Of a DNA stretch of 64,000 nucleotides, positions 1 to 64,000 are shown piece by piece. Below the pieces are notes generated by a model. It saw nothing but the letters and a program-made list of their open reading frames with translations. It was not told the origin of the DNA and made no database searches. Both the position numbers and the translations under genes were made by a program. Origin of the DNA: Methanolacinia petrolearia DSM 11571 (lineage in GTDB: Archaea > Halobacteriota > Methanomicrobia > Methanomicrobiales > Methanomicrobiaceae); NCBI RefSeq assembly GCF_000147875.1, contig NC_014507.1:558001-622000 (forward strand). Reading direction: 5' to 3'. Positions within the stretch are counted from its first letter, which is position 1, and every line of letters starts with the position of its first letter.

Positions 1-217
1 CGACAATCTTTCCGACGACTGCAGTACCGGGGCTTTTTCTCCTTCCTCCTTCGTAATCGGAGATTACGGAGGGCGATACTTCCAGCCTCTCGGCAAGAAG
101 CCCGGGTGGGATATTGAAATTCATCCTCCATTTTTTGAGGGCCTCGCCGGGAGAATCCGAAAGGGTGATCTCACCCGCCATCTTTTCTGCAAGACGGTTC
201 CGCAGCACGGATTTCAT
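1..217 (-). CDS. XRE-family HTH transcriptional regulator, N-terminal part (runs off the window)
   Basis: The first 72 residues of a protein that continues beyond the window edge, read on the minus strand from ATG at 217. After a basic lead (MKSVLRNRLAEK) it carries a Cro/CI-type helix-turn-helix at about residues 28-60, with the recognition segment LEVSPSVISDYEGGRRKSPG. The whole piece resembles the archaeal predicted-regulator family COG1709, which often lies beside riboflavin kinase. It is divergent from rbkR and shares a 117 bp gap with two palindromes. The regulated genes are not known from sequence. Confidence 0.8.
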   Translation of the reverse strand, partial: MKSVLRNRLAEKMAGEITLSDSPGEALKKWRMNFNIPPGLLAERLEVSPSVISDYEGGRRKSPGTAVVGKIV

Positions 218-262
218 AGGTATTATGGTGATCTTTTCATTAATATAATTAGCGAATAGAAG

Positions 263-309
263 TTCGTCGATTCACGAAATCTTATGGATTTATGAAAACT
301 CATATATGG
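263..309 (+). promoter_or_regulatory. Promoter region of rbkR-ribB with two palindromes
   Basis: Two perfect inverted repeats are visible: TTCGT-N6-ACGAA (263-278) and TATGA-AAAC-TCATA (291-304). The second overlaps a TATA-like CATATATGG (301-309). About 25 bp downstream of that box lies the ATG at 335, so the mRNA would be almost leaderless. RbkR proteins (HTH plus CTP-dependent riboflavin kinase) are known to control rib genes in some archaea. That one of these palindromes is its operator is inference. Confidence 0.5.
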
Positions 310-334
310 TATGCATATCAATTTTGATATTGCA

Positions 335-1003
335 ATGATAAGTAACGACGACCTGATGACATTGAAAAAGATCGCTCTCATGGGCGGTCTGAAATCCCAG
401 GTCTGCCTCTCTTCCCAGGCGATGGGGGAACGGCTTGAGATCAGCCCGCAGACGGCTTCAAGGCGCCTGATAAGTCTGGAAAAAGAGAAACTAATCTCAA
501 GAACAATCCGTCCCGACGGCCAGTATATAAGGATCAATGAATCCGGCGAAAAGATCCTCAGTGGTGAGTATTTTGACTATTGCAGGGTCTTCGAGAAGAC
601 AGACGTAAGCTATCTGCTCCGGGGCGAAGTCATTAGCGGGCTTGGCGAGGGGCGTTATTATGTCAGCATTCCTCATTATATGAAGCAGTTCAGGGACAAA
701 CTCGGCTTTGAGCCTTTCCCCGGCACGCTTAATCTCCGGCTGGATCCTGTCAGTCTTGAGACGAGAAAGGAACTTGAGAAACTGGAATGGGTGGAAATTG
801 AGGGATTTGTCGACAACGACCGGACATTCGGGAGCGCAAAATGCCTCCCGTGCCGCATAGAGGGGTCGGCATCGGCGATAATTGTCCCCGGGAGAACCCA
901 TTACCCCGACGATATCATAGAACTGCTCTGCGAACACGGCCTGAGATCAAAACTCGGACTGAAAGATGGTGACAGAATAAAGGTTGAGATAACAAATGAT
1001 TGA
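335..1003 (+). CDS. rbkR: Bifunctional HTH regulator / CTP-dependent riboflavin kinase
   Basis: Archaeal riboflavin kinase (DUF120 fold) uses CTP to phosphorylate riboflavin to FMN. Residues 1 to about 85 form a MarR-like winged helix (SPQTASRRLISLEKEKLISR). Residues about 95-222 form the kinase domain, with GLGEGRYYVSIPHY and PFPGTLNLRLD typical of the CTP/flavin site. The HTH fusion is the RbkR architecture, in which the enzyme also represses riboflavin genes. An in-frame ATG lies at 311, inside the TATA-like box; I prefer 335, which lies about 25 bp after it. The 3' end overlaps ribB by 8 bp, so the two are co-transcribed. Confidence 0.9.
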   Translation: MISNDDLMTLKKIALMGGLKSQVCLSSQAMGERLEISPQTASRRLISLEKEKLISRTIRPDGQYIRINESGEKILSGEYFDYCRVFEKTDVSYLLRGEVISGLGEGRYYVSIPHYMKQFRDKLGFEPFPGTLNLRLDPVSLETRKELEKLEWVEIEGFVDNDRTFGSAKCLPCRIEGSASAIIVPGRTHYPDDIIELLCEHGLRSKLGLKDGDRIKVEITND

Positions 1004-1664
1004 AAAGGCAATAGAAGCGATGAAAAACGGGGAGATAATCCTCATATACGATTTTGACAGCCGCGAAGGCGAAACCGACTTTGCAATAAGATCGGACGCC
1101 CTGACAAGAGAGGACATCTGCAGGATGAGAAAAGATGCCGGCGGTCTGATCTGTACGGCAATTCACCCGAAAGCTGCGGAGAAGATCGGGCTTCCTTTTG
1201 CAAGCGATGCCCTGAGGGAAACAGGCTTTGCCGAGAGGGACGGTGATATCCCTTACGATCCGAAAAACCATTCGTCATTTTCGATATGGGTCAATCATAA
1301 AGATACCTTCACCGGAATAACCGACAATGACAGGACTCTTACTGCAAACCGTCTCTCGGATCATGTAAAGAGTGCAATGAACGGAGGCAAACTTAATTTC
1401 TCCTCGGAGTTCAGGACTCCCGGCCACATGGCCCTTCTCCGGGCAAATGAGAAGCTGCTTGACCAGAGACGCGGACAGACCGAATTGTCAATTGCCATTG
1501 CTGAATTCGCAGGCGTCACACCATGCGTAACAATCTGCGAGATGCTTGATGATAATACCGGTAAGGCTCTCTCGAAAAAGGATGCTATGGAGTATGGCAA
1601 AAAACACAATCTGGTCTTTGTAAGCGGCGATGAAGTCCTGGAATACTGGAATAATAATCATTAA
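996..1664 (+). CDS. ribB: 3,4-dihydroxy-2-butanone 4-phosphate synthase
   Basis: RibB converts ribulose 5-phosphate to formate and the four-carbon unit of the riboflavin xylene ring. The 222-residue protein has family landmarks in order: FDSREGETDFAIRSDALT (acidic metal/substrate loop, about residues 19-36), the HKDTFTGITDNDRTLT segment and FRTPGHMALLRA (the RTPGH active-site region, about residue 140). Its length matches stand-alone archaeal RibB. It overlaps rbkR by 8 bp, so the putative flavin regulator/kinase and a pathway enzyme form one operon. Confidence 0.95.
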   Translation: MIEKAIEAMKNGEIILIYDFDSREGETDFAIRSDALTREDICRMRKDAGGLICTAIHPKAAEKIGLPFASDALRETGFAERDGDIPYDPKNHSSFSIWVNHKDTFTGITDNDRTLTANRLSDHVKSAMNGGKLNFSSEFRTPGHMALLRANEKLLDQRRGQTELSIAIAEFAGVTPCVTICEMLDDNTGKALSKKDAMEYGKKHNLVFVSGDEVLEYWNNNH

Positions 1665-1802
1665 ATATAATCAGTCCAAACAACTATCCTATAATTTTCG
1701 GAAAAGGGGGATTTTGTTGTCGGAAATGCAAAATAACAATCAATACAATCTTATTTTTAATTGTCAAGTGTTACTATGACATTATCTTCTCCCGGGGACT
1801 TT

Positions 1803-2867
1803 ATGGATTCTGAAGATCGGTTGGTGTCGATTTTTTCCGGCCTCAGGGAAGAGATTGTAATTGTTGTCGATCTTTCTTCCATGAAGATTGAAGGAGCGAA
1901 CGACAAAGCTCAAAATTTGCTTGGATACGATTTGCAGGAACTTTCCTGCCTGAAGCTGTCAGATATAATAGCATGCTTCGGCACTCCTGATGTCATAGGC
2001 CGGGAGGAGGAGTTGTTTTCAGGCAGAAGCTATTTTTCGGAATTTATATCCAGTAACTCAGGGAAGATCCCGGTTTCCTTCTCCTTAAACCATGTCGAGA
2101 CAGGCATTAAGGAATATGGGGTTATTATCGGAAGGGAGACCCCTGTTGGTTTGGAAACACCAGGGAACACGGATTTTTCACCTGCCAGTTTTATGAAGGT
2201 TCTTGACTCAATCAAGGAAGCTATTGTTGTTGTTGACCGGAATATGAAGATCAGGCTCTACAATGCTCCTTTCAGGTTCCTGGCCGAGAAATGTGGCTAC
2301 AGGAGTGAGCTTATAGGAGCCTCGCTTCATGATACGGCAGATTTCCTGACCGGAAAGCTGTCCCTTGAATATAAATACGTATTCAAGTCCGGGAAAAGAC
2401 TTGATACGTCTGTAAAGAAAAAATTCTCTTCCCAGATGCTGTGGTATGAAGTGGTGAAGTCGCCGTTCACAGTCGACGGTGAGGTCACCCATGTAATTTC
2501 AGTTATCAGGGATATTACAAAGCAGCAGGAACTTGAAGAGATGAAAAAAGAATCCATATTCCAGATTGAAAAGAATATGGAGCAGTTTGCCATATTAAAT
2601 GATCATATCAGAAATCCGCTTCAGGCCATAGTAGGCCTTGCGGACCTGGATGGCGGAAGCAACTCCGAAAAGATAATTGAGAATGCCTTTCAAATCGATG
2701 CTATTGTAAAAGAGCTGGATTCCGGGTGGATTGAATCGGATAAAATCCGGGAAATGCTTCTTCGCCATTATGGTCTGAAGATTAAGAGAAGGCCGAATGT
2801 CAGCAGCCCTATCGGGATGCTGACCGTAATCGGAAAAGAAAGGAATGAAAAGTCTGATAACGATTAA
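1803..2867 (+). CDS. PAS-domain protein with kinase-like C-terminus (Asp in H-box, no ATPase domain)
   Basis: A soluble sensor-like protein of about 354 residues. Two PAS domains occupy roughly residues 5-120 and 130-240. A coiled linker leads to a HisKA-like helix with the block NMEQFAILNDHIRNPLQAI. In a canonical H-box the phospho-acceptor His precedes [E/H]-x-R-N-P-L; here that site is Asp267. No HATPase domain follows, and the protein ends about 85 residues later. It shares this tail with the protein at 4877-6037. TTG 1761 and ATG 1776 are in frame upstream, but a TATA-like TTATTTTTAA (1751-1760) makes ATG 1803 likelier. The stop directly abuts the next ATG. Confidence 0.8.
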   Translation: MDSEDRLVSIFSGLREEIVIVVDLSSMKIEGANDKAQNLLGYDLQELSCLKLSDIIACFGTPDVIGREEELFSGRSYFSEFISSNSGKIPVSFSLNHVETGIKEYGVIIGRETPVGLETPGNTDFSPASFMKVLDSIKEAIVVVDRNMKIRLYNAPFRFLAEKCGYRSELIGASLHDTADFLTGKLSLEYKYVFKSGKRLDTSVKKKFSSQMLWYEVVKSPFTVDGEVTHVISVIRDITKQQELEEMKKESIFQIEKNMEQFAILNDHIRNPLQAIVGLADLDGGSNSEKIIENAFQIDAIVKELDSGWIESDKIREMLLRHYGLKIKRRPNVSSPIGMLTVIGKERNEKSDND

Positions 2868-3542
2868 ATGAAGCAGTACCCTTTTGAAATCATAATAAAT
2901 CACAGGGAGGTTAGTAGCAGCAGGATTCGTATAAGTCCCGACTGCAGGGTATATGTAACTGCTCCCCGGGGTGCCGATATTGAGGCATTGATCGATTCAA
3001 AAATCGAATGGATTATGAAAAAGATCGGCGAACTGGATCGGCTGGCTTCCGAATATCAAACAGGTGACGGTAGTTTCATCTACAACGGCAGGATGTGGCA
3101 CCCGGTCTTCTCCGAATCACGTCCTGTCACTTTCAGCTGGCCCGATATCCATTATCCTTCTGTAGAAAAACTTCGGAAGGCTGTTTCGCAGGAACTGAAA
3201 GAGGACATTATCCATCGCCTCGATCACTATTCAAAAAAGATGGATGTCGAATATTCAAGGGTTTCGATAAGGAACCAGAGAACCAGATGGGGTAGTTGTT
3301 CAGGGAAGGGGAACCTGAATTTTAACATCCGCTCTATGGCGCTACCGGAGAATATAAGGGATTATCTTGTCGTCCATGAACTTTCACACAGGATTGAGAT
3401 GAACCATTCCCCTGCTTTCTGGAAGAAGGTCTCGGAGTATTATCCGGGATTCCGGCAGGCTGAAAAAGAATTAAAAGCCTATTGGATTATAATTGCCAGG
3501 AGCAGAATCTGGGGTTCGCTTCTTGGTTCTAAGGATATCTGA
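2868..3542 (+). CDS. YgjP-like (DUF45) zinc metallopeptidase
   Basis: The protein has 224 residues. Its C-terminal half carries VVHELSHRIEMNHSPAFWKKV, which holds the HExxH-type zinc motif (HELSH) and a downstream His typical of the YgjP/SprT-like family. NQRTRWGSCSGKGNLNFN just before it is the other conserved block of this family. ATG at 2868 follows the preceding TAA without a gap, suggesting coupled translation with the PAS protein. Substrate is unknown; bacterial YgjP relatives have been reported as nucleotide-acting or proteolytic, so the exact role is open. Confidence 0.85.
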   Translation: MKQYPFEIIINHREVSSSRIRISPDCRVYVTAPRGADIEALIDSKIEWIMKKIGELDRLASEYQTGDGSFIYNGRMWHPVFSESRPVTFSWPDIHYPSVEKLRKAVSQELKEDIIHRLDHYSKKMDVEYSRVSIRNQRTRWGSCSGKGNLNFNIRSMALPENIRDYLVVHELSHRIEMNHSPAFWKKVSEYYPGFRQAEKELKAYWIIIARSRIWGSLLGSKDI

Positions 3543-3610
3543 AACTTGACAACTCCATTAACTTAATCTATTAATCTTGCAGTATTCAATCATATTGAGA
3601 GGGGATTTTA

Positions 3611-4768
3611 ATGACGGGGTACAACAGGGACGTAAGGAAATTCGTTTCACCGGAGTTTATTACCGGGATCGGAGCAAGGAAGTTTGCAGGAAGATATTCC
3701 TCTAATTTTAACCTGAAAAAAGTACTCCTGGTAACGGACTCCTGTGTCAGGAGATGCAGATGGATCTCCCCGATTACGGATTCTCTATGCGACAATGGTA
3801 TTGATTATGAGGTTTTTTCATCGATAACCGAAAACCCCAGCGTTGATGAAGTCATGGACGGCTCCCGTGCCTTTAGAGATTCCGGCTGCGAGGGTATTGT
3901 CGCTGTCGGCGGAGGGAGCGTTCTGGACTGTGCCAAGGGAATAGGCATCATTGCCGAGAACAGCGGGCATATATCCGAATATATCGGCATAGATATGATC
4001 AGAAACCCGATGCCCCCGCTAATCTGTATCCCTTCTACAGCCGGAAGTTCGGCTGATGTCTCACAGTATGCGGTTATATCGGACCGGGAGCAGCGAACAA
4101 AGAACCTTATAATCTCCAAATCTCTTGTCCCTGATCTCTCTCTTATCGATCCTGAACCGCTATCGACTCTTCCCGGGGATATTGCAAGAAGCAGTGCGAT
4201 GGATGCGCTGATTCATGCAATGGAAGGTTACTGTTCGAACGGGTCCTCACCTGTTACCGATATGTTTGCTATGAATTCGATCGAAATGATCGCAGAAAAC
4301 ATAGCTCCTGATTACTGGAATGATCCGGACAGGCGATTTAAAATTATGATCGCGAGTCTCTATGCAGGTTTGTGCTTTTCCAATGCCGGTTTAGGCCTGG
4401 TACATTCCATGGCTCATGCACTTGGAGGATGGACCGGGATGAATCACGGATTAGCTTCGTTCATTGTATTACGTGATGTAATTCAGTACAATATGGAAGC
4501 AGCGCCTGGCAGATACCGTAAAATCGCCGGTTTTATTGGAACAGATACGGAAAAACTGCCCGACGATTCATCTGTTCCGGATATTATCGGAGACGGGATG
4601 ATGGAGATGTTCGGTTATGATGAAAGACCGCCGCTTTCCGGTCTCGGCGTCTTAAGGGAAGACATCCCAGAACTTGTTCAAAGGACAATGAACGATCCCT
4701 GTATTGCGACCAATCCCCGGTTACCACGTAAAAACGATGTAGAAGAATTATATCTCAATCTTTTGTAA
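3611..4768 (+). CDS. Iron-containing alcohol dehydrogenase
   Basis: NAD(P)-linked group III alcohol dehydrogenase of 385 residues, the usual family length. The dinucleotide site is GGGSVLDCAKG (about residues 100-110), followed by CIPSTAGSSADVS. The Fe2+ ligands are complete: Asp198, His202, His265 and His279 have the same 4-63-14 spacing as E. coli FucO. A GAGAGGGG ribosome site lies just before ATG 3611. Substrate cannot be read from sequence; primary alcohols or aldehydes are typical, and some methanogens oxidise alcohols for F420 or NADP reduction. It is probably transcribed alone. Confidence 0.92.
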   Translation: MTGYNRDVRKFVSPEFITGIGARKFAGRYSSNFNLKKVLLVTDSCVRRCRWISPITDSLCDNGIDYEVFSSITENPSVDEVMDGSRAFRDSGCEGIVAVGGGSVLDCAKGIGIIAENSGHISEYIGIDMIRNPMPPLICIPSTAGSSADVSQYAVISDREQRTKNLIISKSLVPDLSLIDPEPLSTLPGDIARSSAMDALIHAMEGYCSNGSSPVTDMFAMNSIEMIAENIAPDYWNDPDRRFKIMIASLYAGLCFSNAGLGLVHSMAHALGGWTGMNHGLASFIVLRDVIQYNMEAAPGRYRKIAGFIGTDTEKLPDDSSVPDIIGDGMMEMFGYDERPPLSGLGVLREDIPELVQRTMNDPCIATNPRLPRKNDVEELYLNLL

Positions 4769-4876
4769 AAAAAGCCTGAATTTGAGAAGATCATATCTTT
4801 TAATCAATTGAGATCTTTTTTATCAACATTACACATATAGTCATATACGCAGTCCTGCATGCCGGGATGAGATACC

Positions 4877-6037
4877 ATGAGTGATCCTGAATACGATCAG
4901 TATGACGATTTAAGGAAGAAGATCCTCGGTCTTGGAGATTCATCTTTCAGGAAAACATATTATCCTGTCCTGAGGCACAAGCAGATGGAGCTTGAACGTT
5001 TCCGTATAATTCTCGATCATGTAAATGACATGGTATTTCTTATATCATATCCCGAATGCAAGGTCGTCGATTTTAGCCTCAGGGCGGCTGAAAAGCTTGG
5101 GTTCCGGCCCGAGGAGATCACAGGGAGTGAGATTTCGCGATTTCTTCATTATGATTCAGGAAAACCCGTTTCGCTGCATGAAATGAAAGACAAGGCCGAA
5201 AGAGTACTTATCAGGGCGGAGATCGAGTGTAAACAGGGCGAAAGGATTCCTGTCGAGGCAGACTTGAGTTTTACGAATTACGGAGATGAGATCTATTGTG
5301 CGGTGATATGCAGGGATATTTCCGAGCGTATCCAGATGGAGAAGATGATCTTCGAATCGGAATCCCAGTACCGGACGACAATAGAGGCGATCACCGACGG
5401 AATACTTGTCGTCAATTCATCAGGGCGATCGATAATATGCAACAGGGCCTTCAGGGATCAGTACCTGCGTTTTGCAGGCAGGGTCTTTTCACCAAAGATA
5501 AATGCGAAGGATTTTTTCAGGAATATCGGGCTTTTTAAGGATGACGAACTGGATTCATTCATGAGTTCGCGTGATTTTGAGGAAAAAACCGGCAAGATCC
5601 TCATGAACGATAAAATGGCGGTGCTGAAGGTCCGGAAGATGCCGATATCCCATGAATTCAGGCACGGACTCTCTGTTCTGATCCTGAGTGACATTACCCA
5701 GAGCACAGTCCTTGATGAGATCAGGAGGGACGTATTCTATCAGCTGAATCACAATATGGAGCAGTTTGCCATACTTAACGATGAGATAAGAAATCCGCTT
5801 CAGGCGCTTCTTGGAACAATAGAATTAGAAAATCCAATGCTTGCCGCTGCAATTCATCCCTTCATCAGCGAGATAAATACAATTGTTCGAAGACTTGATA
5901 TCGGCTGGCTCGAGTCCGAGAAGGTACGCGGAATGATAAAGAAGCATTACGGGGTTTCTGTTCTGGACAAGGATGAGATAGGGGACGCGGTATTATACCT
6001 GAAAGAGTTCGGGCATGATGAGGGAATGATTCTTTAA
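4877..6037 (+). CDS. PAS-domain protein with kinase-like C-terminus (Asp in H-box, no ATPase domain)
   Basis: A soluble protein of 386 residues with two PAS domains (about 35-150 and 160-275) and the same tail as the protein at 1803-2867: NMEQFAILNDEIRNPLQAL, then RRLDIGWLESEKVRGMIKKHYG. The H-box acceptor position is Asp302, and the GHKL ATPase domain is absent. The two genes look like paralogues separated by the peptidase and dehydrogenase genes. The family may bind a partner kinase or compete for a receiver domain; this is inference. Its stop overlaps the convergent ribL stop by 4 bp. Confidence 0.82.
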   Translation: MSDPEYDQYDDLRKKILGLGDSSFRKTYYPVLRHKQMELERFRIILDHVNDMVFLISYPECKVVDFSLRAAEKLGFRPEEITGSEISRFLHYDSGKPVSLHEMKDKAERVLIRAEIECKQGERIPVEADLSFTNYGDEIYCAVICRDISERIQMEKMIFESESQYRTTIEAITDGILVVNSSGRSIICNRAFRDQYLRFAGRVFSPKINAKDFFRNIGLFKDDELDSFMSSRDFEEKTGKILMNDKMAVLKVRKMPISHEFRHGLSVLILSDITQSTVLDEIRRDVFYQLNHNMEQFAILNDEIRNPLQALLGTIELENPMLAAAIHPFISEINTIVRRLDIGWLESEKVRGMIKKHYGVSVLDKDEIGDAVLYLKEFGHDEGMIL

Positions 6038-6480
6038 TCCGTCGAATCATCCTGGAGCTCTTTGCATCTCCTGATAAGTATCTGTTTCATAATATTTCTT
6101 GAACTGCAGAAGCCTTCTCCCGAATATCCTTCTATTCTGACAACTTCTGCGGAGATGCCGTTCTCTTCGAGATCGCATTTAAGCTTCTCCTCATTGAAGA
6201 ACTGGTTGAAACCGAGGGTTATGATGTCCGGCTGGATCTCCCGTATAGGCTCGAAGATGTCCGTAGTCGATCCGAGCCTTGCGTAGTCGACCGGCTTTAA
6301 AGACTGCACCATACGGAGGCGCTGCTGTTCGGGGATTACCGGCTTCGGCTTGTGCCTTACGTTTTCATCCCTTGCAATAATCACATGAAGTTCGTCGCCA
6401 AGTTTACGCGATTCTTCGAGATAGTAGATATGCCCCGGGTGCAGGATATCGAATGTCCCGGTGGCAACGATTCTCTTCAA
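6034..6480 (-). CDS. ribL: FAD synthetase (nucleotidyltransferase)
   Basis: RibL adenylates FMN to FAD. The protein has 148 residues with a Rossmann nucleotidyltransferase fold. It starts LKRIVATGTFDILHPGHIYY, whose HPGH is the HxGH catalytic motif, and ends with GFCSSRNIMKQIL, related to the family's ISSTxIR block. I choose TTG at 6480: it overlaps the stop of the upstream JAMM gene as TTGA and gives the usual length. The ATG at 6525 would add 15 residues inside the neighbour. Together with rbkR and ribB it covers riboflavin synthesis, FMN and FAD formation. Confidence 0.88.
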   Translation of the reverse strand: MKRIVATGTFDILHPGHIYYLEESRKLGDELHVIIARDENVRHKPKPVIPEQQRLRMVQSLKPVDYARLGSTTDIFEPIREIQPDIITLGFNQFFNEEKLKCDLEENGISAEVVRIEGYSGEGFCSSRNIMKQILIRRCKELQDDSTD

Positions 6481-6848
6481 TCTATCACTTCCACGCTGCA
6501 GGGGCTCCCGTCTGCAAAGAAGCACCTCCAGTCATCTTCAGTATATGGGGCCCCGATTATGATATGATATTTCCCTACCGCAGGGAAGAACCTGAGGTCG
6601 GCATCCGAGGGTCTTATCGCACCGCTCGGGTGGGAATGTGCGCTTCCGGAGATTCCTGTGCCAAGGGGCATCATGTCGGGCTGATATCTTGCACTGCTGC
6701 TGCCTGTGATCGTGCCCGGTGCGAGTTCAAATTCGTCTATAGTATCCCCGTTTTTTATCAGCAGGGCTAAAAATTCGGAAGGGTGACTGCTTTTGCCGAG
6801 TTCGAGTAGTATCATGAGCAGTTCTCGCTTTATTTTTATGTCGGGCAT
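6477..6848 (-). CDS. JAMM/MPN-family metalloprotease
   Basis: A small 123-residue Mov34/MPN/PAD-1 protein. The JAMM zinc motif is intact: Glu25, then His71-x-His73-x7-Ser81-x2-Asp84 in HSHPSGAIRPSDADLRF. Archaeal single-domain JAMM proteins can cleave ubiquitin-like SAMP conjugates, which would be the likely role if SAMP tagging exists here; that is inference. ATG 6848 (MPDIKIKRE) fits the family start; the longer frame to 6911 adds 21 residues with little support. It overlaps ribL by 4 bp in an apparent two-gene operon. Confidence 0.82.
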   Translation of the reverse strand: MPDIKIKRELLMILLELGKSSHPSEFLALLIKNGDTIDEFELAPGTITGSSSARYQPDMMPLGTGISGSAHSHPSGAIRPSDADLRFFPAVGKYHIIIGAPYTEDDWRCFFADGSPCSVEVID

Positions 6849-6944
6849 CTGTCTATTGATATAGACTATCAGAAAAGATAATTCTTTCAGATCGAAGGCC
6901 GGCGGAATCAAAATGTTTATACCCTGAACTGGTGAGGATAGTTC

Positions 6945-7421
6945 ATGTACTCAAAAATTCTGGTTGCAATCGACGGGTCTAAGCCTTCTTTGAAAGCTCT
7001 TGAGAGGGCAATTGAAATAGGGAAGTGCTGGAAATCCGAGATTCATGCCGTATATGCAGTAAATCCCGGAATATACGGAACAACTGTTGTGGACCCGGCT
7101 ATAGGAGTGTCCGATCCCGGTTCTGAAAGAATATTCAATATGCTCCAGGAAGAGAGCAAAAAAATTATTGAAGATGCAAAAAGCTTCACAGGGGATCAGG
7201 GTTACTATGTAAAATACCACGAAAAGCTCGGCGATGCAAGGAATGTCATACTGGACACCGCGAAGGACCTGGGTGTCGATCTGATCGTCCTCGGTTCGAC
7301 CGGCAAGGGAATGGCGAAGCGGCTTGTTCTCGGCAGTGTCAGTTCTTCAGTGGTCTTTCACAGCCCGGTATCAACCCTTGTTGTCCGGGATTTGGGGGAA
7401 AAGAAACAAAAGAGTAACTGA
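6945..7421 (+). CDS. Universal stress protein (UspA family)
   Basis: A 158-residue single UspA domain. It begins MYSKILVAIDGSKPS, with the conserved early Asp and Ser. The ATP-binding loop near the C-terminus reads GSTGKGMAKRLVLGSVSS, which matches G-2x-G-9x-G-[S/T], so it is probably an ATP-binding member. GGTGAGG lies 8 bp before the ATG. It converges on the DHPS-like gene with only 7 bp between the stops. Function in methanogens is general stress or energy sensing; no specific partner is indicated. Confidence 0.92.
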   Translation: MYSKILVAIDGSKPSLKALERAIEIGKCWKSEIHAVYAVNPGIYGTTVVDPAIGVSDPGSERIFNMLQEESKKIIEDAKSFTGDQGYYVKYHEKLGDARNVILDTAKDLGVDLIVLGSTGKGMAKRLVLGSVSSSVVFHSPVSTLVVRDLGEKKQKSN

Positions 7422-7428
7422 ACGAGAC

Positions 7429-8847
7429 CTAAAAAGGTCCGTCCTGCTCAAAACTCCGGTTGAATTTCAGTGCAAGCTCCGCTTTGTAGAGCTCCTTTCC
7501 AAGATACGCGGCATGATCCATGAGAGAGACCCTCTCCTCTTTCAGGAGCATGTGAAATAGATCCTCCCACTTTTTCCCTTTTATCGCTCTTCCTTTGTGG
7601 ACCGCAACGATGTACCCGTCCTCTATTCCTATTCTTATGTTCCCGGCGGGATCGAAGACCAGTTCATCTATGATCCCGCCTGCCTCGTTACAGGTTGTAT
7701 ATGAAAGGGGCAGCTCATGCCGTCTTCTCTTCTCTTTTATGCAGAACAGATCGATGCCGAGGTCCTTCGGGTACGGCCTGTTCGATGCGAGGACCATCAT
7801 CTCGGATGCACGCCTCATCTCCCTGACCGAACCTTTTGTTTTGTCCGAGTGTTCGCTTGTGAAAACGATCGATGCTCCTGCCTCCATCGCAAGTGCGGCA
7901 AGGAGGGCGTTTGCACCAGGGGAGTCGGCATCTATCAGCTCCACGACATTTCCCGCACCGAAAAATACGGGGTGTCCGCATGGGACAAAACCTGATAGTG
8001 ATTGAAGAAGTCCGGACCCTGCAGGCTGCAGGAGAGGATCGGCAATGATCCTTTTGATCCCTGTTGCCCCGGCCATCTTTAGATTCTCTTCGAGTGTTTT
8101 TTCATTCGGGACGATCACCGCGGCAGCACCAGCTTCTGCGACCTCTTTCCCGATTACCGGAATATTCCCCTCGTGAAGCGAGAGTATTAAATCCGCATGG
8201 CCCAGTGCAGCTCTTATCAGTCCGGGGTCCTGCGTGTCTGCGGCGAAGACAGTTTGGATGCCGGATACTTCCTCAAATACCCTCCGGACATCGTCCGGTG
8301 TTGCATCGAACCCGAAGCCGAGGTCGATGATGTCGGCACCGGATTCTATGAATTCGAAGACTATTTCGCGGAGATTATCCGTCTTATGCGCATCCATGAT
8401 CTCGGCGAGAACCTTCATTCTCGACCCTCCGCCGATCCGGAGATTGCCAATATAAAAATCGGGTTCTGATCTTTCTTCTGCCTCGCTGATCTTCGAGTAT
8501 GCCTCCTCTTTCTTCTTTGAAGCGATCAGCTCGTCGGCAGGTATTGTTCGTGAGAGTTGCAGTTCGTCGATATGGCCGAGGATCAGTTCGAGATCTGCGG
8601 CGTGCCGTGGTCCTAGGTATACCGGAATGCCGAATTCCTCCTCTACTCCCGAGAAATCCGCCGTGCACATGCCGGAAACAATTACCATATCGTATTTTAC
8701 TTTACTTCCTGACAGGATTGCTGAAAGTTTTTTAGGTGCGAGGAATGCGGCGATCTTTCCTGCAACGGCTACATCGGCCCCGAATCTTTCCGCGGCTTTT
8801 TTTACCACCGGATATGCAATCTCGCCTGTCGGGAGGAGTATGCGCAT
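7429..8847 (-). CDS. Dihydropteroate synthase-like protein (methanopterin pathway candidate)
   Basis: A 472-residue protein of the archaeal DHPS-related family (TIGR00284 type, M. jannaschii MJ0107-like). About 150 N-terminal residues form an archaea-specific domain. A TIM-barrel region then resembles the pterin-binding enzymes: MKVLAEIMDAHKT, SGADIIDLGFGFDATPDDV and a late ADSPGANALLAALAMEAGAS. A C-terminal domain follows. The family is thought to act in tetrahydromethanopterin synthesis, but it lacks canonical DHPS boxes and the reaction is not settled. mptA, an early enzyme of that pathway, is 24 kb away. Confidence 0.85.
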   Translation of the reverse strand: MRILLPTGEIAYPVVKKAAERFGADVAVAGKIAAFLAPKKLSAILSGSKVKYDMVIVSGMCTADFSGVEEEFGIPVYLGPRHAADLELILGHIDELQLSRTIPADELIASKKKEEAYSKISEAEERSEPDFYIGNLRIGGGSRMKVLAEIMDAHKTDNLREIVFEFIESGADIIDLGFGFDATPDDVRRVFEEVSGIQTVFAADTQDPGLIRAALGHADLILSLHEGNIPVIGKEVAEAGAAAVIVPNEKTLEENLKMAGATGIKRIIADPLLQPAGSGLLQSLSGFVPCGHPVFFGAGNVVELIDADSPGANALLAALAMEAGASIVFTSEHSDKTKGSVREMRRASEMMVLASNRPYPKDLGIDLFCIKEKRRRHELPLSYTTCNEAGGIIDELVFDPAGNIRIGIEDGYIVAVHKGRAIKGKKWEDLFHMLLKEERVSLMDHAAYLGKELYKAELALKFNRSFEQDGPF

Positions 8848-8891
8848 ACCACTTGAATTAATATGGCAAGGGAGAAAAATACTACTATCCG

Positions 8892-9560
8892 ATGCTGAAA
8901 TGCGACCTTCATGTGCATACGAAATATTCCCGCGACGGCGAGAGCAGTGTTGAGGATATTATCCGGATGGCAGAGAAACGCGGTCTTGATGTAATTGCCA
9001 TTACGGATCACGACACTGTCGGGGGAGCGAAGTACGCACAGACAATAAAAACAGATATTATGGTAATTCCCGGGGTTGAGATCTCGACAAAATCAGGTCA
9101 TCTCATTGCGCTTGGCATAACCGAAACTATTCCTGCGGGTCTTGATTTTTATGAAACCGTGGATCGTGCAAGGGAAATGGGAGCGTTTTTGATCCTCCCT
9201 CATCCTTTCCACCAGTTCAGGCATGGTGTGGGCACCAGGCTGAAGGATGCCATCGGGGCCGTTGATGCAGTCGAATCGTTCAACAGCCGCTATATTATAG
9301 GATCTGCAAACAAGAAGGCGGAGAAGAAAGCAAAAAAGTTCAAAAAGCCTTGTGTTGCAGGAAGTGACGCTCATAATGCAAGATTCGTCGGTTACGGTGT
9401 AACTGTTGTCGATTCGGAGAAGGATATGCAGTCGATATTCGATGCAATATCCGCCGGCAGGGTCTGCATTATCGGGAAGATGACTCCGCTTAAAAGCTAT
9501 ACGGGGCAGTCTTTAAAGAACACCAAGCGAAAGATTGTCAGAAAAGTCAGGCATAAATGA
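8892..9560 (+). CDS. PHP-domain phosphoesterase
   Basis: A 222-residue protein with the four PHP metal motifs: CDLHVHTKYSRDG (residues 4-16), ITDHDTVGG (about 37-45), a Glu/His block around VIPGVEIST and ILPHPFHQF, and GSDAHNARFVGYG near residue 160. PHP proteins are metal-dependent phosphatases acting on nucleotides or sugar phosphates; the substrate here is unknown. The last codons overlap truA by 4 bp (ATGA), so the two are translationally coupled. The Lys/Arg-rich C-terminus (NTKRKIVRKVRHK) could bind nucleic acid. Confidence 0.88.
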   Translation: MLKCDLHVHTKYSRDGESSVEDIIRMAEKRGLDVIAITDHDTVGGAKYAQTIKTDIMVIPGVEISTKSGHLIALGITETIPAGLDFYETVDRAREMGAFLILPHPFHQFRHGVGTRLKDAIGAVDAVESFNSRYIIGSANKKAEKKAKKFKKPCVAGSDAHNARFVGYGVTVVDSEKDMQSIFDAISAGRVCIIGKMTPLKSYTGQSLKNTKRKIVRKVRHK

Positions 9561-10342
9561 GGATTGCTTTTCTTGTATCGTATATTGGAACGGATTTTTA
9601 CGGCTCCCAGCAGCAGCCGGGGATAAGAACCGTTGAGGGGGAATTTATCGGCGCATGTATCGATCTGGGGCTTTTTTCCGACTGGAGAGATGCACGCTTT
9701 CAGTTTTCAGGAAGAACCGATGCAGGCGTGCACGCAAGATCCCAGATATGCGCATTTGATACGGATTATCCGGAGCGTGCGGTCTCGGCAATAAACAGGA
9801 AACTTCCCGGGGACATCAGGTGCAGGGGATGGGCCGGGGTTCCGGAAGGATTCAATCCGCGTTTTGAGGTTTCGGAAAGAATCTATAGGTATTTTTTCCC
9901 AGATGGGAATCTGGATTGGGGTAAGATGTCGCTTGCTGCCGAATATCTCCCCGGAGTACATGATTTTTCCCGTTTCGCCCGTGTCGAGGGGAAAAATCCC
10001 GAGAGAAAAATATTCTTGGCAGAGATAATCCCTGATAAGGAGGGAATAATCTTCGAGATTCGCGGGGAGAGTTTTCTATGGAATATGGTCCGGTGCATAT
10101 CCCATGCCCTTTGGCTGGTTGGGAGCGGTTCAGAATCCCCTGAAGTAATATCGGCTGCGCTATCAAATACTGATGGGCCCCGTTTTCCCGCTGCACCTCC
10201 TGAAGGGCTTGTTCTGTGGGATCTAGTTACGGATCTGGAATTCGCTCCGGTGAATGGTCTCGAAAAGAGCGAAAAATTCCTTGATGACTTCAAGTGCAGG
10301 CACCACCAGCTTTTGAAGGCCGCTGAGTTTTTGATAGAGTGA
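9557..10342 (+). CDS. truA: tRNA pseudouridine synthase A
   Basis: Isomerises uridines 38-40 of the tRNA anticodon arm. The 261-residue protein opens with IAFLVSYIGTDFYGSQQQPG. The catalytic Asp lies in FSGRTDAGVHARSQ (about residues 50-63), with later FARVEGKNPERKI and RGESFLWNMVRCI typical of TruA. Archaeal TruA proteins are of this length. It is coupled to the PHP gene by a 4 bp overlap. A run of seven T (10346-10352) just after the stop is a plausible terminator, followed by a large modular repeat. Confidence 0.95.
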   Translation: MRIAFLVSYIGTDFYGSQQQPGIRTVEGEFIGACIDLGLFSDWRDARFQFSGRTDAGVHARSQICAFDTDYPERAVSAINRKLPGDIRCRGWAGVPEGFNPRFEVSERIYRYFFPDGNLDWGKMSLAAEYLPGVHDFSRFARVEGKNPERKIFLAEIIPDKEGIIFEIRGESFLWNMVRCISHALWLVGSGSESPEVISAALSNTDGPRFPAAPPEGLVLWDLVTDLEFAPVNGLEKSEKFLDDFKCRHHQLLKAAEFLIE

Positions 10343-10362
10343 ATATTTTTTTAGTAAGGTGA

Positions 10363-10641
10363 AGGGAGGGGGATGATTTCCCCCTCCCTATAACCCTCCC
10401 CCTCGTGGCGATATTGTCGCAAACCGAAGGGCTGTCGCCCTTTCGAAGCCCAAGGCGGCCTTCGGTCACCATTTGTGAAAACTAGTTTTTGAAGGATGGA
10501 CAAGCATCCCCTTTTGCTCTGGAGAAATAGGTGATATCCTAAAACCGGGTTCTCTCCCGGCCGAAGGCCGGGTTATCGCAAGCGCAAAGCCCTGAGGTCA
10601 GGGCGTGTTCGCGAAGCGAACTTGCGCAAGGGTTGCCCCTT
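10363..10641. repeat. Modular intergenic palindromic repeat, copy A
   Basis: First of four related copies, in the 347 bp convergent gap between truA and the gene at 10690. Modules in order: a 9 bp hairpin GGGAGGGGG / CCCCCTCCC (10364-10388, 7 nt loop), a CCCTCCCCCTCGTGGCGAT box, a CGAAGGGCTGTCGCCC to CCTTCGGTCA block, GGATGGACAAGCATCCCCTT, a CTCCCGGCCGAAGGCCGGGTTATCGC block, and GTTCGCGAAGCGAACTTGCG. It lies between oligo-T signals of both flanking genes. I see no gene in the gap. Confidence 0.85.
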
Positions 10642-10674
10642 GAAGTATAGTTAGTCCTTTTGATTAAATCAATT

Positions 10675-10682
10675 AAAAAAAA
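10675..10682 (-). terminator. Oligo-T terminator of the gene at 10690-11544
   Basis: A run of eight A on the plus strand gives T8 on the minus strand, 8 bp after the stop. Archaeal RNA polymerase terminates on such T runs without needing a hairpin. Confidence 0.5.
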
Positions 10683-10689
10683 TAAAAGG

Positions 10690-11544
10690 TTAAGTCGTGA
10701 TGATATCCACTCCGGAAGGCTTCATAACGGTTATAAGCCATCCTGGGATCGACTGTGATGTCTTCAGGACTACCTTGAAATCATCCCTGTTTGTTACGAC
10801 GCCAATATATGTTGCAGTGACTTCGTAATCGGCATTATAGATAGGCATTCCGAACATCGTGATTATTACATGCTTTGCCGGGAAAGTGGTCGATTCACCC
10901 AGAGAGATAGTTCGCCTGTCGTTGTTGATGGAAAGGGTTACTGCATTTCCGCTGCTGATCGCCTGGACGGGAATAGGTCCGAAGTCGATCTTCTGGCTGT
11001 CGGGAATGAGTACATCATATGTACCGGTATATGAGAGCGGGTAACCGTATGCATCGAGAACACTGTTTCCGGTAATCAGGCTGACATATCCTCCCGCCGC
11101 GATTAGAATCAGAATAATAATAATCCCGAGCGCGATCTTTCCTCCGTGGCCCTTTTTCGGAGCTTCAGCCTTCTGCTGGGCGCGAACCTCTTTTTCGATC
11201 TGGGCCCTATTCCTCTCGTCTTCGAGACGCTTTCTCTCTTCCTCGCGTGCCCATTCGTCTTTTTCCTTCTTCTTCCTGGCTTCCTCGGCAAGACGTTCTT
11301 TTTCGGCCTGCTTCTCCGCTTCTATCTTCTCGTATTCCCTGGCCTTTTCGGCGTTTTCCTTCTCGCGCTTCTCTCTTTCGATCCTTTCGCGTTCGTCTTT
11401 CCTTATTTTTTCTTCATCAGCCTGGGAGAGTCCGGGTTTCGGTTCTTTGTCCTCCGGTTTGTCCGGGAGCTTGACCGCCTCTCCCACCTTCTTTGTAAAA
11501 CCTTCAAGTGATTTTTTGTCAGGTAGTTTAACCATGTGTATCAC
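10690..11544 (-). CDS. Membrane protein with long charged coiled coil
   Basis: A 284-residue protein of unknown function. Residues about 25-130 are an uninterrupted Lys/Glu/Arg-rich, strongly helical coiled coil (KEKENAEKAREYEKIEAEK style). One transmembrane helix follows at about 137-155 (IALGIIIILILIAAGGY). A C-terminal domain of about 125 residues is rich in beta-type sequence and most likely lies outside. It begins MIHMVKLPDKKSLEGF; the second Met may be the start. The gene is 57 bp downstream of a DnaJ-domain gene on the same strand. The coiled coil may be cytoplasmic and recruit partners (inference). Confidence 0.75.
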   Translation of the reverse strand: MIHMVKLPDKKSLEGFTKKVGEAVKLPDKPEDKEPKPGLSQADEEKIRKDERERIEREKREKENAEKAREYEKIEAEKQAEKERLAEEARKKKEKDEWAREEERKRLEDERNRAQIEKEVRAQQKAEAPKKGHGGKIALGIIIILILIAAGGYVSLITGNSVLDAYGYPLSYTGTYDVLIPDSQKIDFGPIPVQAISSGNAVTLSINNDRRTISLGESTTFPAKHVIITMFGMPIYNADYEVTATYIGVVTNRDDFKVVLKTSQSIPGWLITVMKPSGVDIITT

Positions 11545-11601
11545 CTCGATGATATTGCTCTATATGTCGAATTAGCTATATTTAAATTGCGAAAAAAGTA
11601 G

Positions 11602-12153
11602 TTATTTCTCATCACTTTTTCTGACGAGGAATGGTTTTCCATCTATGACGACATATTCGTCCCCTTTTTGAATGAAATGATCTGAATTCAGAAGCACTTT
11701 TTCTGCACCGTCTACAAGATATCTCTCGGGGCCTTCGACTTTGAATGATAATTTCCCGCCGATATCGATCAGGCCGTCATCGTAGACGATATACTCCCTC
11801 TCCCCCATTATGAGGTGGCGGGCGCCGGTCATAGCAACTTCAGCACCGTCGATCAAAAAATGCTCCTCTTTTTCGCAGGTATATTCATAATCGGCCATCA
11901 GGGAATATTCGTCACTTTCCGGGATTTCCTCCTCTTTGGATGATTCATTCAGCTCTCTGTCATAGGCGCTTCTCTTTTCGGGATCTGATAACACTGAATA
12001 GGCGGCAGATATTTTTTCGAAAAGCTGTTTTGCATTCGGGTGCGTCGCCGTGTCAGGGTGATATGCTTTGGCGAGACTGCGGTACGCTTTTATTATCTCA
12101 TCAGATTCTGCGTTCGCATCAAGACCCAGCACTTCGTAGTAATTCTGCGCCAT
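11602..12153 (-). CDS. J-domain (DnaJ-like) protein
   Basis: A 183-residue protein with an N-terminal J domain (residues 3-68). The HPD motif that stimulates Hsp70 ATPase is present in AKAYHPDTATHPN, followed by FEKISAAYSVLSDPEKR. It lacks the Gly/Phe and zinc-finger regions of true DnaJ. The C-terminal 110 residues contain repeated short blocks with Gly-Ala-x-x at similar spacing (DGAEVAMTGARHLI, DGAEKVLLNSDHFI), suggesting a small beta repeat domain. It is likely an adaptor J protein. Its neighbour downstream is the coiled-coil membrane protein, a possible client or partner. Confidence 0.85.
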   Translation of the reverse strand: MAQNYYEVLGLDANAESDEIIKAYRSLAKAYHPDTATHPNAKQLFEKISAAYSVLSDPEKRSAYDRELNESSKEEEIPESDEYSLMADYEYTCEKEEHFLIDGAEVAMTGARHLIMGEREYIVYDDGLIDIGGKLSFKVEGPERYLVDGAEKVLLNSDHFIQKGDEYVVIDGKPFLVRKSDEK

Positions 12154-12255
12154 CTGATTACAGGTATGTCTGCTATGAATTATTTAACAGGGTGCTGATA
12201 TCAAAAGCCAAAATATCATTATAAATAGTGACAGATTATTACAGAGGTTTTTTAA

Positions 12256-13137
12256 TTGGCAGAGATACCGGATGATGAGTATATTTTAAAGACCACTTCC
12301 GCCTGTGCCGGGTGCAGTATCCCTCTCTGTCTCCGGTATATCACGAAGGCGGCCGGTCCCGATACGGTACTGGTGATTCCTGCATGCTGTACAAGCGTAA
12401 TACAGGGTTTGTATCCTAACACCGCGGTTAACATTCCCGTATACAATGTTGCTTTCGCCTCGGCGGCCGCAGTTGCATCAGGTATGAGCGAGGCTTTCCG
12501 TGCAGCAGGAAAGAAAACAAACGTCATATGTTTTGCAGGAGACGGCGGAACTGTGGATATCGGTATCCAGGCCCTCTCCGGCGCCCTTGAGCGCGGAACG
12601 GATTTCTTATACGTGTGCTACGACAACGAGGCATACTCGAATACCGGTATGCAGAGGTCGGGTGCGACTCCGCTCGGTGCGGCAACGACAACGACACCGG
12701 CAGGAAAGAAAGAGTTCAAGAAGGATCTTGATGCGATTGTAAACGCACACAATCCGGTATATATGGCGACCGCGTGCAGTGCATATCCGCTCGACCTTTA
12801 CAACAAGGTGGAAAAGGCACTCTCGATCACCGGTCCGAAGTTCATACACATTCTTGCACCATGTCCGCCGGGATGGAGATACCAGTCCGATAAGACGATC
12901 TCTGTCGGAAAACTTGCAGTGCAGTCGGGCATGTGGGTTCTCTATGAGCGTGAGAACGGAAAGATAAGCCTGACCGGGGCATCGAAGGCTGCTGCAAAGA
13001 AGAGAATCCCTGTGGAAGACTACCTTAAGGCACAGGGAAGATTCAAGACCGCCTCCAAAGAGGAGGTCTCCGAACTTCAGCAGGCGGTCGAAAATAATTT
13101 CAAAAGAATCGAAAAGGAGGTTGACGGGACATGCTGA
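12256..13137 (+). CDS. porB: Pyruvate:ferredoxin oxidoreductase (pyruvate synthase), beta subunit
   Basis: The TPP-binding subunit of the four-subunit enzyme that reductively carboxylates acetyl-CoA to pyruvate. The 293 residues include CAGCSIPLC and ACCTSV, whose cysteines serve the proximal 4Fe-4S cluster. The TPP motif runs from FAGDGGTVDIG to CYDNEAYSNTG. The start is TTG 12256, since no upstream ATG is in frame and AGAGG lies 9 bp before it. It is the first of porB-porA-porG-porD, with short overlaps throughout. The substrate could be another 2-oxoacid, but subunit sizes and style fit pyruvate. Confidence 0.9.
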   Translation: MAEIPDDEYILKTTSACAGCSIPLCLRYITKAAGPDTVLVIPACCTSVIQGLYPNTAVNIPVYNVAFASAAAVASGMSEAFRAAGKKTNVICFAGDGGTVDIGIQALSGALERGTDFLYVCYDNEAYSNTGMQRSGATPLGAATTTTPAGKKEFKKDLDAIVNAHNPVYMATACSAYPLDLYNKVEKALSITGPKFIHILAPCPPGWRYQSDKTISVGKLAVQSGMWVLYERENGKISLTGASKAAAKKRIPVEDYLKAQGRFKTASKEEVSELQQAVENNFKRIEKEVDGTC

Positions 13138-14243
13138 ACGTAGGGACAGGCAATAAGGCTGTTGCACTTGCTGTAAGGGATGCAAAACCGGGTGTCGTCG
13201 CCGCATACCCGATCACCCCTCAGACCGAGATAGTCGAGGAGATCGCAAACCAGGTGAGTTCCGGAAAACTGGGTGCGAGGTACATCCCCGTTGAGTCCGA
13301 GCACTCTGCAATGGCCGCCTGCATCGGTGTCGCTGCGACCGGCACGAGGACATTTACCGCAACAAGTTCGCACGGTCTTGTCTACATGTGCGAGATGCTC
13401 CACTGGGCGGCCGGTGCACGTCTCCCGATCGTTATGGCGAATGCGAACCGTGCTCTCGGTCCCGGCTGGAATATCGGCGCCGAACATTCCGATTCAATGT
13501 CCATGAGGGACTCAGGGTGGCTTCAGGTATACGCGTCGACGGTTCAGGAGGCATACGATGCGACGATTATCGCATTCAGGATTGCAGAGAATGAAAACGT
13601 CCTGCTCCCTGTGATGATCAACCTCGACGGTTTCCTCCTGACCCACATAACCCAGGGATTCGAGACGGTCGATCCCTCCGTGTTCCTGCCCCCCACGAAC
13701 ACCCCGCACGCGATCGATATCAATAATCCGGGCGGCTACGGGACGCTCACCGCAAATACCGATCACTACAAATTCCGCCATGACATCATGGTCGGAATGA
13801 AGAATTCCGTCGCAGTTATTGAAGACGCCCAGAAGGAGTTCGGGAAGCACTTCGGCAGAAAATACGAGATGTACGAGGAGTACATGACTGAAGATGCCGA
13901 AGTCCTTGTAATTGCGATGGGAACAATAGGCAAGGAGATGGAGGTCGCGATCGACAAACTTCGTGAAGAAGGAGTTAAGGCTGGTTCGCTCAGGGCTCGC
14001 TGGTTCAGGCCGTTCCCCGACCTGAGAGAAAAACTTGAAGGAAAGGAAGTCGTCGTAATCGACCGCGATTACTCGTTCGGCTTCGGCGGAATTCTTGCCA
14101 ATGAACTCCGTGCGAAGACATGCTGCAACCCTTACAGCGTCATCGCCGGTCTCGGCGGCCAGGATGTCACGTATGACGATATCGCCGGATTCGTCAGGGA
14201 CAGGAAACCCGGCGAAGAGTTCTGGTTCGGGGTGAGCGAATAA
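13131..14243 (+). CDS. porA: Pyruvate:ferredoxin oxidoreductase, alpha subunit
   Basis: A 370-residue alpha subunit containing the pyrimidine-side TPP region. AYPITPQTEIVEEIA (about residues 24-38) and YIPVESEHSAMAACIG hold the conserved Thr and Glu used in catalysis. ATSSHGLVYMCEMLHWAAG follows, and a C-terminal transketolase-like domain contains RARWFRPFPD. It overlaps porB by 7 bp and porG by 1 bp, consistent with one translationally coupled operon. The order beta-alpha-gamma-delta differs from the gamma-delta-alpha-beta order known in Methanothermobacter. Confidence 0.9.
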   Translation: MLNVGTGNKAVALAVRDAKPGVVAAYPITPQTEIVEEIANQVSSGKLGARYIPVESEHSAMAACIGVAATGTRTFTATSSHGLVYMCEMLHWAAGARLPIVMANANRALGPGWNIGAEHSDSMSMRDSGWLQVYASTVQEAYDATIIAFRIAENENVLLPVMINLDGFLLTHITQGFETVDPSVFLPPTNTPHAIDINNPGGYGTLTANTDHYKFRHDIMVGMKNSVAVIEDAQKEFGKHFGRKYEMYEEYMTEDAEVLVIAMGTIGKEMEVAIDKLREEGVKAGSLRARWFRPFPDLREKLEGKEVVVIDRDYSFGFGGILANELRAKTCCNPYSVIAGLGGQDVTYDDIAGFVRDRKPGEEFWFGVSE

Positions 14244-14770
14244 TGTACGAGATAAGGCTTCATTCGAGGGGCGGCCAGGGCGGTGTGACCGCCGCGAAGA
14301 TCCTTGCGCACGCCGCATTCCTCGACGGTAAATATGCAACCGCAACCCCGCTCTATGGTGCCGAGAGGCGCGGTGCACCCGTGGTTTCGTTCATCAGGAT
14401 CGATGACAAGCCCATAAAGGTCTATTCGCAGGTAAGAAACCCCGATCTTGTAATAGTTCTCGATCCGGGCATCATGAACATGGTCGATGTTATGCAGGGC
14501 ATCCATAAGGACGGCAAAGTCCTGATCAACAGTCCCCAAAAACCGGAGATGGGAGATCACAAGGTTTACAACATCGATCTTACCGGGATCGCTCTCTCTC
14601 TTGATCTCGTCGTGGCAGGAAATCCGATCCTCAACACCCCTCTTCTCGGGGCTCTTGCAAAGATCGGTCTTGTCTCACGTGAGTCGGTCAGGAAGGCGAT
14701 ATCCGAGGCGTTCTCGGACGAGAGGAACGGGACAGCCGCCCTTAAGGCGTACGAGGAGCTGGTAATATGA
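14243..14770 (+). CDS. porG: Pyruvate:ferredoxin oxidoreductase, gamma subunit
   Basis: A 175-residue gamma subunit, which binds CoA in this enzyme class. It begins MYEIRLHSRGGQGGVTAAKI, the hallmark Gly-rich start. TPLYGAERRGAPVVSFIR follows, and AGNPILNTPLLGALAKIG lies near the end. ATG 14243 uses the last A of the porA stop (TAATG). The end overlaps porD by 4 bp (ATGA). Length equals that of stand-alone archaeal gamma subunits. Confidence 0.92.
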   Translation: MYEIRLHSRGGQGGVTAAKILAHAAFLDGKYATATPLYGAERRGAPVVSFIRIDDKPIKVYSQVRNPDLVIVLDPGIMNMVDVMQGIHKDGKVLINSPQKPEMGDHKVYNIDLTGIALSLDLVVAGNPILNTPLLGALAKIGLVSRESVRKAISEAFSDERNGTAALKAYEELVI

Positions 14771-15009
14771 GTGCAAAGCTTGCAATATCGAGACCAAAAG
14801 AGGGAGCCGCAGGAAAGACCGGCACCTGGAGGACGTTTAAGCCCGTAGTCGACAGGGAGCTCTGCAACAAGTGCGGGAACTGCGAGAGGTTCTGCCCCGA
14901 CGGAACTATTTCGAAGGAATTCGAGATCGATCTTGAGTTCTGCAAAGGCTGCGGAATCTGTGCCGATGTCTGCCCCAAGAAGGCCATAAAAATGGTCAGG
15001 GAAGAATAG
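14767..15009 (+). CDS. porD: Pyruvate:ferredoxin oxidoreductase, delta (ferredoxin-like) subunit
   Basis: An 80-residue 2x[4Fe-4S] subunit that passes electrons between the TPP site and ferredoxin. The two cluster motifs are CNKCGNCERFCPDGT and CKGCGICADVCPKKA, each CxxCxxCxxxCP. The N-terminal 30 residues include a GTWRTFKPVVDRELC lead typical of PorD. It is last in the operon. A T7 run about 30 bp after the stop (15040-15046) may end the transcript before the convergent HxlR gene. Confidence 0.93.
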   Translation: MSAKLAISRPKEGAAGKTGTWRTFKPVVDRELCNKCGNCERFCPDGTISKEFEIDLEFCKGCGICADVCPKKAIKMVREE

Positions 15010-15062
15010 GTAGAAAACATCCGGGAATTATAATTAATATTTTTTTCTGAAAGCTGTGACGG

Positions 15063-15500
15063 CTAATCCTGCTCTCCCAGCTGCTTCTCAATATCGTTGC
15101 GAATTTTTTGGATATCTTCTAAGAGCAGGCGGAGTTTTACAGGGTCATTCACCTTTTCCCTTGACAATCCTTCACCTACAACTTCGTCGTCGAGATACCT
15201 TATACCCCAGAATCCAAGTATCTTTAAAACGATAACCAGTTTATCACCCGCTTCCGTAAGCGAATATTCAACCTTCGGCGGGACTACGGCATAAACCGTT
15301 CTTGTAATGATGCCGTCACGTTCTAGTTCGCGAAGCTGTTTGACCAGCATCTTCTCGCTGATCGAGGGGAGTTTGTGCAATATCTCACTATAACGCAGTT
15401 TTCCGTCCCTTAATACAAGAACGATCAATAGTTTCCATTTTCCCCCGATTACATTGACTGCCGCTTCGACCCACGACCAGTACTCCTTGTTCTTTGCCAT
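15063..15500 (-). CDS. HxlR-family transcriptional regulator
   Basis: A 145-residue winged-helix protein. The HxlR signature is clear: NVIGGKWKLLIVLVLRDGKLRYSEI, then ISEKMLVKQLRELERDGIITR and the wing VPPKVEYSLTEAGDKL. Divergent by 100 bp from the MFS exporter gene at 15628, so control of that transporter is the natural guess. HxlR regulators often respond to small toxic or redox-active molecules. No Cys sensor pair is obvious. The residues after about 110 are charged and helical and may aid dimerisation. Confidence 0.88.
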   Translation of the reverse strand: MAKNKEYWSWVEAAVNVIGGKWKLLIVLVLRDGKLRYSEILHKLPSISEKMLVKQLRELERDGIITRTVYAVVPPKVEYSLTEAGDKLVIVLKILGFWGIRYLDDEVVGEGLSREKVNDPVKLRLLLEDIQKIRNDIEKQLGEQD

Positions 15501-15627
15501 TTCTGACTTTCATTTTGGTTAGTATGTGATAAAATGGTGCGTATGGTGTATTAATCCGGAGAAGTCGATCTGTATAACGCATCCGGCTTGACAATCCGAA
15601 ATGTCTGCCGGGCGGAAGGAATACAGG

Positions 15628-17370
15628 ATGAATACAAAACCCACAAATAAGCAGCAAAACTCCTCCTATGCTGAAGGCGGTGGCGGCAGGGGTATACAAT
15701 ATAAATGGGTCGCACTCTCGAATACGACCATCGCAATGTTCATGGCAGCGGTAAACGGGAGCATCCTCCTGATCTCCCTGCCGGCGATCTTTAACGGCAT
15801 CAATATAAATCCGCTTACTTCGTTCCAGTACCTTCTCTGGATCCTGATGGGATACGGTGTGGTGACGGCGACGCTGCTCCTTAGTTTCGGGCGTCTTTCC
15901 GATATGTACGGGCGTGTCAGGCTTTACAATATAGGCTTTGCAATTTTTACGGCAGGGTCGATTCTTTTGTTCTTTACACCCGATACCGGGGACGCCGGGG
16001 CGATTGAACTGATTGTATTCAGGCTGATCCAGGCGGTTGGTGCAGCTTTCATATTCTCAAACAGCGCCGCTATTCTCACCGATGCGTTTCCCCCCGACGA
16101 GCGCGGGAAAGCGCTTGGCCTCAACCAGGTAGCCGCTATCGCCGGCCAGTTTATCGGTCTCATAATCGGCGGGCTGCTGGCGGTGTTCAACTGGAGGTAT
16201 GTCTTCCTGATAAGCGTGCCGTTCGGGGTGATCGGGACGATCTGGGCGTTTTTAAAACTAAAAGAGACCGACTGCCGGGAGAAGAGGCCCCAGAAGATCG
16301 ATATATGGGGAAATCTGGTATTTATCGGCGGCCTTACCATATTCCTGATCGGCATAACCTACGCCCTGATACCGTATGGAACTTCGCCGATGGGCTGGGG
16401 AAGTCCGTTCGTGATCGCCTCGCTTGTCGCGGGCTTCCTGCTGCTTGTCGCATTTCCGTTTATCGAGATGAAGGTGGAAGATCCGATGTTCAGGATGGAT
16501 CTGTTCAGGGTCAGGAATTTTGCATTCGGCAATGCGGCCGGATTCCTTTCAGCTCTTGCCCGCGGAGGGGTCATGATAATCCTGATCCTGCTTCTACAGG
16601 GTATATGGCTGCCCCTGCACGGCTATAGTTTCGAATCGACTCCCTTCTGGGCGGGAATATATATGCTTCCGCTTACGATCGGATTTGTTGTGATGGGACC
16701 TATCTCCGGCATTCTCTCCGACAGGTACGGTGCACGCTGGCTGAGTACTGCGGGAATGGTTCTGGTCGGGATTTCGTTCCTGGTTCTTGCGGTACTGCCG
16801 TATGACTTCGATTACCTGCCCTTTGCGCTGGCTCTCCTTATCATGGGTCTTGGGAACGGACTGTTCGCATCCCCCAATTCGGCAGCCATCATGAATTCAG
16901 TCGGTCCCGGCGAACGAGGTGTCGCTTCCGGAATGATGGCGACACTGATGAATTCGGGTTTCGTTCTTTCGATGGGGATGTTCTTTACGATCATAGTGGT
17001 AGAGCTTACCGATGCGTTTCCCCCTGTGCTGGTTTCCGCTCTTACAGCCGCCAATGCGACATCCCTTATTGCGGATATGAGTGTGATACCCCCTACAGGA
17101 GCCCTTTTCGCTGCGTTCCTGGGATATAATCCGGTGGAGATGATCATAGACGGGTTATCGCCTGCACTGATTGCAAACATAGCGCCTGCAACGATTGCCA
17201 CCCTGACAAATACGGTCTGGTTCCCGACGACTCTCGCGGAGGCTTTCATGCCGTCGCTGGGGCTTTCGTTCTACATCGGCGCCGGCCTTTCATTTGTCGC
17301 TGCGATCCTGTGTGCTATGAGAGGGAACAAATACATCGAGGAGCTCGACAACGCTCCGGGGAAAAACTGA
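15628..17370 (+). CDS. MFS transporter, DHA2 (14-TM) drug-exporter type
   Basis: An integral membrane protein of 580 residues with about 14 predicted helices, fitting the EmrB/QacA-like DHA2 group of proton-driven exporters. Motif A in the loop after helix 2 is [15 protein letters not shown], and its second-half version is [13 protein letters not shown]. Early in the first helix lies [23 protein letters not shown] 15601 is also in frame, but GGAAGGA sits 8 bp before 15628, which I prefer. A late non-helical insert (about residues 470-540) is longer than usual. The divergent HxlR gene suggests inducible expression. Confidence 0.88.
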
Positions 17371-17447
17371 TTGTCTTCAATCCGCAAGGCGTATCTGATG
17401 AGGAGATAAATCAGGATTAAGATCGGGTGAATGAAGGAGATATAGAA

Positions 17448-17879
17448 ATGGCAGTTAAGTTGTTTGGCAAAGTTCTGATTGCAACGGACGGTTCGGAGAA
17501 CAACAGGAGTGCTCTTGAGGAGGGCATAAAAGTCGTCCGTGAATGCGGGGGTGCCGGTTACGCGGTTTATGTCATCGACTCCCGCACGTTATCCACGTCC
17601 TCGGCCGAGATCCCGGTCGGCGACGCCTGCGAGGTTTCGATGGAAGAGGCGAAGAAGGCGTTCGATCTCCTGAAGTCCATGTCGGGAGATGTTAAGTTTG
17701 AGACGAAGATCCTTGACGGACGACCGGGAATGGAGATCGTGAAGTTTGCCGAAAAAGAAGGAATAGACCTGATTGTTATCGGCACAAAGGGAAAGAAGGG
17801 GCTTGAGCGGCTGCTTTTGGGAAGCGTTGCGGAAGAAGTGATCCGCTCTGCGACCTGCAAAGTGCTTGTCGTGAAGTGA
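17448..17879 (+). CDS. Universal stress protein (UspA family)
   Basis: A 143-residue single UspA domain: KVLIATDGSENNRSALEEG at the start and IGTKGKKGLERLLLGSVAEE in the ATP-loop region (G-2x-G-9x-G-S). The frame opens at GTG 17427, but AAGGAG lies 8 bp before ATG 17448, which I choose. It is only distantly like the other stress protein at 6945. It lies 77 bp after the exporter on the same strand, so co-transcription is possible. A strong T-rich terminator follows the stop. Confidence 0.9.
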   Translation: MAVKLFGKVLIATDGSENNRSALEEGIKVVRECGGAGYAVYVIDSRTLSTSSAEIPVGDACEVSMEEAKKAFDLLKSMSGDVKFETKILDGRPGMEIVKFAEKEGIDLIVIGTKGKKGLERLLLGSVAEEVIRSATCKVLVVK

Positions 17880-17895
17880 TTTTTTCTTTTTTTTT
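17880..17895 (+). terminator. T-rich terminator after the stress-protein gene
   Basis: T6, one C, then T9 directly after the stop codon, with no preceding hairpin. This is the standard archaeal intrinsic terminator form. Confidence 0.65.
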
Positions 17896-17907
17896 CTGTG
17901 TTTAAAG

Positions 17908-18224
17908 TTTGCACAAGGCTGCACACAATTTGCAAAAAGTTTTGCAAATTAAAAAAACCGAAATTTTAAGATATTTTTCTAATTATTGTACATATAATAA
18001 TTTTTATAATTATTATTACTCTAGTTTGCACAAAAATACCGGTACACACACAGGACGTTCTTTGCATCGGTCCTGCTGTCGGCTTCTGTGCTGTCTCTTT
18101 TTTTTGCAAACGAAATGATATAAAGCAGATATGTGAGTAGTTCTTCGAAAAAACTCTTTATTGCAGTTATTTTGTTTGCAAAACCTTTGTGCAAAGTTTG
18201 TGCAAACGTGTGCAAAGTTGCAAA
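17908..18224. repeat. Two opposed arrays of TGCA motifs flanking an AT-rich core
   Basis: The 632 bp gap 17880-18511 holds no convincing gene. It contains 13 TGCA tetramers in about 310 bp, against one or two expected by chance. The left array has TGCA at 17910, 17920, 17931 and 17943, mostly as TTTGCAMA. The right array has it at 18177, 18190, 18201, 18211 and 18219, mostly in the opposite sense (TGTGCAAA). Spacing is 8-13 bp, close to a helical turn. Single sites lie at 18027, 18063, 18105 and 18162. An AT-rich stretch (17947-18023) lies between. It looks like a cooperative protein-binding region; the protein is unknown. Confidence 0.7.
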
Positions 18225-18511
18225 CTACTTCAGAAATTGCGAGGCGGGAATCCTGGTCAGGACCATCCGGACAGTTGTATCTTCGCACCATTTTACAATT
18301 GTCAGATTTGTGGTAACATAAAATTAAGTTCCTGTATGATCGATCTTTCAGTCGCTATTTTCGTAGAGGGTTTCTATAAAGCCTAAATTAAATACAAACT
18401 GTTTTTCCGGTGAAATATCTCTATGATATCTTTTTGATAGCCGGGGAATGATTTTGCAGATCGATCAGAACTGATAATTATTATAATATCATTCATTGTT
18501 TTGTTTGAAAT

Positions 18512-19195
18512 ATGAGATGTAAGACCTTCGGAAAGTTCCTTTGTCTGGTGATTGTGCTGTTATTAGTTATGCCTGTTGCAGGAGCGTCCGGCGACGTTCA
18601 AAACGAGTCAAAACTTGTTGAAAGTGCGGATGATCTGTTTCACTATATACTCGACCTTTCGTTCAGGGTCCTGACTGGGGAGATTGGCGAACTCTCACCC
18701 GACGATACATTCAGACAGGACTGGGAAGACAATACAGAAGGATTCGAAGCGGGATTAGGTTCTGAAGGATGCTCCTCTTTTGTTGACGAATATGTTGAAT
18801 CAGCACAGTCCTCATATTATACAGGATATGATGCCCTTAATGCCGGAATAATTCAGCTTCTTGGTTTTCATGATTCTCCGACGGAAAACCAGGAGAAACT
18901 GGTAAACTCCTATCTCGACCAGGCGGAGCAGGGCTTCCTTGATGCCGAAGATTATTACGATCGTGCAAGGGAAGGGTGCGGCGTCACATCGTCGAATCTT
19001 TTTACATTCAATATGGTCGAAAATAAGCTTGAAACGATTATCGACGACTTTTATTATATCAAAATTAATGCCCTTTATGCAATTGAATGGGGAAATTCAA
19101 ATGACTGGGACTCATATGACAAATGCATTGAAGATATTACTGTAAAACTGAAGTCTCTTAAAAGGCTCGATAACGAGATTCGGGTATTGTTCTGA
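18512..19195 (+). CDS. Secreted protein of unknown function
   Basis: A 227-residue protein with a Sec signal peptide: basic MRCKTFGK, hydrophobic FLCLVIVLLLVMPVAG, and likely cleavage near ASGD (about residue 27). The mature part is acidic and helical, with four cysteines (in EGCSSF, EGCGVT and DKCIED and one in the leader) and no domain I recognise. The pattern of Tyr/Asp-rich helices (YLDQAEQGFLDAEDYYDRA) recalls a helical-bundle extracellular protein. It lies about 290 bp downstream of the TGCA arrays. Its end is followed by repeat copy B. Confidence 0.7.
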   Translation: MRCKTFGKFLCLVIVLLLVMPVAGASGDVQNESKLVESADDLFHYILDLSFRVLTGEIGELSPDDTFRQDWEDNTEGFEAGLGSEGCSSFVDEYVESAQSSYYTGYDALNAGIIQLLGFHDSPTENQEKLVNSYLDQAEQGFLDAEDYYDRAREGCGVTSSNLFTFNMVENKLETIIDDFYYIKINALYAIEWGNSNDWDSYDKCIEDITVKLKSLKRLDNEIRVLF

Positions 19196-19209
19196 AGATT
19201 ATGAGGCTT

Positions 19210-19423
19210 TAAGGGCATAAGCCCCTCCGGGGCAGCCCGGGCTCAGTTCGCTGCGCGAACTTTCGCAATTGCGAAAATCCGGCCTGGACGCTACCCTTTC
19301 GGGTAGCCTCGGCCGGGGAGAATAATTAGATGAAGGAGCAAAAGGGGATGCTCGTCCATCCCCTTTGCGACGTATCGCGATCAGGGGGAGGGCTATAGGG
19401 AGGGGGACTTGTTCCCCCTCCCT
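19210..19423. repeat. Modular intergenic palindromic repeat, copy B (inverted relative to A)
   Basis: Same family as copy A but in the opposite orientation, filling the convergent gap after the secreted-protein gene. Modules: AGGGCATAAGCCCCTCCGGGGC, a GTTCGCTGCGCGAAC hairpin, CGCAATTGCG, GGCCTGGACGCTACCC...GGGTAGCCTCGGCCGG, GCAAAAGGGGATGCTCGTCCAT, and the terminal 9 bp hairpin GGGAGGGGG / CCCCCTCCC (19398-19422). ORFs through it are artefacts of the repeat. Confidence 0.85.
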
Positions 19424-19445
19424 TGAATAATAATTTTTTTGGTGA

Positions 19446-19562
19446 AGAGCAATCAAATTTTATAACAGCAATCTCGACGAACAGGTGGACGCTACAGCCT
19501 ATGCGTACATCATGCTTCCGGACTTGAATAGTATCGAAAAGGGAGTAATAAGGCCAGGGATT
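19446..19562 (+). pseudogene. Possible fragment of a protein-coding gene
   Basis: Between repeat copy B and the AT-rich gene on the minus strand, one plus-strand frame stays open (19446-19604). Up to about 19560 it reads like normal host coding sequence, with the central stretch DEQVDATAYAYIMLPDLNS. No proper start precedes it; a TGA lies just upstream. I do not recognise the parent protein. It could be the stub of a gene cut by arrival of the AT-rich segment, or chance. Confidence 0.25.
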
Positions 19563-20072
19563 TCACTTGATTTTTTTGAATTCTTCATACACCAACTCAA
19601 TTAAAGAATTCATTTTATTGATATTCTCTTCAAATAAAGGTTTAATATCGTAACTAATTACAGAACCACTCCTTTCTATCTCAATTGAAGATTTAAAAAT
19701 GTTCACGCTTGCTCTAAATGCTCTTACCCACTCATCAAATTTGTCGGTATCATCCCTAAAATAAATTAATTCTCTTGTTACTTTATCAAATTCGTATGCA
19801 GTAATGAAAAAATCAGTTAATTCAATTATTGTATAAAATTCGAATAATTCATTTTTTTTAGTTATTTTTTCAGTTTTTGCAAGCGAGTCTGATAAAACAT
19901 GAATGTTATTCCAAATATTTTTTATTTCTCGTTCAATTTTTTTCATTAGAATGTTGCATTCTTTTCTCTCTTTTTCTGTTTCTCTCTTTTTTGCTTGTTT
20001 ATCAGCTATGAAAGTCCCTAGAAGAGTTCCCAATATTCCAAAACCCCCTGCAGCAATAATCTCAAGACACAT
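19563..20072 (-). CDS. AT-rich membrane-anchored coiled-coil protein, unknown function
   Basis: A 169-residue protein. One N-terminal hydrophobic helix (IIAAGGFGILGTLLGTFIA, residues 5-23) is followed by a Lys/Glu coiled coil (KQAKKRETEKERKE) and mixed helices. It resembles small proteins of unknown role often found in mobile or defence-related islands, but no domain is certain. Base composition and codon use are far more AT-rich than neighbouring genes, a sign of horizontal transfer. It sits between repeat copy B and tRNA-Asn, with no partner gene. Confidence 0.65.
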   Translation of the reverse strand: MCLEIIAAGGFGILGTLLGTFIADKQAKKRETEKERKECNILMKKIEREIKNIWNNIHVLSDSLAKTEKITKKNELFEFYTIIELTDFFITAYEFDKVTRELIYFRDDTDKFDEWVRAFRASVNIFKSSIEIERSGSVISYDIKPLFEENINKMNSLIELVYEEFKKIK

Positions 20073-20271
20073 ATATCAAAATCCAACTTTCCTTTTTAAA
20101 ACCATTCCTTAATATCCGAAAGACAGGAGAGTCGTTTTTCTCGGTACATTACTTTGATATTGAGGGACCTCTATATGCGTCTAAAGACAACTGCTCTAAA
20201 GCGACTAATATGTTTTATTGAGACAATAAAATCGTTTGAAACAATAAGGGAGTAAAAACAAAAAAACGAAA

Positions 20272-20344
20272 CGCCCCCAACAGGACTCGAACCTGTGACA
20301 TTCTGGTTAACAGCCAGACACTCTACCAACTGAGTTATGGAGGC
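20272..20344 (-). tRNA. tRNA-Asn (anticodon GTT)
   Basis: A 73 nt cloverleaf on the minus strand. The acceptor is GCCTCCA / TGGGGGC with a G discriminator. The anticodon stem is TCTGG / CCAGA with loop CTGTTAA, so the anticodon is GTT. The T-arm ACAGG-TTCGAGT-CCTGT is perfect. No intron is present and CCA is not encoded. The AT-rich gene lies about 200 bp beyond its 3' end, the side where integrating elements usually insert. Confidence 0.96.
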
Positions 20345-20406
20345 AGTACTTGCACTGTTCAACGTGCCTATAGATGTTGATTTTTCCGTTATTAAATATT
20401 ATGGAT

Positions 20407-20700
20407 TTAACTTTCAGTTGCAGCCTTAATCTTTTTAAGGAGAGCAATTATTTCGTCGGTTTGTGCGTCGAGATTCTCCATAAGTTCGGCGGCCTTCGGG
20501 GTCGCGACAGCTCCCGCCGGGGACGCCTGGATGTATCCCAGCTGTTCCAGAACCTTTAGGGAGTATCTTATCTTATGGGAGGGGATCTTCGTTATCTCCG
20601 ATAGTTTAAGGATGCCGATCGGCTGGTGCTCCGAGACTATCTTTATCACCTGTATATGCCTCAGGACGATCTCGGTCTCCGTCTTAAGTTTGTTCAGCAA
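20407..20700 (-). CDS. Small winged-helix transcriptional regulator
   Basis: A 97-residue protein. After an N-terminal helix (LNKLKTETEIVLRHIQVIKIV) it has a winged helix-turn-helix at about 25-65 (ILKLSEITKIPSHKIRYSLKVLEQLGYIQAS), followed by a short acidic helix that may dimerise. It is of the small archaeal predicted-regulator type; the target is unknown. It lies 23 bp downstream of a small membrane-protein gene on the same strand, so the two are probably co-transcribed. Confidence 0.8.
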   Translation of the reverse strand: MLNKLKTETEIVLRHIQVIKIVSEHQPIGILKLSEITKIPSHKIRYSLKVLEQLGYIQASPAGAVATPKAAELMENLDAQTDEIIALLKKIKAATES

Positions 20701-20723
20701 ACGAATAACCCCCTATAAAAAAT

Positions 20724-20951
20724 TTACTCCTGTTTCATAAGCCACGCCTTATCTCTTTTATAGTGGCTCCTGAATAATACGGCCATAACCGCCGCCACGA
20801 TAAGGCACAATACTCCTATTGCAATGCTATAAAATGGGATCAGCCCGAAAAAGGCCAGGATGGCGACTGCAACAAGTATGACGATAACATTCAGCATAAT
20901 CGTCAGTTTCGCGAACTTCATCTTGAATATTTTTTCCGCAGATGGATTCAT
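20724..20951 (-). CDS. Small two-TM membrane protein
   Basis: A 75-residue protein starting at ATG 20951 (MNPSAEKIFKMKFAKL). Two hydrophobic helices (IMLNVIVILVAVAILAFFGLI and YSIAIGVLCLIVAAVMAVLF) are separated by a short turn, and the tail is basic (RSHYKRDKAWLMKQE). The frame extends upstream to 21062 but would then overlap the divergent peptidase gene. Function is unknown. Association with the small regulator downstream suggests a regulated membrane accessory. Confidence 0.65.
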   Translation of the reverse strand: MNPSAEKIFKMKFAKLTIMLNVIVILVAVAILAFFGLIPFYSIAIGVLCLIVAAVMAVLFRSHYKRDKAWLMKQE

Positions 20952-21021
20952 TTCATTATGTTGTTGGACACCATCTCGTAAAATTACTTGTGTATCAAAG
21001 GTGAAGTATTCAGGGAACAAT

Positions 21022-22152
21022 ATGGAAGACCCAATCGACAAAGCACTTGAAAGGGCCGGCATGGCGGCATATCTCGCTTATGCCGATTCTTCCAACCCGG
21101 ATATGATGTATCTTACGGAATTTCAGGTAAACGACCCGCTTGTATATCTTAAAAAACGTGGAGAGGGAGGCATTCTTATCGTCCCGCAGATGGAGTACGA
21201 CCGCGCTCTACAGGAATCCCGTTGCGAAGTGATAAACCGCGGAGATGCCGGATTTTTCGACGACCTCGAAAAGCACAAGGACGGACTTTCGGCGATGGCG
21301 TCGATGGTGTCCCGCCTTGCGGGAGACGGCATTCTCTTATCGCCGGATGTCCCCGTATCCTTTGCAAAAAAGATCGAAACCTTCTGCAGGACTGCCGTTG
21401 ACGAGGGAACGGTCTCCGGGATGAGATCCGTGAAGACCCTGGCCCAGGCGGACAACATCAGGAATGTCCAGAAGACAACCGAAGAAGCGATGGACCTTGC
21501 CATCTCGCTGATAAGAGGTGCGGACTGCAGAGACGGCGAACTGTATCTCAGGGGCGAACCCCTGACTTCCGATTACATAAGAAACGAGATGCACTGCTTC
21601 TTCTTAAGGAGAGGGCTTGCCGCAAGCGATACCATAGTATCCTGCGGGAAGGAGACCGCAATCCCGCACTGCATCGGCAGCGGTGTAATACTCGAAAACG
21701 AGCCCGTTGTCATAGACGTATTCCCTTGTGACTCGAAGAGCGGCTATTATTCGGATATGACGAGGACGGTGGTAAGAGGAGAACCCGATCCCGAGATCGA
21801 GGCGATGTATTCATGCGTCAGGGACGCAAAAATACATGCAAAAGGAATGATTGCCGAAGGACGGACCGGAAAAGAGATCCACGAATATGTAGTGAACTTT
21901 TTCGACGAGAACGGCTATACTTCAGGGAAGGAAGGCTTCATCCACAGTCTCGGCCACGGGGTGGGGCTTGCAGTTCATGAAGGGCCGTCACTCTCACCTT
22001 CCGGGGGAAAACTCGTCGAAGGAAATATCGTAACCGTGGAGCCCGGCCTCTACTATAAAAAGATCGGCGGGGTAAGGCTGGAAGACATAGGAATGGTTAC
22101 AAAGACCGGATTTGATTGCTTTACAGATTATCCGGAGGATATCAGAATATGA
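21022..22152 (+). CDS. M24-family Xaa-Pro-type aminopeptidase
   Basis: A 376-residue creatinase/prolidase-fold metallopeptidase. The C-terminal pita-bread domain shows the dimetal ligands: VIDVFPCDSKSGYYSDMTRTV (two Asp), HSLGHGVGLAVHE (His), VTVEPGLYY (Glu) and VRLEDIGMV (Glu). The first 140 residues form the creatinase N-terminal domain. I start at ATG 21022 (MEDPIDKALERAG); the frame runs further upstream, over the divergent small-protein gene. It overlaps map by 4 bp (ATGA), giving two M24 peptidases in one operon. It probably trims X-Pro peptides. Confidence 0.9.
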   Translation: MEDPIDKALERAGMAAYLAYADSSNPDMMYLTEFQVNDPLVYLKKRGEGGILIVPQMEYDRALQESRCEVINRGDAGFFDDLEKHKDGLSAMASMVSRLAGDGILLSPDVPVSFAKKIETFCRTAVDEGTVSGMRSVKTLAQADNIRNVQKTTEEAMDLAISLIRGADCRDGELYLRGEPLTSDYIRNEMHCFFLRRGLAASDTIVSCGKETAIPHCIGSGVILENEPVVIDVFPCDSKSGYYSDMTRTVVRGEPDPEIEAMYSCVRDAKIHAKGMIAEGRTGKEIHEYVVNFFDENGYTSGKEGFIHSLGHGVGLAVHEGPSLSPSGGKLVEGNIVTVEPGLYYKKIGGVRLEDIGMVTKTGFDCFTDYPEDIRI

Positions 22153-23027
22153 TCGATGATGAAATATTAAATAAATATCTTGAAGCAGGAAAGATAGCGA
22201 AAGAATGCAGGGAATTTGCAGCCGGTAAAGTAAAGGCCGGGGCAAAGATCCTTGATGTTGTCGTCGAGAGCGAGCAGAAGATACTGTCAATGGGTGCCGG
22301 AATTGCATTCCCCCTGAATATCTCCCTCAACGAGGCCGCCGCTCACGATACCGCCTCTCCCGGTGACGAACGGGTCTTTAAGGCCGGTGATGTAGTCAAG
22401 GTTGATCTTGGAGTCCACATAGACGGGTACATCGCCGATACAGCGGTCACCGTCGATCTTGGGAAGAACGATCTTCTGGTGGAGGCCTCGAAGGCCGCGC
22501 TTCATGCGGCAATCGATATGGTCCGTCCGGGAGTAAGAACAGGGCAGATCGGTGCAGCAGTCCAGGCAGAGATCGAGAGCCGCGGGTACCGCCCGGTGGC
22601 AAACCTTACAGGCCACGGACTTGGCCAGTACCTGCTCCACGGGATTCCGACGATCCCCAATGTCGGTATGCAGGGCGGGACGGAACTCGAGGAAGGTATG
22701 GTCTTTGCAATCGAACCCTTTGCATCCACAGGCTCTGGGATTGTCTCGGATGCATCCCGGACCGAGATCTACAGCCAGATATCTTCGCGTCAGATAAGGC
22801 TTCCTTCCGCAAGAAAGCTCATGAAAATAGTTGCCGAACGAAACAGTCTCCCGTTCTCCAGGCACTGGTATTACGAAGAGAAATCCGATCTTGCAATTGC
22901 CCAGTTGGTGAAGCAGAATATCCTCAGGGGTTATCCTGTACTTCATGACGTGCCAGGATCGCTTGTATCTCAGGCCGAGCATACGATGATCGTTACGGAT
23001 GACGGGTGCATTGTAACGACTGTTTAA
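22149..23027 (+). CDS. map: Methionine aminopeptidase (type II)
   Basis: Removes the initiator Met from nascent proteins. The 292 residues show type II archaeal landmarks: VDLGVHIDGYIADTAVTVDL (Asp metal ligands), LTGHGLGQYLLHGIPTIPNV (His ligand), EEGMVFAIEPFAS (Glu), a helical insert of type II enzymes about residues 200-260, and the final TMIVTDDG. The start is ATG 22149, overlapping the stop of the upstream M24 peptidase; longer frames to 22116 lie within that gene. Confidence 0.95.
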   Translation: MIDDEILNKYLEAGKIAKECREFAAGKVKAGAKILDVVVESEQKILSMGAGIAFPLNISLNEAAAHDTASPGDERVFKAGDVVKVDLGVHIDGYIADTAVTVDLGKNDLLVEASKAALHAAIDMVRPGVRTGQIGAAVQAEIESRGYRPVANLTGHGLGQYLLHGIPTIPNVGMQGGTELEEGMVFAIEPFASTGSGIVSDASRTEIYSQISSRQIRLPSARKLMKIVAERNSLPFSRHWYYEEKSDLAIAQLVKQNILRGYPVLHDVPGSLVSQAEHTMIVTDDGCIVTTV

Positions 23028-23132
23028 TATTGTATTACAACGAATAATATTAAATTATTTTTTCAGTTTTCTGGATAATATAGCGTGAGATAATATTATC
23101 CCGTTTGAGCGGTAAAATATGATGTTGTACAT

Positions 23133-24416
23133 ATGAATGCCGACGACAAGGAACTGGCGATCGATATTCTTGAGTTTCTCATAACCGCGGATATTATCAA
23201 TAAAAATGAAGAGCTCACGAAACTCGACCTGCCCAAAAAATACTGGAAATTTTTCGGCACCGGCGATTACAATACAGATATTGACAGGCCAATAACAATC
23301 GGAGAGTCCCTCATCAGCAAGGTTTCCATTGCTGACAATGCAATAGAAATTGTCAAACAGAACCCCTTTGTCAAGTTCGATGAATTCGGGAAGAGGTTCG
23401 GAATCACCACCCTTGACGCCGCAGCGGCATGGTTCCTCCGCCAGGCCGGGAAAGAGCGGATAATGAGAAATCCTGTTCTTGCCAGGTATTATGAGAAGGC
23501 CGGAGATGCCGGTATATCCTACAAAGAATCCCTCGAGATTGTTCCACGGTTCATCGATTCGAAGGAGTACCTTGAGGCGAAGGTAAACCACATCATAGGT
23601 GACGACGAGGAGCTCAAGGCGGCACGCGGGCTTATCATAATCAGTTCTCCCGAAGAGATCGAATATTCGCTCGACGATCTGGTCTGCACTCCCAAACAGG
23701 AAGAGGGAATAAAAAAGATCGAGATCGCCCTGAAAAACAGGGAGTTCCTTAAGGAAAGAAGAATATTCGAGTTCGGAAAACTTCTCTTCGTCGGTCCGCC
23801 GGGAACAGGAAAGACATCGCTGGCTCTTGCAATGTCGAAGGCGCTTAAGATGCCGCTGCTCGAGGTCCGGCTTGCAATGGTGACATCGCAGTACCTCGGC
23901 GAGACTTCGAAGAATATCGATCGTATATTCGATATTGCAAGGAGACTTTCGCCGTGCATACTGTTTATCGACGAGTTCGATTTCGTTGCCAAGAGCCGCG
24001 TGACCGAGGACAACGGTGCCATGAAGCGTGCGGTCAATATGCTCCTTAAAAACATAGATACGGTCAGCTTCGTCAGGAACGGCGTGGTCCTGATAGGTGC
24101 GACGAATCACCCGGCCCTCCTCGACGAGGCCGCCTGGAGACGTTTTGACGATGTCATCGAGTTCCCGCTTCCTGATTACGAGATGAGGGTGGAGATCCTG
24201 AAAAAGATCACGAGCACTCTTGACTGTACTTGTGATTTTGAGGAGCTTGCAGCGGAGACCGAAGGTTTTTCAGGTGCCGATCTCAGGATAATGATAAAGG
24301 AGTCCATAATCTCTGCTCTTATGAGGGACAGCTTCGAGCTTTCCGAATTCGATGTCGAGCAGGGTATGGGCAGCGTCCGTGAAAGGGACACGATTCGCCA
24401 GAGCGCCTCGATATGA
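23133..24416 (+). CDS. AAA-family ATPase
   Basis: A 427-residue single-AAA protein. About 190 N-terminal residues are archaea-specific and not recognised. The AAA core follows: Walker A LFVGPPGTGKTSLALAM (about residue 225), pore-like region VTSQYLGETSKNIDR, Walker B CILFIDEFDFVAKSR, sensor 1 LIGATNHPALLDEAAWRRFD with the arginine finger, and lid SGADLRIMIKES. It resembles Cdc48/proteasome-type unfoldases in the core only. It overlaps the downstream metallo-hydrolase gene by 4 bp. Role and substrate are unknown. Confidence 0.88.
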   Translation: MNADDKELAIDILEFLITADIINKNEELTKLDLPKKYWKFFGTGDYNTDIDRPITIGESLISKVSIADNAIEIVKQNPFVKFDEFGKRFGITTLDAAAAWFLRQAGKERIMRNPVLARYYEKAGDAGISYKESLEIVPRFIDSKEYLEAKVNHIIGDDEELKAARGLIIISSPEEIEYSLDDLVCTPKQEEGIKKIEIALKNREFLKERRIFEFGKLLFVGPPGTGKTSLALAMSKALKMPLLEVRLAMVTSQYLGETSKNIDRIFDIARRLSPCILFIDEFDFVAKSRVTEDNGAMKRAVNMLLKNIDTVSFVRNGVVLIGATNHPALLDEAAWRRFDDVIEFPLPDYEMRVEILKKITSTLDCTCDFEELAAETEGFSGADLRIMIKESIISALMRDSFELSEFDVEQGMGSVRERDTIRQSASI

Positions 24417-25132
24417 AGATAACAATTCTCGGTACCGGCGATACTGTCGGAACCCCGCGTGTGGGGTGCGACTGCGGGGTCTGCACCCTTGCAACCGAAG
24501 AAGGCCGATCACGTCTAAGGACGTCTTTCTTGATCGAAAATGAGGGAAATAATATACTCATAGATACATCCCCGGATTTGAAGGAGCAGCTGATCCGGAC
24601 CGGTGCACCGAAAATAGGCGCTGTCCTTTGGACACATGCACATTACGATCATATCGCGGGATTCAACGAGTTCTACAGGGTGCAGGACTTCCCGCCTGCA
24701 TATACGCCTGAAAAAGTGATGAATGATATATCAGGCTTCTTTCATTTTTTGAGATTTAAGAAAAACATCGTCGAACCGTATGAGCCTTTAATCCTTTTCG
24801 GAATGGAGATCACGTTCGTTACAGTCAATCACCCCCCAATAGACACCTATGGGATTGTAATCCGGTACAACGGAAAAAAGATCGGTTACACTTCAGATAC
24901 GAACCCGAACATTCCTGAAAGGACGGTGGAGGAGCTGATGAACTGCGATCTCCTTTTCTTAGACGCCCTGATGCTCCCTGACGTTCACATAGGAAAGCAC
25001 ATGAATATAGCCGAAGCAGAAGACCTTGCACAAAAACTCTCGCCGAAAGAGTACTATTTTGTCCACATGAGCCACAGGATTCCTATGTCATACCCGCACG
25101 CCGCCACGGATTTTATGACATTCGAGTTCTGA
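24413..25132 (+). CDS. Metallo-beta-lactamase fold hydrolase (PhnP-like)
   Basis: A 239-residue phosphodiesterase-type MBL protein. It opens MKITILGTGDTVGTPRVGCDC, and CDCGVCTLA matches the extra zinc-binding cysteines of PhnP-like members. The core metal motif is HAHYDHIAG (HxHxDH), followed by YTSDTNPNIPERTV (Asp ligand) and a last His in VHMSHRIPM. PhnP relatives cleave cyclic phosphodiesters; the archaeal substrate is unknown. Its 4 bp overlap with the AAA ATPase suggests the two act together or are at least co-expressed. Confidence 0.88.
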   Translation: MKITILGTGDTVGTPRVGCDCGVCTLATEEGRSRLRTSFLIENEGNNILIDTSPDLKEQLIRTGAPKIGAVLWTHAHYDHIAGFNEFYRVQDFPPAYTPEKVMNDISGFFHFLRFKKNIVEPYEPLILFGMEITFVTVNHPPIDTYGIVIRYNGKKIGYTSDTNPNIPERTVEELMNCDLLFLDALMLPDVHIGKHMNIAEAEDLAQKLSPKEYYFVHMSHRIPMSYPHAATDFMTFEF

Positions 25133-25156
25133 TTTTTGTGGCTGATTCGACCAATA

Positions 25157-25164
25157 CTTATATA
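25157..25164 (+). promoter_or_regulatory. TATA-like element of rpoL
   Basis: The sequence CTTATATA lies 38 bp before the rpoL start codon, giving a predicted start of transcription near 25187 and a very short leader. Confidence 0.45.
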
Positions 25165-25194
25165 CTCGTATAAAATCCAAGAATATGGGTACCT

Positions 25195-25464
25195 ATGGAG
25201 ATAAAAGTAATAGAACTAAAGGACGATCTCGCACGCATAATGTTTGTCGGGGAAGGGCATACCTTCATGAATGTACTTGTGGATGAGATTCTGAAGAATC
25301 CCGAAGTCGATGTCGCAAACTACAGCAGTGAATTCCATTTTACAGATCCTGTACTTCTTGTAACTACAAAGAATGGTAAAAACCCGCTCGATGCAATTCG
25401 TGAAGCGGCATCTGCAATTTCCGGCAATTGTACGGGGCTTATAGAGATTCTTAACAATTCCTGA
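25195..25464 (+). CDS. rpoL: DNA-directed RNA polymerase subunit L
   Basis: An 89-residue Rpo11 homologue of the RPB11/AC19 class, which pairs with subunit D during polymerase assembly. Typical features are GEGHTFMNVLVDEILKNPEV near residues 18-37 and DPVLLVTTKNGKNPLDAI. Length equals other archaeal RpoL proteins. It is transcribed alone and converges on the aIF2-beta gene with 22 bp between stops. Confidence 0.95.
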   Translation: MEIKVIELKDDLARIMFVGEGHTFMNVLVDEILKNPEVDVANYSSEFHFTDPVLLVTTKNGKNPLDAIREAASAISGNCTGLIEILNNS

Positions 25465-25486
25465 ATAAAAAAGAATATAAAAAATA

Positions 25487-26104
25487 TTATTTTCTGATTG
25501 GTTCCGTAAAGGCGATAGTGCCTGCAACTCTTGTTATCTTCACCCTGACCTTCTGGCCCGGTTTCGTATTTGCAACGTAAAGCGTATATTTGCCAACCTT
25601 TGCAACGCCGTCTCCTCTTTTGGAGAGGAACTGGATCTCGGCATCGATCTCTTTTCCTTCCTCGACAAGATTTGCGGTTGCGTCTCCCCTGGCTCTCCTC
25701 TTTCTTACAGGTCTGTGCCCTCCGCATGCATCGCACCTGAGCATCATGATCCTTCCGTCTTTCACGAGCCTAGTATCGGGTTTCCCGCACTCGGAACAGA
25801 TCACGTAATCTTCGGTATACTTATTCACAAGATCTGCAATAAGATCGCGATCAAATTTTCCGTTGAATATAGCACGATTCCCGTCTATTTTTCCGGCCGT
25901 TCCAAGCTCTCCAAGCAGGTATTTCATAACATGGTCGGGCTCTCTTCTGAGGGTGGAGACGATATCGGAGAAATTTTCAAGAACTGTTGTCTTCCCCTCA
26001 ATATACACCCTGGCTTCGGGTACCTGAAAGCGTCCCTCATCACCGGAAGTCTCCGTGATGTTGCTGTATGCCTTTTTTAAAAGGGCTTCATAAGGGTCTG
26101 TCAT
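25487..26104 (-). CDS. Translation initiation factor aIF2 beta subunit with C-terminal TRAM domain
   Basis: A 205-residue protein. Residues 1-60 form the N-terminal part, 60-105 the alpha/beta core ([24 protein letters not shown]) and 105-140 the zinc ribbon ([10 protein letters not shown] and LRCDACGG). After a basic linker ([12 protein letters not shown]), residues about 145-205 form a TRAM domain ([27 protein letters not shown]), an RNA-binding beta barrel. The factor helps deliver Met-tRNAi to the ribosome. The TRAM fusion is known in methanogenic Methanomicrobia and may assist RNA contact or folding. Confidence 0.93.
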
Positions 26105-26297
26105 GTCTAATAATATTGATGCTTTAATTAGATATAACTCACTTTGCTGACCCTCGCCCAGTCAAAGAATAAAAATCCGAATATGCAAAAGATTGATTAT
26201 CACTCCTGAACTCCGTTTAGATAGGGGAAACAAAACATGTACTTTTAATGGTAAAAAGGAACAATACATCCAATAGTTACCTGGGGAGGAATTATTT

Positions 26298-28844
26298 TTG
26301 AAGGTGATGCAGCCGTTTTTGGAAATAATCGGTGAAGAATCCGGTAAAAAGGATGTTTCTTATCTGGCTATGATCGGGCTTGTCATTTTCATGGTCGTGC
26401 TCTCAGAGACTGCTCTGGTCTTTACAACCAGCGGTTTTTTTCTCCTTTTGTCCAATCTCTTCTATTTTCCGCTGATCTTCATAAACATGAAATGCTATGA
26501 ACGGGGTCTTACAGTCAACTCTTCTTTGGGTGCAGTATATTTTATAATATCCCTGTTTCTGGTTCATTTCGATGTTGTAGATATCCTGATTGCATTCTCT
26601 ATGACAGTGACATATGTTGCTGTCGGGATCAGCATAGCAATGATCTCAAAGACAAACAACGAGAATAAAAATATCCTGATCGGCAGCATCAGTAATTATG
26701 AAAATTTCTTCGAGGAGATCCAGGACGCAATTCTTGTCTACAATTCTTCAGGGGATATTCTCGGCGTAAACAATGCTGCATCAAGATTATTCGGCCTGGA
26801 GAAGAAGTACCTTACTTTTCTGAAAATTGAGGACCTGGGGAATTTCATTGAAAAGGATGATCTGAAAAAGGCGTTCTATGATATCAGCCCCTCCAAAAGC
26901 GGTTTTACGGATACCCGGCTGAAACAACAGGATGGGAATACAATCTATGTCGAAATCCTCTCGAGCGTTGTAGATCCGTCAAAAGGCATTATGAGGGCTT
27001 ATATCCGGGATGTCACCTCAAGAGTTGTCGCAGAGGAGAAGATCCATGATAGCGAAGCGCGGTACCGGCACCTCACAAATCAACTGCCAGAGATGATATT
27101 CGAGCTGGATATTGACGGAAATTTCACATTTTCAACACGTTATTCAATCAATCTTGCCGGAAAAACACCTGAAGAACTTACAGATGGGATGAAGTTCTGG
27201 GACATTCTGGTTGAAGACGACAGGGATCGTGCCCGTAAAAATCTGGAATGGTTCTATAAAGGGATGTTCCTGGGCGCAGTGGAATACAGACTGGCTAAAC
27301 CCGACGGTGCGGTTATTCCTGTTATGGTTCATTTCAGTTATGATTTTGACGACAACAGTGCGGTGCAGGGGATCAGAGGCCTTGCTATGGATATAAGCCA
27401 GAGGAAAAGGATGGAGATGGCCCTGCGCCGAAACGAAAAAAAATTCAGAAGTCTGTTTGAGAATTCAAATGACGCTGTTATAATATTCGACAGGGACGGC
27501 TATATAATCGATATAAATACACGTCTTTGTCTTATGTTGGGCATAAGGAGGGATGAGGCGGTTTCCCAGACCCTTGAGTCCCGTTTTCCCGTGCCAGAAT
27601 GGGGTAAAATATCACAGATGTACGAAAATTCATCATCCGAAGGTGTATGTTTCGAGTCCCGGATGCAGAATAAGGAAGGATCGTTCATCGATGTTGAGAT
27701 AAGTTCCGGGATAATCGATCCCGGAGAAGGTCTCTACCAGGCGATCCTAAGGGATATATCCGAAAGAAAGCGTGCAGAAGCTGAGCTCGCCCTCAGCAGA
27801 GGCAGACTCAACCTGGCAATAGAGGGTGCCGGAATGTGTGTCTGGGACTGGGATCTTGAGAAGGACGAGATGGTCTTCGAAGGCAAGTATGAAGAGATGT
27901 TTGGCCTTTTGGACGGGAATGAGAATAGTCACGGTGCTATATGGAGGGAAATCCTCCAGGAAGAGTTCTATACTAAAATTATGGATCTGTATTCAACCTG
28001 CAATGATCCCGAGAGATCAGATCCGAAAACCGCACAATTTGAATCCGAATATAAATTCAGGACATCTGCAGGCACATATAAATGGATAACAGTTCTCGGC
28101 AAAGTTGTGAAATGTAGTTCAGACGGGAATCCTGTCCGAATAACCGGTATAATGCAGGATGTGTCCGATAAAAGAAGGTCGCAGAATGCATTGTCTGAAG
28201 CAAATAAAAAACTCAATCTTCTCTCCAGCATAACCCGGCATGATATACTGAACCAGATCGCCGGCGTCAGGGGATTTACCGATATCCTGAGCAAAAGGCT
28301 TCCTGAGAAAAACTCAGAACTCCTGCATTATCTTGATATGATAAAGAGGGCCACATCCAATATCCAGGAACAGATTACTTTTACAAAGGATTACCAGAAT
28401 ATCGGCGTAGAAAGTCCTGCCTGGCAGAATCTTGAAAAGGTTATAGAATCTTCACGCTCAAAAGCCCAACTCAGGGATGTCGCGTTCTTCAATGAATGTC
28501 ATGGCCTTGAGATATATGCGGACCCGATGATTGAAAAGATCTTCTTCAACCTGCTGGATAATGCCATCCGCCACGGCGGCAGTGTAACCGAGATTGATGT
28601 GAAATGCAGAAAAAGCAGGAATTTCCTGTTCATCGTTGTTCGTGACAACGGGACTGGTGTACCCGGCGAGCTTAAGGAAAAGATCTTCGATCACGGATAT
28701 GGCAGCAATACAGGACTCGGGTTGTTTCTCGTAAGGGAGATTCTCGGAATTACGGGTATGGAGATAAAGGAGGTGGGTGAACCCGGAAACGGTGCGGTAT
28801 TCGAGATAAAAATACCCGCCGATCATTACAGGCAGATCGGGTAG
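26298..28844 (+). CDS. Membrane-bound histidine kinase with four PAS domains
   Basis: An 848-residue sensor kinase. Residues 20-115 contain four hydrophobic helices (a small membrane sensor region with little extracellular sequence). PAS domains follow at about 130-247, 253-375, 380-495 and 500-632. The HisKA helix has the archaeal form LLSSITRHDILNQIAG with acceptor His648. The ATPase domain shows the N-box NLLDNAIRHGG, G1 DNGTGVP and G2 NTGLGLFLV. TTG 26298 is preferred, with GGGGAGGA 7 bp before it; ATG 26307 is an alternative. A single receiver gene follows 98 bp later, the likely cognate regulator. Confidence 0.9.
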   Translation: MKVMQPFLEIIGEESGKKDVSYLAMIGLVIFMVVLSETALVFTTSGFFLLLSNLFYFPLIFINMKCYERGLTVNSSLGAVYFIISLFLVHFDVVDILIAFSMTVTYVAVGISIAMISKTNNENKNILIGSISNYENFFEEIQDAILVYNSSGDILGVNNAASRLFGLEKKYLTFLKIEDLGNFIEKDDLKKAFYDISPSKSGFTDTRLKQQDGNTIYVEILSSVVDPSKGIMRAYIRDVTSRVVAEEKIHDSEARYRHLTNQLPEMIFELDIDGNFTFSTRYSINLAGKTPEELTDGMKFWDILVEDDRDRARKNLEWFYKGMFLGAVEYRLAKPDGAVIPVMVHFSYDFDDNSAVQGIRGLAMDISQRKRMEMALRRNEKKFRSLFENSNDAVIIFDRDGYIIDINTRLCLMLGIRRDEAVSQTLESRFPVPEWGKISQMYENSSSEGVCFESRMQNKEGSFIDVEISSGIIDPGEGLYQAILRDISERKRAEAELALSRGRLNLAIEGAGMCVWDWDLEKDEMVFEGKYEEMFGLLDGNENSHGAIWREILQEEFYTKIMDLYSTCNDPERSDPKTAQFESEYKFRTSAGTYKWITVLGKVVKCSSDGNPVRITGIMQDVSDKRRSQNALSEANKKLNLLSSITRHDILNQIAGVRGFTDILSKRLPEKNSELLHYLDMIKRATSNIQEQITFTKDYQNIGVESPAWQNLEKVIESSRSKAQLRDVAFFNECHGLEIYADPMIEKIFFNLLDNAIRHGGSVTEIDVKCRKSRNFLFIVVRDNGTGVPGELKEKIFDHGYGSNTGLGLFLVREILGITGMEIKEVGEPGNGAVFEIKIPADHYRQIG

Positions 28845-28942
28845 AGAGAACCTGAATGCCGAAATGGAATAAATAGGAAACAAATTTTAACTTTCGGGTA
28901 GACAGCCTATCTGTTAATAATATTTCAATGAGGGATTGGCAA

Positions 28943-29314
28943 ATGCACGATAAAAAAATTCTCGTTGTTGAAGATGATGCGATAATTTCCGAACTCATAA
29001 TGTGGCGGCTGAAGGATCTCGGCTATGCCAACTGCAAATTTGTTTCTTCAGGAGAAGCAGCTGTTGAGGAAGCCAGGATGATGTCTCCGGATCTTATTTT
29101 AATGGACGTTACGCTTGACGGCGATCTCGACGGCATCGATGCGATAAAAGAGATCAAGAAGTTTATGCCCGGAGTGCCTTTTGTATATCTGAGCTCGCAT
29201 ATGGAGAACGATATAATCGAGCGTGCTCTTGAAACGAAGCCTTCAGGTTATATAGCAAAACCTTTTGAGGACTTTGAACTCAGAATGGGAATTGAAATTG
29301 CTCTCATGAAATAA
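28943..29314 (+). CDS. Response regulator (CheY-like receiver only)
   Basis: A 123-residue receiver domain. The acidic pocket is VVEDDAI, the phospho-acceptor is Asp55 in LILMDVTLDGD, and the switch Ser lies in FVYLSSH with Lys in GYIAKPFED. There is no output domain. ATG 28928 is in frame, but GAGG at 28930-28933 sits 9 bp before ATG 28943, which I choose. It is directly downstream of the four-PAS kinase and probably phosphorylated by it. Confidence 0.9.
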   Translation: MHDKKILVVEDDAIISELIMWRLKDLGYANCKFVSSGEAAVEEARMMSPDLILMDVTLDGDLDGIDAIKEIKKFMPGVPFVYLSSHMENDIIERALETKPSGYIAKPFEDFELRMGIEIALMK

Positions 29315-29336
29315 TATACCAAAATCGAATTTTTAC

Positions 29337-29400
29337 ATGAAAATCGCGTTGTGATTTACATGAAACAGTCCATGAAACTTTTGTTTCATAAACGTTTTTA
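29337..29400 (+). promoter_or_regulatory. purL promoter with repeated ATGAAAC operator-like motif
   Basis: CATGAAAC occurs at 29359-29366 and again 12 bp later at 29371-29378. The second forms a perfect inverted repeat with GTTTCAT (29383-29389) around a TTTT spacer. A further ATGAAA lies at 29337. A TATA-like GTTTTTAAT follows at 29394-29402, about 40 bp before the purL start. The arrangement suggests a repressor site abutting the promoter. Confidence 0.5.
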
Positions 29401-29440
29401 ATCAATATTATCTCGTCTGAAAACCAGATATTTCTGCAGT

Positions 29441-31513
29441 ATGCTATCGCCCTGTGATGAGGAATATATTGAAAAGAAGCTCGGGAGGAAACTCACAGCT
29501 CTTGAATACGCATGTTTTGAAAACCTATGGAGTGAGCACTGCTCTTACCGCTCCACGAAGCCCCTGCTGAGGACGCTCCCGACCGACGGAGAAAACGTCC
29601 TCCTCGGCCCCGGGGACGATGCGGCAATCGTGAAATTTTCCGATGATATAGCACTTTCAATAGGGATGGAGTCGCACAATCATCCGAGTTACGTGGATCC
29701 TTACGACGGTGCCGCTACAGGGGTCGGAGGAATCGTCAGGGATATCATCTCGATGGGTTCAAGGCCGATCGCCCTTATGGACCCTCTTTTCTTTGGTGAG
29801 ATCTCGGGCGAGAAGAACAGGTACATCTTCGAACATGTAGTTGCAGGTATCGGTGATTACGGAAACTGTATCGGTGTTCCTGTGGTTAGGGGAGACCTTG
29901 TCTTTGATAAAAAATATGCGGGGAATCCTCTTGTTAATGTTGTCTGCGTAGGAATCGTTCATCCTGATAAATTCCTTACCGCCCGCGTGAAGCAGCCGGG
30001 AAGCCGCCTGATTCTCTACGGGTCTTCGACAGGCAGGGACGGTCTCGGGGGAGCATCGTTTGCATCCCGCGATCTCTCCGAGGACTCGGAGGCCGAAGAC
30101 AGGCCGGCAGTCCAGGTTGGCGACCCCTATACCGAAAAGCTGCTGATCGAGGCGACTCTTGAAATTGCCGAAACAGGAAAGATTCTCTCGTGCAGGGATC
30201 TTGGTGCAGCCGGGCTTGCAGGGGCATCTTCCGAGATGTCGGAGACATTCGGTGCAAGACTCTATGCCGACAGGGTTCACCTCCGCGAGGAGAACATGAA
30301 CGAGGTCGAGATCTTCCTTGCCGAATCGCAGGAGAGAATGCTTGTCGAGGTCAGGCCCGAAGATGTGGCGGAGATTACATCGATAATTGAGAAGTACGAT
30401 CTCAAATGGAGCGATATAGGTGAGGTCACCGAAGAGAAGAAGTACGTGATCTCATTCAACGGCGAGATCGTGTGCGATCTCCCGATCGATCTCCTTGTCG
30501 GCGGGGCGCCTGAGGAGACATGGTCCGGGAGTTCCTATAATGTTACGAAGGAGTATACTAAACCCAGGACTCCGCTTAAGGAACTTTGCCTGAAGGTCCT
30601 CTCTCACCCGGAGATCGCAAAGAAGGACTGGGTAAGCCGCCAGTATGATCATGATGTCCAGCTGAGATCTGTTTCTGTTGGAGGCGGTGCCGCATGCCTG
30701 AAACTCGGTGATGCAGGATTGTATCTTTCGTGCGGATGTTCTCCGAGGCAAATCTTCCTGAAGCCGTATGAGGGGACGGCCAATGCGGTGTATGAAAATG
30801 CCGCGAACCTTGCCGCGATGGGAGCAGAACCGCTCTGCATCGTGAACTGCCTGAATTTTGCAAGTCCGGTTCATGACGACGTGTTCTGGCAGATCAGCGA
30901 ATCGGTCCGTGGCATGGGCGATATGTGTCGAAGCCTCGGAGTTCCTGTTGTCGGCGGTAACGTTTCCCTCTATAATGAGAGCGATGAATTCGGAACCCAG
31001 ATCCCTCCGACTCCCTGCATCGGTATGGTCGGGAAAGGTGATGTGAAAATATACAAACCTGCGACTGCAGGGCAGAAGCTTGCTCTGATAGGGAAATGTA
31101 AAAGCGGCATGGGCGGTTCACTCCTTGATGAAATTACAGGATGTGGAGGAGAAGCCCCTGCTATTCCGGACACTTCCGTTTTGGAGCAGGTAAGGTCTCT
31201 TGTAAATAATGGCAGGGTTTCGTCTGCGACCGACGTCTCCCATGGTGGTCTTCTGGCCGCGGTCGTGTCCTTTGCCGGAACTGCCGACCTGAAACTTTCC
31301 GGCGATCCCGTTGAGACGCTCTTTTCAGAGAGTTACGGTCGCTTCCTTGTGGCCGTTGAGGATGAAAAAACTCTTGAGGGTATCGAATACGAGATTCTCG
31401 GAACTGCCGGCGGGCATGCGCTGAAGATCAGGTTTGAGAATGAAGATCTGGTTCTTGAAAAGGATGAGATTGAATCTGCACTGGATTCGACTACGAAGAT
31501 AATGCGATACTGA
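29441..31513 (+). CDS. purL: Phosphoribosylformylglycinamidine synthase, subunit II
   Basis: The ATP-dependent amidation step of purine synthesis (FGAR to FGAM), working with PurS and PurQ, which are not in this window. The 690-residue protein is the small PurL form. Landmarks are ENLWSEHCSYRSTKP near the start, GPGDDAAIVKF, GMESHNHPSYVDPYDGAATG (nucleotide and Mg site), RDLGAAGLAGASSEMSE in the first half and SVGGGAACLKLGD and PVVGGNVSLYNES in the second. Monocistronic, with an operator-like repeat upstream and a T6 run just after the stop. Confidence 0.96.
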   Translation: MLSPCDEEYIEKKLGRKLTALEYACFENLWSEHCSYRSTKPLLRTLPTDGENVLLGPGDDAAIVKFSDDIALSIGMESHNHPSYVDPYDGAATGVGGIVRDIISMGSRPIALMDPLFFGEISGEKNRYIFEHVVAGIGDYGNCIGVPVVRGDLVFDKKYAGNPLVNVVCVGIVHPDKFLTARVKQPGSRLILYGSSTGRDGLGGASFASRDLSEDSEAEDRPAVQVGDPYTEKLLIEATLEIAETGKILSCRDLGAAGLAGASSEMSETFGARLYADRVHLREENMNEVEIFLAESQERMLVEVRPEDVAEITSIIEKYDLKWSDIGEVTEEKKYVISFNGEIVCDLPIDLLVGGAPEETWSGSSYNVTKEYTKPRTPLKELCLKVLSHPEIAKKDWVSRQYDHDVQLRSVSVGGGAACLKLGDAGLYLSCGCSPRQIFLKPYEGTANAVYENAANLAAMGAEPLCIVNCLNFASPVHDDVFWQISESVRGMGDMCRSLGVPVVGGNVSLYNESDEFGTQIPPTPCIGMVGKGDVKIYKPATAGQKLALIGKCKSGMGGSLLDEITGCGGEAPAIPDTSVLEQVRSLVNNGRVSSATDVSHGGLLAAVVSFAGTADLKLSGDPVETLFSESYGRFLVAVEDEKTLEGIEYEILGTAGGHALKIRFENEDLVLEKDEIESALDSTTKIMRY

Positions 31514-31529
31514 TTTTTTGAATCATTTA

Positions 31530-31760
31530 GGGAGGGGGAGATCCCCCTCCCTGTGACCCTCCTCCCGTGGTGATAGGTCGCAATCGGGGATGGGCAAGCA
31601 TCCCCTCTAGCTCCTAAATTTTTCATTCTTCAATGTTTTTCTTCTCCCGGCCGAGGCTACCTGGGAGGGTAGCGTCCAGGCCGGGTTATCATCATTGCGA
31701 AAGTTCGCGTAGCTTGCGAAGCGAACTGAGCACAGGGCTGCCCCGAAGGGGCTTATGCCC
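31530..31760. repeat. Modular intergenic palindromic repeat, copy C
   Basis: Third copy, in the convergent gap between purL and the flavodoxin gene. The 9 bp hairpin GGGAGGGGG / CCCCCTCCC is at 31530-31551 (4 nt loop). The GATGGGCAAGCATCCCCT, CTCCCGGCCGAGGCTACC...GGTAGCGTCCAGGCCGGG, GTTCGCG..GCGAAC and GGGCTGCCCCGAAGGGGCTTATGCCCT modules follow. It lacks the CGAAGGGCT...CCTTCGGTCA module seen in copies A and D. Confidence 0.85.
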
Positions 31761-31807
31761 TCAATTCTGTTTTAAATGAAAGCAGTTTCTGGATCGTAGG
31801 AATCTCT

Positions 31808-32278
31808 TTACAACCCCGCCTCTTTAATCATCTCATCAATTTTTCCAGAGTCTTCGGTCTCCTTCTCGCTGAAACCGTATGCACCAAGAACATTCATCCC
31901 GGCGTCTTCGAGTCTTTTTCTGAGGATGTTGAGGGTTTCACCTTCCGAACCACGGTATGTGGCAAATGCAACGGCCTTTTTGCCTTTCGCTTCTTTGATT
32001 ATGCCCAGTCCTGCATTGACCACAGGTGTCGGGTGACCTCCCCATACAGGTGTTCCTATGATGACGATATCATAGTTTGAGAGATCGATATTTGATATGC
32101 CAATCTCGTCTCCCTGCTGCATCAGTGCTCTCTTTATTCCGGATGTGTACATTCCGATCCTGGAGTACTTTTTCTCCGGATTCAGTTCGATTATGTCAGA
32201 ATCTGTTTTTTCATGGATATATTCGGCGACTCTTCTTGTATTCCCTGTCTCCGAATGATATACGATCAGGCTTTTCAT
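31808..32278 (-). CDS. Flavodoxin-family protein
   Basis: A 156-residue flavodoxin-like fold. The FMN phosphate loop is YHSETGNTRRVAE (residues 7-19). GTPVWGGHPTPVV (about 75-87) and ATYRGSEGETLNIL supply the isoalloxazine loops. Some methanogens use small flavodoxins for electron transfer; others in this family are quinone- or metal-reducing oxidoreductases, so the partner is not certain. A perfect TTGCATA-N4-TATGCAA palindrome lies 35 bp upstream of its start, suggesting specific regulation. Confidence 0.85.
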   Translation of the reverse strand: MKSLIVYHSETGNTRRVAEYIHEKTDSDIIELNPEKKYSRIGMYTSGIKRALMQQGDEIGISNIDLSNYDIVIIGTPVWGGHPTPVVNAGLGIIKEAKGKKAVAFATYRGSEGETLNILRKRLEDAGMNVLGAYGFSEKETEDSGKIDEMIKEAGL

Positions 32279-32312
32279 AGGTTATTCTCGGGCGCTTCCA
32301 ATTAAAATGTTA

Positions 32313-32330
32313 TTGCATAATGCTATGCAA
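32313..32330 (-). promoter_or_regulatory. Palindromic operator candidate for the flavodoxin gene
   Basis: A perfect 7 bp inverted repeat, TTGCATA-ATGC-TATGCAA, lies 35 bp before the flavodoxin start codon and directly upstream of a TATA-like ATTTTAAT read on the minus strand. The placement is that of a transcription-factor site. Confidence 0.45.
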
Positions 32331-32500
32331 AAGGTGAAATATGAGAATCATTTATTCTGCGTATCCGTGATTTCAGGGAAAAAAAAATAATTTGCCTTTT
32401 GATTGCTCCAGCTGAAAATTCTTTTGAAACAAGGCTGAATTTAAAATATATTCGATATTATTTGATTATTTAAAAAGTTTCTAAAACAGGTTAACTTCAT

Positions 32501-32510
32501 AAATATTATA
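32501..32510 (+). promoter_or_regulatory. TATA-like element of mptA
   Basis: The sequence AAATATTATA predicts transcription starting near 32528-32531, which is where the structured leader RNA begins. Confidence 0.45.
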
Positions 32511-32526
32511 TCGTCTTCAAAAAATA

Positions 32527-32596
32527 GTTACAGGGATTAGATACGATCACGCAACCTGTATGAATCTGTTGCGGGCGTATCGGAAATACCTGTAAT
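32527..32596 (+). ncRNA. Structured 5' leader RNA of mptA, candidate riboswitch or attenuator
   Basis: Three nested perfect helices can be drawn by hand. P1 is TTACAGG (32528-32534) with CCTGTAA (32589-32595), 7 bp. P2 is GATACG (32540-32545) with CGTATC (32576-32581). P3 is CGCAAC (32550-32555) with GTTGCG (32568-32573), closing a 12 nt loop. The internal loops are GATTA/GGAAATA and ATCA/GG. CCTGTA at 32555-32560 can also pair with TACAGG of P1, giving a mutually exclusive fold. The element ends 9 nt before the GAAGAGGT ribosome site. Function as a switch is inference. Confidence 0.55.
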
Positions 32597-32620
32597 GTTA
32601 TGATCGAAGAGGTATATTCG

Positions 32621-33559
32621 ATGGATCTCCCGGATACACAATCCACTTTACCAGAGGTTCGCATCAACCTGACAAGGGTTGGTGTGAAAAATGTCAAAAA
32701 GCTTATTGAAGTAGCAAGGCCTGGCAAGCGACCGGTAATTTTCATCTCTAATTTTGATGTCTTTGTAGATCTCCCGAGCAGTCTTAAGGGTGCGAACATG
32801 TCTCGCAACTTCGAGGTTATCGATGAGGTTCTCCAGAAGGCAGTCGAAGGAGAGGTAAAAGGCATCGAGGATGTCTGCAACTCGGTCGCACGAAAACTTC
32901 TCGACCACCATGAATATGCTGACAGAACAGAAGTCCTGATGACCAGCACCTTCATGGTAAGACGCGAGACTCCGGTGTCAAAGACAGAATGCGATGAGGT
33001 TGTCAAGGTAGTTGCAAGTGCGGTTGCGAAGCGCAACAACGGAAAACCGATTATCAGGAAGAGTATAGGGGCTGAGGTTACCGGAATCACGGCATGCCCT
33101 TGTGCACAGAACATCATGAAAGAGATCGCCCAGAATAAACTTGCCGAACTCGGAATCGAACAGGAAAAGATCGTCGAATTCCTTGATGCAGTGCCTATGG
33201 CGACCCACAACCAGAGGGGTCAGGGCTTCCTCAGCATTGAAATTGACGATGACCAGTGGGTCGATCTTGAAAAGATAATAAGCGTCCTGAAGAACTCGAT
33301 GAGTGCAAAGATATACGAACTCCTGAAAAGAGGCGATGAAAGCCATGTTGTCTTTTCAGCACACAAGAATGCAAGGTTTGTGGAAGACTGCGTCAGGGAG
33401 ATGGCGAAGAGCGTTCTGACAGAGTTTGATTTCCTTCCCGGAGATTCGCTTATAACGATTCGCCAGACAAACGAGGAGAGCATTCATCAGCACGATGCAT
33501 ATGCCGAGAGAAAGGCGACCATAGCTGAACTGAGAGCAGAGATCAACGAGTCGTTCTGA
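32621..33559 (+). CDS. mptA: GTP cyclohydrolase MptA (tetrahydromethanopterin biosynthesis)
   Basis: Fe2+-dependent GTP cyclohydrolase of the FolE2/COG1469 family. It makes 7,8-dihydroneopterin 2',3'-cyclic phosphate, an early pterin step toward tetrahydromethanopterin. The 312-residue protein starts MDLPDTQSTLPEVRINLTRV, has FVDLPSSLKGANMSRNFEV near residue 50, the metal-site Cys/His block TGITACPCAQNIMKE, and AVPMATHNQRGQGFLSIE. ATG 32600 is in frame, but GAAGAGGT at 32605-32612 favours 32621. Preceded by a strongly structured leader. Confidence 0.94.
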   Translation: MDLPDTQSTLPEVRINLTRVGVKNVKKLIEVARPGKRPVIFISNFDVFVDLPSSLKGANMSRNFEVIDEVLQKAVEGEVKGIEDVCNSVARKLLDHHEYADRTEVLMTSTFMVRRETPVSKTECDEVVKVVASAVAKRNNGKPIIRKSIGAEVTGITACPCAQNIMKEIAQNKLAELGIEQEKIVEFLDAVPMATHNQRGQGFLSIEIDDDQWVDLEKIISVLKNSMSAKIYELLKRGDESHVVFSAHKNARFVEDCVREMAKSVLTEFDFLPGDSLITIRQTNEESIHQHDAYAERKATIAELRAEINESF

Positions 33560-33831
33560 TTGAACCTAAACGGCGTGGTCTCACAAAAATCCACCTTTCT
33601 CCTTTATTTTAACCCTTGTTTTGCTCCCCCTGTGAGTGTTTATTGATATTTGTTGTTACTTCCGCTCCGATTCGTAATACGGCGCCAATGCAACAACGAA
33701 AGTTATTTTTAAGGACAAAACTGAAATTACCAATTAGCGTACTGAGTTTCATGTACGTGTGTTGCAATAAACAAAATGTGTTTTACACCAGTATAGCCAT
33801 TTGAACAAAATTTATAAATGAGGCGATAAAT
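33560..33831 (+). promoter_or_regulatory. Long untranslated region before the frh operon
   Basis: A gap of 272 bp with no convincing gene; a 62-codon frame at 33616 has no ribosome site. A TATA-like GTTATTTTTAA at 33711-33721 would give a leader of about 90 nt. Within it CGTAC-N10-GTACG (33739-33758) and GTGTTTTACAC (33778-33788) can form small hairpins. A second TATA-like TTTATAAAT at 33811 is too close to the TTG start to act as its promoter. Confidence 0.35.
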
Positions 33832-35202
33832 TTGTCGAAAGTTGTAGAGGTTTCCCCAACCACAAGGCATGAGGGTCACACCAAACTCGTTTTAAAAGTC
33901 AATGATGACGGAATAATCGAGCGCGGTGACTGGCTCAGTATTACACCTGTAAGGGGTATCGAGAAACTCGCAATCGGAAAGACAATGCACCAGGCACCGA
34001 AGATCTCTTCACGTGTCTGTGGTATCTGTCCGATTGCGCATACTCTTGCAGGTATTGAAGCAATGGAGGGTTCCATCGGCTGTGAAATTCCGGACGATGC
34101 ATACCTCCTGAGAGTTATATTACAGTGTGCAAACAGACTGCACTCACACGCACTGCACAACATCCTCACTCTGCCTGACATGTACCTGCCCGGTACAGAT
34201 GTTCACATCAACCCGTTCACGGCAGAAGAGCCTGTCCGCAGTGTTGCACTGCGTATCCAGAAGCTCCGTGAGATCGGTCAGACGATAGGTGAGATTGTAG
34301 GCGGCGAGCCGATTCACCCGTCCAACCCGCGTATCGGCGGTATGTACAAGAACATATCACCCCGTGCAAAGGCAAAATGCTACGATCTCTTAAAAGAAGG
34401 TAAGGATCTTGCAAGAGAGCACATGGAGTTCATGATCACGGTTCTTAAGGACTGGGATGCACGTCCAACTGCATCAGTTGCAGCAGGATATGAAGTCGAG
34501 AAGACCGAAAAGTTCGGTTTCCACGACCAGGGATACATGGCAGTAGACCCGCTCTACGCGAGCACAAACCTGGATGCAGAACCCAAGTGGTACCCCGAGC
34601 GCTGGACCGAGGTCCGCCCGTGGGACTGGTATATGGGCGAGCAGGAGATCACACTTGACGATCCTAACTACCCGAACCATGCAACCACACCTGCCGGAGG
34701 CAAAGCCTGGCCGCAGATGGAAGCATGCACAGCAGTCCCGATGTACGACGGAGCACCTGTTGAGGTAGGTCCCCGTGCACGTCTTGCAATCTTCCGTAAC
34801 TATGACAGAAAGGGAGCAATGGGTCTGCAGATCGCACGCCAGATGGAATACATGGACTGTTTCTACAGTGCAATCGAGGCATTAGATGCACTCGATACAT
34901 CAGGAAGCGTAATTGCAGACGAGATCCCGCAGGGAGACGGCTCGCTCGGATGGGCAGCAAATGAAGCCCCGCGTGGAGCCGACGTACACCTTGCAAAGGT
35001 AAAGGACGGACGCGTCCAGTGGTATTCGCTTCTCGTACCGACAACCTGGAACTTCCCTGTATGCAGCCGTGCACTTGAAGGAGCACCCTGGCAGCTTGCA
35101 GAGGTTATTGTTCGTGCCTACGACCCATGTGTGTCATGCGCTACACACATGATGGTGGTCGATGAAGAGAAGAAGGTAGTGGCCCAGAAGCTTGTTCAGT
35201 GA
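33832..35202 (+). CDS. frhA: Coenzyme F420-reducing hydrogenase, alpha (NiFe) subunit
   Basis: The large subunit holding the Ni-Fe centre that oxidises H2 to reduce F420. The 456 residues show the N-terminal ligand pair in RVCGICPIAHT (about residue 62) and the C-terminal pair in DPCVSCATHMM (about 434). About 15 residues follow the last cysteine and would be cleaved by FrhD during maturation. The start is TTG 33832, with GAGG 9 bp upstream and no suitable ATG. First gene of frhA-D-G-B; the next gene overlaps by 4 bp (GTGA). Confidence 0.96.
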   Translation: MSKVVEVSPTTRHEGHTKLVLKVNDDGIIERGDWLSITPVRGIEKLAIGKTMHQAPKISSRVCGICPIAHTLAGIEAMEGSIGCEIPDDAYLLRVILQCANRLHSHALHNILTLPDMYLPGTDVHINPFTAEEPVRSVALRIQKLREIGQTIGEIVGGEPIHPSNPRIGGMYKNISPRAKAKCYDLLKEGKDLAREHMEFMITVLKDWDARPTASVAAGYEVEKTEKFGFHDQGYMAVDPLYASTNLDAEPKWYPERWTEVRPWDWYMGEQEITLDDPNYPNHATTPAGGKAWPQMEACTAVPMYDGAPVEVGPRARLAIFRNYDRKGAMGLQIARQMEYMDCFYSAIEALDALDTSGSVIADEIPQGDGSLGWAANEAPRGADVHLAKVKDGRVQWYSLLVPTTWNFPVCSRALEGAPWQLAEVIVRAYDPCVSCATHMMVVDEEKKVVAQKLVQ

Positions 35203-35762
35203 GTGTATTGTTGATGTCTGACTGGTATGCCGAGAATATGATTGTCGGGTGCGGAAACCCGCTCCAGACTGATGACGGTTTCGGGCCGGCCGTAATAGCC
35301 GAACTTAAAAAACTCTCTCTGCCCGACAATGTGAAAGTCTTGGATGCAGGACTCGCAGGTCCGCATTATCTGTTTACGCTTATGGCGCAATCGGATATTC
35401 CCGTAAAAAAGATGGTAATACTGGATATTATGAACTTTGGAGGAGAACCCGGAGAGATCACGAGAGTGACACCTGATGTTTTGTCACCAGGTGCCTATAC
35501 TGATCCTCATTCATGGGGTCTTCGCGAACCGTTGCAGATTCTTGCGGAAAAGACGGATATTGTAATATTCGGATGCCAGCCGGAGAGCATTGACATATCC
35601 CAGATGGATAATGAGGCTGATGAAGCTGAATTCTGGGTCACTGAAAGCGTTAGAAAGGCCATTCCGAAGGCGATGCGCCTTGCGCTTGCCGAAGTAGGGG
35701 TGGATTATGGGACTACTATCGCGTCTCAAGGAAATCTTCAAAGGGAAAGAGCAGGAAGCTGA
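35199..35762 (+). CDS. frhD: F420-hydrogenase maturation endopeptidase
   Basis: A 187-residue protease that trims the C-terminus of FrhA after nickel insertion. Family landmarks are VGCGNPLQTDDGFGPAV (residues 16-32), with the metal-binding acidic residue, VLDAGLAGPHY (about 48) and the FGCQPESIDIS segment (about 126) with the last motif. GTG 35199 overlaps the frhA stop as GTGA; ATG 35214 is the alternative. Its 3' end lies under the first 56 bp of the long version of frhG. Confidence 0.93.
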   Translation: MSVLLMSDWYAENMIVGCGNPLQTDDGFGPAVIAELKKLSLPDNVKVLDAGLAGPHYLFTLMAQSDIPVKKMVILDIMNFGGEPGEITRVTPDVLSPGAYTDPHSWGLREPLQILAEKTDIVIFGCQPESIDISQMDNEADEAEFWVTESVRKAIPKAMRLALAEVGVDYGTTIASQGNLQRERAGS

Positions 35763-36651
35763 AAAACCCGGAAAACCTGCAGCCGGAAAGGCCGCAGCCG
35801 GAGCCAAGCCTGCGAAAAAGCCCTCGGATGTGAAGGTAGAACAAAAGCTGGAAGAAAAAATTAAGGAGGAAAAGCCTGTGGTAAACAAAATTACCGTTGG
35901 ACACGTTCACATGTCCGGATGTACCGGATGTCTTGTGTCACTTGCAGATAACTATGAAGGGCTGTTCAAGATTCTCGATGACTACGCAGATCTTGTATAC
36001 TGTCTTACACTCGCTGATGTAAGGCACATCCCGGAAATGGATGTAGCCCTTGTAGAGGGATCTGTATGTCTTCAGGACGAGTGCTCGGTCCGTGAGATTA
36101 AAGAAACCAGGGAGAAGGCAAAAGTTGTCGTCGCCCTCGGTGGATGTGCAGCATATGGAAACATTACAAGATTCTGCCGCGGCGGTCAGTGGAACCAGCC
36201 CCAGCACGAATCGTTTGTGCCGATCGGCGATCTGATCGACGTGGATGTATATCTCCCGTCCTGCCCACCCGGAGCAGAAGCAATCAGAAACGTCTGTGTC
36301 ATGGCATACCTGCTTCTTCAGGGAACTGACGAACAGAAGGCTCTTGCGGCAGCGTACCTTACGCCGCTCATGAACCTTGCAAAGCGCGGAACAGAGGCCT
36401 GCGGATGCGACCTCATGTATGATATCATCAACCAGGGTCTCTGCATGGGTTGCGGTACATGTGCAGCATCATGCCCTGTCCGTGCCATCACGATGGAATA
36501 CGGAAGGCCCAACATCGACCGTGAGATGTGCATCAAATGCGGTGCATGTTACGCACAGTGCCCACGCAGCGAATTCAGCTTCGATGTAATCAACCAGTTT
36601 GAAGGCATCATGGAAGCAATTGACGGTGCAATGGGAAAGGGAGGTGAGTAA
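35707..36651 (+). CDS. frhG: Coenzyme F420-reducing hydrogenase, gamma (iron-sulfur) subunit
   Basis: The electron-transfer subunit with three Fe-S clusters. The core has GCTGCLVSLADN (proximal cluster), GGCAAYG, YLPSCPPGAEAI and two ferredoxin motifs, CMGCGTCAASCP and CIKCGACYAQCP. The frame begins at ATG 35707 and yields 314 residues. The first 57 are atypical: a putative amphipathic helix (MGLLSRLKEIFKGK), then an Ala/Lys/Pro linker. A near-perfect AAGGAGG (35863-35869) sits 8 bp before GTG 35878, which would give the conventional 257-residue protein. Both starts are plausible; gene identity is certain. Confidence 0.93.
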   Translation: MGLLSRLKEIFKGKEQEAEKPGKPAAGKAAAGAKPAKKPSDVKVEQKLEEKIKEEKPVVNKITVGHVHMSGCTGCLVSLADNYEGLFKILDDYADLVYCLTLADVRHIPEMDVALVEGSVCLQDECSVREIKETREKAKVVVALGGCAAYGNITRFCRGGQWNQPQHESFVPIGDLIDVDVYLPSCPPGAEAIRNVCVMAYLLLQGTDEQKALAAAYLTPLMNLAKRGTEACGCDLMYDIINQGLCMGCGTCAASCPVRAITMEYGRPNIDREMCIKCGACYAQCPRSEFSFDVINQFEGIMEAIDGAMGKGGE

Positions 36652-36652
36652 A

Positions 36653-37516
36653 ATGGTTCTTGGAAATTACAAGACAGCAGTCTCGGCACGTGCAGCAGAT
36701 GCTGATATCCTTAAGTGCTCACAGGACGGAGGAATTGTAACACAGCTCTTTACATATGCACTCGAAGAGGGCATTATCGACGGAGCTATCGTAGCAGCCC
36801 CCGGAGACGAGCCCTGGAAGCCCGAGCCTGTCGTTGCAACAACGAAGGCAGAGCTTCTTGCAGCACGCGGCACAAAATACACGATCAGCCCGAACATGAT
36901 GCTGATCAAGGAAGCAACCCGTTCATACGGTCTCGACAAAGTCGGTATCGTTGGAACACCGTGCCAGATGCAGGCACTCAGAAAGGCACAGCTCTATCCT
37001 ATGGCAATGCGTAAGGTACCCGACAAGATTGCTCTTGCAATCGGTATCTTCTGTATGGAGAACTTCCCGTACATGGGTCTTGAGACAATCGTCGAGGACC
37101 ATTGCCAGACAAAGATGGAGTCTGCAGTCAAGATGGACATCGGAAAGGGCAAATTCTCGGTATACACCGAGCGCGGAGCGCTTTCACAGATTCCGCTCGC
37201 TGCAACACACAAGTACGAGCAGCCCGGATGCCACGTATGTCTTGACTACGTAGCAAATCTTGCTGATGTATCAACAGGTTCAGTCGGCAGCCCCGACGGA
37301 TGGAGCACAGTCTTTGTCCGCACAAAGAAGGGAGAGGACGTCTGGTCCAAGGCAGTTAACGCCGGATACTTCGAGACAAAGGATATTGCAAGCGTCAAGC
37401 CCGGTCTCGACCTTGTCACGAAACTTGCAACAGGCAAGATCGACAAGAACAAGAAGACCCTTGAAGCGCGTGCAACCCTTGGAGTCAACAAGGGTCTGCG
37501 CAACCCATACATCTAA
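36653..37516 (+). CDS. frhB: Coenzyme F420-reducing hydrogenase, beta (F420-binding flavoprotein) subunit
   Basis: The FAD subunit that hands electrons to F420. The 287-residue protein starts MVLGNYKTAVSARA at ATG 36653, with GAGGTGAG just before; the longer frame lies in frhG. Conserved FrhB/FdhB blocks are CSQDGGIVTQLFTYAL, RGTKYTISPNMMLI, GIVGTPCQMQALRK and GCHVCLDYVANLADVSTG, the last two with Fe-S cysteines. It is the final gene of the operon; T8 follows 1-2 bp after the stop. Confidence 0.95.
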   Translation: MVLGNYKTAVSARAADADILKCSQDGGIVTQLFTYALEEGIIDGAIVAAPGDEPWKPEPVVATTKAELLAARGTKYTISPNMMLIKEATRSYGLDKVGIVGTPCQMQALRKAQLYPMAMRKVPDKIALAIGIFCMENFPYMGLETIVEDHCQTKMESAVKMDIGKGKFSVYTERGALSQIPLAATHKYEQPGCHVCLDYVANLADVSTGSVGSPDGWSTVFVRTKKGEDVWSKAVNAGYFETKDIASVKPGLDLVTKLATGKIDKNKKTLEARATLGVNKGLRNPYI

Positions 37517-37517
37517 A

Positions 37518-37525
37518 TTTTTTTT
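37518..37525 (+). terminator. Oligo-T terminator of the frh operon
   Basis: T8 begins 2 bp after the frhB stop with no stem before it, an archaeal-type terminator. Confidence 0.6.
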
Positions 37526-37679
37526 CTATTTTCACAAATAATGCCGATCTAATTTCAATAATTCCTGATTGCGGGCTGATTATGTTAATCAGTAATTTCA
37601 GTGAGAGGAATATTTCGATATAAAACAGGTACGGCTTTATAGAATAATCTATCAAATAATTCCATTGAGGTATTTTATT

Positions 37680-38042
37680 ATGATGAGGATTCTTGTAACC
37701 GATGATTCTGCCTTTCAGAGGAATATTATTATATCGATATTGAAGGATTATGGGTATGAATACATAGAGGCCGCAAACGGAGTTGAGGCGATCGAGGCTG
37801 CCTTGAATCACAGGCCAAATCTGATTCTTCTGGATATCTATATGCCTGATTCAGGAGGATTTGATTTTCTGGAGGAAGCAGGCAGACTGGAACTGGGCAT
37901 TCCCGTAGTTATCCTGACTTCCGATATACAGGATACGACCCGGGAGAAATGCCTTGAACTCGGAGCATCAGGATTTCTTAACAAACCGGTCGTGAAGGAT
38001 GACCTTCTCGAAAAAATTTCAGACCTTGTTCATGTGGGATGA
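37680..38042 (+). CDS. Response regulator (CheY-like receiver only)
   Basis: A 120-residue receiver. MMRILVTDDSAFQRN holds the acidic pair, Asp52 in LILLDIYMPDSG is the phospho-acceptor, and Lys in GFLNKPVVKDD completes the pocket. TTG 37665 is in frame, but its GAGG serves ATG 37680 better. It lies 1 bp before a cheC gene and then a PAS kinase, so the three form one compact signalling operon. The output may be protein-protein, as with CheY. Confidence 0.92.
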   Translation: MMRILVTDDSAFQRNIIISILKDYGYEYIEAANGVEAIEAALNHRPNLILLDIYMPDSGGFDFLEEAGRLELGIPVVILTSDIQDTTREKCLELGASGFLNKPVVKDDLLEKISDLVHVG

Positions 38043-38043
38043 T

Positions 38044-38652
38044 ATGATGAGTTATGCGATCACAGAGCGGGATATCGATGCATTCCGTGAACTGATAAAT
38101 ATCGGATTAGGACGTTCTGCCGGAATACTGAATAAAATTACCAGATCACATGTCACGCTCAGCATTCCTGATGTAAAAATAATACCTATTGGCAGGCTGG
38201 ATGAAATTCATAATTGTGATACGGAAGGGGAACTTGCTACTGTAAGCCTTGATTATTCGGGGTCTTTCTCAGGAAGAACTGCTGTTGTTTTCCCCCAGGA
38301 CAGCGGTGCAAAACTTGCAATGGCTGTTACCGGGGAGAGCGAGGGCTCTCCTGAGCTCGATGCTATGAAAGTTGAAGTTTTAAAGGAAGTTGGAAATATA
38401 CTCGTAAGTGGTGTGATGGGATCGATCAGCAACGTCCTGAGGACCAGTTTGTCTTATTCGATTCCTGTCTACAGCGAGTCCGGGATTGAGGATCTCATCA
38501 GGAGCTGCAAAAAATTCGCTGAAGAGTTTGTCATAATCGGGCGTGCGAATTTTATAATCAGGGATCTTGAGATATCCGGGAATATTATTATGATCCTCGA
38601 GATGGGCTCCCTGGAACGCCTGCTTGACGGTGTGCGGAATGTCCATGGCTGA
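38044..38652 (+). CDS. cheC: CheC-type phosphatase
   Basis: A 202-residue CheC/CheX-fold protein that dephosphorylates CheY-like receivers. Both active-site helices are present: AFRELINIGLGRSAGIL near residue 14 and EVLKEVGNILVSGVMGSIS near residue 115, each with the Glu-x2-Asn pattern. It starts at ATG 38044 or 38047; the longer frame lies inside the receiver gene. Embedded between a receiver and a kinase, it probably resets that receiver. No other che genes are nearby, so a dedicated non-chemotaxis circuit is possible. Confidence 0.9.
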   Translation: MMSYAITERDIDAFRELINIGLGRSAGILNKITRSHVTLSIPDVKIIPIGRLDEIHNCDTEGELATVSLDYSGSFSGRTAVVFPQDSGAKLAMAVTGESEGSPELDAMKVEVLKEVGNILVSGVMGSISNVLRTSLSYSIPVYSESGIEDLIRSCKKFAEEFVIIGRANFIIRDLEISGNIIMILEMGSLERLLDGVRNVHG

Positions 38653-38666
38653 ACGGAGCTGACAAG

Positions 38667-39785
38667 ATGAATACTCCTGAAGATTTTGGTGTACTGATCA
38701 ACCTCCCCGTGGGTGTTTGTGCAGTCGATACCAGTTTAAATATCAGGTTCTGGAATCGCCGGATGGAGTTGTGGACAGGTTTAATTATGGATGATGTTTC
38801 CGGCAGGTTGATCACGGAGTTATTTCCTCATCTTGAAGCCGATCTGTTCCTGGATAGATTAAATGATTCAATATACCGGCATATCCCCCAATATTTCTCT
38901 TCCAGCCTTGGTTTGTCTATAATACCTGAGGACAAAACGTATGGAAGGCCGATGGAGCAGAGAACTTCAATTGTTCCGTACCGGCGCAATGATGGCAGCG
39001 ATGAATATGCCCTTCTTATTATCGAGGACATCTCCGACCTGAAAAAAGAGGTGGAAGCCTATCGTAAGATGAAAGACCGTGCCATAATGGCTCTTAACGA
39101 GCAGATAAAAGCTGAAAAAGAGGTCTTCGAAGCGAATGGAGAGGCAAATCTTTATCTTGAAGTTATGTCGCACGACCTGAATAATTATAACAACGTAGTA
39201 CTTGGTTATGCATCCCTGCTTGAATCCTCCAAAGAGCCGAATTTACAGAAATATACCAAAGGAATAATCCTTGCCGCCGAGAGGAGTTTTCAGATCATCC
39301 AGTCTGTCAGTGCGGTCCGGAAATTGAAGGCTGCCTCATCTCCGCCCGTTTCAGTACCGCTTGATAATGCGGTACTTGAAGGAATAAAACGTTATTCGCA
39401 TGTCGATATAAGTTACACGATGACCGGGGCAAAGGTTAAAGCCGGCAGTCTCCTTGTAGAGGTATTTGCCAATCTATTCGGGAACAGTTTACGTACCGGC
39501 GGAATGGATACAAAAATTGCAGTAGTTGTCGAGGACGCTAGTGACAGATATCTCATACACATCGATGACAATGGTCCCGGATTATCTGCCGAAGAGAAGG
39601 ATTCGATAGTTCATTGCTCGGCTGAAAAAGAGGCTAATGAGAACAAATTGAGAAGTACGGGGCTTCAGTTGTACATCGTCAACAAACTTCTCGATAGATA
39701 CGGGTCCCGTCTCACAATCGGCGAATCGTCTCTTAAAGGGGTAACCGAAGGTTCCAGATTCTCATTCGCCCTTAAAAAAGGATAA
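38667..39785 (+). CDS. Cytoplasmic PAS histidine kinase
   Basis: A 372-residue kinase without membrane helices. A PAS domain covers about residues 8-130 (INLPVGVCAVDTSLNIRFWN). A coiled linker follows, then an H-box YLEVMSHDLNNYNNVVLG with acceptor His169. The ATPase domain has the N-box EVFANLFGNSLRTGG, G1 IDDNGPGLS and G2 RSTGLQLYIVNKL. It is third in the receiver-CheC-kinase operon (14 bp gap), making it the obvious phosphodonor for the receiver. Its stop is 1 bp from the convergent next gene. Confidence 0.9.
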   Translation: MNTPEDFGVLINLPVGVCAVDTSLNIRFWNRRMELWTGLIMDDVSGRLITELFPHLEADLFLDRLNDSIYRHIPQYFSSSLGLSIIPEDKTYGRPMEQRTSIVPYRRNDGSDEYALLIIEDISDLKKEVEAYRKMKDRAIMALNEQIKAEKEVFEANGEANLYLEVMSHDLNNYNNVVLGYASLLESSKEPNLQKYTKGIILAAERSFQIIQSVSAVRKLKAASSPPVSVPLDNAVLEGIKRYSHVDISYTMTGAKVKAGSLLVEVFANLFGNSLRTGGMDTKIAVVVEDASDRYLIHIDDNGPGLSAEEKDSIVHCSAEKEANENKLRSTGLQLYIVNKLLDRYGSRLTIGESSLKGVTEGSRFSFALKKG

Positions 39786-39786
39786 A

Positions 39787-40269
39787 TTAATTTTTCCAGA
39801 TGTCGACTGGGTCGATCTTTGCATCGATAATCAGATCAAAGTTGAGAGTATCCGTCCATTTCTCTTTTTCGAACATGCTCATGAAACAGATTCCGGCGAT
39901 CCTTGAAGTATACCTGCTGGTTGTCTTCTTTACATCATCAGCTGAGACCGGGACATTGGGCATGGCGAGGCCGCCCATAACCACGACAAGCGAAGGATCG
40001 ATCTTTTCAGGTTTACCAAGAGCCTGCAGGCCCACATTTTCTTTGTTTTCAAGTACAACAGCTTTATTTTCGTCAAGAAAGGGTACAAAAACAATTTTGC
40101 ATCCGAGATCTCTTACTGCATAACCAAGAAGCTCTACAAAAGGCGTACATGTACCGGGGCACCCGTAAAATACAATCTGGTCTTTTTCATTCAATTCAAG
40201 CGATTTTATAAATTCCTTGAATGGCCTGAGCATTCCGGGAACGCCTCTGAGTGACTCGATTTTCTCCAT
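39787..40269 (-). CDS. DUF2124-like conserved methanogen protein
   Basis: A 160-residue protein that I place, with moderate confidence, in the DUF2124/COG4090 group restricted largely to methanogens. It begins MEKIESLRGVPGMLRPFKEF, with a core VFYGCPGTCTPFVELLGYA that holds two cysteines, then VVVMGGLAMPNVPVS. The alternating strand/helix pattern suggests a Rossmann-like fold. Function is unknown. It is transcribed alone and converges on the kinase gene with 1 bp between the stops. Confidence 0.75.
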   Translation of the reverse strand: MEKIESLRGVPGMLRPFKEFIKSLELNEKDQIVFYGCPGTCTPFVELLGYAVRDLGCKIVFVPFLDENKAVVLENKENVGLQALGKPEKIDPSLVVVMGGLAMPNVPVSADDVKKTTSRYTSRIAGICFMSMFEKEKWTDTLNFDLIIDAKIDPVDIWKN

Positions 40270-40394
40270 ATAATATGATTGGCGGAACCACTAAAAGGAT
40301 TTTTTTATCCCATTATCCTGAATTTATATGGAAGGCGATATTTTTAACGTAAGCAAGAGTTATACATTGTAAATTTTATATTATTTATCAGGTT

Positions 40395-40994
40395 ATGGGG
40401 ATTGGTGTTCATCATGGTAGTGAGGGTTTTACCGGCCTGGAAGCTGCTCTGGTTCTTGTGGCTTTCATCGTAGTTGCAGCCGTGTTTTCATATGTCATAC
40501 TGGGTGCAGGTTTTTTTTCAGTTCAAAAGTCGCAGCAGGTTATATACTCTGCAGTAGAAGAATCCTCGTCGCCTTTAATCCTTGAAAATCCAATTTATGG
40601 CCTTAAAAACGAAAGCTCAGGGAAAATAAGTTCTCTTGTAATGACTATAGGTAAGAAATACGGCACTGGTAATCCTCTTGACATATCCAAAATTACCGTT
40701 ATATGGTCGGACGAAGATAATGTTGTAACCATACCCAAATCAGATCCGCTTTATTCCGATAATCCGGCATCCGGCACATGGGGAATAACCGATAAGCAGG
40801 GTGATCCTGAATTCCCTTTATATCTTGAGAGCGGTGAGTACGCAACTCTTGCAATCAGCCTGTCCCCTGAAAATGAAATTTCCGGAAAGAAATCTTTTTC
40901 ATTTGAGCTTATAACGACCGGCAATACCCTCTCTTTCAGCAGCATCGTGCCACAGAAGATAGATACGGTTACAACTCTTTATCAAAATGGCTGA
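40395..40994 (+). CDS. flaB: Archaellin (archaeal flagellin)
   Basis: A 199-residue filament subunit. The class III signal is short: MGIGVHHGSEG, with FlaK/PibD cleavage expected after the Gly before FTGLEAALVLVAFIVV. That segment and VFSYVILGAGFFSVQKSQQV are the conserved archaellin N-terminal helix. The remainder is a beta-rich outer domain with several Asn-x-Ser/Thr sites for glycosylation (for example KNESS). No other archaellum gene lies within the window, so it is an isolated archaellin gene here. Confidence 0.9.
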   Translation: MGIGVHHGSEGFTGLEAALVLVAFIVVAAVFSYVILGAGFFSVQKSQQVIYSAVEESSSPLILENPIYGLKNESSGKISSLVMTIGKKYGTGNPLDISKITVIWSDEDNVVTIPKSDPLYSDNPASGTWGITDKQGDPEFPLYLESGEYATLAISLSPENEISGKKSFSFELITTGNTLSFSSIVPQKIDTVTTLYQNG

Positions 40995-41014
40995 ACCGGG
41001 GTAATTGGCCCGGT

Positions 41015-41665
41015 TCAGATGTACTGATAAGCAGCTACGACTCCGAAGATTAAAGAAATGATGATGCTTACCAGTGCAATCTGGAATGATCCGTCATTTC
41101 TCCGGTACATCCTGTTTAGTTCGCCGTCCCTTGCTTTGATCAACCTTGAGAGCTCCTTAAGTTTCTCATTGATATGATACTGGTCGTTTTTTGCAAGAAA
41201 TATCGTGATGTCATTCAGTATGTTTCTTTCAAGGGGCGGAAGATCTGCAAAAGGTGCCTGGATGTCGTTTTCAGAGATAATCCTATCCAGGATTTTCTTC
41301 CATTCCTGTATCTCACCTTCGTTGGTAGTTTGCGGGATAATCTTTTCGTCCTTTGACAGGAGGGCTATAAGGTACTCCCTCATATACCTGGAAAGCCCGT
41401 AGCGGTAGTTCATATCCTCATCGCTTAAAGAGGCAGTAGCTTCATAGATATTTATGATGTCATCCAGTGTTTTTATGGATTCAAGCTGGAATCCTACTGT
41501 TAAACTTCTGAAAAACCTTGTTTTGAATTTTTTCTCCTTCCTGATATCATCCCTGTCCCTGACTCTTCCTGACTGTCGCCTTTTGACCATCGCAAGTGCT
41601 GCAATGATAAAGATCAGGTAAATCACGAGGAAGAGGATTATGATCTCTTTAGAAGTCAATATCAT
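41015..41665 (-). CDS. Two-TM membrane protein of unknown function
   Basis: A 216-residue protein with a hydrophobic helix at each end: IIILFLVIYLIFIIAALAM (residues 8-26) and IALVSIIISLIFGVVAAYQ (near 195-213). The roughly 165 residues between are charged and helical (RVRDRDDIRKEKKFKTRFFR near the first helix), and would lie in the cytoplasm if both helices span the membrane. No known domain is recognised. It converges on the archaellin gene with 20 bp between stops. Confidence 0.7.
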   Translation of the reverse strand: MILTSKEIIILFLVIYLIFIIAALAMVKRRQSGRVRDRDDIRKEKKFKTRFFRSLTVGFQLESIKTLDDIINIYEATASLSDEDMNYRYGLSRYMREYLIALLSKDEKIIPQTTNEGEIQEWKKILDRIISENDIQAPFADLPPLERNILNDITIFLAKNDQYHINEKLKELSRLIKARDGELNRMYRRNDGSFQIALVSIIISLIFGVVAAYQYI

Positions 41666-41784
41666 ACCTAAATACTCCCAATAATTGTCTATTTGGATCA
41701 GGTAATAACACTATTCAATTGGTTTTTCTTATGACGTTTAAAGAGGGGAATTTGTTAAATAGTATCTGAGAGATGATCTTTTAA

Positions 41785-42825
41785 ATGCAGAGACTGCCTG
41801 ATTTTGGATTATTGCTGATCTATTTTATTATTCTGATTGTGGCAGTATCTGCGATTGCGGTTTTTTCGACCCTGATTGGAGTACTGATTGTTGCTGCAGC
41901 CTTTGCAATTGTCCTGATGCCTGCACAAAGATACCTCGGACTGAAGATGAGGGCCGGGATTTCTGCTGCAATTATCACTACTCTGGTTGCGGTATTTATA
42001 GTTGTGGCGTTTTATGTCACTGCTGTTGTAATAATCAATGATTCCGGCTTTTTCCTCAACATGATCGAATCAATAACTGCATGGCTGAACTCCCTTCTTT
42101 TTAACATCAAAGCAGAAGAAATCTCAGGAACATTTGCCGTATCTTCTGATGTTTTTCTCGAGATCCTTGAAAAAACCGAAGACTGGTCGCTGGAACTGCT
42201 GTCCATGGCACCCCAGATTATAATGAAGACGTTTATTCTTTTCCTTTCAATGTATCTCTTTCTTGTATTAGGGGATAATATCCACTTGGATTTTATATCT
42301 ATAATGCCGCGTTCAGTGATGCCGTCTATAAAAATCTTTGAAAAGTCGATAGTCGATATGCTTTATGCGGTGTTTAATGTTCATATTGTGGTCGCCTTTA
42401 TAGTATTCATAGCCTCATTTCCTGTATTCTACATCCTCGGCTATGATCATATCCTTTTCTTCGCAGTCCTTTCCACTGTACTCGCTCTTATTCCTGTGCT
42501 GGGGCCCGTGGTTATGATCGCCTTCCTCGCCCTGTATGCGATCTCTATCTCGGACTGGCAGGGCCTGATAATTATTATAGCCATTGCATGGCCTCTGCTT
42601 TGTGCTATTCCCGACTGGTGGATCAGGCCGTTCTTGATGGGAAAACGCACGAAAATAAGTGGTGTTATCATGTTCATTGCCTTCTTCGGTGGAATAATGG
42701 CTATGGGCGTGGTAGGTTTTATCATAGGGCCTGTGATCGTGGCGCTGGTTATTGCATGCTACAGGATAATTATTGCAGGTCATGTCATTCCTGCAGATCC
42801 GGTTCCCCGTGATTCCGGCAGTTGA
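41785..42825 (+). CDS. AI-2E family transporter (PerM-type permease)
   Basis: A 346-residue integral membrane protein with about eight helices and a soluble segment near residues 95-140. The pattern fits the AI-2E/PerM family (former UPF0118): an N-terminal hydrophobic pair, VLMPAQRYLGLKMRAGISA after them, then the conserved late helices ALIPVLGPVVMIAFLALY and WWIRPFLMGKRTKISGVIMF. Some members export signals or act as Na+/H+ antiporters; the archaeal substrate is unknown. A 59-codon membrane-protein gene follows 92 bp later. Confidence 0.85.
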   Translation: MQRLPDFGLLLIYFIILIVAVSAIAVFSTLIGVLIVAAAFAIVLMPAQRYLGLKMRAGISAAIITTLVAVFIVVAFYVTAVVIINDSGFFLNMIESITAWLNSLLFNIKAEEISGTFAVSSDVFLEILEKTEDWSLELLSMAPQIIMKTFILFLSMYLFLVLGDNIHLDFISIMPRSVMPSIKIFEKSIVDMLYAVFNVHIVVAFIVFIASFPVFYILGYDHILFFAVLSTVLALIPVLGPVVMIAFLALYAISISDWQGLIIIIAIAWPLLCAIPDWWIRPFLMGKRTKISGVIMFIAFFGGIMAMGVVGFIIGPVIVALVIACYRIIIAGHVIPADPVPRDSGS

Positions 42826-42917
42826 AAGTTCTTTCTTTCGTGAGCGCTTGGCGGACTGAATTTAATTTCCAAAATTATTAATATTATTCTGCCCTTTTTA
42901 GTGTTAGGTGAAAAATT

Positions 42918-43097
42918 ATGGATTGGCTTGGTGCAACAGCACTTTTAATCGGACTTATTCTTGTAATCTTTGGTATAGGGCTCACTTTTTCGATAGATGC
43001 CGTTCAGATGATAATCGATAAATTCCTGGGTCTTTTAGCTTTATTGATTGGAATTATCCTGATGGCAGGCGGATATATGCTTATCCGCGAACAATAA
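42918..43097 (+). CDS. Small two-TM membrane protein (59 aa)
   Basis: A short gene from ATG 42918, with AGGTGA 6 bp before it, to TAA 43097. The product has two hydrophobic helices (ATALLIGLILVIFGIGLTF and LLALLIGIILMAGGYML) joined by SIDAVQMIIDKFLG, and ends with LIREQ. The ribosome site, clean start and strongly membrane-like composition argue that it is real. Function is unknown; it could assist the upstream transporter. Confidence 0.65.
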   Translation: MDWLGATALLIGLILVIFGIGLTFSIDAVQMIIDKFLGLLALLIGIILMAGGYMLIREQ

Positions 43098-43211
43098 TCA
43101 TTTTATGCCGAATTCAAAATAGCTATATGCTTATATTCAAAACTCTATATTTGGTATAATTAACCTGATTGTCATTGATGACTGATATGCATCCGGTTGT
43201 GGAGATTAAAT

Positions 43212-46163
43212 GTGATCAAGGTACTTCATGTCGACGACGAGCCCGCACTTGTTGAAATAACAAAGGGTTTCCTGGAGAAAAGCGGTGAATTTGAGGTTAC
43301 TACCTTTACCTCTGCGGTTGATGCAATCAAAGATCTTGAAACTACATCGTATGATGTCCTTATATCCGATTATGAGATGCCCGCTCTTGACGGGATCGAA
43401 TTTTTAAAGCGTCTGAGAGGAAAAGGAATTGATACTCCTTTTATTATCTTCAGCGGCCGGGGACGTGAGGATGTCCTGATAGAGGCCATTAACAACGGTG
43501 CTGATTTTTATCTGCAGAAGGGAGGAAAACCGAAGGCCCAGTTTGCAGAACTTGAAAACATGATCCGGCAGTCTGTCAGCAGGAAGATGGCCGAGAAGGA
43601 GCTTAAAAAGAGCGAAGAGCGCTATCGTGCCGTTGTCGAAAGCCAGACGGAACTGATCTGCCGTTTTCTTCCGAACGGAACAATAATCTTTGCAAATGAT
43701 GCCTTCTGCAATTATTATGGTATTGCATATGATGCACTTATAGGGCATAAACTCAATCACGATGTTCCTGAGGAAGAGATTCCTTCCTTAAAAAGGCATT
43801 TTTCAGATCTGACTCCTGATGATCCGGTAGGGGATGTTGAGCACAGGGTTATTCTTCCCAATGGCGAGGTTCGCTGGCAGCAGTGGAGTGACCGGGCGAT
43901 CTTTGATGATTCCGGAAAACTCAGTGAATTCCAGTCAGTCGGGAGGGATGTCACCCAGCAGAAGCTAATGCAGATCGATCTTCAGGAGAAGGTGAATTAT
44001 GTCCAGGCTTTAATGGACACTATGCCTGCTCCGGTCTTTTATCGTGATACCAAAGGCATTTATCACGACTGTAATCGTGCCTTTGAGGAGTTTGTTGGCC
44101 TCCCAAAGGAAAAGATCAAAGGAATGACGATCCATGAATTTTTCGACAAGGATTTTGCAGATCATTATGCAATGCGTGATCAGGAGATCGTCCGGAATCC
44201 CCATATACAGCAGTATGAGTATGCTGCAAATAACAGCAGAGGAGAGATAATCGACGTTCTGTTCTCGAAGACCGCAAGGTTCGCTGCTGATGGTACTGTC
44301 GACGGTATAGTGGGTGTGATTGTAGATATCAGTGATCGGAAGAAGATGGAGAGAGAGCTCAAAAAAGAGTTCAACTATGTCCAGGCCTTAATGGACACTA
44401 TGCCTGCCCCTGTCTTTTACCGTGACACCAAAGGCATTTATCACGACTGCAATCGTGCCTTTGAGGAGCTTGTCGGTCTCTCCAAGGCTGAGATTATCGG
44501 CAAGACTATTCATGACTTTTTTGAAAAGGATCTTGCCGATCATTATGCAATGATGGATCAGAAGATCGTCGATAACCCGCACGTCCAGCTTTATGAGTAT
44601 GAAATAAACAATGCCAAAGGTGAGAGATCCGATGTCCTCTTCTCGAAGACCGCAAGGTTCGCCGCTGATGGTACTGTCGACGGTATAGTGGGCGTCATCA
44701 TGGATATCAGCGAACGGAAGAAGATGGAGCGTGAGCTGATAGAGGAAGTAAACTTCGTTCAGGCATTGAAGGATACCATCCCCGCTCCGGTCTTCTACCG
44801 CGACGTCAATGGTATATATCATGACTGCAATCTTGCTTTCGAAGAGCTGGTAGGGCTTTCCAGGGATGAGATTATCGGCAAAACCATCCATGATTTCTTC
44901 AACAAGGATCTTGCGGATGTGTATACGCTAAAGGACCAGGAGATCATCCAGAATCCGCATGTCCAGCAGTATGAATACGCGATCAACAACTCCAAGGGCG
45001 AGATAATCGACGTACTGTTCTCCAAGACTGCTCTTTTTAAGGCTGACGGAAGCGTTGCGGGTGTGGTAGGTGTCATTCTTGATATCAGCAACCGCAAACA
45101 GATGGAGAAGCAGTTGAGGGAAAGCGAGATAAAGCTCAGAACTCTTGCGGATTTCACATATGATCTGGAGTCGTGGATGAGCCCTGAAAAGGAATATATC
45201 TATATCTCCCCGTCATGCAAGAGAATCACGGGATATCCTGCAGAGGATTTCTATAACTCCCCCATGGAGACGCTTCAAAAGATTGTTCATCCCGACGACT
45301 GGCCGCGTGTTTATAATCATTACAATACTATGAGCGAGGACATGCGTAATATCATCCAGTTCGATTTCAGGATTATCACCAAAGACGGTGAAATGAAATG
45401 GATATCGCATAATTGCCAGCCTGTTTATGATTCGGATGGCAAGTGGGCCGGGAGGCGTGAAGCCAAGAGGGACATCACCTTCAGGAAAAAGATCGAGGAG
45501 GAGCTCTCGAAGGCCAATGCGAAGTTGAACCTCCTGTCAAGTGTCACCCGGCATGATGTCTTAAACCAGGTTACGGCTCTTTATGGGTATACCGAACTTG
45601 CCCGTGAACTTTATGACGGCAACGAAGGTTTCAACGATATACTTACAAAGATGGAGGGCCTGATGGGAACGATAGAACGCCAGATCTCGTTCACGAAGGA
45701 CTACCAGGAGATCGGGATCGATACACCTTTATGGCAGCATCTCGGCGAGACGATCAAGAATGCGGCAATAATGCTGAGCATGAATGATATCAGCATCGAT
45801 ATTGAAACAGGGGATTACGAGATCTTTGCAGATCCCCTCTTCAATAAGGTGGTGTACAACCTTATCGAAAATTCGCTGAGGCATGGCGGGGAAGGGATTT
45901 CCGAGGTCCGCTTCTCTGTCGAGGAGAAGGATGACCGCTTCATCTTCGTATACGAAGACAATGGCAAAGGAATATCCTACGAGAATAAAGAGAAGGTTCT
46001 GATAAAGGGGTTCGGCGAAAACACCGGTTATGGTCTGTTCCTGACCGAAAATATCCTTTCTATTACCGGCATGAAGATCCATGAATGCGGAGTTCCCGGT
46101 GAGGGCGTAAGGTTCGAGATCGACGTCCCGAAAGACCGGATAAGGAAAGCGATCTTAAGCTAA
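43212..46163 (+). CDS. Hybrid sensor kinase: receiver - five PAS - histidine kinase
   Basis: A 983-residue cytoplasmic protein. The receiver domain (1-120) has acceptor Asp53 in LISDYEMPALDG. PAS1 lies at about 138-255. Three nearly identical PAS units of exactly 126 residues follow (about 264-641), then a fifth PAS (645-765, PAS_3 type, SPEKEYIYISPSCKRITGY). The HisKA helix LLSSVTRHDVLNQVTA has His781, and the ATPase domain has NLIENSLRHGG and DNGKGIS. GTG 43212 is chosen since GGAG sits 8-9 bp before it; TTG 43197 is the alternative. Having the receiver first implies input from another kinase. Confidence 0.9.
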   Translation: MIKVLHVDDEPALVEITKGFLEKSGEFEVTTFTSAVDAIKDLETTSYDVLISDYEMPALDGIEFLKRLRGKGIDTPFIIFSGRGREDVLIEAINNGADFYLQKGGKPKAQFAELENMIRQSVSRKMAEKELKKSEERYRAVVESQTELICRFLPNGTIIFANDAFCNYYGIAYDALIGHKLNHDVPEEEIPSLKRHFSDLTPDDPVGDVEHRVILPNGEVRWQQWSDRAIFDDSGKLSEFQSVGRDVTQQKLMQIDLQEKVNYVQALMDTMPAPVFYRDTKGIYHDCNRAFEEFVGLPKEKIKGMTIHEFFDKDFADHYAMRDQEIVRNPHIQQYEYAANNSRGEIIDVLFSKTARFAADGTVDGIVGVIVDISDRKKMERELKKEFNYVQALMDTMPAPVFYRDTKGIYHDCNRAFEELVGLSKAEIIGKTIHDFFEKDLADHYAMMDQKIVDNPHVQLYEYEINNAKGERSDVLFSKTARFAADGTVDGIVGVIMDISERKKMERELIEEVNFVQALKDTIPAPVFYRDVNGIYHDCNLAFEELVGLSRDEIIGKTIHDFFNKDLADVYTLKDQEIIQNPHVQQYEYAINNSKGEIIDVLFSKTALFKADGSVAGVVGVILDISNRKQMEKQLRESEIKLRTLADFTYDLESWMSPEKEYIYISPSCKRITGYPAEDFYNSPMETLQKIVHPDDWPRVYNHYNTMSEDMRNIIQFDFRIITKDGEMKWISHNCQPVYDSDGKWAGRREAKRDITFRKKIEEELSKANAKLNLLSSVTRHDVLNQVTALYGYTELARELYDGNEGFNDILTKMEGLMGTIERQISFTKDYQEIGIDTPLWQHLGETIKNAAIMLSMNDISIDIETGDYEIFADPLFNKVVYNLIENSLRHGGEGISEVRFSVEEKDDRFIFVYEDNGKGISYENKEKVLIKGFGENTGYGLFLTENILSITGMKIHECGVPGEGVRFEIDVPKDRIRKAILS
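44001..45134 (+). repeat. Three tandem 378 bp units encoding duplicated PAS domains
   Basis: Equivalent points GTCCAGG/GTTCAGG occur at 44001, 44379 and 44757, a period of exactly 378 bp (126 codons). Units 1 and 2 are nearly identical in DNA over long stretches, including silent positions, around ATGGACACTATGCCTGC and AAAGGCATTTATCACGACTG. Unit 3 has diverged more. This indicates recent in-frame duplication or ongoing gene conversion. Confidence 0.92.
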
Positions 46164-46189
46164 CACCTTTTTTATTCATCCATAATCAA

Positions 46190-46561
46190 GGGAGGGGGGA
46201 GGATTCCCCCTCCCTTTAATCCTCCCCCTCATGGCGACAAGTCGCAAAGGGGATGGACAAGCATCCCCTTTTGCTCCTGAACATTACTACGATTTTATTC
46301 CAAAATTCTATTCTCCCGGCCGAGGCAACCGAAGGGCTATCGCCCTCTCGAAACCTAAGACGACCTTCGGTCATCGGTTCATTTCATGAAAATTATCTAG
46401 AGTTCCCGGACGGGTAGCGTCCAAGCCGGGCTATCGCGATAGCGCAAAGCCCTGAGGTCAGGGCGTGTTCGCGAAGCAAAGCGGAGCGAACTTGCGCAAG
46501 GGTTGTCGTTAGAAGGGGCACTGCCTCTTTCAAAACCCCCGGCGACCTTCGGTCAACAGTT
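46190..46561. repeat. Modular intergenic palindromic repeat, copy D
   Basis: The longest copy, in the 503 bp convergent gap between the hybrid kinase and aEF-2. The hairpin GGGAGGGGG / CCCCCTCCC is at 46190-46214. CCTCCCCCTCATGGCGAC, GGGGATGGACAAGCATCCCCTTTTGCTCC, CTCCCGGCCGAGG, the CGAAGGGCT...CCTTCGGTCA module (also in copy A), CGGGTAGCGTCCAAGCCGGG and CAAAGCCCTGAGGTCAGGGCGTGTTCGCGAAGC...TTGCGCAAGGGTTG follow. Its modules are arranged partly as in A, partly as in C. Oligo-T tracts lie on both sides. Confidence 0.87.
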
Positions 46562-46630
46562 CGTTAAAGTGGACATGTTTTTACCAGTTAGGGCTACCTG
46601 AAAGGTTTAGGCCCCGATAAAGAAATCAAC

Positions 46631-46637
46631 AAAAAAA
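46631..46637 (-). terminator. Oligo-T terminator of the rps12-rps7-aEF-2 operon
   Basis: A7 on the plus strand gives T7 on the minus strand about 30 bp after the aEF-2 stop. Confidence 0.5.
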
Positions 46638-46666
46638 TATTTGTTTGGTATTGATTTGAAAAGAAA

Positions 46667-48862
46667 TTATGCGAGATAGTCTGAAGGTTCGGGTATCTGC
46701 TCCTTCAGTCCTTTTCTCTTTCTTATTCCTGTTACGATCTCCTTGAGCATTCCGCCTGGAACAGGCGCGAATCCTGCAAACTCGGTGGACCACATTGCAC
46801 GGCCTTCTGTTGCCGAGCGGACGTCTCCTGCGAAACCGAAGAGTTCTGCTACAGGTGCCTTTCCGACAACGGTAATCGTGTCGCCTTCTGACTGCATGTC
46901 GTAGACCTGTCCGCGGCGTCCCTGGATCATTCCTGTTGCCGAACCCATATGTTCCTGCGGAACGGTGATCTGGAGGATCTGCATAGGTTCGAGGAGTGTG
47001 TCGTTTGCCAGAAGAAGTCCTGCTTTTACAGCAGAACGGACTGCAGGTATGACCTGTGCTGGACCACGGTGGATTGCATCCTCGTGGAGTTTTACATCGA
47101 CAAGGCGGATCTTGACGTTCTGAACCTGCTCGTCTGCGAGAGGTCCGCCTGCAAGGGCTTCACGCCATCCATCGAGGACAAGTTCCATGGTTTCGTTGAG
47201 GTACTGGATACCCTTAGTCATGTCGATGAACATGTTCGTTCCTTCGATGGCTTTGATGTTCTTTGCCTCGTCCTTGTCGAACCCTGCCTCAACAAGCACA
47301 TCACGGCGCTCGAGTGCAGGCAGATCCATGGAGATGTCGCCGTCCTTGAGCATCTTAACGACGTTGTCGGACAGAGGCTCGAGTTCGATATAGAACCTGT
47401 TGTGGCGGTTCGGCGATTTTCCTTCGACCGGTCCGGCGGTGCCCGTAATTGTTTCACGGTATACGACGATCGGCGGTGAGGTAACAATCTCCACACCTTT
47501 GTCTCTCTCGATACGGTGGGTGATGATCTCGAGGTGGAGCTCTCCCATACCTGAGATCAGGTGTTCTCCTGTTTCTTCGTTGATTGTAACATTTACAGTC
47601 GGGTCTTCCTTTGCGACCTGACGCAGAACGGTGACCAGCTTCGGAAGGTCCTTCATGTTCTTCGCTTCGACTGCAACGGTCATTACAGGTTCCGAGTAGT
47701 GCTTGAGCGACTCGAACGGAGTCATCTCCTGGAGTGTTGTGACGGTCGAACCTACGATTGCATCCTTTAATCCTGTGACAGCGGCGATATTTCCTGCAGG
47801 AAGGGCTTCGACTTCGATTCTCTCCGCACCCATGAAGATACCTACCTGTGTCAGGCGGTTGACCTTCTTGGCTGTTCCCATGACATAGCACTCGGTTCCG
47901 CGTTTCAGTGTTCCTGAGAAGAGACGGCCTGTTGCAACCTCTCCTGCATGCGGGTCGAACGAGATATCGGTTACCATCAGGCATGCGGGTCCGTTCGGGT
48001 CGCAGGTGAGCATTGATTTGCCTTCTACTGTGTTCTTGTCTCCATGCTGCCAGATAATGGGTACACGGCGCTTCTGGGCGTCAAGCGGATCCGGAAGGTG
48101 ACGTACGACCATATCGAGGACAACGGCGCAGAGAGGACTGCTCTTTGCGAGCCATTTCATGTCCTCTGCCTTACATTTCTCGTATACGTCCTTGAAGGAT
48201 ACACCGCTCTTCTTCATGAAAGGAACCGATACAGCCCAGTTGTAAAGTGCCGATCCGAATGCGACCGTTCCTTCGGCTGCATCAAGTTTCCAGCCGCCTT
48301 TATAGGCCTCTTCGCTCATTCCCTTGATGAGCTTGTTGACCTTGTCGATTACCTTGCCGAGGCGGATCTGCATCTCCATCTCGTCGACCTTGAGTTCATT
48401 GATCAAGCGGTCTACTTTGTTGATGAAGAGAACGGGCTTTACACCCTCCTTCAGTGCCTGCCTGAGAACGGTCTCGGTCTGCGGCATCGTTCCCTCGACT
48501 GCGTCGACGAGGACAACCGCACCGTCTACGGCACGCATCGCCCTTGTAACGTCTCCTCCGAAGTCGACGTGGCCTGGAGTATCAATCATGTTGATGAGGT
48601 ACTCCTCGTTGTCGTAGGTGTGCACCATCGAGACGTTCGAGGAGTCAATTGTAATTCCTCTTGCCTGTTCCTCCTCGTCGGAGTCCATCCAGCACGCCTT
48701 TCCGGCGATCTCTTCGCTGATCATTCCCGCACCTGCAAGCAGGTTGTCGGAGAGTGTTGTCTTACCGTGATCAATGTGGGCAACGATACCGATGTTCCTG
48801 ATGTGCTCGGGCTTGTCCATCAGTTCCGTTACCTGTTCTACCATCTTTTTTCGTCTGGTCAT
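46667..48862 (-). CDS. Translation elongation factor aEF-2
   Basis: The GTPase that drives ribosomal translocation, 731 residues. G1 is [20 protein letters not shown]2 lies around [10 protein letters not shown]3 is [12 protein letters not shown] and G4 is [11 protein letters not shown]. Domain IV carries [15 protein letters not shown], whose His after the Ile is the site of diphthamide modification. The start [20 protein letters not shown] is the usual archaeal form. It is last of rps12-rps7-aEF-2 (31 bp gap), the str-type operon. A long frame on the opposite strand is a shadow. Confidence 0.97.
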
Positions 48863-48892
48863 CCTGATTTCACCTTAAAAAAGAATATTGGA

Positions 48893-49522
48893 TTAGCGTG
48901 CAGATTTTGCAACACGCTCGCGTTCTTCCTTCTTGGAGACTGCAAAACTGCGTGCATCCCCGTCGGCAGCGGCGATGAGTTCGTCTGCGAGGCATGCTGC
49001 AACAGTCTTCTTCTTCTTGTGGCTTGCCTGCTGGACACCGCGTGCTATGAACAGAAGTGCGGTGTCGATCCTGCGCTGTGGAGCGGTATCGACAGACTTC
49101 GGTACGTTGATACCACCGTACTTCAGACGGACTGTTTCTTCACGGGGACCTGCGTTTGCAATGGCGTCGACCAGAACCTGAACAGGGTTCTTCTTTGTTT
49201 TCTTGTTGATAATGTCGAATGCATCCTCTACAATGCGGGTCGTAAGCTCTTTTTTGCCTGTATTGGTCTCCGTCTGCATCAGCCTGTTGATAAGGCGCTC
49301 GACGATGAACATCTCGGACTTGAGGAACTGCTGCCCCTGCATTCTTCCGCTGCAGTGCGGAACGATCGCCGAGTCGATGCTTACGTAGCGGACAAGGCCG
49401 GGATCGTTGATCTGGACTTCTGAAAGATCCCATTTGTTGAAGAGAAGATAGTTCGGTCCCTCTTTATTTTCGGGCTTGGCCTGTGCTTCAACGTTTTCTT
49501 CAATCATTTCTTCTGCGCTCAT
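48893..49522 (-). CDS. rps7: Ribosomal protein uS7
   Basis: Small-subunit head protein of 209 residues that binds the 3' domain of 16S rRNA. Clear blocks are [59 protein letters not shown] and [20 protein letters not shown]. The start is ATG 49522 ([16 protein letters not shown]), 4 bp after the rps12 stop; the frame runs on to 49567 inside rps12. An acidic N-terminal extension of about 30 residues is typical of archaeal forms. Confidence 0.95.
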
Positions 49523-49526
49523 GAGA

Positions 49527-49955
49527 TCACCTGCGTGGCTTCTCCTTCTTTCCAATAACCATTTCACGGAGAGAAACGTTGTTGACCTCGGTCACCTGAT
49601 AGCGGACACCGGGGATATCTCCCTTAGAACGGCCGAGACGTCCGCCGATACCCTCGATTGTCACTTCATCGTGTTCATCGATGAAGTTGATGGCACCGTC
49701 GCCTACCGCGAAAGCGGTGACCTGACGTCCGTTTTTGATTAGCTGTACACGGACACATTTCCTGATAGCCGAGTTAGGCTGTTTTGCCTCAACACCGACC
49801 TTTTCAAGGACAATGCCGCGGCCCTGGGGTGCTCCCTCGAGAGGGTCCGATTTTATATCGAGACCGAGCTGCTTTCTCGAATAGTTTACGTCACGCCACC
49901 TGTTGTTTTTAGAGTCGCGTTTACACTTTCTTGCTGCGAATTTACCATTACCCAA
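49527..49955 (-). CDS. rps12: Ribosomal protein uS12
   Basis: Decoding-centre protein of 142 residues, the archaeal/eukaryal length. It shows [39 protein letters not shown] (with the conserved PNSA loop) and [17 protein letters not shown]. It is the first gene of the str-type operon. GAGGTGA lies 12 bp before ATG 49955. The promoter should lie in the 418 bp divergent gap toward queD. Confidence 0.97.
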
Positions 49956-50373
49956 ATGTGTTCACCTCTATGTGATCTATTTCACTAAGGCTGCCTCTGA
50001 TTTTTGCGCCTGATAGCGCATGAAATTGATATGTTATGGCAATGGAGTAATTCCCCAGATCCCGTAAGAGCGAGGCATTTTCCTAAGCAATCTGCTGAAA
50101 AACGGATAGATACCAATCCGCTGTCCTCTCCGCCGCTGCCATCTGATATCAGATCTCTTTACATATTTCGTCCTGAACTCTATTAAAAGTATTATTCCCG
50201 GTACTGTTTTCAGTGCGCGGCAGGATGCTGTGATGAAAGTTATTTTCTCCCGGAGGCCGGTTTTTGTAACACGCCGTCCGGATCATTCCATGCGGAGTTC
50301 TCTGACCCAATATCTACTTTTATTCCTAATATATACTACATTATTATAGTACATTATATCAGGAACAGCTTCA
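49956..50373. other. Divergent intergenic region between rps12 and queD
   Basis: A 418 bp region with no convincing gene: a 60-codon frame at 50004 has no ribosome site and no coding character. The queD side is AT-rich (50325-50360). It holds the short inverted repeat TACTA-N8-TAGTA at 50335-50352 about 20 bp before the start, which could overlap the promoter. A 5 bp hairpin TGCGC-N6-GCGCA lies at 50005-50020. I see no known riboswitch. Confidence 0.5.
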
Positions 50374-50778
50374 ATGTCAGTAAAAATATACAAGGAGACC
50401 TATTTCGAGGCAAGCCACAGGCTGATGCATTACGAAGGCAAATGTTCGCGCCTTCACGGACACCAGTGGCGTGTGGAATTCTGGGTCGAAGGAGATGTCC
50501 CGGCCGATACACGCATTCTTGTCGACTATAATCTTATAAAAAAAGTCGTTGAGGCATATGATCATCAGGTGATCCTGAATGAAGACGACCCGATGGTGGA
50601 ATGCATCTCGAAATTCCAGGATGTCATAACTACAAAGGGAGATCCTACGAGCGAACTCCTGGCCGAGATCATGGTCTTCGAACTGGAGGAGAAGTGCAGG
50701 GATGCCGGCCTCTCCGCAAGGGTAGTTAAATGCAGGGTATACGAGTCCGTGTCGTGCTTTGCGGAATGGACTCCCTGA
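50374..50778 (+). CDS. queD: 6-carboxytetrahydropterin synthase
   Basis: First dedicated step after GTP cyclohydrolase in preQ0 synthesis; it forms 6-carboxy-5,6,7,8-tetrahydropterin. The 134-residue protein has the zinc ligands His15, His28 and His30 (SHRLMHYEGKCSRLHGHQW) and catalytic Cys24. VDYNLIKKVVEAYDHQVILN adds the Asp/His pair. In archaea preQ0 becomes archaeosine at tRNA position 15. First of queD-queE-queC and a nudix gene, with short gaps. Confidence 0.93.
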   Translation: MSVKIYKETYFEASHRLMHYEGKCSRLHGHQWRVEFWVEGDVPADTRILVDYNLIKKVVEAYDHQVILNEDDPMVECISKFQDVITTKGDPTSELLAEIMVFELEEKCRDAGLSARVVKCRVYESVSCFAEWTP

Positions 50779-50806
50779 TTATCCCTGAAACCTGGTGAAC
50801 CCGAAT

Positions 50807-51421
50807 ATGAAAGTTTTTGAGATCTTTCCGAGCATACAGGGCGAAGGGCCGTACCAGGGGATCCCATCGGCTTTCATCCGGCTATCGGGCTGCAACCTCC
50901 GTTGCCGCTGGTGCGACACGCCCAAGACGCAGGACGGAAGTTCCAGTGAAGAGATGACCGTCGACGAAGTGTTCGGGCAGGTGAAAAAGCTGGGACTGTC
51001 TCATGTCTGCATAACCGGAGGAGAGCCCTTGATCCAACAGGACGAGCTGCTTTCACTGCTGAAAGACCTGCATGAAGACGGGTATATTGTCGAGATTGAA
51101 ACGAACGGGACGATCGATCCTGTACCTGTAATGGAGTATTCGTCGGTCTGTATGGATATCAAGTGCCCTTCGTCGGGTGAAAAGAGCTTTGCGCCGTTCG
51201 TGAAAAAGCTCCGTCCATCCGACTGTGTCAAATTCGTCGTGGAAGGGAAAGAGGATCTCGAATATATGACCGGACTTCTTGATGATATCCCTTCCTATGT
51301 CGAGGTGTGTGTGTCTCCGGTGTGGGGCAGCGACAGCAGGTTCATAGCGGATTATATAATGAAGCTGAAAAGGCCGGTAAGGTTCCAGCTCCAGCTTCAC
51401 AAGATACTTGGTGTCAACTAA
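50807..51421 (+). CDS. queE: 7-carboxy-7-deazaguanine synthase (radical SAM)
   Basis: Radical SAM enzyme that contracts the QueD product to CDG. The 204-residue protein starts MKVFEIFPSIQGEGPYQG, with the cluster motif GCNLRCRWCDTP (Cx3Cx2C) and ITGGEPLIQQ for SAM contact. GTG 50795 is in frame, but GGTGA at 50794-50798 serves ATG 50807 as ribosome site. It lies 28 bp after queD, and queC follows after 25 bp. Confidence 0.93.
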   Translation: MKVFEIFPSIQGEGPYQGIPSAFIRLSGCNLRCRWCDTPKTQDGSSSEEMTVDEVFGQVKKLGLSHVCITGGEPLIQQDELLSLLKDLHEDGYIVEIETNGTIDPVPVMEYSSVCMDIKCPSSGEKSFAPFVKKLRPSDCVKFVVEGKEDLEYMTGLLDDIPSYVEVCVSPVWGSDSRFIADYIMKLKRPVRFQLQLHKILGVN

Positions 51422-51446
51422 AATGAGGACGATTGAGGATGATTGA

Positions 51447-52112
51447 ATGAAAAAGGCAGTATGTTTGCTTTCAGGCGGAATGGATTCCACCACTCTTGCA
51501 TATGTGGCGAAGGATATTGGTTACGAGATCCTTGCTCTTCATACGCGGTACGGACAGAGGACCGAGAAAAAGGAGGCGGAATGTGCAAGAAAGGTTGCAT
51601 CGCTCCTGGGTGCAGTCGAGTTCACCGAGATCTCGCTTTCCCATCTCCTTGCGTTCGGCGGAAGTTCGCTTATTGACAAGGGGATGGAGGTGCACGATCA
51701 CGAAGATCTGGGAGAGGGTATCCCGAATACATATGTTCCCTTCAGGAACTCGAACCTCCTTTCGATTGCCACGAGCTATGCGGAGGCAAGAGGGGCAGAG
51801 GCGATATTCATCGGAGTCCAGGCTTCGGATTATGCCGGGTATCCTGACTGCAGGCCTGAGTTTGTCGAGGCATTTCAGCATGTGATTGACCTGGGGACGT
51901 CGGACGATACGAATATCACGCTTATGACTCCCTTTGTAAACCTCAACAAGACCGAGATTGTCAGGAGGGGTATCGAGCTTGGTGTCCCTTATGAGCATAC
52001 ATGGTCCTGTTACAGGAGCAACGGGCCTGCCTGTGGGAACTGCGATTCCTGTTATTACAGGCTGGAAGCGTTCAAAGCGAATGGAATTCCCGATCCTATA
52101 GAATATGAGTAA
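51447..52112 (+). CDS. queC: 7-cyano-7-deazaguanine (preQ0) synthase
   Basis: ATP-dependent ligase that turns CDG into preQ0. The 221-residue protein has the PP-loop [15 protein letters not shown] (residues 7-21), [12 protein letters not shown] and the zinc-binding cysteines in [21 protein letters not shown] (CxnCxxCxxC, near 190-205). With queD and queE, the path from dihydroneopterin triphosphate-type precursors to preQ0 is complete here; the tRNA transglycosylase is not in the window. Confidence 0.95.
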
Positions 52113-52133
52113 ATATACCGGAGACGATCCTGA

Positions 52134-52646
52134 ATGAAAAAAATAAGCAATATCTATGACGGAGGAAGGATGAAGGTCGAACAGGTGGAGATCGATCTTC
52201 CCGGCGGAATAACGCTTGAGAGAATTGTAGTCAAACCCGGCGGCGCTGTTGCCATGCTCCCCGTGGAGGATGATTACTGCTATCTTATCAGGCAGTACCG
52301 CTACCCGATCGAGAAGTACATTTACGAGGCTCCCGCCGGAACGATGGACGAAGGTGAAAAGCCGCCTGAAACCGCTCATAGGGAGCTTATCGAAGAGACG
52401 GGCTTTAAGGCGGAAGAACTGATCGATAAAGGCTTTATCTATACAACCCCTGGGTATACGAACGAGGTAATCTATCTCTACGAGGCGAGGGGACTGTCAC
52501 CGTCTAGCGAGTTCAGTCCGGACCCCGATGAACTGATCGAGGTTGTAAAGGTGAAGAAAGACGAAGTCCATGCCATGATTGCAGACGGCCGCATCGTGGA
52601 CGCTAAGACGATATGCCTGGCGTACAAATGCCTGGGGACGGACTGA
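52134..52646 (+). CDS. Nudix hydrolase (ADP-ribose pyrophosphatase-like)
   Basis: A 170-residue nudix protein. The motif starts at APAGTMDEGEKPPETAHREL and continues IEETGF, matching Gx5Ex7REUxEExGU. A YLIRQYRYPIEKYIYE block before it is typical of ADP-ribose pyrophosphatases. Its position right after queC (21 bp) suggests co-transcription; a link to preQ0 synthesis is possible but not implied by sequence. The stop is 1 bp from the next start. Confidence 0.88.
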   Translation: MKKISNIYDGGRMKVEQVEIDLPGGITLERIVVKPGGAVAMLPVEDDYCYLIRQYRYPIEKYIYEAPAGTMDEGEKPPETAHRELIEETGFKAEELIDKGFIYTTPGYTNEVIYLYEARGLSPSSEFSPDPDELIEVVKVKKDEVHAMIADGRIVDAKTICLAYKCLGTD

Positions 52647-52647
52647 G

Positions 52648-53571
52648 ATGAAACCTGCTGTTGCTTATTCCATACTGGTTCTTGCACTCATCGCTGGTTT
52701 TGTCCTGTGCTCCGGATGTACATCAGATGGAACTCCGACAGAAGCGCCGGGAGGAACCTCTGCGGCAGTTTCGTATTCCCTTTCCGATAACGGAATACTG
52801 AGTGTCGAGAGCGTGGATTATTCGTATTCCCTGGGGAATGTTACGAACGAAGGCGAAAATGATTCGGTAAAAGTGTCGGAAGTTCGTATGATCGATGGTG
52901 AGACAGAGGTGTATACACTTCTTGCAGAACCGCAAAACCAGAATCCTCTGGCAGGAATCGTCTTTGCACCCGGCGCAGGAGTGAGTGCGGATTCACACCT
53001 TAATCGTTCGGTTGAGTATGCAGAATCCGGCATCGCATTCATGGTAGTTGATGTACGCGGCAACGGCGGAAAAACGCCCGGAGTTGCTCTCAACTTCCAG
53101 AATGAGTATGCTACTGCGGCAACAGGAAAAACACCGCAGTATTATTCGATCATCTTCGACCTGATCGCAGCAAAGAACTATCTTAAAGAGATATACGGTG
53201 AGAATTTCCCTGTTTATGTCATGGGCTCTTCAAACGGCGGAAGGTACGCAGCAATTGCAGCGGCCATAGATCCCGGATTTGCAGGATACTTCGGTGTATC
53301 TACATCGGGCTATGAATATGAAGAGGGCGTGAACGGGGCGGATGTCGATCTCTTTATCAGGAGCATCAACCCCGATACATATATTGCAGATATCTCCCCC
53401 GCAGAAACGGTGATCTTCCATGCACCCGATGACGATATAATCGAGTACCAGTACGGACTTGATTTTTTCAACAAGGCATCAGAGCCGAAGGATTTTGTGG
53501 CGTTTAACGGCACACACGGGATTAACGACGAAGTGGACGCGTACATAGAGACTCTGCTGGCAGGAAGCTAA
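52648..53571 (+). CDS. Exported lipoprotein of the alpha/beta-hydrolase fold
   Basis: A 307-residue protein. The leader MKPAVAYSILVLALIAGFVL ends in a lipobox-like CSGC at about residues 21-24, so it is probably membrane-anchored outside. A Thr/Gly/Ala-rich linker leads to a hydrolase domain. The nucleophile elbow is MGSSNGGRYAAIAAA (Ser near 194), a likely acid is in HAPDDDIIEYQY, and the His in FNGTHGINDEV. ATG 52648 is chosen over the frame running through the nudix gene. Substrate unknown. Confidence 0.85.
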   Translation: MKPAVAYSILVLALIAGFVLCSGCTSDGTPTEAPGGTSAAVSYSLSDNGILSVESVDYSYSLGNVTNEGENDSVKVSEVRMIDGETEVYTLLAEPQNQNPLAGIVFAPGAGVSADSHLNRSVEYAESGIAFMVVDVRGNGGKTPGVALNFQNEYATAATGKTPQYYSIIFDLIAAKNYLKEIYGENFPVYVMGSSNGGRYAAIAAAIDPGFAGYFGVSTSGYEYEEGVNGADVDLFIRSINPDTYIADISPAETVIFHAPDDDIIEYQYGLDFFNKASEPKDFVAFNGTHGINDEVDAYIETLLAGS

Positions 53572-53624
53572 AACATTAATGCGGGAAAGAGCGAATTATA
53601 TTAAGTTTTACTAACGGTGGCACA

Positions 53625-54896
53625 ATGGCTGAAGAAGTTGAGATGGACAGTGCGAGGAAACGCTACGAATTTAAAAAGACTCTCGAAAAACTTGGAGAGA
53701 AAGAGGGGAGCGGAACAGAGCTTATTTCAATATACATCCCTCCGGACAAACAGATTTATGATGTAACAGCCCAGCTCAGGGATGAGTTCGGCCAGTGTGC
53801 CAACATCAAGAGCAAACAGACGAGAACGAATGTCCAGAGTGCCATCTCATCGATACTTTCGAGACTTAAATACTATAACAGACCGCCGGAGAGAGGAATG
53901 GCGATCTTCTGCGGAAATATCAAACTTGGCGGCGACAAGACCGATCTTGACTGCACGATAATCGAGCCGCCGGATGTCGTACCCCTGTATATGTACAGGT
54001 GCTCCTCGAAGTTCGAGCTGGAGCCCCTGCAGCAGATGCTTGTCGAAAAGGAAGTCTATGGCCTTATAGTAATCGACAGGCGGGAGTCATATCTCGGCTT
54101 TTTACGCGGCAACAGGATAGAGCCGATGTCGGGAGTTACATCGACGGTCCCAGGGAAGCAGAGGAAGGGCGGTCAGTCTGCGATGCGTTTCCAGCGTCTT
54201 CGCCTGATTGCAATCAACGAATATTACAAGAAGGTCGGCGATCGTGCAACCGATATATTCCTTGCAGAACCGGATTTCTTCGAGCGGTTTAAGGGGGTTC
54301 TTATCGGAGGCCCGACTCCTACGAAGGAGGAGTTCTATGAGGGCGATTTCCTCCATCATGAACTGAAGAAGAGAGTCATAGGCCTCTTCGATGTTGCGTA
54401 CACCAACGAGAGCGGCCTTACAGAGCTTGTCGACAATGCAAGCGATGCACTCCGCGGCGTCGAGGTTATGAAGGAAAAGGTCATAATGGACCGTTTCTTC
54501 AAGGAGCTCGTGAAGGATGACGGGCTTTCTTCCTACGGCGAGGAGAGCGTCAGGAAGAATCTCGAGATCGGAGCAGTGGATACTCTCCTTCTTTCCGGAA
54601 ATCTGCGAAAATCAAGGCTCAGGCTGCGATGTCAGAGCTGTGATTATCAGAGGGAGGAGACAGTACTGGTCAAGCCGGGCAAGAGGATGTCTGATCTCGA
54701 CTTCGGTATATGCCCTAAATGCTCCGCTCCTGTCTATATGGAAGAAGAGATCGATATAGTCGACGAACTGACAGAGCTTGCCGATTCAAGCTCAACCAAT
54801 GTCATGATAATATCCGACGATTTTGAAGAGGGTGCGATGCTCTTCAATGCGTTCGGCGGTATCGCCGCTATCCTGAGGTACAGGACGGGATACTAA
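53625..54896 (+). CDS. prf1: Peptide chain release factor aRF-1
   Basis: Recognises all stop codons and triggers peptide release. The 423 residues include the stop-codon loop CANIKSKQTRTNVQS (NIKS, about residue 63), the GGQ loop QRKGGQSAMRFQRLR (about 183) and a C-terminal zinc ribbon-like insert CQSCDYQREE and CPKCSAPVYM. A TATA-like ATTATATTA lies about 30 bp upstream. It heads the group prf1-argS-taw1-sepS with small gaps or overlaps. Confidence 0.96.
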   Translation: MAEEVEMDSARKRYEFKKTLEKLGEKEGSGTELISIYIPPDKQIYDVTAQLRDEFGQCANIKSKQTRTNVQSAISSILSRLKYYNRPPERGMAIFCGNIKLGGDKTDLDCTIIEPPDVVPLYMYRCSSKFELEPLQQMLVEKEVYGLIVIDRRESYLGFLRGNRIEPMSGVTSTVPGKQRKGGQSAMRFQRLRLIAINEYYKKVGDRATDIFLAEPDFFERFKGVLIGGPTPTKEEFYEGDFLHHELKKRVIGLFDVAYTNESGLTELVDNASDALRGVEVMKEKVIMDRFFKELVKDDGLSSYGEESVRKNLEIGAVDTLLLSGNLRKSRLRLRCQSCDYQREETVLVKPGKRMSDLDFGICPKCSAPVYMEEEIDIVDELTELADSSSTNVMIISDDFEEGAMLFNAFGGIAAILRYRTGY

Positions 54897-54913
54897 TTTT
54901 TGGAGAATGAATA

Positions 54914-56578
54914 ATGTTTTTTGAGACTTATGCCGTTGTGGAGGAGGCCCTCAGGAAGGCCACCGGCGAAGAGAATGTACTGATTACGGACGGGGGTGAT
55001 CACGCCGACCTTGCATCGACGGTTGCCTTCAGTCTTGCGAAGTCGAGAAGGATGAATCCTGCTGCACTCGCATCCGAAATCGCATCACAAGTAAAGGACG
55101 AACTATCCGGGAAGGGAATCGGTGTCGAGGTGAAAGGGCCTTATATCAATTTCATATTCGGGAAGAAGTACCTTGAGGAAGTCATTGTAGAGGCACTTAA
55201 GGAAGGCTACGGTTCGCTTCCGCAAAAACCCGGCAGGATCTGCCTGGAGCATACAAGTGCAAACCCTAACGGTCCTCTGCATGTAGGACATATCCGCAAC
55301 TCGGTTATAGGGGATACACTTTCGAGAGTTCTTCGGAAGGCAGGGTATACGCTTGAGGTCGAGTATTATGTCAACGACATGGGCCGCCAGATCGCGATTG
55401 TCTCCTGGGGATTCGACAATATAGGTCTTGCACAAAATGAGGGCGAGAAGGACGATCATTATGTCGCCCGCGTTTATGTCGCTGCTAACCGTGCGATCGA
55501 GGCAGACGAGTCGATAAAGGAGGAGATCGACCGGAGGATGGCACTGATCGAGAACGGCGATCCGGAGATGGTCAGAAAGTTCAGGGATGCTGTTCTCATG
55601 TGTGTCGGGGGAATCAAGGAGACTCTTCTCGATCTCAACGTTAAGCACAACAGGTTCATCTTCGAGAGCGACTTCGTCAGGAACGGCCTGATGATGAATG
55701 TTCTCCACAGGCTTGAGGCATTGCCCGAGGCGAAGCATGAAGGGGTTCTTTCGCTCGACCTGACCGAGTTCGGGTTTGAAAAGGAGTACGTTCTCAGGAG
55801 ATCCGACGGGACTTCTGTCTATGCCGCCCGTGATCTTGCATACCACGAATGGAAGAGCGACAACTTCGAGAGGATCATAAACGTCCTCGGGGCGGATCAC
55901 AAACTGATCGGGCGCCAGCTCCAGGCAACCATGCAGCTTCTCGGCGACAAGGTTCCGGAGATTGTCTTCTTTGAGTTTGTCTCCCTCCCTGAGGGTTCGA
56001 TGAGCACCCGGGCGGGCAAATTCATATCGACCGACGAGCTCCTCGAGCACGTCTTCGAGAAGGCCCTCGAAGAGGTCGAGACAAGGAGGCCCGAGCTTTC
56101 GGCTGATGAGAAGAGCTCTATTGCCAGGTCTGTTGCAACTGGTGCGATAAGGTTCGATATAGTCAGGGTCTCGCCGGACAAGGCGACGGTTTTCGACTGG
56201 AAGGAGGCACTGGACTTCGAAAAACAGAGCGCCCCGTATATCCAGTACGCACATGCGAGGGCCTGCTCGATCCTTGAGAAAGCCGGAGAGTTTGAGGAGT
56301 CGTTCAGTGCAGAGAGCGAATACGAAGTCGCACTGGCAAAGCACATCGCACTCTTCCCGAAGGTAATAGCAGACGTCGCAGGAGATCTCCGCCCGCATGT
56401 CCTTGCGATATATGCGAGGGAGCTTGCAGACCTCTTCAATACGTTCTACCGCTTCGACCCTGTGCTGAAGGCTGAAGGCGATCTCAGGAATTCAAGGCTT
56501 ACACTGGTAAAGGCGGCGCAGAATACGCTGAAGGAAGCACTTGAAACGCTTGGTATAGATGCAGTCAGAAGCATGTAA
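54914..56578 (+). CDS. argS: Arginyl-tRNA synthetase
   Basis: Class I synthetase of 554 residues. The HIGH-type motif is HTSANPNGPLHVGHIRNSV (HVGH, about residue 120), and the KMSKS region appears as SMSTRAGKFIS, the ArgRS-type degenerate form. An N-terminal tRNA-binding domain and a C-terminal anticodon-binding helical domain (ending LGIDAVRSM) are present. It starts 17 bp after prf1, with a GGAGAATGA-type ribosome site. Its last 20 bp overlap taw1 in another frame. Confidence 0.96.
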   Translation: MFFETYAVVEEALRKATGEENVLITDGGDHADLASTVAFSLAKSRRMNPAALASEIASQVKDELSGKGIGVEVKGPYINFIFGKKYLEEVIVEALKEGYGSLPQKPGRICLEHTSANPNGPLHVGHIRNSVIGDTLSRVLRKAGYTLEVEYYVNDMGRQIAIVSWGFDNIGLAQNEGEKDDHYVARVYVAANRAIEADESIKEEIDRRMALIENGDPEMVRKFRDAVLMCVGGIKETLLDLNVKHNRFIFESDFVRNGLMMNVLHRLEALPEAKHEGVLSLDLTEFGFEKEYVLRRSDGTSVYAARDLAYHEWKSDNFERIINVLGADHKLIGRQLQATMQLLGDKVPEIVFFEFVSLPEGSMSTRAGKFISTDELLEHVFEKALEEVETRRPELSADEKSSIARSVATGAIRFDIVRVSPDKATVFDWKEALDFEKQSAPYIQYAHARACSILEKAGEFEESFSAESEYEVALAKHIALFPKVIADVAGDLRPHVLAIYARELADLFNTFYRFDPVLKAEGDLRNSRLTLVKAAQNTLKEALETLGIDAVRSM

Positions 56579-57458
56579 GGCCCTGAGGAAACAGGGTTAT
56601 CTCTTTTTTTCAAAGGAATCGTCGGCGGCCTTAAAACCGTGCATGTGGAACAAGCGTGCACTCCGTGGCGGGGACATGTGCTACAAGAACAAGTTCTACG
56701 GCATATCGAGCCACAGGTGCGTCCAGATGACGCCGACCTTAAAATGCAACCAGAACTGCCTGTTCTGCTGGAGATCGATGGAGCACGAAGTCGTCGAGAC
56801 TGCGGAGTGCCCGCCGGAGTTGATTGTTGAAAAGATCCCGGCTCTCCAGAAGAAGGCTCTTGCGGGATACAACCCGTCAGCCGATACGAGCACGACCGAT
56901 CCGGCGCTCTGGGAGGAGGCGCTTTCACCGAATATGATTGCGATTTCCCTTTCGGGAGAGCCTACACTGTACTCCCGGCTGCCGGAATTGATCGACATGC
57001 TGAACGGTGCCGGCAACACGACATTCCTGGTATCGAACGGAACACGACCGGAGATGATCGGGAGGTGTCACCCGTACCAGACCTATGTCTCTCTTGATGC
57101 ACCTGACAGGGAGACCTACCTTAAGGTGTGCAGGCCGGAAGAAGACTACTGGGACAATATCCAAAAGAGCCTCTCACTGCTCGGTGAGAGGCGGTCTGCA
57201 ATACGGACGACGATTGTCAAAGGGCTGAATGATTTCTCGCCAGAGAACTATGCAGCGATGTACGAGAATTCGGGTGCCTCCTTTATTGAGGTTAAAGGCT
57301 ATATGTACCTTGGATATAGCAGATTCCGGCTCGAAAGAGAGAATATGCCCGAACATTCCGAGGTCCGGGATTTCGCACTGCAAATATCAAAATACTGTAA
57401 TTATAAAATAACTGATGAGAGCCCGATCTCGAGGGTAGTATGTATGGAGCGTCGTTGA
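56559..57458 (+). CDS. taw1: 4-demethylwyosine synthase (Taw1/TYW1-type radical SAM)
   Basis: Builds the tricyclic base at G37 of tRNA-Phe from N1-methylguanosine and pyruvate. The 299-residue protein has two cluster sites: N-terminal Cys28, Cys41 and Cys54 (13-residue spacing, as in M. jannaschii TYW1) and the radical SAM triad Cys63, Cys67, Cys70 in [22 protein letters not shown] and [12 protein letters not shown] also match. ATG 56559 lies inside argS. It is directly followed by sepS. Confidence 0.94.
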
Positions 57459-57459
57459 T

Positions 57460-59043
57460 ATGAGATTTGATTCTGAAGAATTCGCTGAACTTGCAAAGAA
57501 GGATTTTGATGAGGCATGGCATGCCGGAGCCGGGATACAGGAGAAACCCGCCTTTTCCAGGAGATACCCGCGGAATATGCTCCAGCCTGCAAAGCCCCAC
57601 CCTGTACCCGAGACTATACAGAAATTAAGGGATGCCTACCTGCGAATGGGATTCGACGAGGCACGTGTTCCTGTATTTATCGAAGAGCAGGATGTTTACA
57701 GGCAGTTCGGCCCGGAAGCCTCCGCGGTTCTTGACCGTGTGTTCTATCTCGGCGGTCTTCCCCGCCCCAACGTCGGCATCGGGAAGAAGCAGATCGACGA
57801 GATAAATTCAATACTTGGGAGAATTATTTCCGCCGATGAGGAAGAGAACCTGAGAAAGACGCTTCATGCCTATAAGAAATCGGAGATCGACGGCGACGAA
57901 CTCACTCATGAACTGGCTGTCGTCCTCAGTGCGGACGACGGGATGATCGTAAAGATCCTTGACGATGTTTTCCCGGAGTTCCGCGAACTATCTCCCGAGT
58001 CCTCAAGGACAACACTTCGTTCGCATATGACATCCGGCTGGTTCATCACCCTCGGTGAAATGTGGGACAGGCAGTCGCTGCCGATAAAGCAGTTTGCTGT
58101 TGACCGTTGTTTCAGGCGCGAGCAGGAAGAAGGACCGACGAGGCTCATGGCATATCATTCGGCTTCCTGTATCATCGCAGGCGAAGATGTGACCGTTGAG
58201 GACGGAAAGGCAGTGGCAGCAGGACTGCTCTCAGCTTTCGGCTTCACGGACTTTGAGTTCAGGCCGGACGATAAGCGCTCCAAGTATTATGTTCCGGGCA
58301 CACAGACCGAGGTCTATGCGAAGCATCCGGTCCACGGATGGGTAGAGGTCGCGACCTTCGGAATGTACAGTCCATACGCTCTTGCCGCCTATGGTGTAGA
58401 AATCCCCGTGATGAACCTCGGCATGGGCGTAGAGAGGCTTGCAATGATCGAGTACAAGGCCGAGGATATGAGGGTCATGACGTACCCGCAGATGTATCCG
58501 CCCCAGTTCTCGGATCTCGAACTTGCGACAGGAATCACCCTGCGTGAGGAGCCGAAAACGGCCGAAGGTGCGGAGATCGCAGCGGCTATTGTAGAGACTG
58601 CGAAGGCGAACGGCGATGCCGAAAGCCCGTGTGAGTTCCTTGCGTATGAGTCCGATACGTATGGCGGCAGGAAGGTCAGAGTATACGTATTCGAAGCGGA
58701 AGAGAACTCGAAGCTCCTCGGTCCGGCTGCCCTTAACGATGTATTCGTATCCGAAGGAAAGATACTCGGCGTTCCCGATACAAGCAACTTCAGGAAGGTG
58801 AGGGACAAGGGAGTCAGTGCAGGCATCTCCTATCTCGATGCGGTTGCAAATCTTGCCGCTGCAAGGGTCGAGGAGGGTTTCATGACAGGCGAATGCGGCG
58901 AGGTTCACTTCAAGATGGCCAAGGTTCCGTCCGATGTGAATATCGCAATAGAACCCTGGGCTATGAGATATGTCACTGACAACAACAGGAAGCTCGACCT
59001 GAGGGGTCCGGTGTTTACGGCCGTCAGGTGGGAGATCGAGTGA
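57460..59043 (+). CDS. sepS: O-phosphoseryl-tRNA(Cys) synthetase
   Basis: SepRS charges tRNA-Cys with phosphoserine, which SepCysS then converts to Cys; this route is typical of methanogens. The 527 residues match the family size. Class II motifs are visible: [20 protein letters not shown] (motif 2, about residue 208) and [15 protein letters not shown] (motif 3, about 320). The first part, [21 protein letters not shown], is typical of SepRS rather than PheRS alpha. It is 1 bp after taw1. SepCysS is not in the window. Confidence 0.95.
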
Positions 59044-59082
59044 GGCTCCCGCCCTGAAAATTATCAAATATTTCTTTTTTCG

Positions 59083-60102
59083 ATGACAGGAAATAGTATC
59101 CAGTCAAAACTGTTTTCAGGCGAAAATGATGCCGCAACTGATGAAATTAAGACTGTCAGGCCGGTCATCATATCTGCAAGCCGTGCGACGGATATTCCTG
59201 CATTTTATTCGGAGTGGTTCTTTCACCGGCTCTCGGGAGGCTGGTGTATCAAATTCAATCCATACTCCGACCGTCCTCTCCGTGTGGATTTCCGGGATGT
59301 CAGGTTTGTTGTATTCTGGACGAAGAATCCCTCGCCGATTATTGACAGGCTCGGAATCCTTGAAGAAAAGGGTATCGGGTACTATTTCCAGTACACCCTG
59401 AACGATTATGTTAAGGAGGGGCTTGAAAAGAACGTTCCATCTCTTGACATGAGGATTGAGGCGTTCAAACGGCTTTCTGAGACTGCAGGAAAAGAGAGGG
59501 TGATCTGGCGTTTTGATCCCCTTATTCTTTCAGGTTCCGTATGCATCGATACGCTTCTTTCCCGCATCGAGGCAATCGGCGAAGAGATCCACGAGTATAC
59601 TGAGAAGTTCGTTTTCAGTTTCATCGATCTCTACAAGAGTGTAAAGAAAAATCTTGAACGTGCCGGGTATTGCGGGATAAGAGAATTTACAGTCGATGAG
59701 ATGGAGGAATTTGCATCCGGCCTGCAGAGGATGGTGACCCGCTGGGGGATCTCCGCCGCCACATGTTCGGAGTCTGCCGATCTCTCCGGATACGGGATTT
59801 CGAAGAACAGGTGCATAGATCCCGGTCTTATAGCAAGAATATCCAGGGATGATCCCGTGCTGCTTCGTTATCTGGGAAAGAACTCTGACAAGGATCCCGG
59901 CCAGCGTCCTCTCTGCGGTTGTATAAAGAGTACGGATATAGGACAGTATAATACATGTGCGCACCTGTGTTCATACTGTTATGCCAACCGTTATCCGGCG
60001 CAGGCCTTGAATAATTATATCAATCACCGGAATCGCAACCCCTCGGGGTTAACAATTTCCGGTGATAAAATCGGGGGTATTTGGGATTTGGAGGATGAGT
60101 AG
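59083..60102 (+). CDS. DUF1848 family protein (SPL-like Fe-S enzyme candidate)
   Basis: A 339-residue protein of the DUF1848 type. It has VIISASRATDIPAFYSEWF near residue 30, FVVFWTKNPSPII near 75 and a C-terminal cysteine block CGCIKSTDIGQYNTCAHLCSYCYAN (split around residues 280-305) that probably binds a 4Fe-4S cluster. The family is distantly related to radical SAM or spore-photoproduct-lyase-like proteins. Its reaction is unknown. It follows sepS by 39 bp; co-transcription is possible. Confidence 0.85.
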   Translation: MTGNSIQSKLFSGENDAATDEIKTVRPVIISASRATDIPAFYSEWFFHRLSGGWCIKFNPYSDRPLRVDFRDVRFVVFWTKNPSPIIDRLGILEEKGIGYYFQYTLNDYVKEGLEKNVPSLDMRIEAFKRLSETAGKERVIWRFDPLILSGSVCIDTLLSRIEAIGEEIHEYTEKFVFSFIDLYKSVKKNLERAGYCGIREFTVDEMEEFASGLQRMVTRWGISAATCSESADLSGYGISKNRCIDPGLIARISRDDPVLLRYLGKNSDKDPGQRPLCGCIKSTDIGQYNTCAHLCSYCYANRYPAQALNNYINHRNRNPSGLTISGDKIGGIWDLEDE

Positions 60103-60128
60103 TATTTAAGTAGGGTTTAACACATCCT

Positions 60129-60347
60129 TTGGTGACTATAATTCTAATGGTTTTAATTGTTTGGTGCTGGTTTGTTTTCTGGATTTGGTATCATCTTTTC
60201 CTTGTGCCGAAAAAACAATTCGGGCAATCCGTAAGTTTTGGACAATTTCCGAATATTATTAGTCCTTTAAATCGTTGTAGAGCCGATGATCAATATTTTT
60301 TGGCAGCTTTCACCTCCTTTGATGTTTACACAATTTTAAGTTTGTAG
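60129..60347 (+). CDS. Doubtful small membrane protein (72 aa)
   Basis: From TTG 60129 the frame encodes MVTIILMVLIVWCWFVFWIW, one membrane helix with a Trp-rich core, followed by an unremarkable tail of about 45 residues. There is no clear ribosome site, and composition is AT-rich. It could be a real small gene or chance; I lean to chance. Confidence 0.2.
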   Translation: MVTIILMVLIVWCWFVFWIWYHLFLVPKKQFGQSVSFGQFPNIISPLNRCRADDQYFLAAFTSFDVYTILSL

Positions 60348-60531
60348 CACTTATTATTTAAAATGTTTTAATCTGTAATAATAGATATTGATTAATAATT
60401 ACTAACTTCTGATTGAATATCCTGAATAGGTTATGCTTGTATTTTTCGCCATTATATGGAGATATTTTAGCATATGGATATTGAGATATCATTTTTTTAA
60501 GTCAGGGCTTAAATTTGTAGAACAAATTATT

Positions 60532-60538
60532 AAAAAAA
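60532..60538 (-). terminator. Oligo-T terminator of the pilus operon
   Basis: T7 on the minus strand, 12 bp after the stop of the last pilin-like gene. Confidence 0.5.
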
Positions 60539-60549
60539 GAATATTGAAT

Positions 60550-61512
60550 CTATACTTTTGCTGAAACGGTCAGTTTTACCTGCTTTATGTTCACTTTGAC
60601 GGGATCAATGAATAAAATATCCAGATCTTTTCCTATGTCATCATCAGTTGCGTCTGGGTAGCATGAGACTATTTCTACGTTATCGAATTGCGAACTATTG
60701 AAATCAACGAGCTTTTCGTTGATGCATTCCCATATTGTATTATTCACTCCCATTAAAACATCAGTATTTACACTGAAATTTAACCGTGTTTCATTGAAGC
60801 TAGATGTCTCAATGTCAGTCTCAAGAGCCAGCATTGCAACTCCGTTTCCGCTGACATAATCTTTCACACCTTTTTCGAGACTTGTTATGGTGATAGTTAT
60901 CTCAGTGCAGTTTCTATATTTTGTACCTGTATAGTTTCCCAATCCGTCTGTTTGGAAAACGGGTTCATAAATGTAATTCAGATCAAAGAGAGACCTGAAA
61001 ATCCCCGAATCGTTTTCTACGGCCTGGATAGTATCATTCATGTCAGTGTACTGCAGGGGAGTTGTTATGTTATACCCGGTTGTAAGGTTGACATACCCGT
61101 ACTGCCATGAATATCCCTGGTCCTGCCAGAAATTACTGACCGGCTCATATGCAAATCTTACAAGGGATGAGTTCCAGTTTGCCGATGTACTTGAAATATT
61201 GAAAAGCCTCGCATCTTCTTCAACCTCGAGAACACCTCCTGATTTTATTGATGATAAGAATACATCCCCACCTCCTAGTTCGAAACTCCTACTAAGCCTT
61301 CCTTCAGACTTTTGCCATACTGCGTTTTCAAGGTCTGATGAGAATGAAAGGAATTCTTTTTGAACATCCGAGAGATGATCGATCTCGGCTTCTTCCTTTA
61401 GCGAGGGAACATACGTATTGAAATAAACGGACATCACCGTTACAATGACAGCCAGAATTAGGAGCATTGCAACGACAGGGGCTATACCCTCGTCGGCGTT
61501 GTAGTCGATCAA
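60550..61512 (-). CDS. Large type IV pilin-like protein
   Basis: A 320-residue protein with an archaeal class III-type start: MIDYNADEG followed by IAPVVAMLLILAVIVTVMSVYF. This is a processing site and assembly helix like those of archaeal pilins. The large C-terminal part is beta-rich with many Asn-x-Ser/Thr sites (NISST, NSSL, NLTTGYNITT), so it is probably a glycosylated surface domain. It overlaps the small pilin gene by 4 bp. It may be a minor or tip pilin. DUF7289-type assignment is possible but uncertain. Confidence 0.8.
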   Translation of the reverse strand: MIDYNADEGIAPVVAMLLILAVIVTVMSVYFNTYVPSLKEEAEIDHLSDVQKEFLSFSSDLENAVWQKSEGRLSRSFELGGGDVFLSSIKSGGVLEVEEDARLFNISSTSANWNSSLVRFAYEPVSNFWQDQGYSWQYGYVNLTTGYNITTPLQYTDMNDTIQAVENDSGIFRSLFDLNYIYEPVFQTDGLGNYTGTKYRNCTEITITITSLEKGVKDYVSGNGVAMLALETDIETSSFNETRLNFSVNTDVLMGVNNTIWECINEKLVDFNSSQFDNVEIVSCYPDATDDDIGKDLDILFIDPVKVNIKQVKLTVSAKV

Positions 61513-61943
61513 CCCTCGACCCTCCCGAAGAAGACAACGGAATTCGATACAACCATCTGGATGGTATAGCCGCTTACGTTCTCTTCCGGATCTATCTCCA
61601 TATAGTCACCGGGCATGAAATTATTTATCGATCCGTCATTATTTATACTGAAATTTTCATAATTTAGTGGAATTCTGTTTGTATTATTCGATAATATTAT
61701 CTTTACGTCCCTGACTGAGACAGTGTCTCCGCCCTTGTGCCATAATGTTACGTTGTAGTATCCCGTTGTTGTATTCGGAGCGTATTTTTCCATCATAACG
61801 TTTAGCGAAGGCTCCCTGTCCCCTGGAATATACTGTGATGCTGATACGGCAAACAGGGCTACAAGAATCAGGACCAGGCTTAACATAAGCATTTCGCCGA
61901 TTATTGGCGATACTCCTGTCTCATCTCTTTTATAACCTTTCAT
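61509..61943 (-). CDS. Archaeal type IV pilin
   Basis: A 144-residue pilin. MKGYKRDETG precedes the conserved helix VSPIIGEMLMLSLVLILVALFAV, as in archaeal pilins with a DUF1628-like N-terminus. PibD/FlaK-type peptidase would cut after the Gly. The C-terminal domain has NTTTGYYNVT, a short glycosylation-prone block, and VRDVKIILSNNTNRIPL. It sits between the platform protein and the large pilin in one minus-strand operon. Confidence 0.88.
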   Translation of the reverse strand: MKGYKRDETGVSPIIGEMLMLSLVLILVALFAVSASQYIPGDREPSLNVMMEKYAPNTTTGYYNVTLWHKGGDTVSVRDVKIILSNNTNRIPLNYENFSINNDGSINNFMPGDYMEIDPEENVSGYTIQMVVSNSVVFFGRVEG

Positions 61944-61977
61944 TTTTAAAACTCCCTGAAATCTCCTGGATAATTTC

Positions 61978-63789
61978 TTACACCTGTATTATAAACACAA
62001 ACAGAACCAGCGAAGCGATCATGAATATGATACTGTGCTTAAGTCCTGCAAGCATAGTATTTGAACTCAGCTGTCCTGCCATTATCCCGGAAAATAATCC
62101 CAGGATAATTGAAATATGGAACATCTCCTGGATATTTGCATCAAGATTGAAAGAGATATCAAAATCCATGAAACTTTGAACAAACGATACATTCAGCTCA
62201 TATGCCGAGTACAGGAATATACCATAAGAAAGATAGATTATTGCTACATAGATGAACGAAACCCCAAACCGTTCATTCTTCATCCTTAAATAATGTTCAA
62301 GATCGCTTATCGCAATCGCGAGAATCTCCCTGAGATGATCTGTGATCTCGCTTGCCTTGATAACAAGTGAGATCGCTCTTTTGACAGAAACAAGCCCTAT
62401 TCTTTCCTCAAGCTTATAAAGGGCACTTGAAACGCTTGTTCCCATTTTTATCTCTTCAGAGGCAATTTTCACTTCGGATGTCAGGACACCGATCTTGCTT
62501 TGTGCAATAATATGAATTGCACTCTGAAGAGTCATCCCCATATCCTTCATATCTGATATTTCCCGCAAAAATCCCGGAAGCTGTGATTCGAATTTTTTAA
62601 GATACCAGCTTCGGGCTTCGTATGCAAAAGCTATGGGGAACATGAATGCACAGATCACTATGCATATGAATGATTCCAGTGTATATTTCGGGAAAAACTC
62701 CAATAAGTACCCGTTCATATAAAGGAGGGTAACTGCCCCTGCAGCCGCCATACCGAATACCATGCTGTACTGGTAATCTGAAACATAATACCGCAACGGA
62801 TTTTTCAGGACGGTCTTGATTTTAATTGCCTGTTTTTTTGACTGAAGTCTTTTCAAAAATTTATTGTCGACCAACTGAATGCTTTCTGAATCTATATTGG
62901 TATCTGCATACTCTGATTGCGTGATCTCTTTTCTGCTTACCTCAAGATTGTCGGGGGGCATCATTATATAGAGCAGGAATATCATCGCCGACGCACCTAT
63001 GGGAAGACCGATATACATCAGGGGTTCCAGGAGATCGATGGTCGACTGGCCCGAGAGATTCTGTGCAACTACCATAATCATTATTGCAATAGGTCCTGCG
63101 ACAAAGGCGGTTACGTAAATCTCCGCCATAATCTCCATTGTCTTCAGTGTGTTTTCAAGCTCCTGCATAGCAGTCTCCCGGTAATGAGCCGATTTCGAGG
63201 CAAAAAAGTCAGTCATACTGCCGCCTGTCTTGAAAACCATTGCAAGATCATTCAGTAATTCTGAAAATGTCGGTGATGGCGTGGATTCCTGGACGTTTCT
63301 CATCGCTGTCAGGAGATCGTCTCCGAAATATTCGACATCTCTTATTATCATCCCGCATTCTTTTGAAACTTCTCCGTATAGATCTTCGTTATCGCTGACA
63401 CTTTTGAATATTGAAAAAAGCGTCATTGTTGTCGACAATGCCTGCATGTACGTGACGGCATAAGGCAGGTCAAGCTCTATTCTTGTCTTTCTCCCTGCTG
63501 CGACCGTTTGGGGATACATGTAGGCAAATAAAAAAAATCCTCCTACCAGAATCAGGAATAAAAGCAGGACCGAGATCTCATAAGGCAGGAACGATATTGG
63601 ATTTATTTCGATCTCAAGTATTACAAGCAGGATTACAAGGAGTATATACACCATTGCGGCAAGAACCGTACCAAGAATCAGGATTAACAGGTACTCTCCT
63701 GCGCCTATAGGAATATGGCTGCCTTTCAAAGAACGCCTGAATTCTTCGGTATTTAATGATTTTATTAAAACATTATCCTTCAAAGTCAT
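61978..63789 (-). CDS. Type IV pilus/secretion platform membrane protein (T2SSF/TadC type)
   Basis: A 603-residue protein with two T2SSF-like halves. Each half has a helical cytoplasmic domain (LPYAVTYMQALSTTMTLFSIF and LPGFLREISDMKDMGMTLQSAI) followed by hydrophobic helices, about nine in all. This is the archaeal FlaJ/PilC-like platform through which the ATPase drives pilin assembly. ATG 63789 is preferred; it overlaps the ATPase gene by 17 bp. TTG 63807 is in frame upstream. Confidence 0.9.
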   Translation of the reverse strand: MTLKDNVLIKSLNTEEFRRSLKGSHIPIGAGEYLLILILGTVLAAMVYILLVILLVILEIEINPISFLPYEISVLLLFLILVGGFFLFAYMYPQTVAAGRKTRIELDLPYAVTYMQALSTTMTLFSIFKSVSDNEDLYGEVSKECGMIIRDVEYFGDDLLTAMRNVQESTPSPTFSELLNDLAMVFKTGGSMTDFFASKSAHYRETAMQELENTLKTMEIMAEIYVTAFVAGPIAIMIMVVAQNLSGQSTIDLLEPLMYIGLPIGASAMIFLLYIMMPPDNLEVSRKEITQSEYADTNIDSESIQLVDNKFLKRLQSKKQAIKIKTVLKNPLRYYVSDYQYSMVFGMAAAGAVTLLYMNGYLLEFFPKYTLESFICIVICAFMFPIAFAYEARSWYLKKFESQLPGFLREISDMKDMGMTLQSAIHIIAQSKIGVLTSEVKIASEEIKMGTSVSSALYKLEERIGLVSVKRAISLVIKASEITDHLREILAIAISDLEHYLRMKNERFGVSFIYVAIIYLSYGIFLYSAYELNVSFVQSFMDFDISFNLDANIQEMFHISIILGLFSGIMAGQLSSNTMLAGLKHSIIFMIASLVLFVFIIQV

Positions 63790-64000
63790 ATCTGCCGCTC
63801 TTTGCAAATTCTACGAATACTGCCGTTATTTCATCCGAATTTCTTATGCCGTTTTTCAGAAGCCCTTCCAGGATCTCTTTTCTGATTTCTATCTGATTCA
63901 GGGTCTCATCTACAGTCCAGCCGTGGCTGTATGCGATGTCGGTTATAATTTTGGATTCCTTGTAGATTTTCCTGAAAACATCTTTTACCGGATTCCATTT
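63773..64000 (-). CDS. Type II/IV secretion ATPase, C-terminal end (runs off the window)
   Basis: The last 75 codons of a minus-strand gene entering from beyond the window, ending at TAA 63773-63775. The piece reads WNPVKDVFRKIYKESKIITD, then a Gly-Trp-Thr-x-Asp-Glu turn and helices to KSGRYDFEG. This fits the C-terminus of archaeal GspE/VirB11-type pilus ATPases, which are normally found directly before the platform protein. The catalytic motifs are outside the window. Confidence 0.7.
   Translation of the reverse strand, partial: KWNPVKDVFRKIYKESKIITDIAYSHGWTVDETLNQIEIRKEILEGLLKNGIRNSDEITAVFVEFAKSGRYDFEG

Follow-up and report, generated by a model that had tools for sequence, protein, structure and literature searches.

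Between the promoter and the ribosome site of one gene, mptA, whose coding sequence belongs to PF02649, we found a leader hairpin of three nested helices that appears to be a structured mRNA leader particular to its lineage and not a novel riboswitch sensing a ligand. The window in which it lies is the whole 64,000-nt stretch of Methanolacinia petrolearia DNA that was analysed, from a genome that is a single contig of 2,843,290 bases and holds one copy of the leader element. We give about even chances to the reading that this is an mptA-specific, cis-acting hairpin whose middle helix (P2) is selected and whose outer and apical parts evolve fast, and which would act through its fold on mRNA stability or ribosome access. 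A sequence-only reading of the same DNA, which had taken the leader for a candidate riboswitch or attenuator with two mutually exclusive folds, is partly supported.

Promoter, nested helices and ribosome site of mptA

The helices P1, P2 and P3 lie exactly where the sequence-only reading had put them, and all three are contained in the RNA MFE fold of the leader. In the following list of features, as in the rest of the text, G000 is the window's own genome, and G001 and G002 are two other species of the same genus.

32500..32511, + strand: mptA promoter, TATA-like box TAAATATTATAT (from sequence); a similar sequence stands in a comparable position 5' of most mptA genes and their leaders in the family
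32526..32545, + strand: conserved first segment AGTTACAGGGATTAGATACG with the presumed start of the transcript, containing the 5' strands of P1 and P2
32528..32534, + strand: P1 5' strand, TTACAGG (sequence, RNA MFE fold)
32540..32545, + strand: P2 5' strand, GATACG (MFE fold; 6/6 pairs kept in 3/3 species)
32550..32555, + strand: P3 5' strand, CGCAAC (MFE fold; 1/6 pairs kept in G002)
32555..32560, + strand: CCTGTA, which could pair with the P1 5' strand instead, either as a transient or at a cost of about 8 kcal/mol relative to the MFE
32568..32573, + strand: P3 3' strand, GTTGCG (sequence, MFE fold)
32576..32581, + strand: P2 3' strand, CGTATC (in G002, a compensatory G-C to A-U change and an A-U to G-U change)
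32579..32591, + strand: possible anti-SD strand ATCGGAAATACCT, with 12/13 pairs to 32610-32622, excluding P1 and part of P2
32589..32595, + strand: P1 3' strand, CCTGTAA (altered in G002, with 4/7 pairs remaining in register)
32603..32622, + strand: small ribosome-site hairpin ATCGAA-GAGGTATA-TTCGAT, identical in all three species
32609..32613, + strand: Shine-Dalgarno (SD), GAGGT (from sequence)
32621..33559, + strand: mptA coding sequence, a GTP cyclohydrolase of the FolE2/MptA family (Pfam PF02649, E 1.1e-78)

The TATA-like box, previously placed at 32501-32510, is indeed present and spans 32500-32511, at a distance of 24-25 nt from P1, with the SD following P1. Because this box is kept across the family, the transcript start is placed near P1, and from the box-to-start spacing we infer a position near 32526-32530; that the structure lies within the mptA transcript, as had been proposed, is very likely. 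The spacer from the end of P1 to GAAGAGGT measures 10 nt and not 9. The start codon is most likely the ATG at 32621, where homologues begin, and the ribosome site at 32603-32622 can form a small hairpin that carries the SD in its loop and takes the first two bases of the start codon into its stem. The divergent neighbour of mptA in the window (31808-32278, - strand) is a flavodoxin; in L008, the corresponding neighbour resembles a ketol-acid reductoisomerase (ilvC), judged by sequence reading alone.

Triplets of perfect, nested helices measuring no less than 7, 6 and 6 bp, a criterion chosen after the hairpin had been seen, occur in one of 20,000 dinucleotide shuffles and in one of 201 genome leaders, namely that of mptA, the other 200 being controls drawn from 464 kb of the same genome; elsewhere in the 64,000-nt window such nested helices are present on neither strand. 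The folding energy of the mptA leader (z -2.2 to -2.8) ranks 14th among the 201 leaders (top 7%), and since it ranks no higher than this, the fold is unusual for its perfection more than for its stability.

Constraint within the genus and searches for a wider class

The 94-nt leader of G001 differs at three positions, all outside the three helices, as compared to 44/212 positions in the upstream intergenic region (p 2e-5 versus the leader) and 17/131 4-fold sites (p 0.016). This rate of change is ordinary among the leaders of neighbouring genes (0 to 18%), so that the low rate in G001 mainly points to constraint on promoter and leader. The more informative picture comes from G002, in which the third positions of mptA differ by 47% and the 4-fold sites by 59%. 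Nearly unchanged there are the promoter, the first ~20 transcribed bases (16/20 bases of the AGTTACAGGGATTAGATACG segment at 32526-32545 are the same), the 3' strand of P2, the ribosome site and the first ten codons, the last two forming a stretch (32603-32651) that is identical in G002. A lack of conservation in related mptA leaders, which the sequence-only reading had named as refuting it, is largely what P1 and P3 show, and is not what P2 shows. P2 retains 6/6 pairs in G002, where one pair has gone from G-C to A-U by a double change and another from A-U to G-U; the double change is the whole of the covariation seen within the genus (three species) and is matched by 165/500 shuffles. P1 keeps 4/7 pairs in register in G002, its 3' strand having changed; in the fold, UGUAUU provides a shifted 6-bp partner. 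P3 keeps 1/6 pairs, and a different hairpin stands between the strands of P2. P1 and P3 are complete in G000 and G001 only.

Searches for a wider RNA class recovered the element in this genus only. Rfam gave no match to the window's leader at gathering score; what scored lower were chance matches to families other than riboswitches. A covariance model built on the leader returned one strong match per genome in the three congeneric genomes, each at mptA, and elsewhere only weak matches (E 0.4 and above), with no regulon. Across 232 genomes of the order, the 19-nt motif at the 5' end of the leader is exact, among the matches listed, only in the three congeneric mptA leaders, and outside the genus it is about as frequent as its reversed control. 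An mptA leader hairpin of such fast sequence turnover would be missed by sequence-based RNA searches.

mptA leaders in other lineages of the order

The mptA leaders of other genera cannot be aligned to that of the window beyond the TATA box and short stretches, and many of them fold well. Taken family-wide as the mean of genus means, the folding z is -0.82 for mptA, +0.15 for frhA and -0.28 for purL, a modest difference given standard errors of 0.3-0.4. In Methanocorpusculum-type genomes, a hairpin held by covariation lies just 5' of the ribosome site and has the form CGUU-n-[variable stem]-n-AACG. Across 14 distinct leaders, pairing holds in 95% of cells versus 88% when shuffled, and covariation, scored on a model-fitted alignment, reaches 0.290 as against 0.159 in shuffles (0/500) and at most 0.079 in slid controls; an earlier count on seven sequences not fitted to the model went in the same direction, and a permutation test of the arms gave 15/20,000. 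The model of this hairpin matches mptA leaders only, save for one match at E 0.86, and does not match the leader of the window. In one species, the Methanogenium-type hairpin has undergone compensatory change, its pairs going from G-C to A-U, A-U to G-U and A.A to U-A. Leaders of this type (L010, L011, L102, L103, L105 and others) carry a run of six T directly after the hairpin and before the ribosome site, and given this run, a termination-type attenuator is conceivable in that lineage. The Methanoculleus- and Methanoregula-type leaders differ in look, as judged by eye only, and the G009 leader has no significant structure (z +0.59), one genus being near 0. Leader hairpins at mptA are thus frequent in the order without being universal or alike in sequence.

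Two further observations were made upstream of mptA in these genomes. Around 25 Methanoregula/Methanolinea-type genomes (L029, L030, L035, L040, L041, L044, L045, L047, L049, L051, L052, L055, L056, L058-L060, L063, L064, L066, L067, L069, L072-L074 and L079) display a conserved GG(A/G)(T/G/A)GCGATGNNNTATT motif before mptA, the ATT of which is in frame with a conserved LPD(V/I)Q N-terminus. In five of these genomes (L035, L040, L052, L056 and L069), there is an in-frame stop two codons before this ATT, and no ATG, GTG or TTG lies between that stop and the LPD(V/I)Q N-terminus, which suggests that mptA of this type may start at AUU or by way of a +1 shift from a nearby ATG. The region upstream of mptA in L097 (G003) is filled by multiple inverted repeats of the form CGTGCATGAC...GTCACGCAC, which may represent a small mobile or repetitive element.

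Competing explanations and relation to known systems

A riboswitch or attenuator, in which a pterin, purine or metal would bind the P1-P3 domain, shift the pairing and expose or hide the ribosome site, has in its favour that mptA encodes an early enzyme of the pathway, that the closed domain begins at the 5' end of the transcript and that an early hairpin is predicted to form transiently; we regard it as quite unlikely. The alternative pairing named by the sequence-only reading is real insofar as CCTGTA at 32555-32560 can pair with the 5' strand of P1, and it is the best fold only for an RNA whose end falls between about 32560 and 32570, a transient limited to lengths short of about 32574. At full length, it costs ~8 kcal/mol relative to the main fold, and the segment is missing in G002. 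The MFE fold retains P1-P3 and leaves the SD unpaired with a probability of 0.86-0.99 in G000 and G001 and 0.67-0.81 in G002; alternatives overall lie 6.6-12.1 kcal/mol above it in G000 and G001 and are weakly conserved. A pairing that had not been named before, between 32579-32591 (the 3' strand of P1 with part of P2) and 32610-32622, would mask the SD along with the beginning of the start codon through its 12/13 pairs, and is the better switch candidate. Relative to the main fold it is worse by 6.6 kcal/mol in the window and by 12.1 kcal/mol in G001; two of the three leader changes of G001 fall within it and one breaks a pair. Neither switch is regarded as supported. As for attenuation, the window has no T run after P1 (TGTTATGATCGAAG) and no U-tract after the hairpin. 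The claim of a riboswitch or attenuator likewise fares poorly on conservation: there is no conserved unpaired, aptamer-like core, P3 and one strand of P1 having been replaced in G002, and the element has no Rfam match and is found at no other gene and in no other genus.

The hairpin might instead be a mostly neutral inverted repeat from a recent ancestor of two species, with only the promoter and the ribosome site conserved, a reading we doubt but take seriously: full P1 and P3 are confined to G000 and G001 and the leader changes at a rate typical of its neighbours, but both strands of P2 survive a 4-fold divergence of 59%, with a compensatory change, and hairpins of other sequence precede mptA in other lineages, one of them with clear covariation. 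That the repeats serve as a DNA operator, with a repressor binding ACAGGT/ACCTGT near 32486, 32530, 32554 and 32588, appears very improbable. The four ACAGG(T/G) copies fall within ~110 bp and are all kept in G001, but G002 lacks three of the four and retains only the start-proximal TACAGGGA, and the inverted arms are 46 nt apart. Least probable is a leader peptide, MNLLRAYRKYL (ATG at 32560, stop at 32593-32595), whose translation would be coupled to mptA expression; its frame is open in G000 and G001 with the ATG inside the P3 loop, but no Shine-Dalgarno precedes this ATG, all three G001 changes alter the peptide and the corresponding ATG of G002 reads on into mptA.

In bacteria, preQ1, THF and other riboswitches precede GTP cyclohydrolase genes. 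Like the mptA leader, they have a GTP cyclohydrolase of pterin-type synthesis as the downstream gene; unlike them, the mptA leader has no match in Rfam, no conserved core, a single gene and a fast turnover of sequence. Bacterial folE2, of the same enzyme family (FolE2/MptA), is under the control of Zur (PMC2770081), which is a DNA-binding repressor, whereas the repeats of the mptA leader are not kept in G002. A further likeness is to long, structured 5' UTRs known from methanogens, those of mtaA and mtaC among them, which also range from tens to 150 nt, have predicted structure and lie between a TATA-driven start and the ribosome site (PMC5378194). They have been discussed for cold response and transcript stability (PMC5378194), whereas the fold of the mptA leader is a predicted one and leaves its SD free. 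Since a 5' UTR of 20-150 nt is nothing unusual in a methanogen, and long ones have been connected with transcript stability in the cases of mtaA and mtaC (PMC5378194), the mptA leader would be a further case of a kind already known.

Returning to the cis-acting hairpin, we posit that the mptA mRNA begins near the foot of P1 and that its first 70 nt fold into one long hairpin (P1, P2 and P3), leaving the SD unpaired ~10-15 nt downstream. P2 would be the part under selection across the genus, with P1 and P3 as quickly turning-over extensions. The hairpin would act in cis on the mptA mRNA alone and by way of its fold, sealing the 5' end and keeping the leader clear of the ribosome site, and could in this manner set the lifetime of the mRNA and a steady access of ribosomes. 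A broader proposal, which we consider rather unlikely, is that the mptA leaders of Methanomicrobiales constitute a gene-specific regulatory RNA whose fold and not sequence is kept across families, reporting on how methanopterin synthesis stands, for instance through binding to MptA itself or to some other shape-reading protein; we know of no feedback of that form in methanopterin synthesis. To our knowledge, little is known of how methanogens set the level of this synthesis, and a leader hairpin confined to mptA would be a place to look for its post-transcriptional control.
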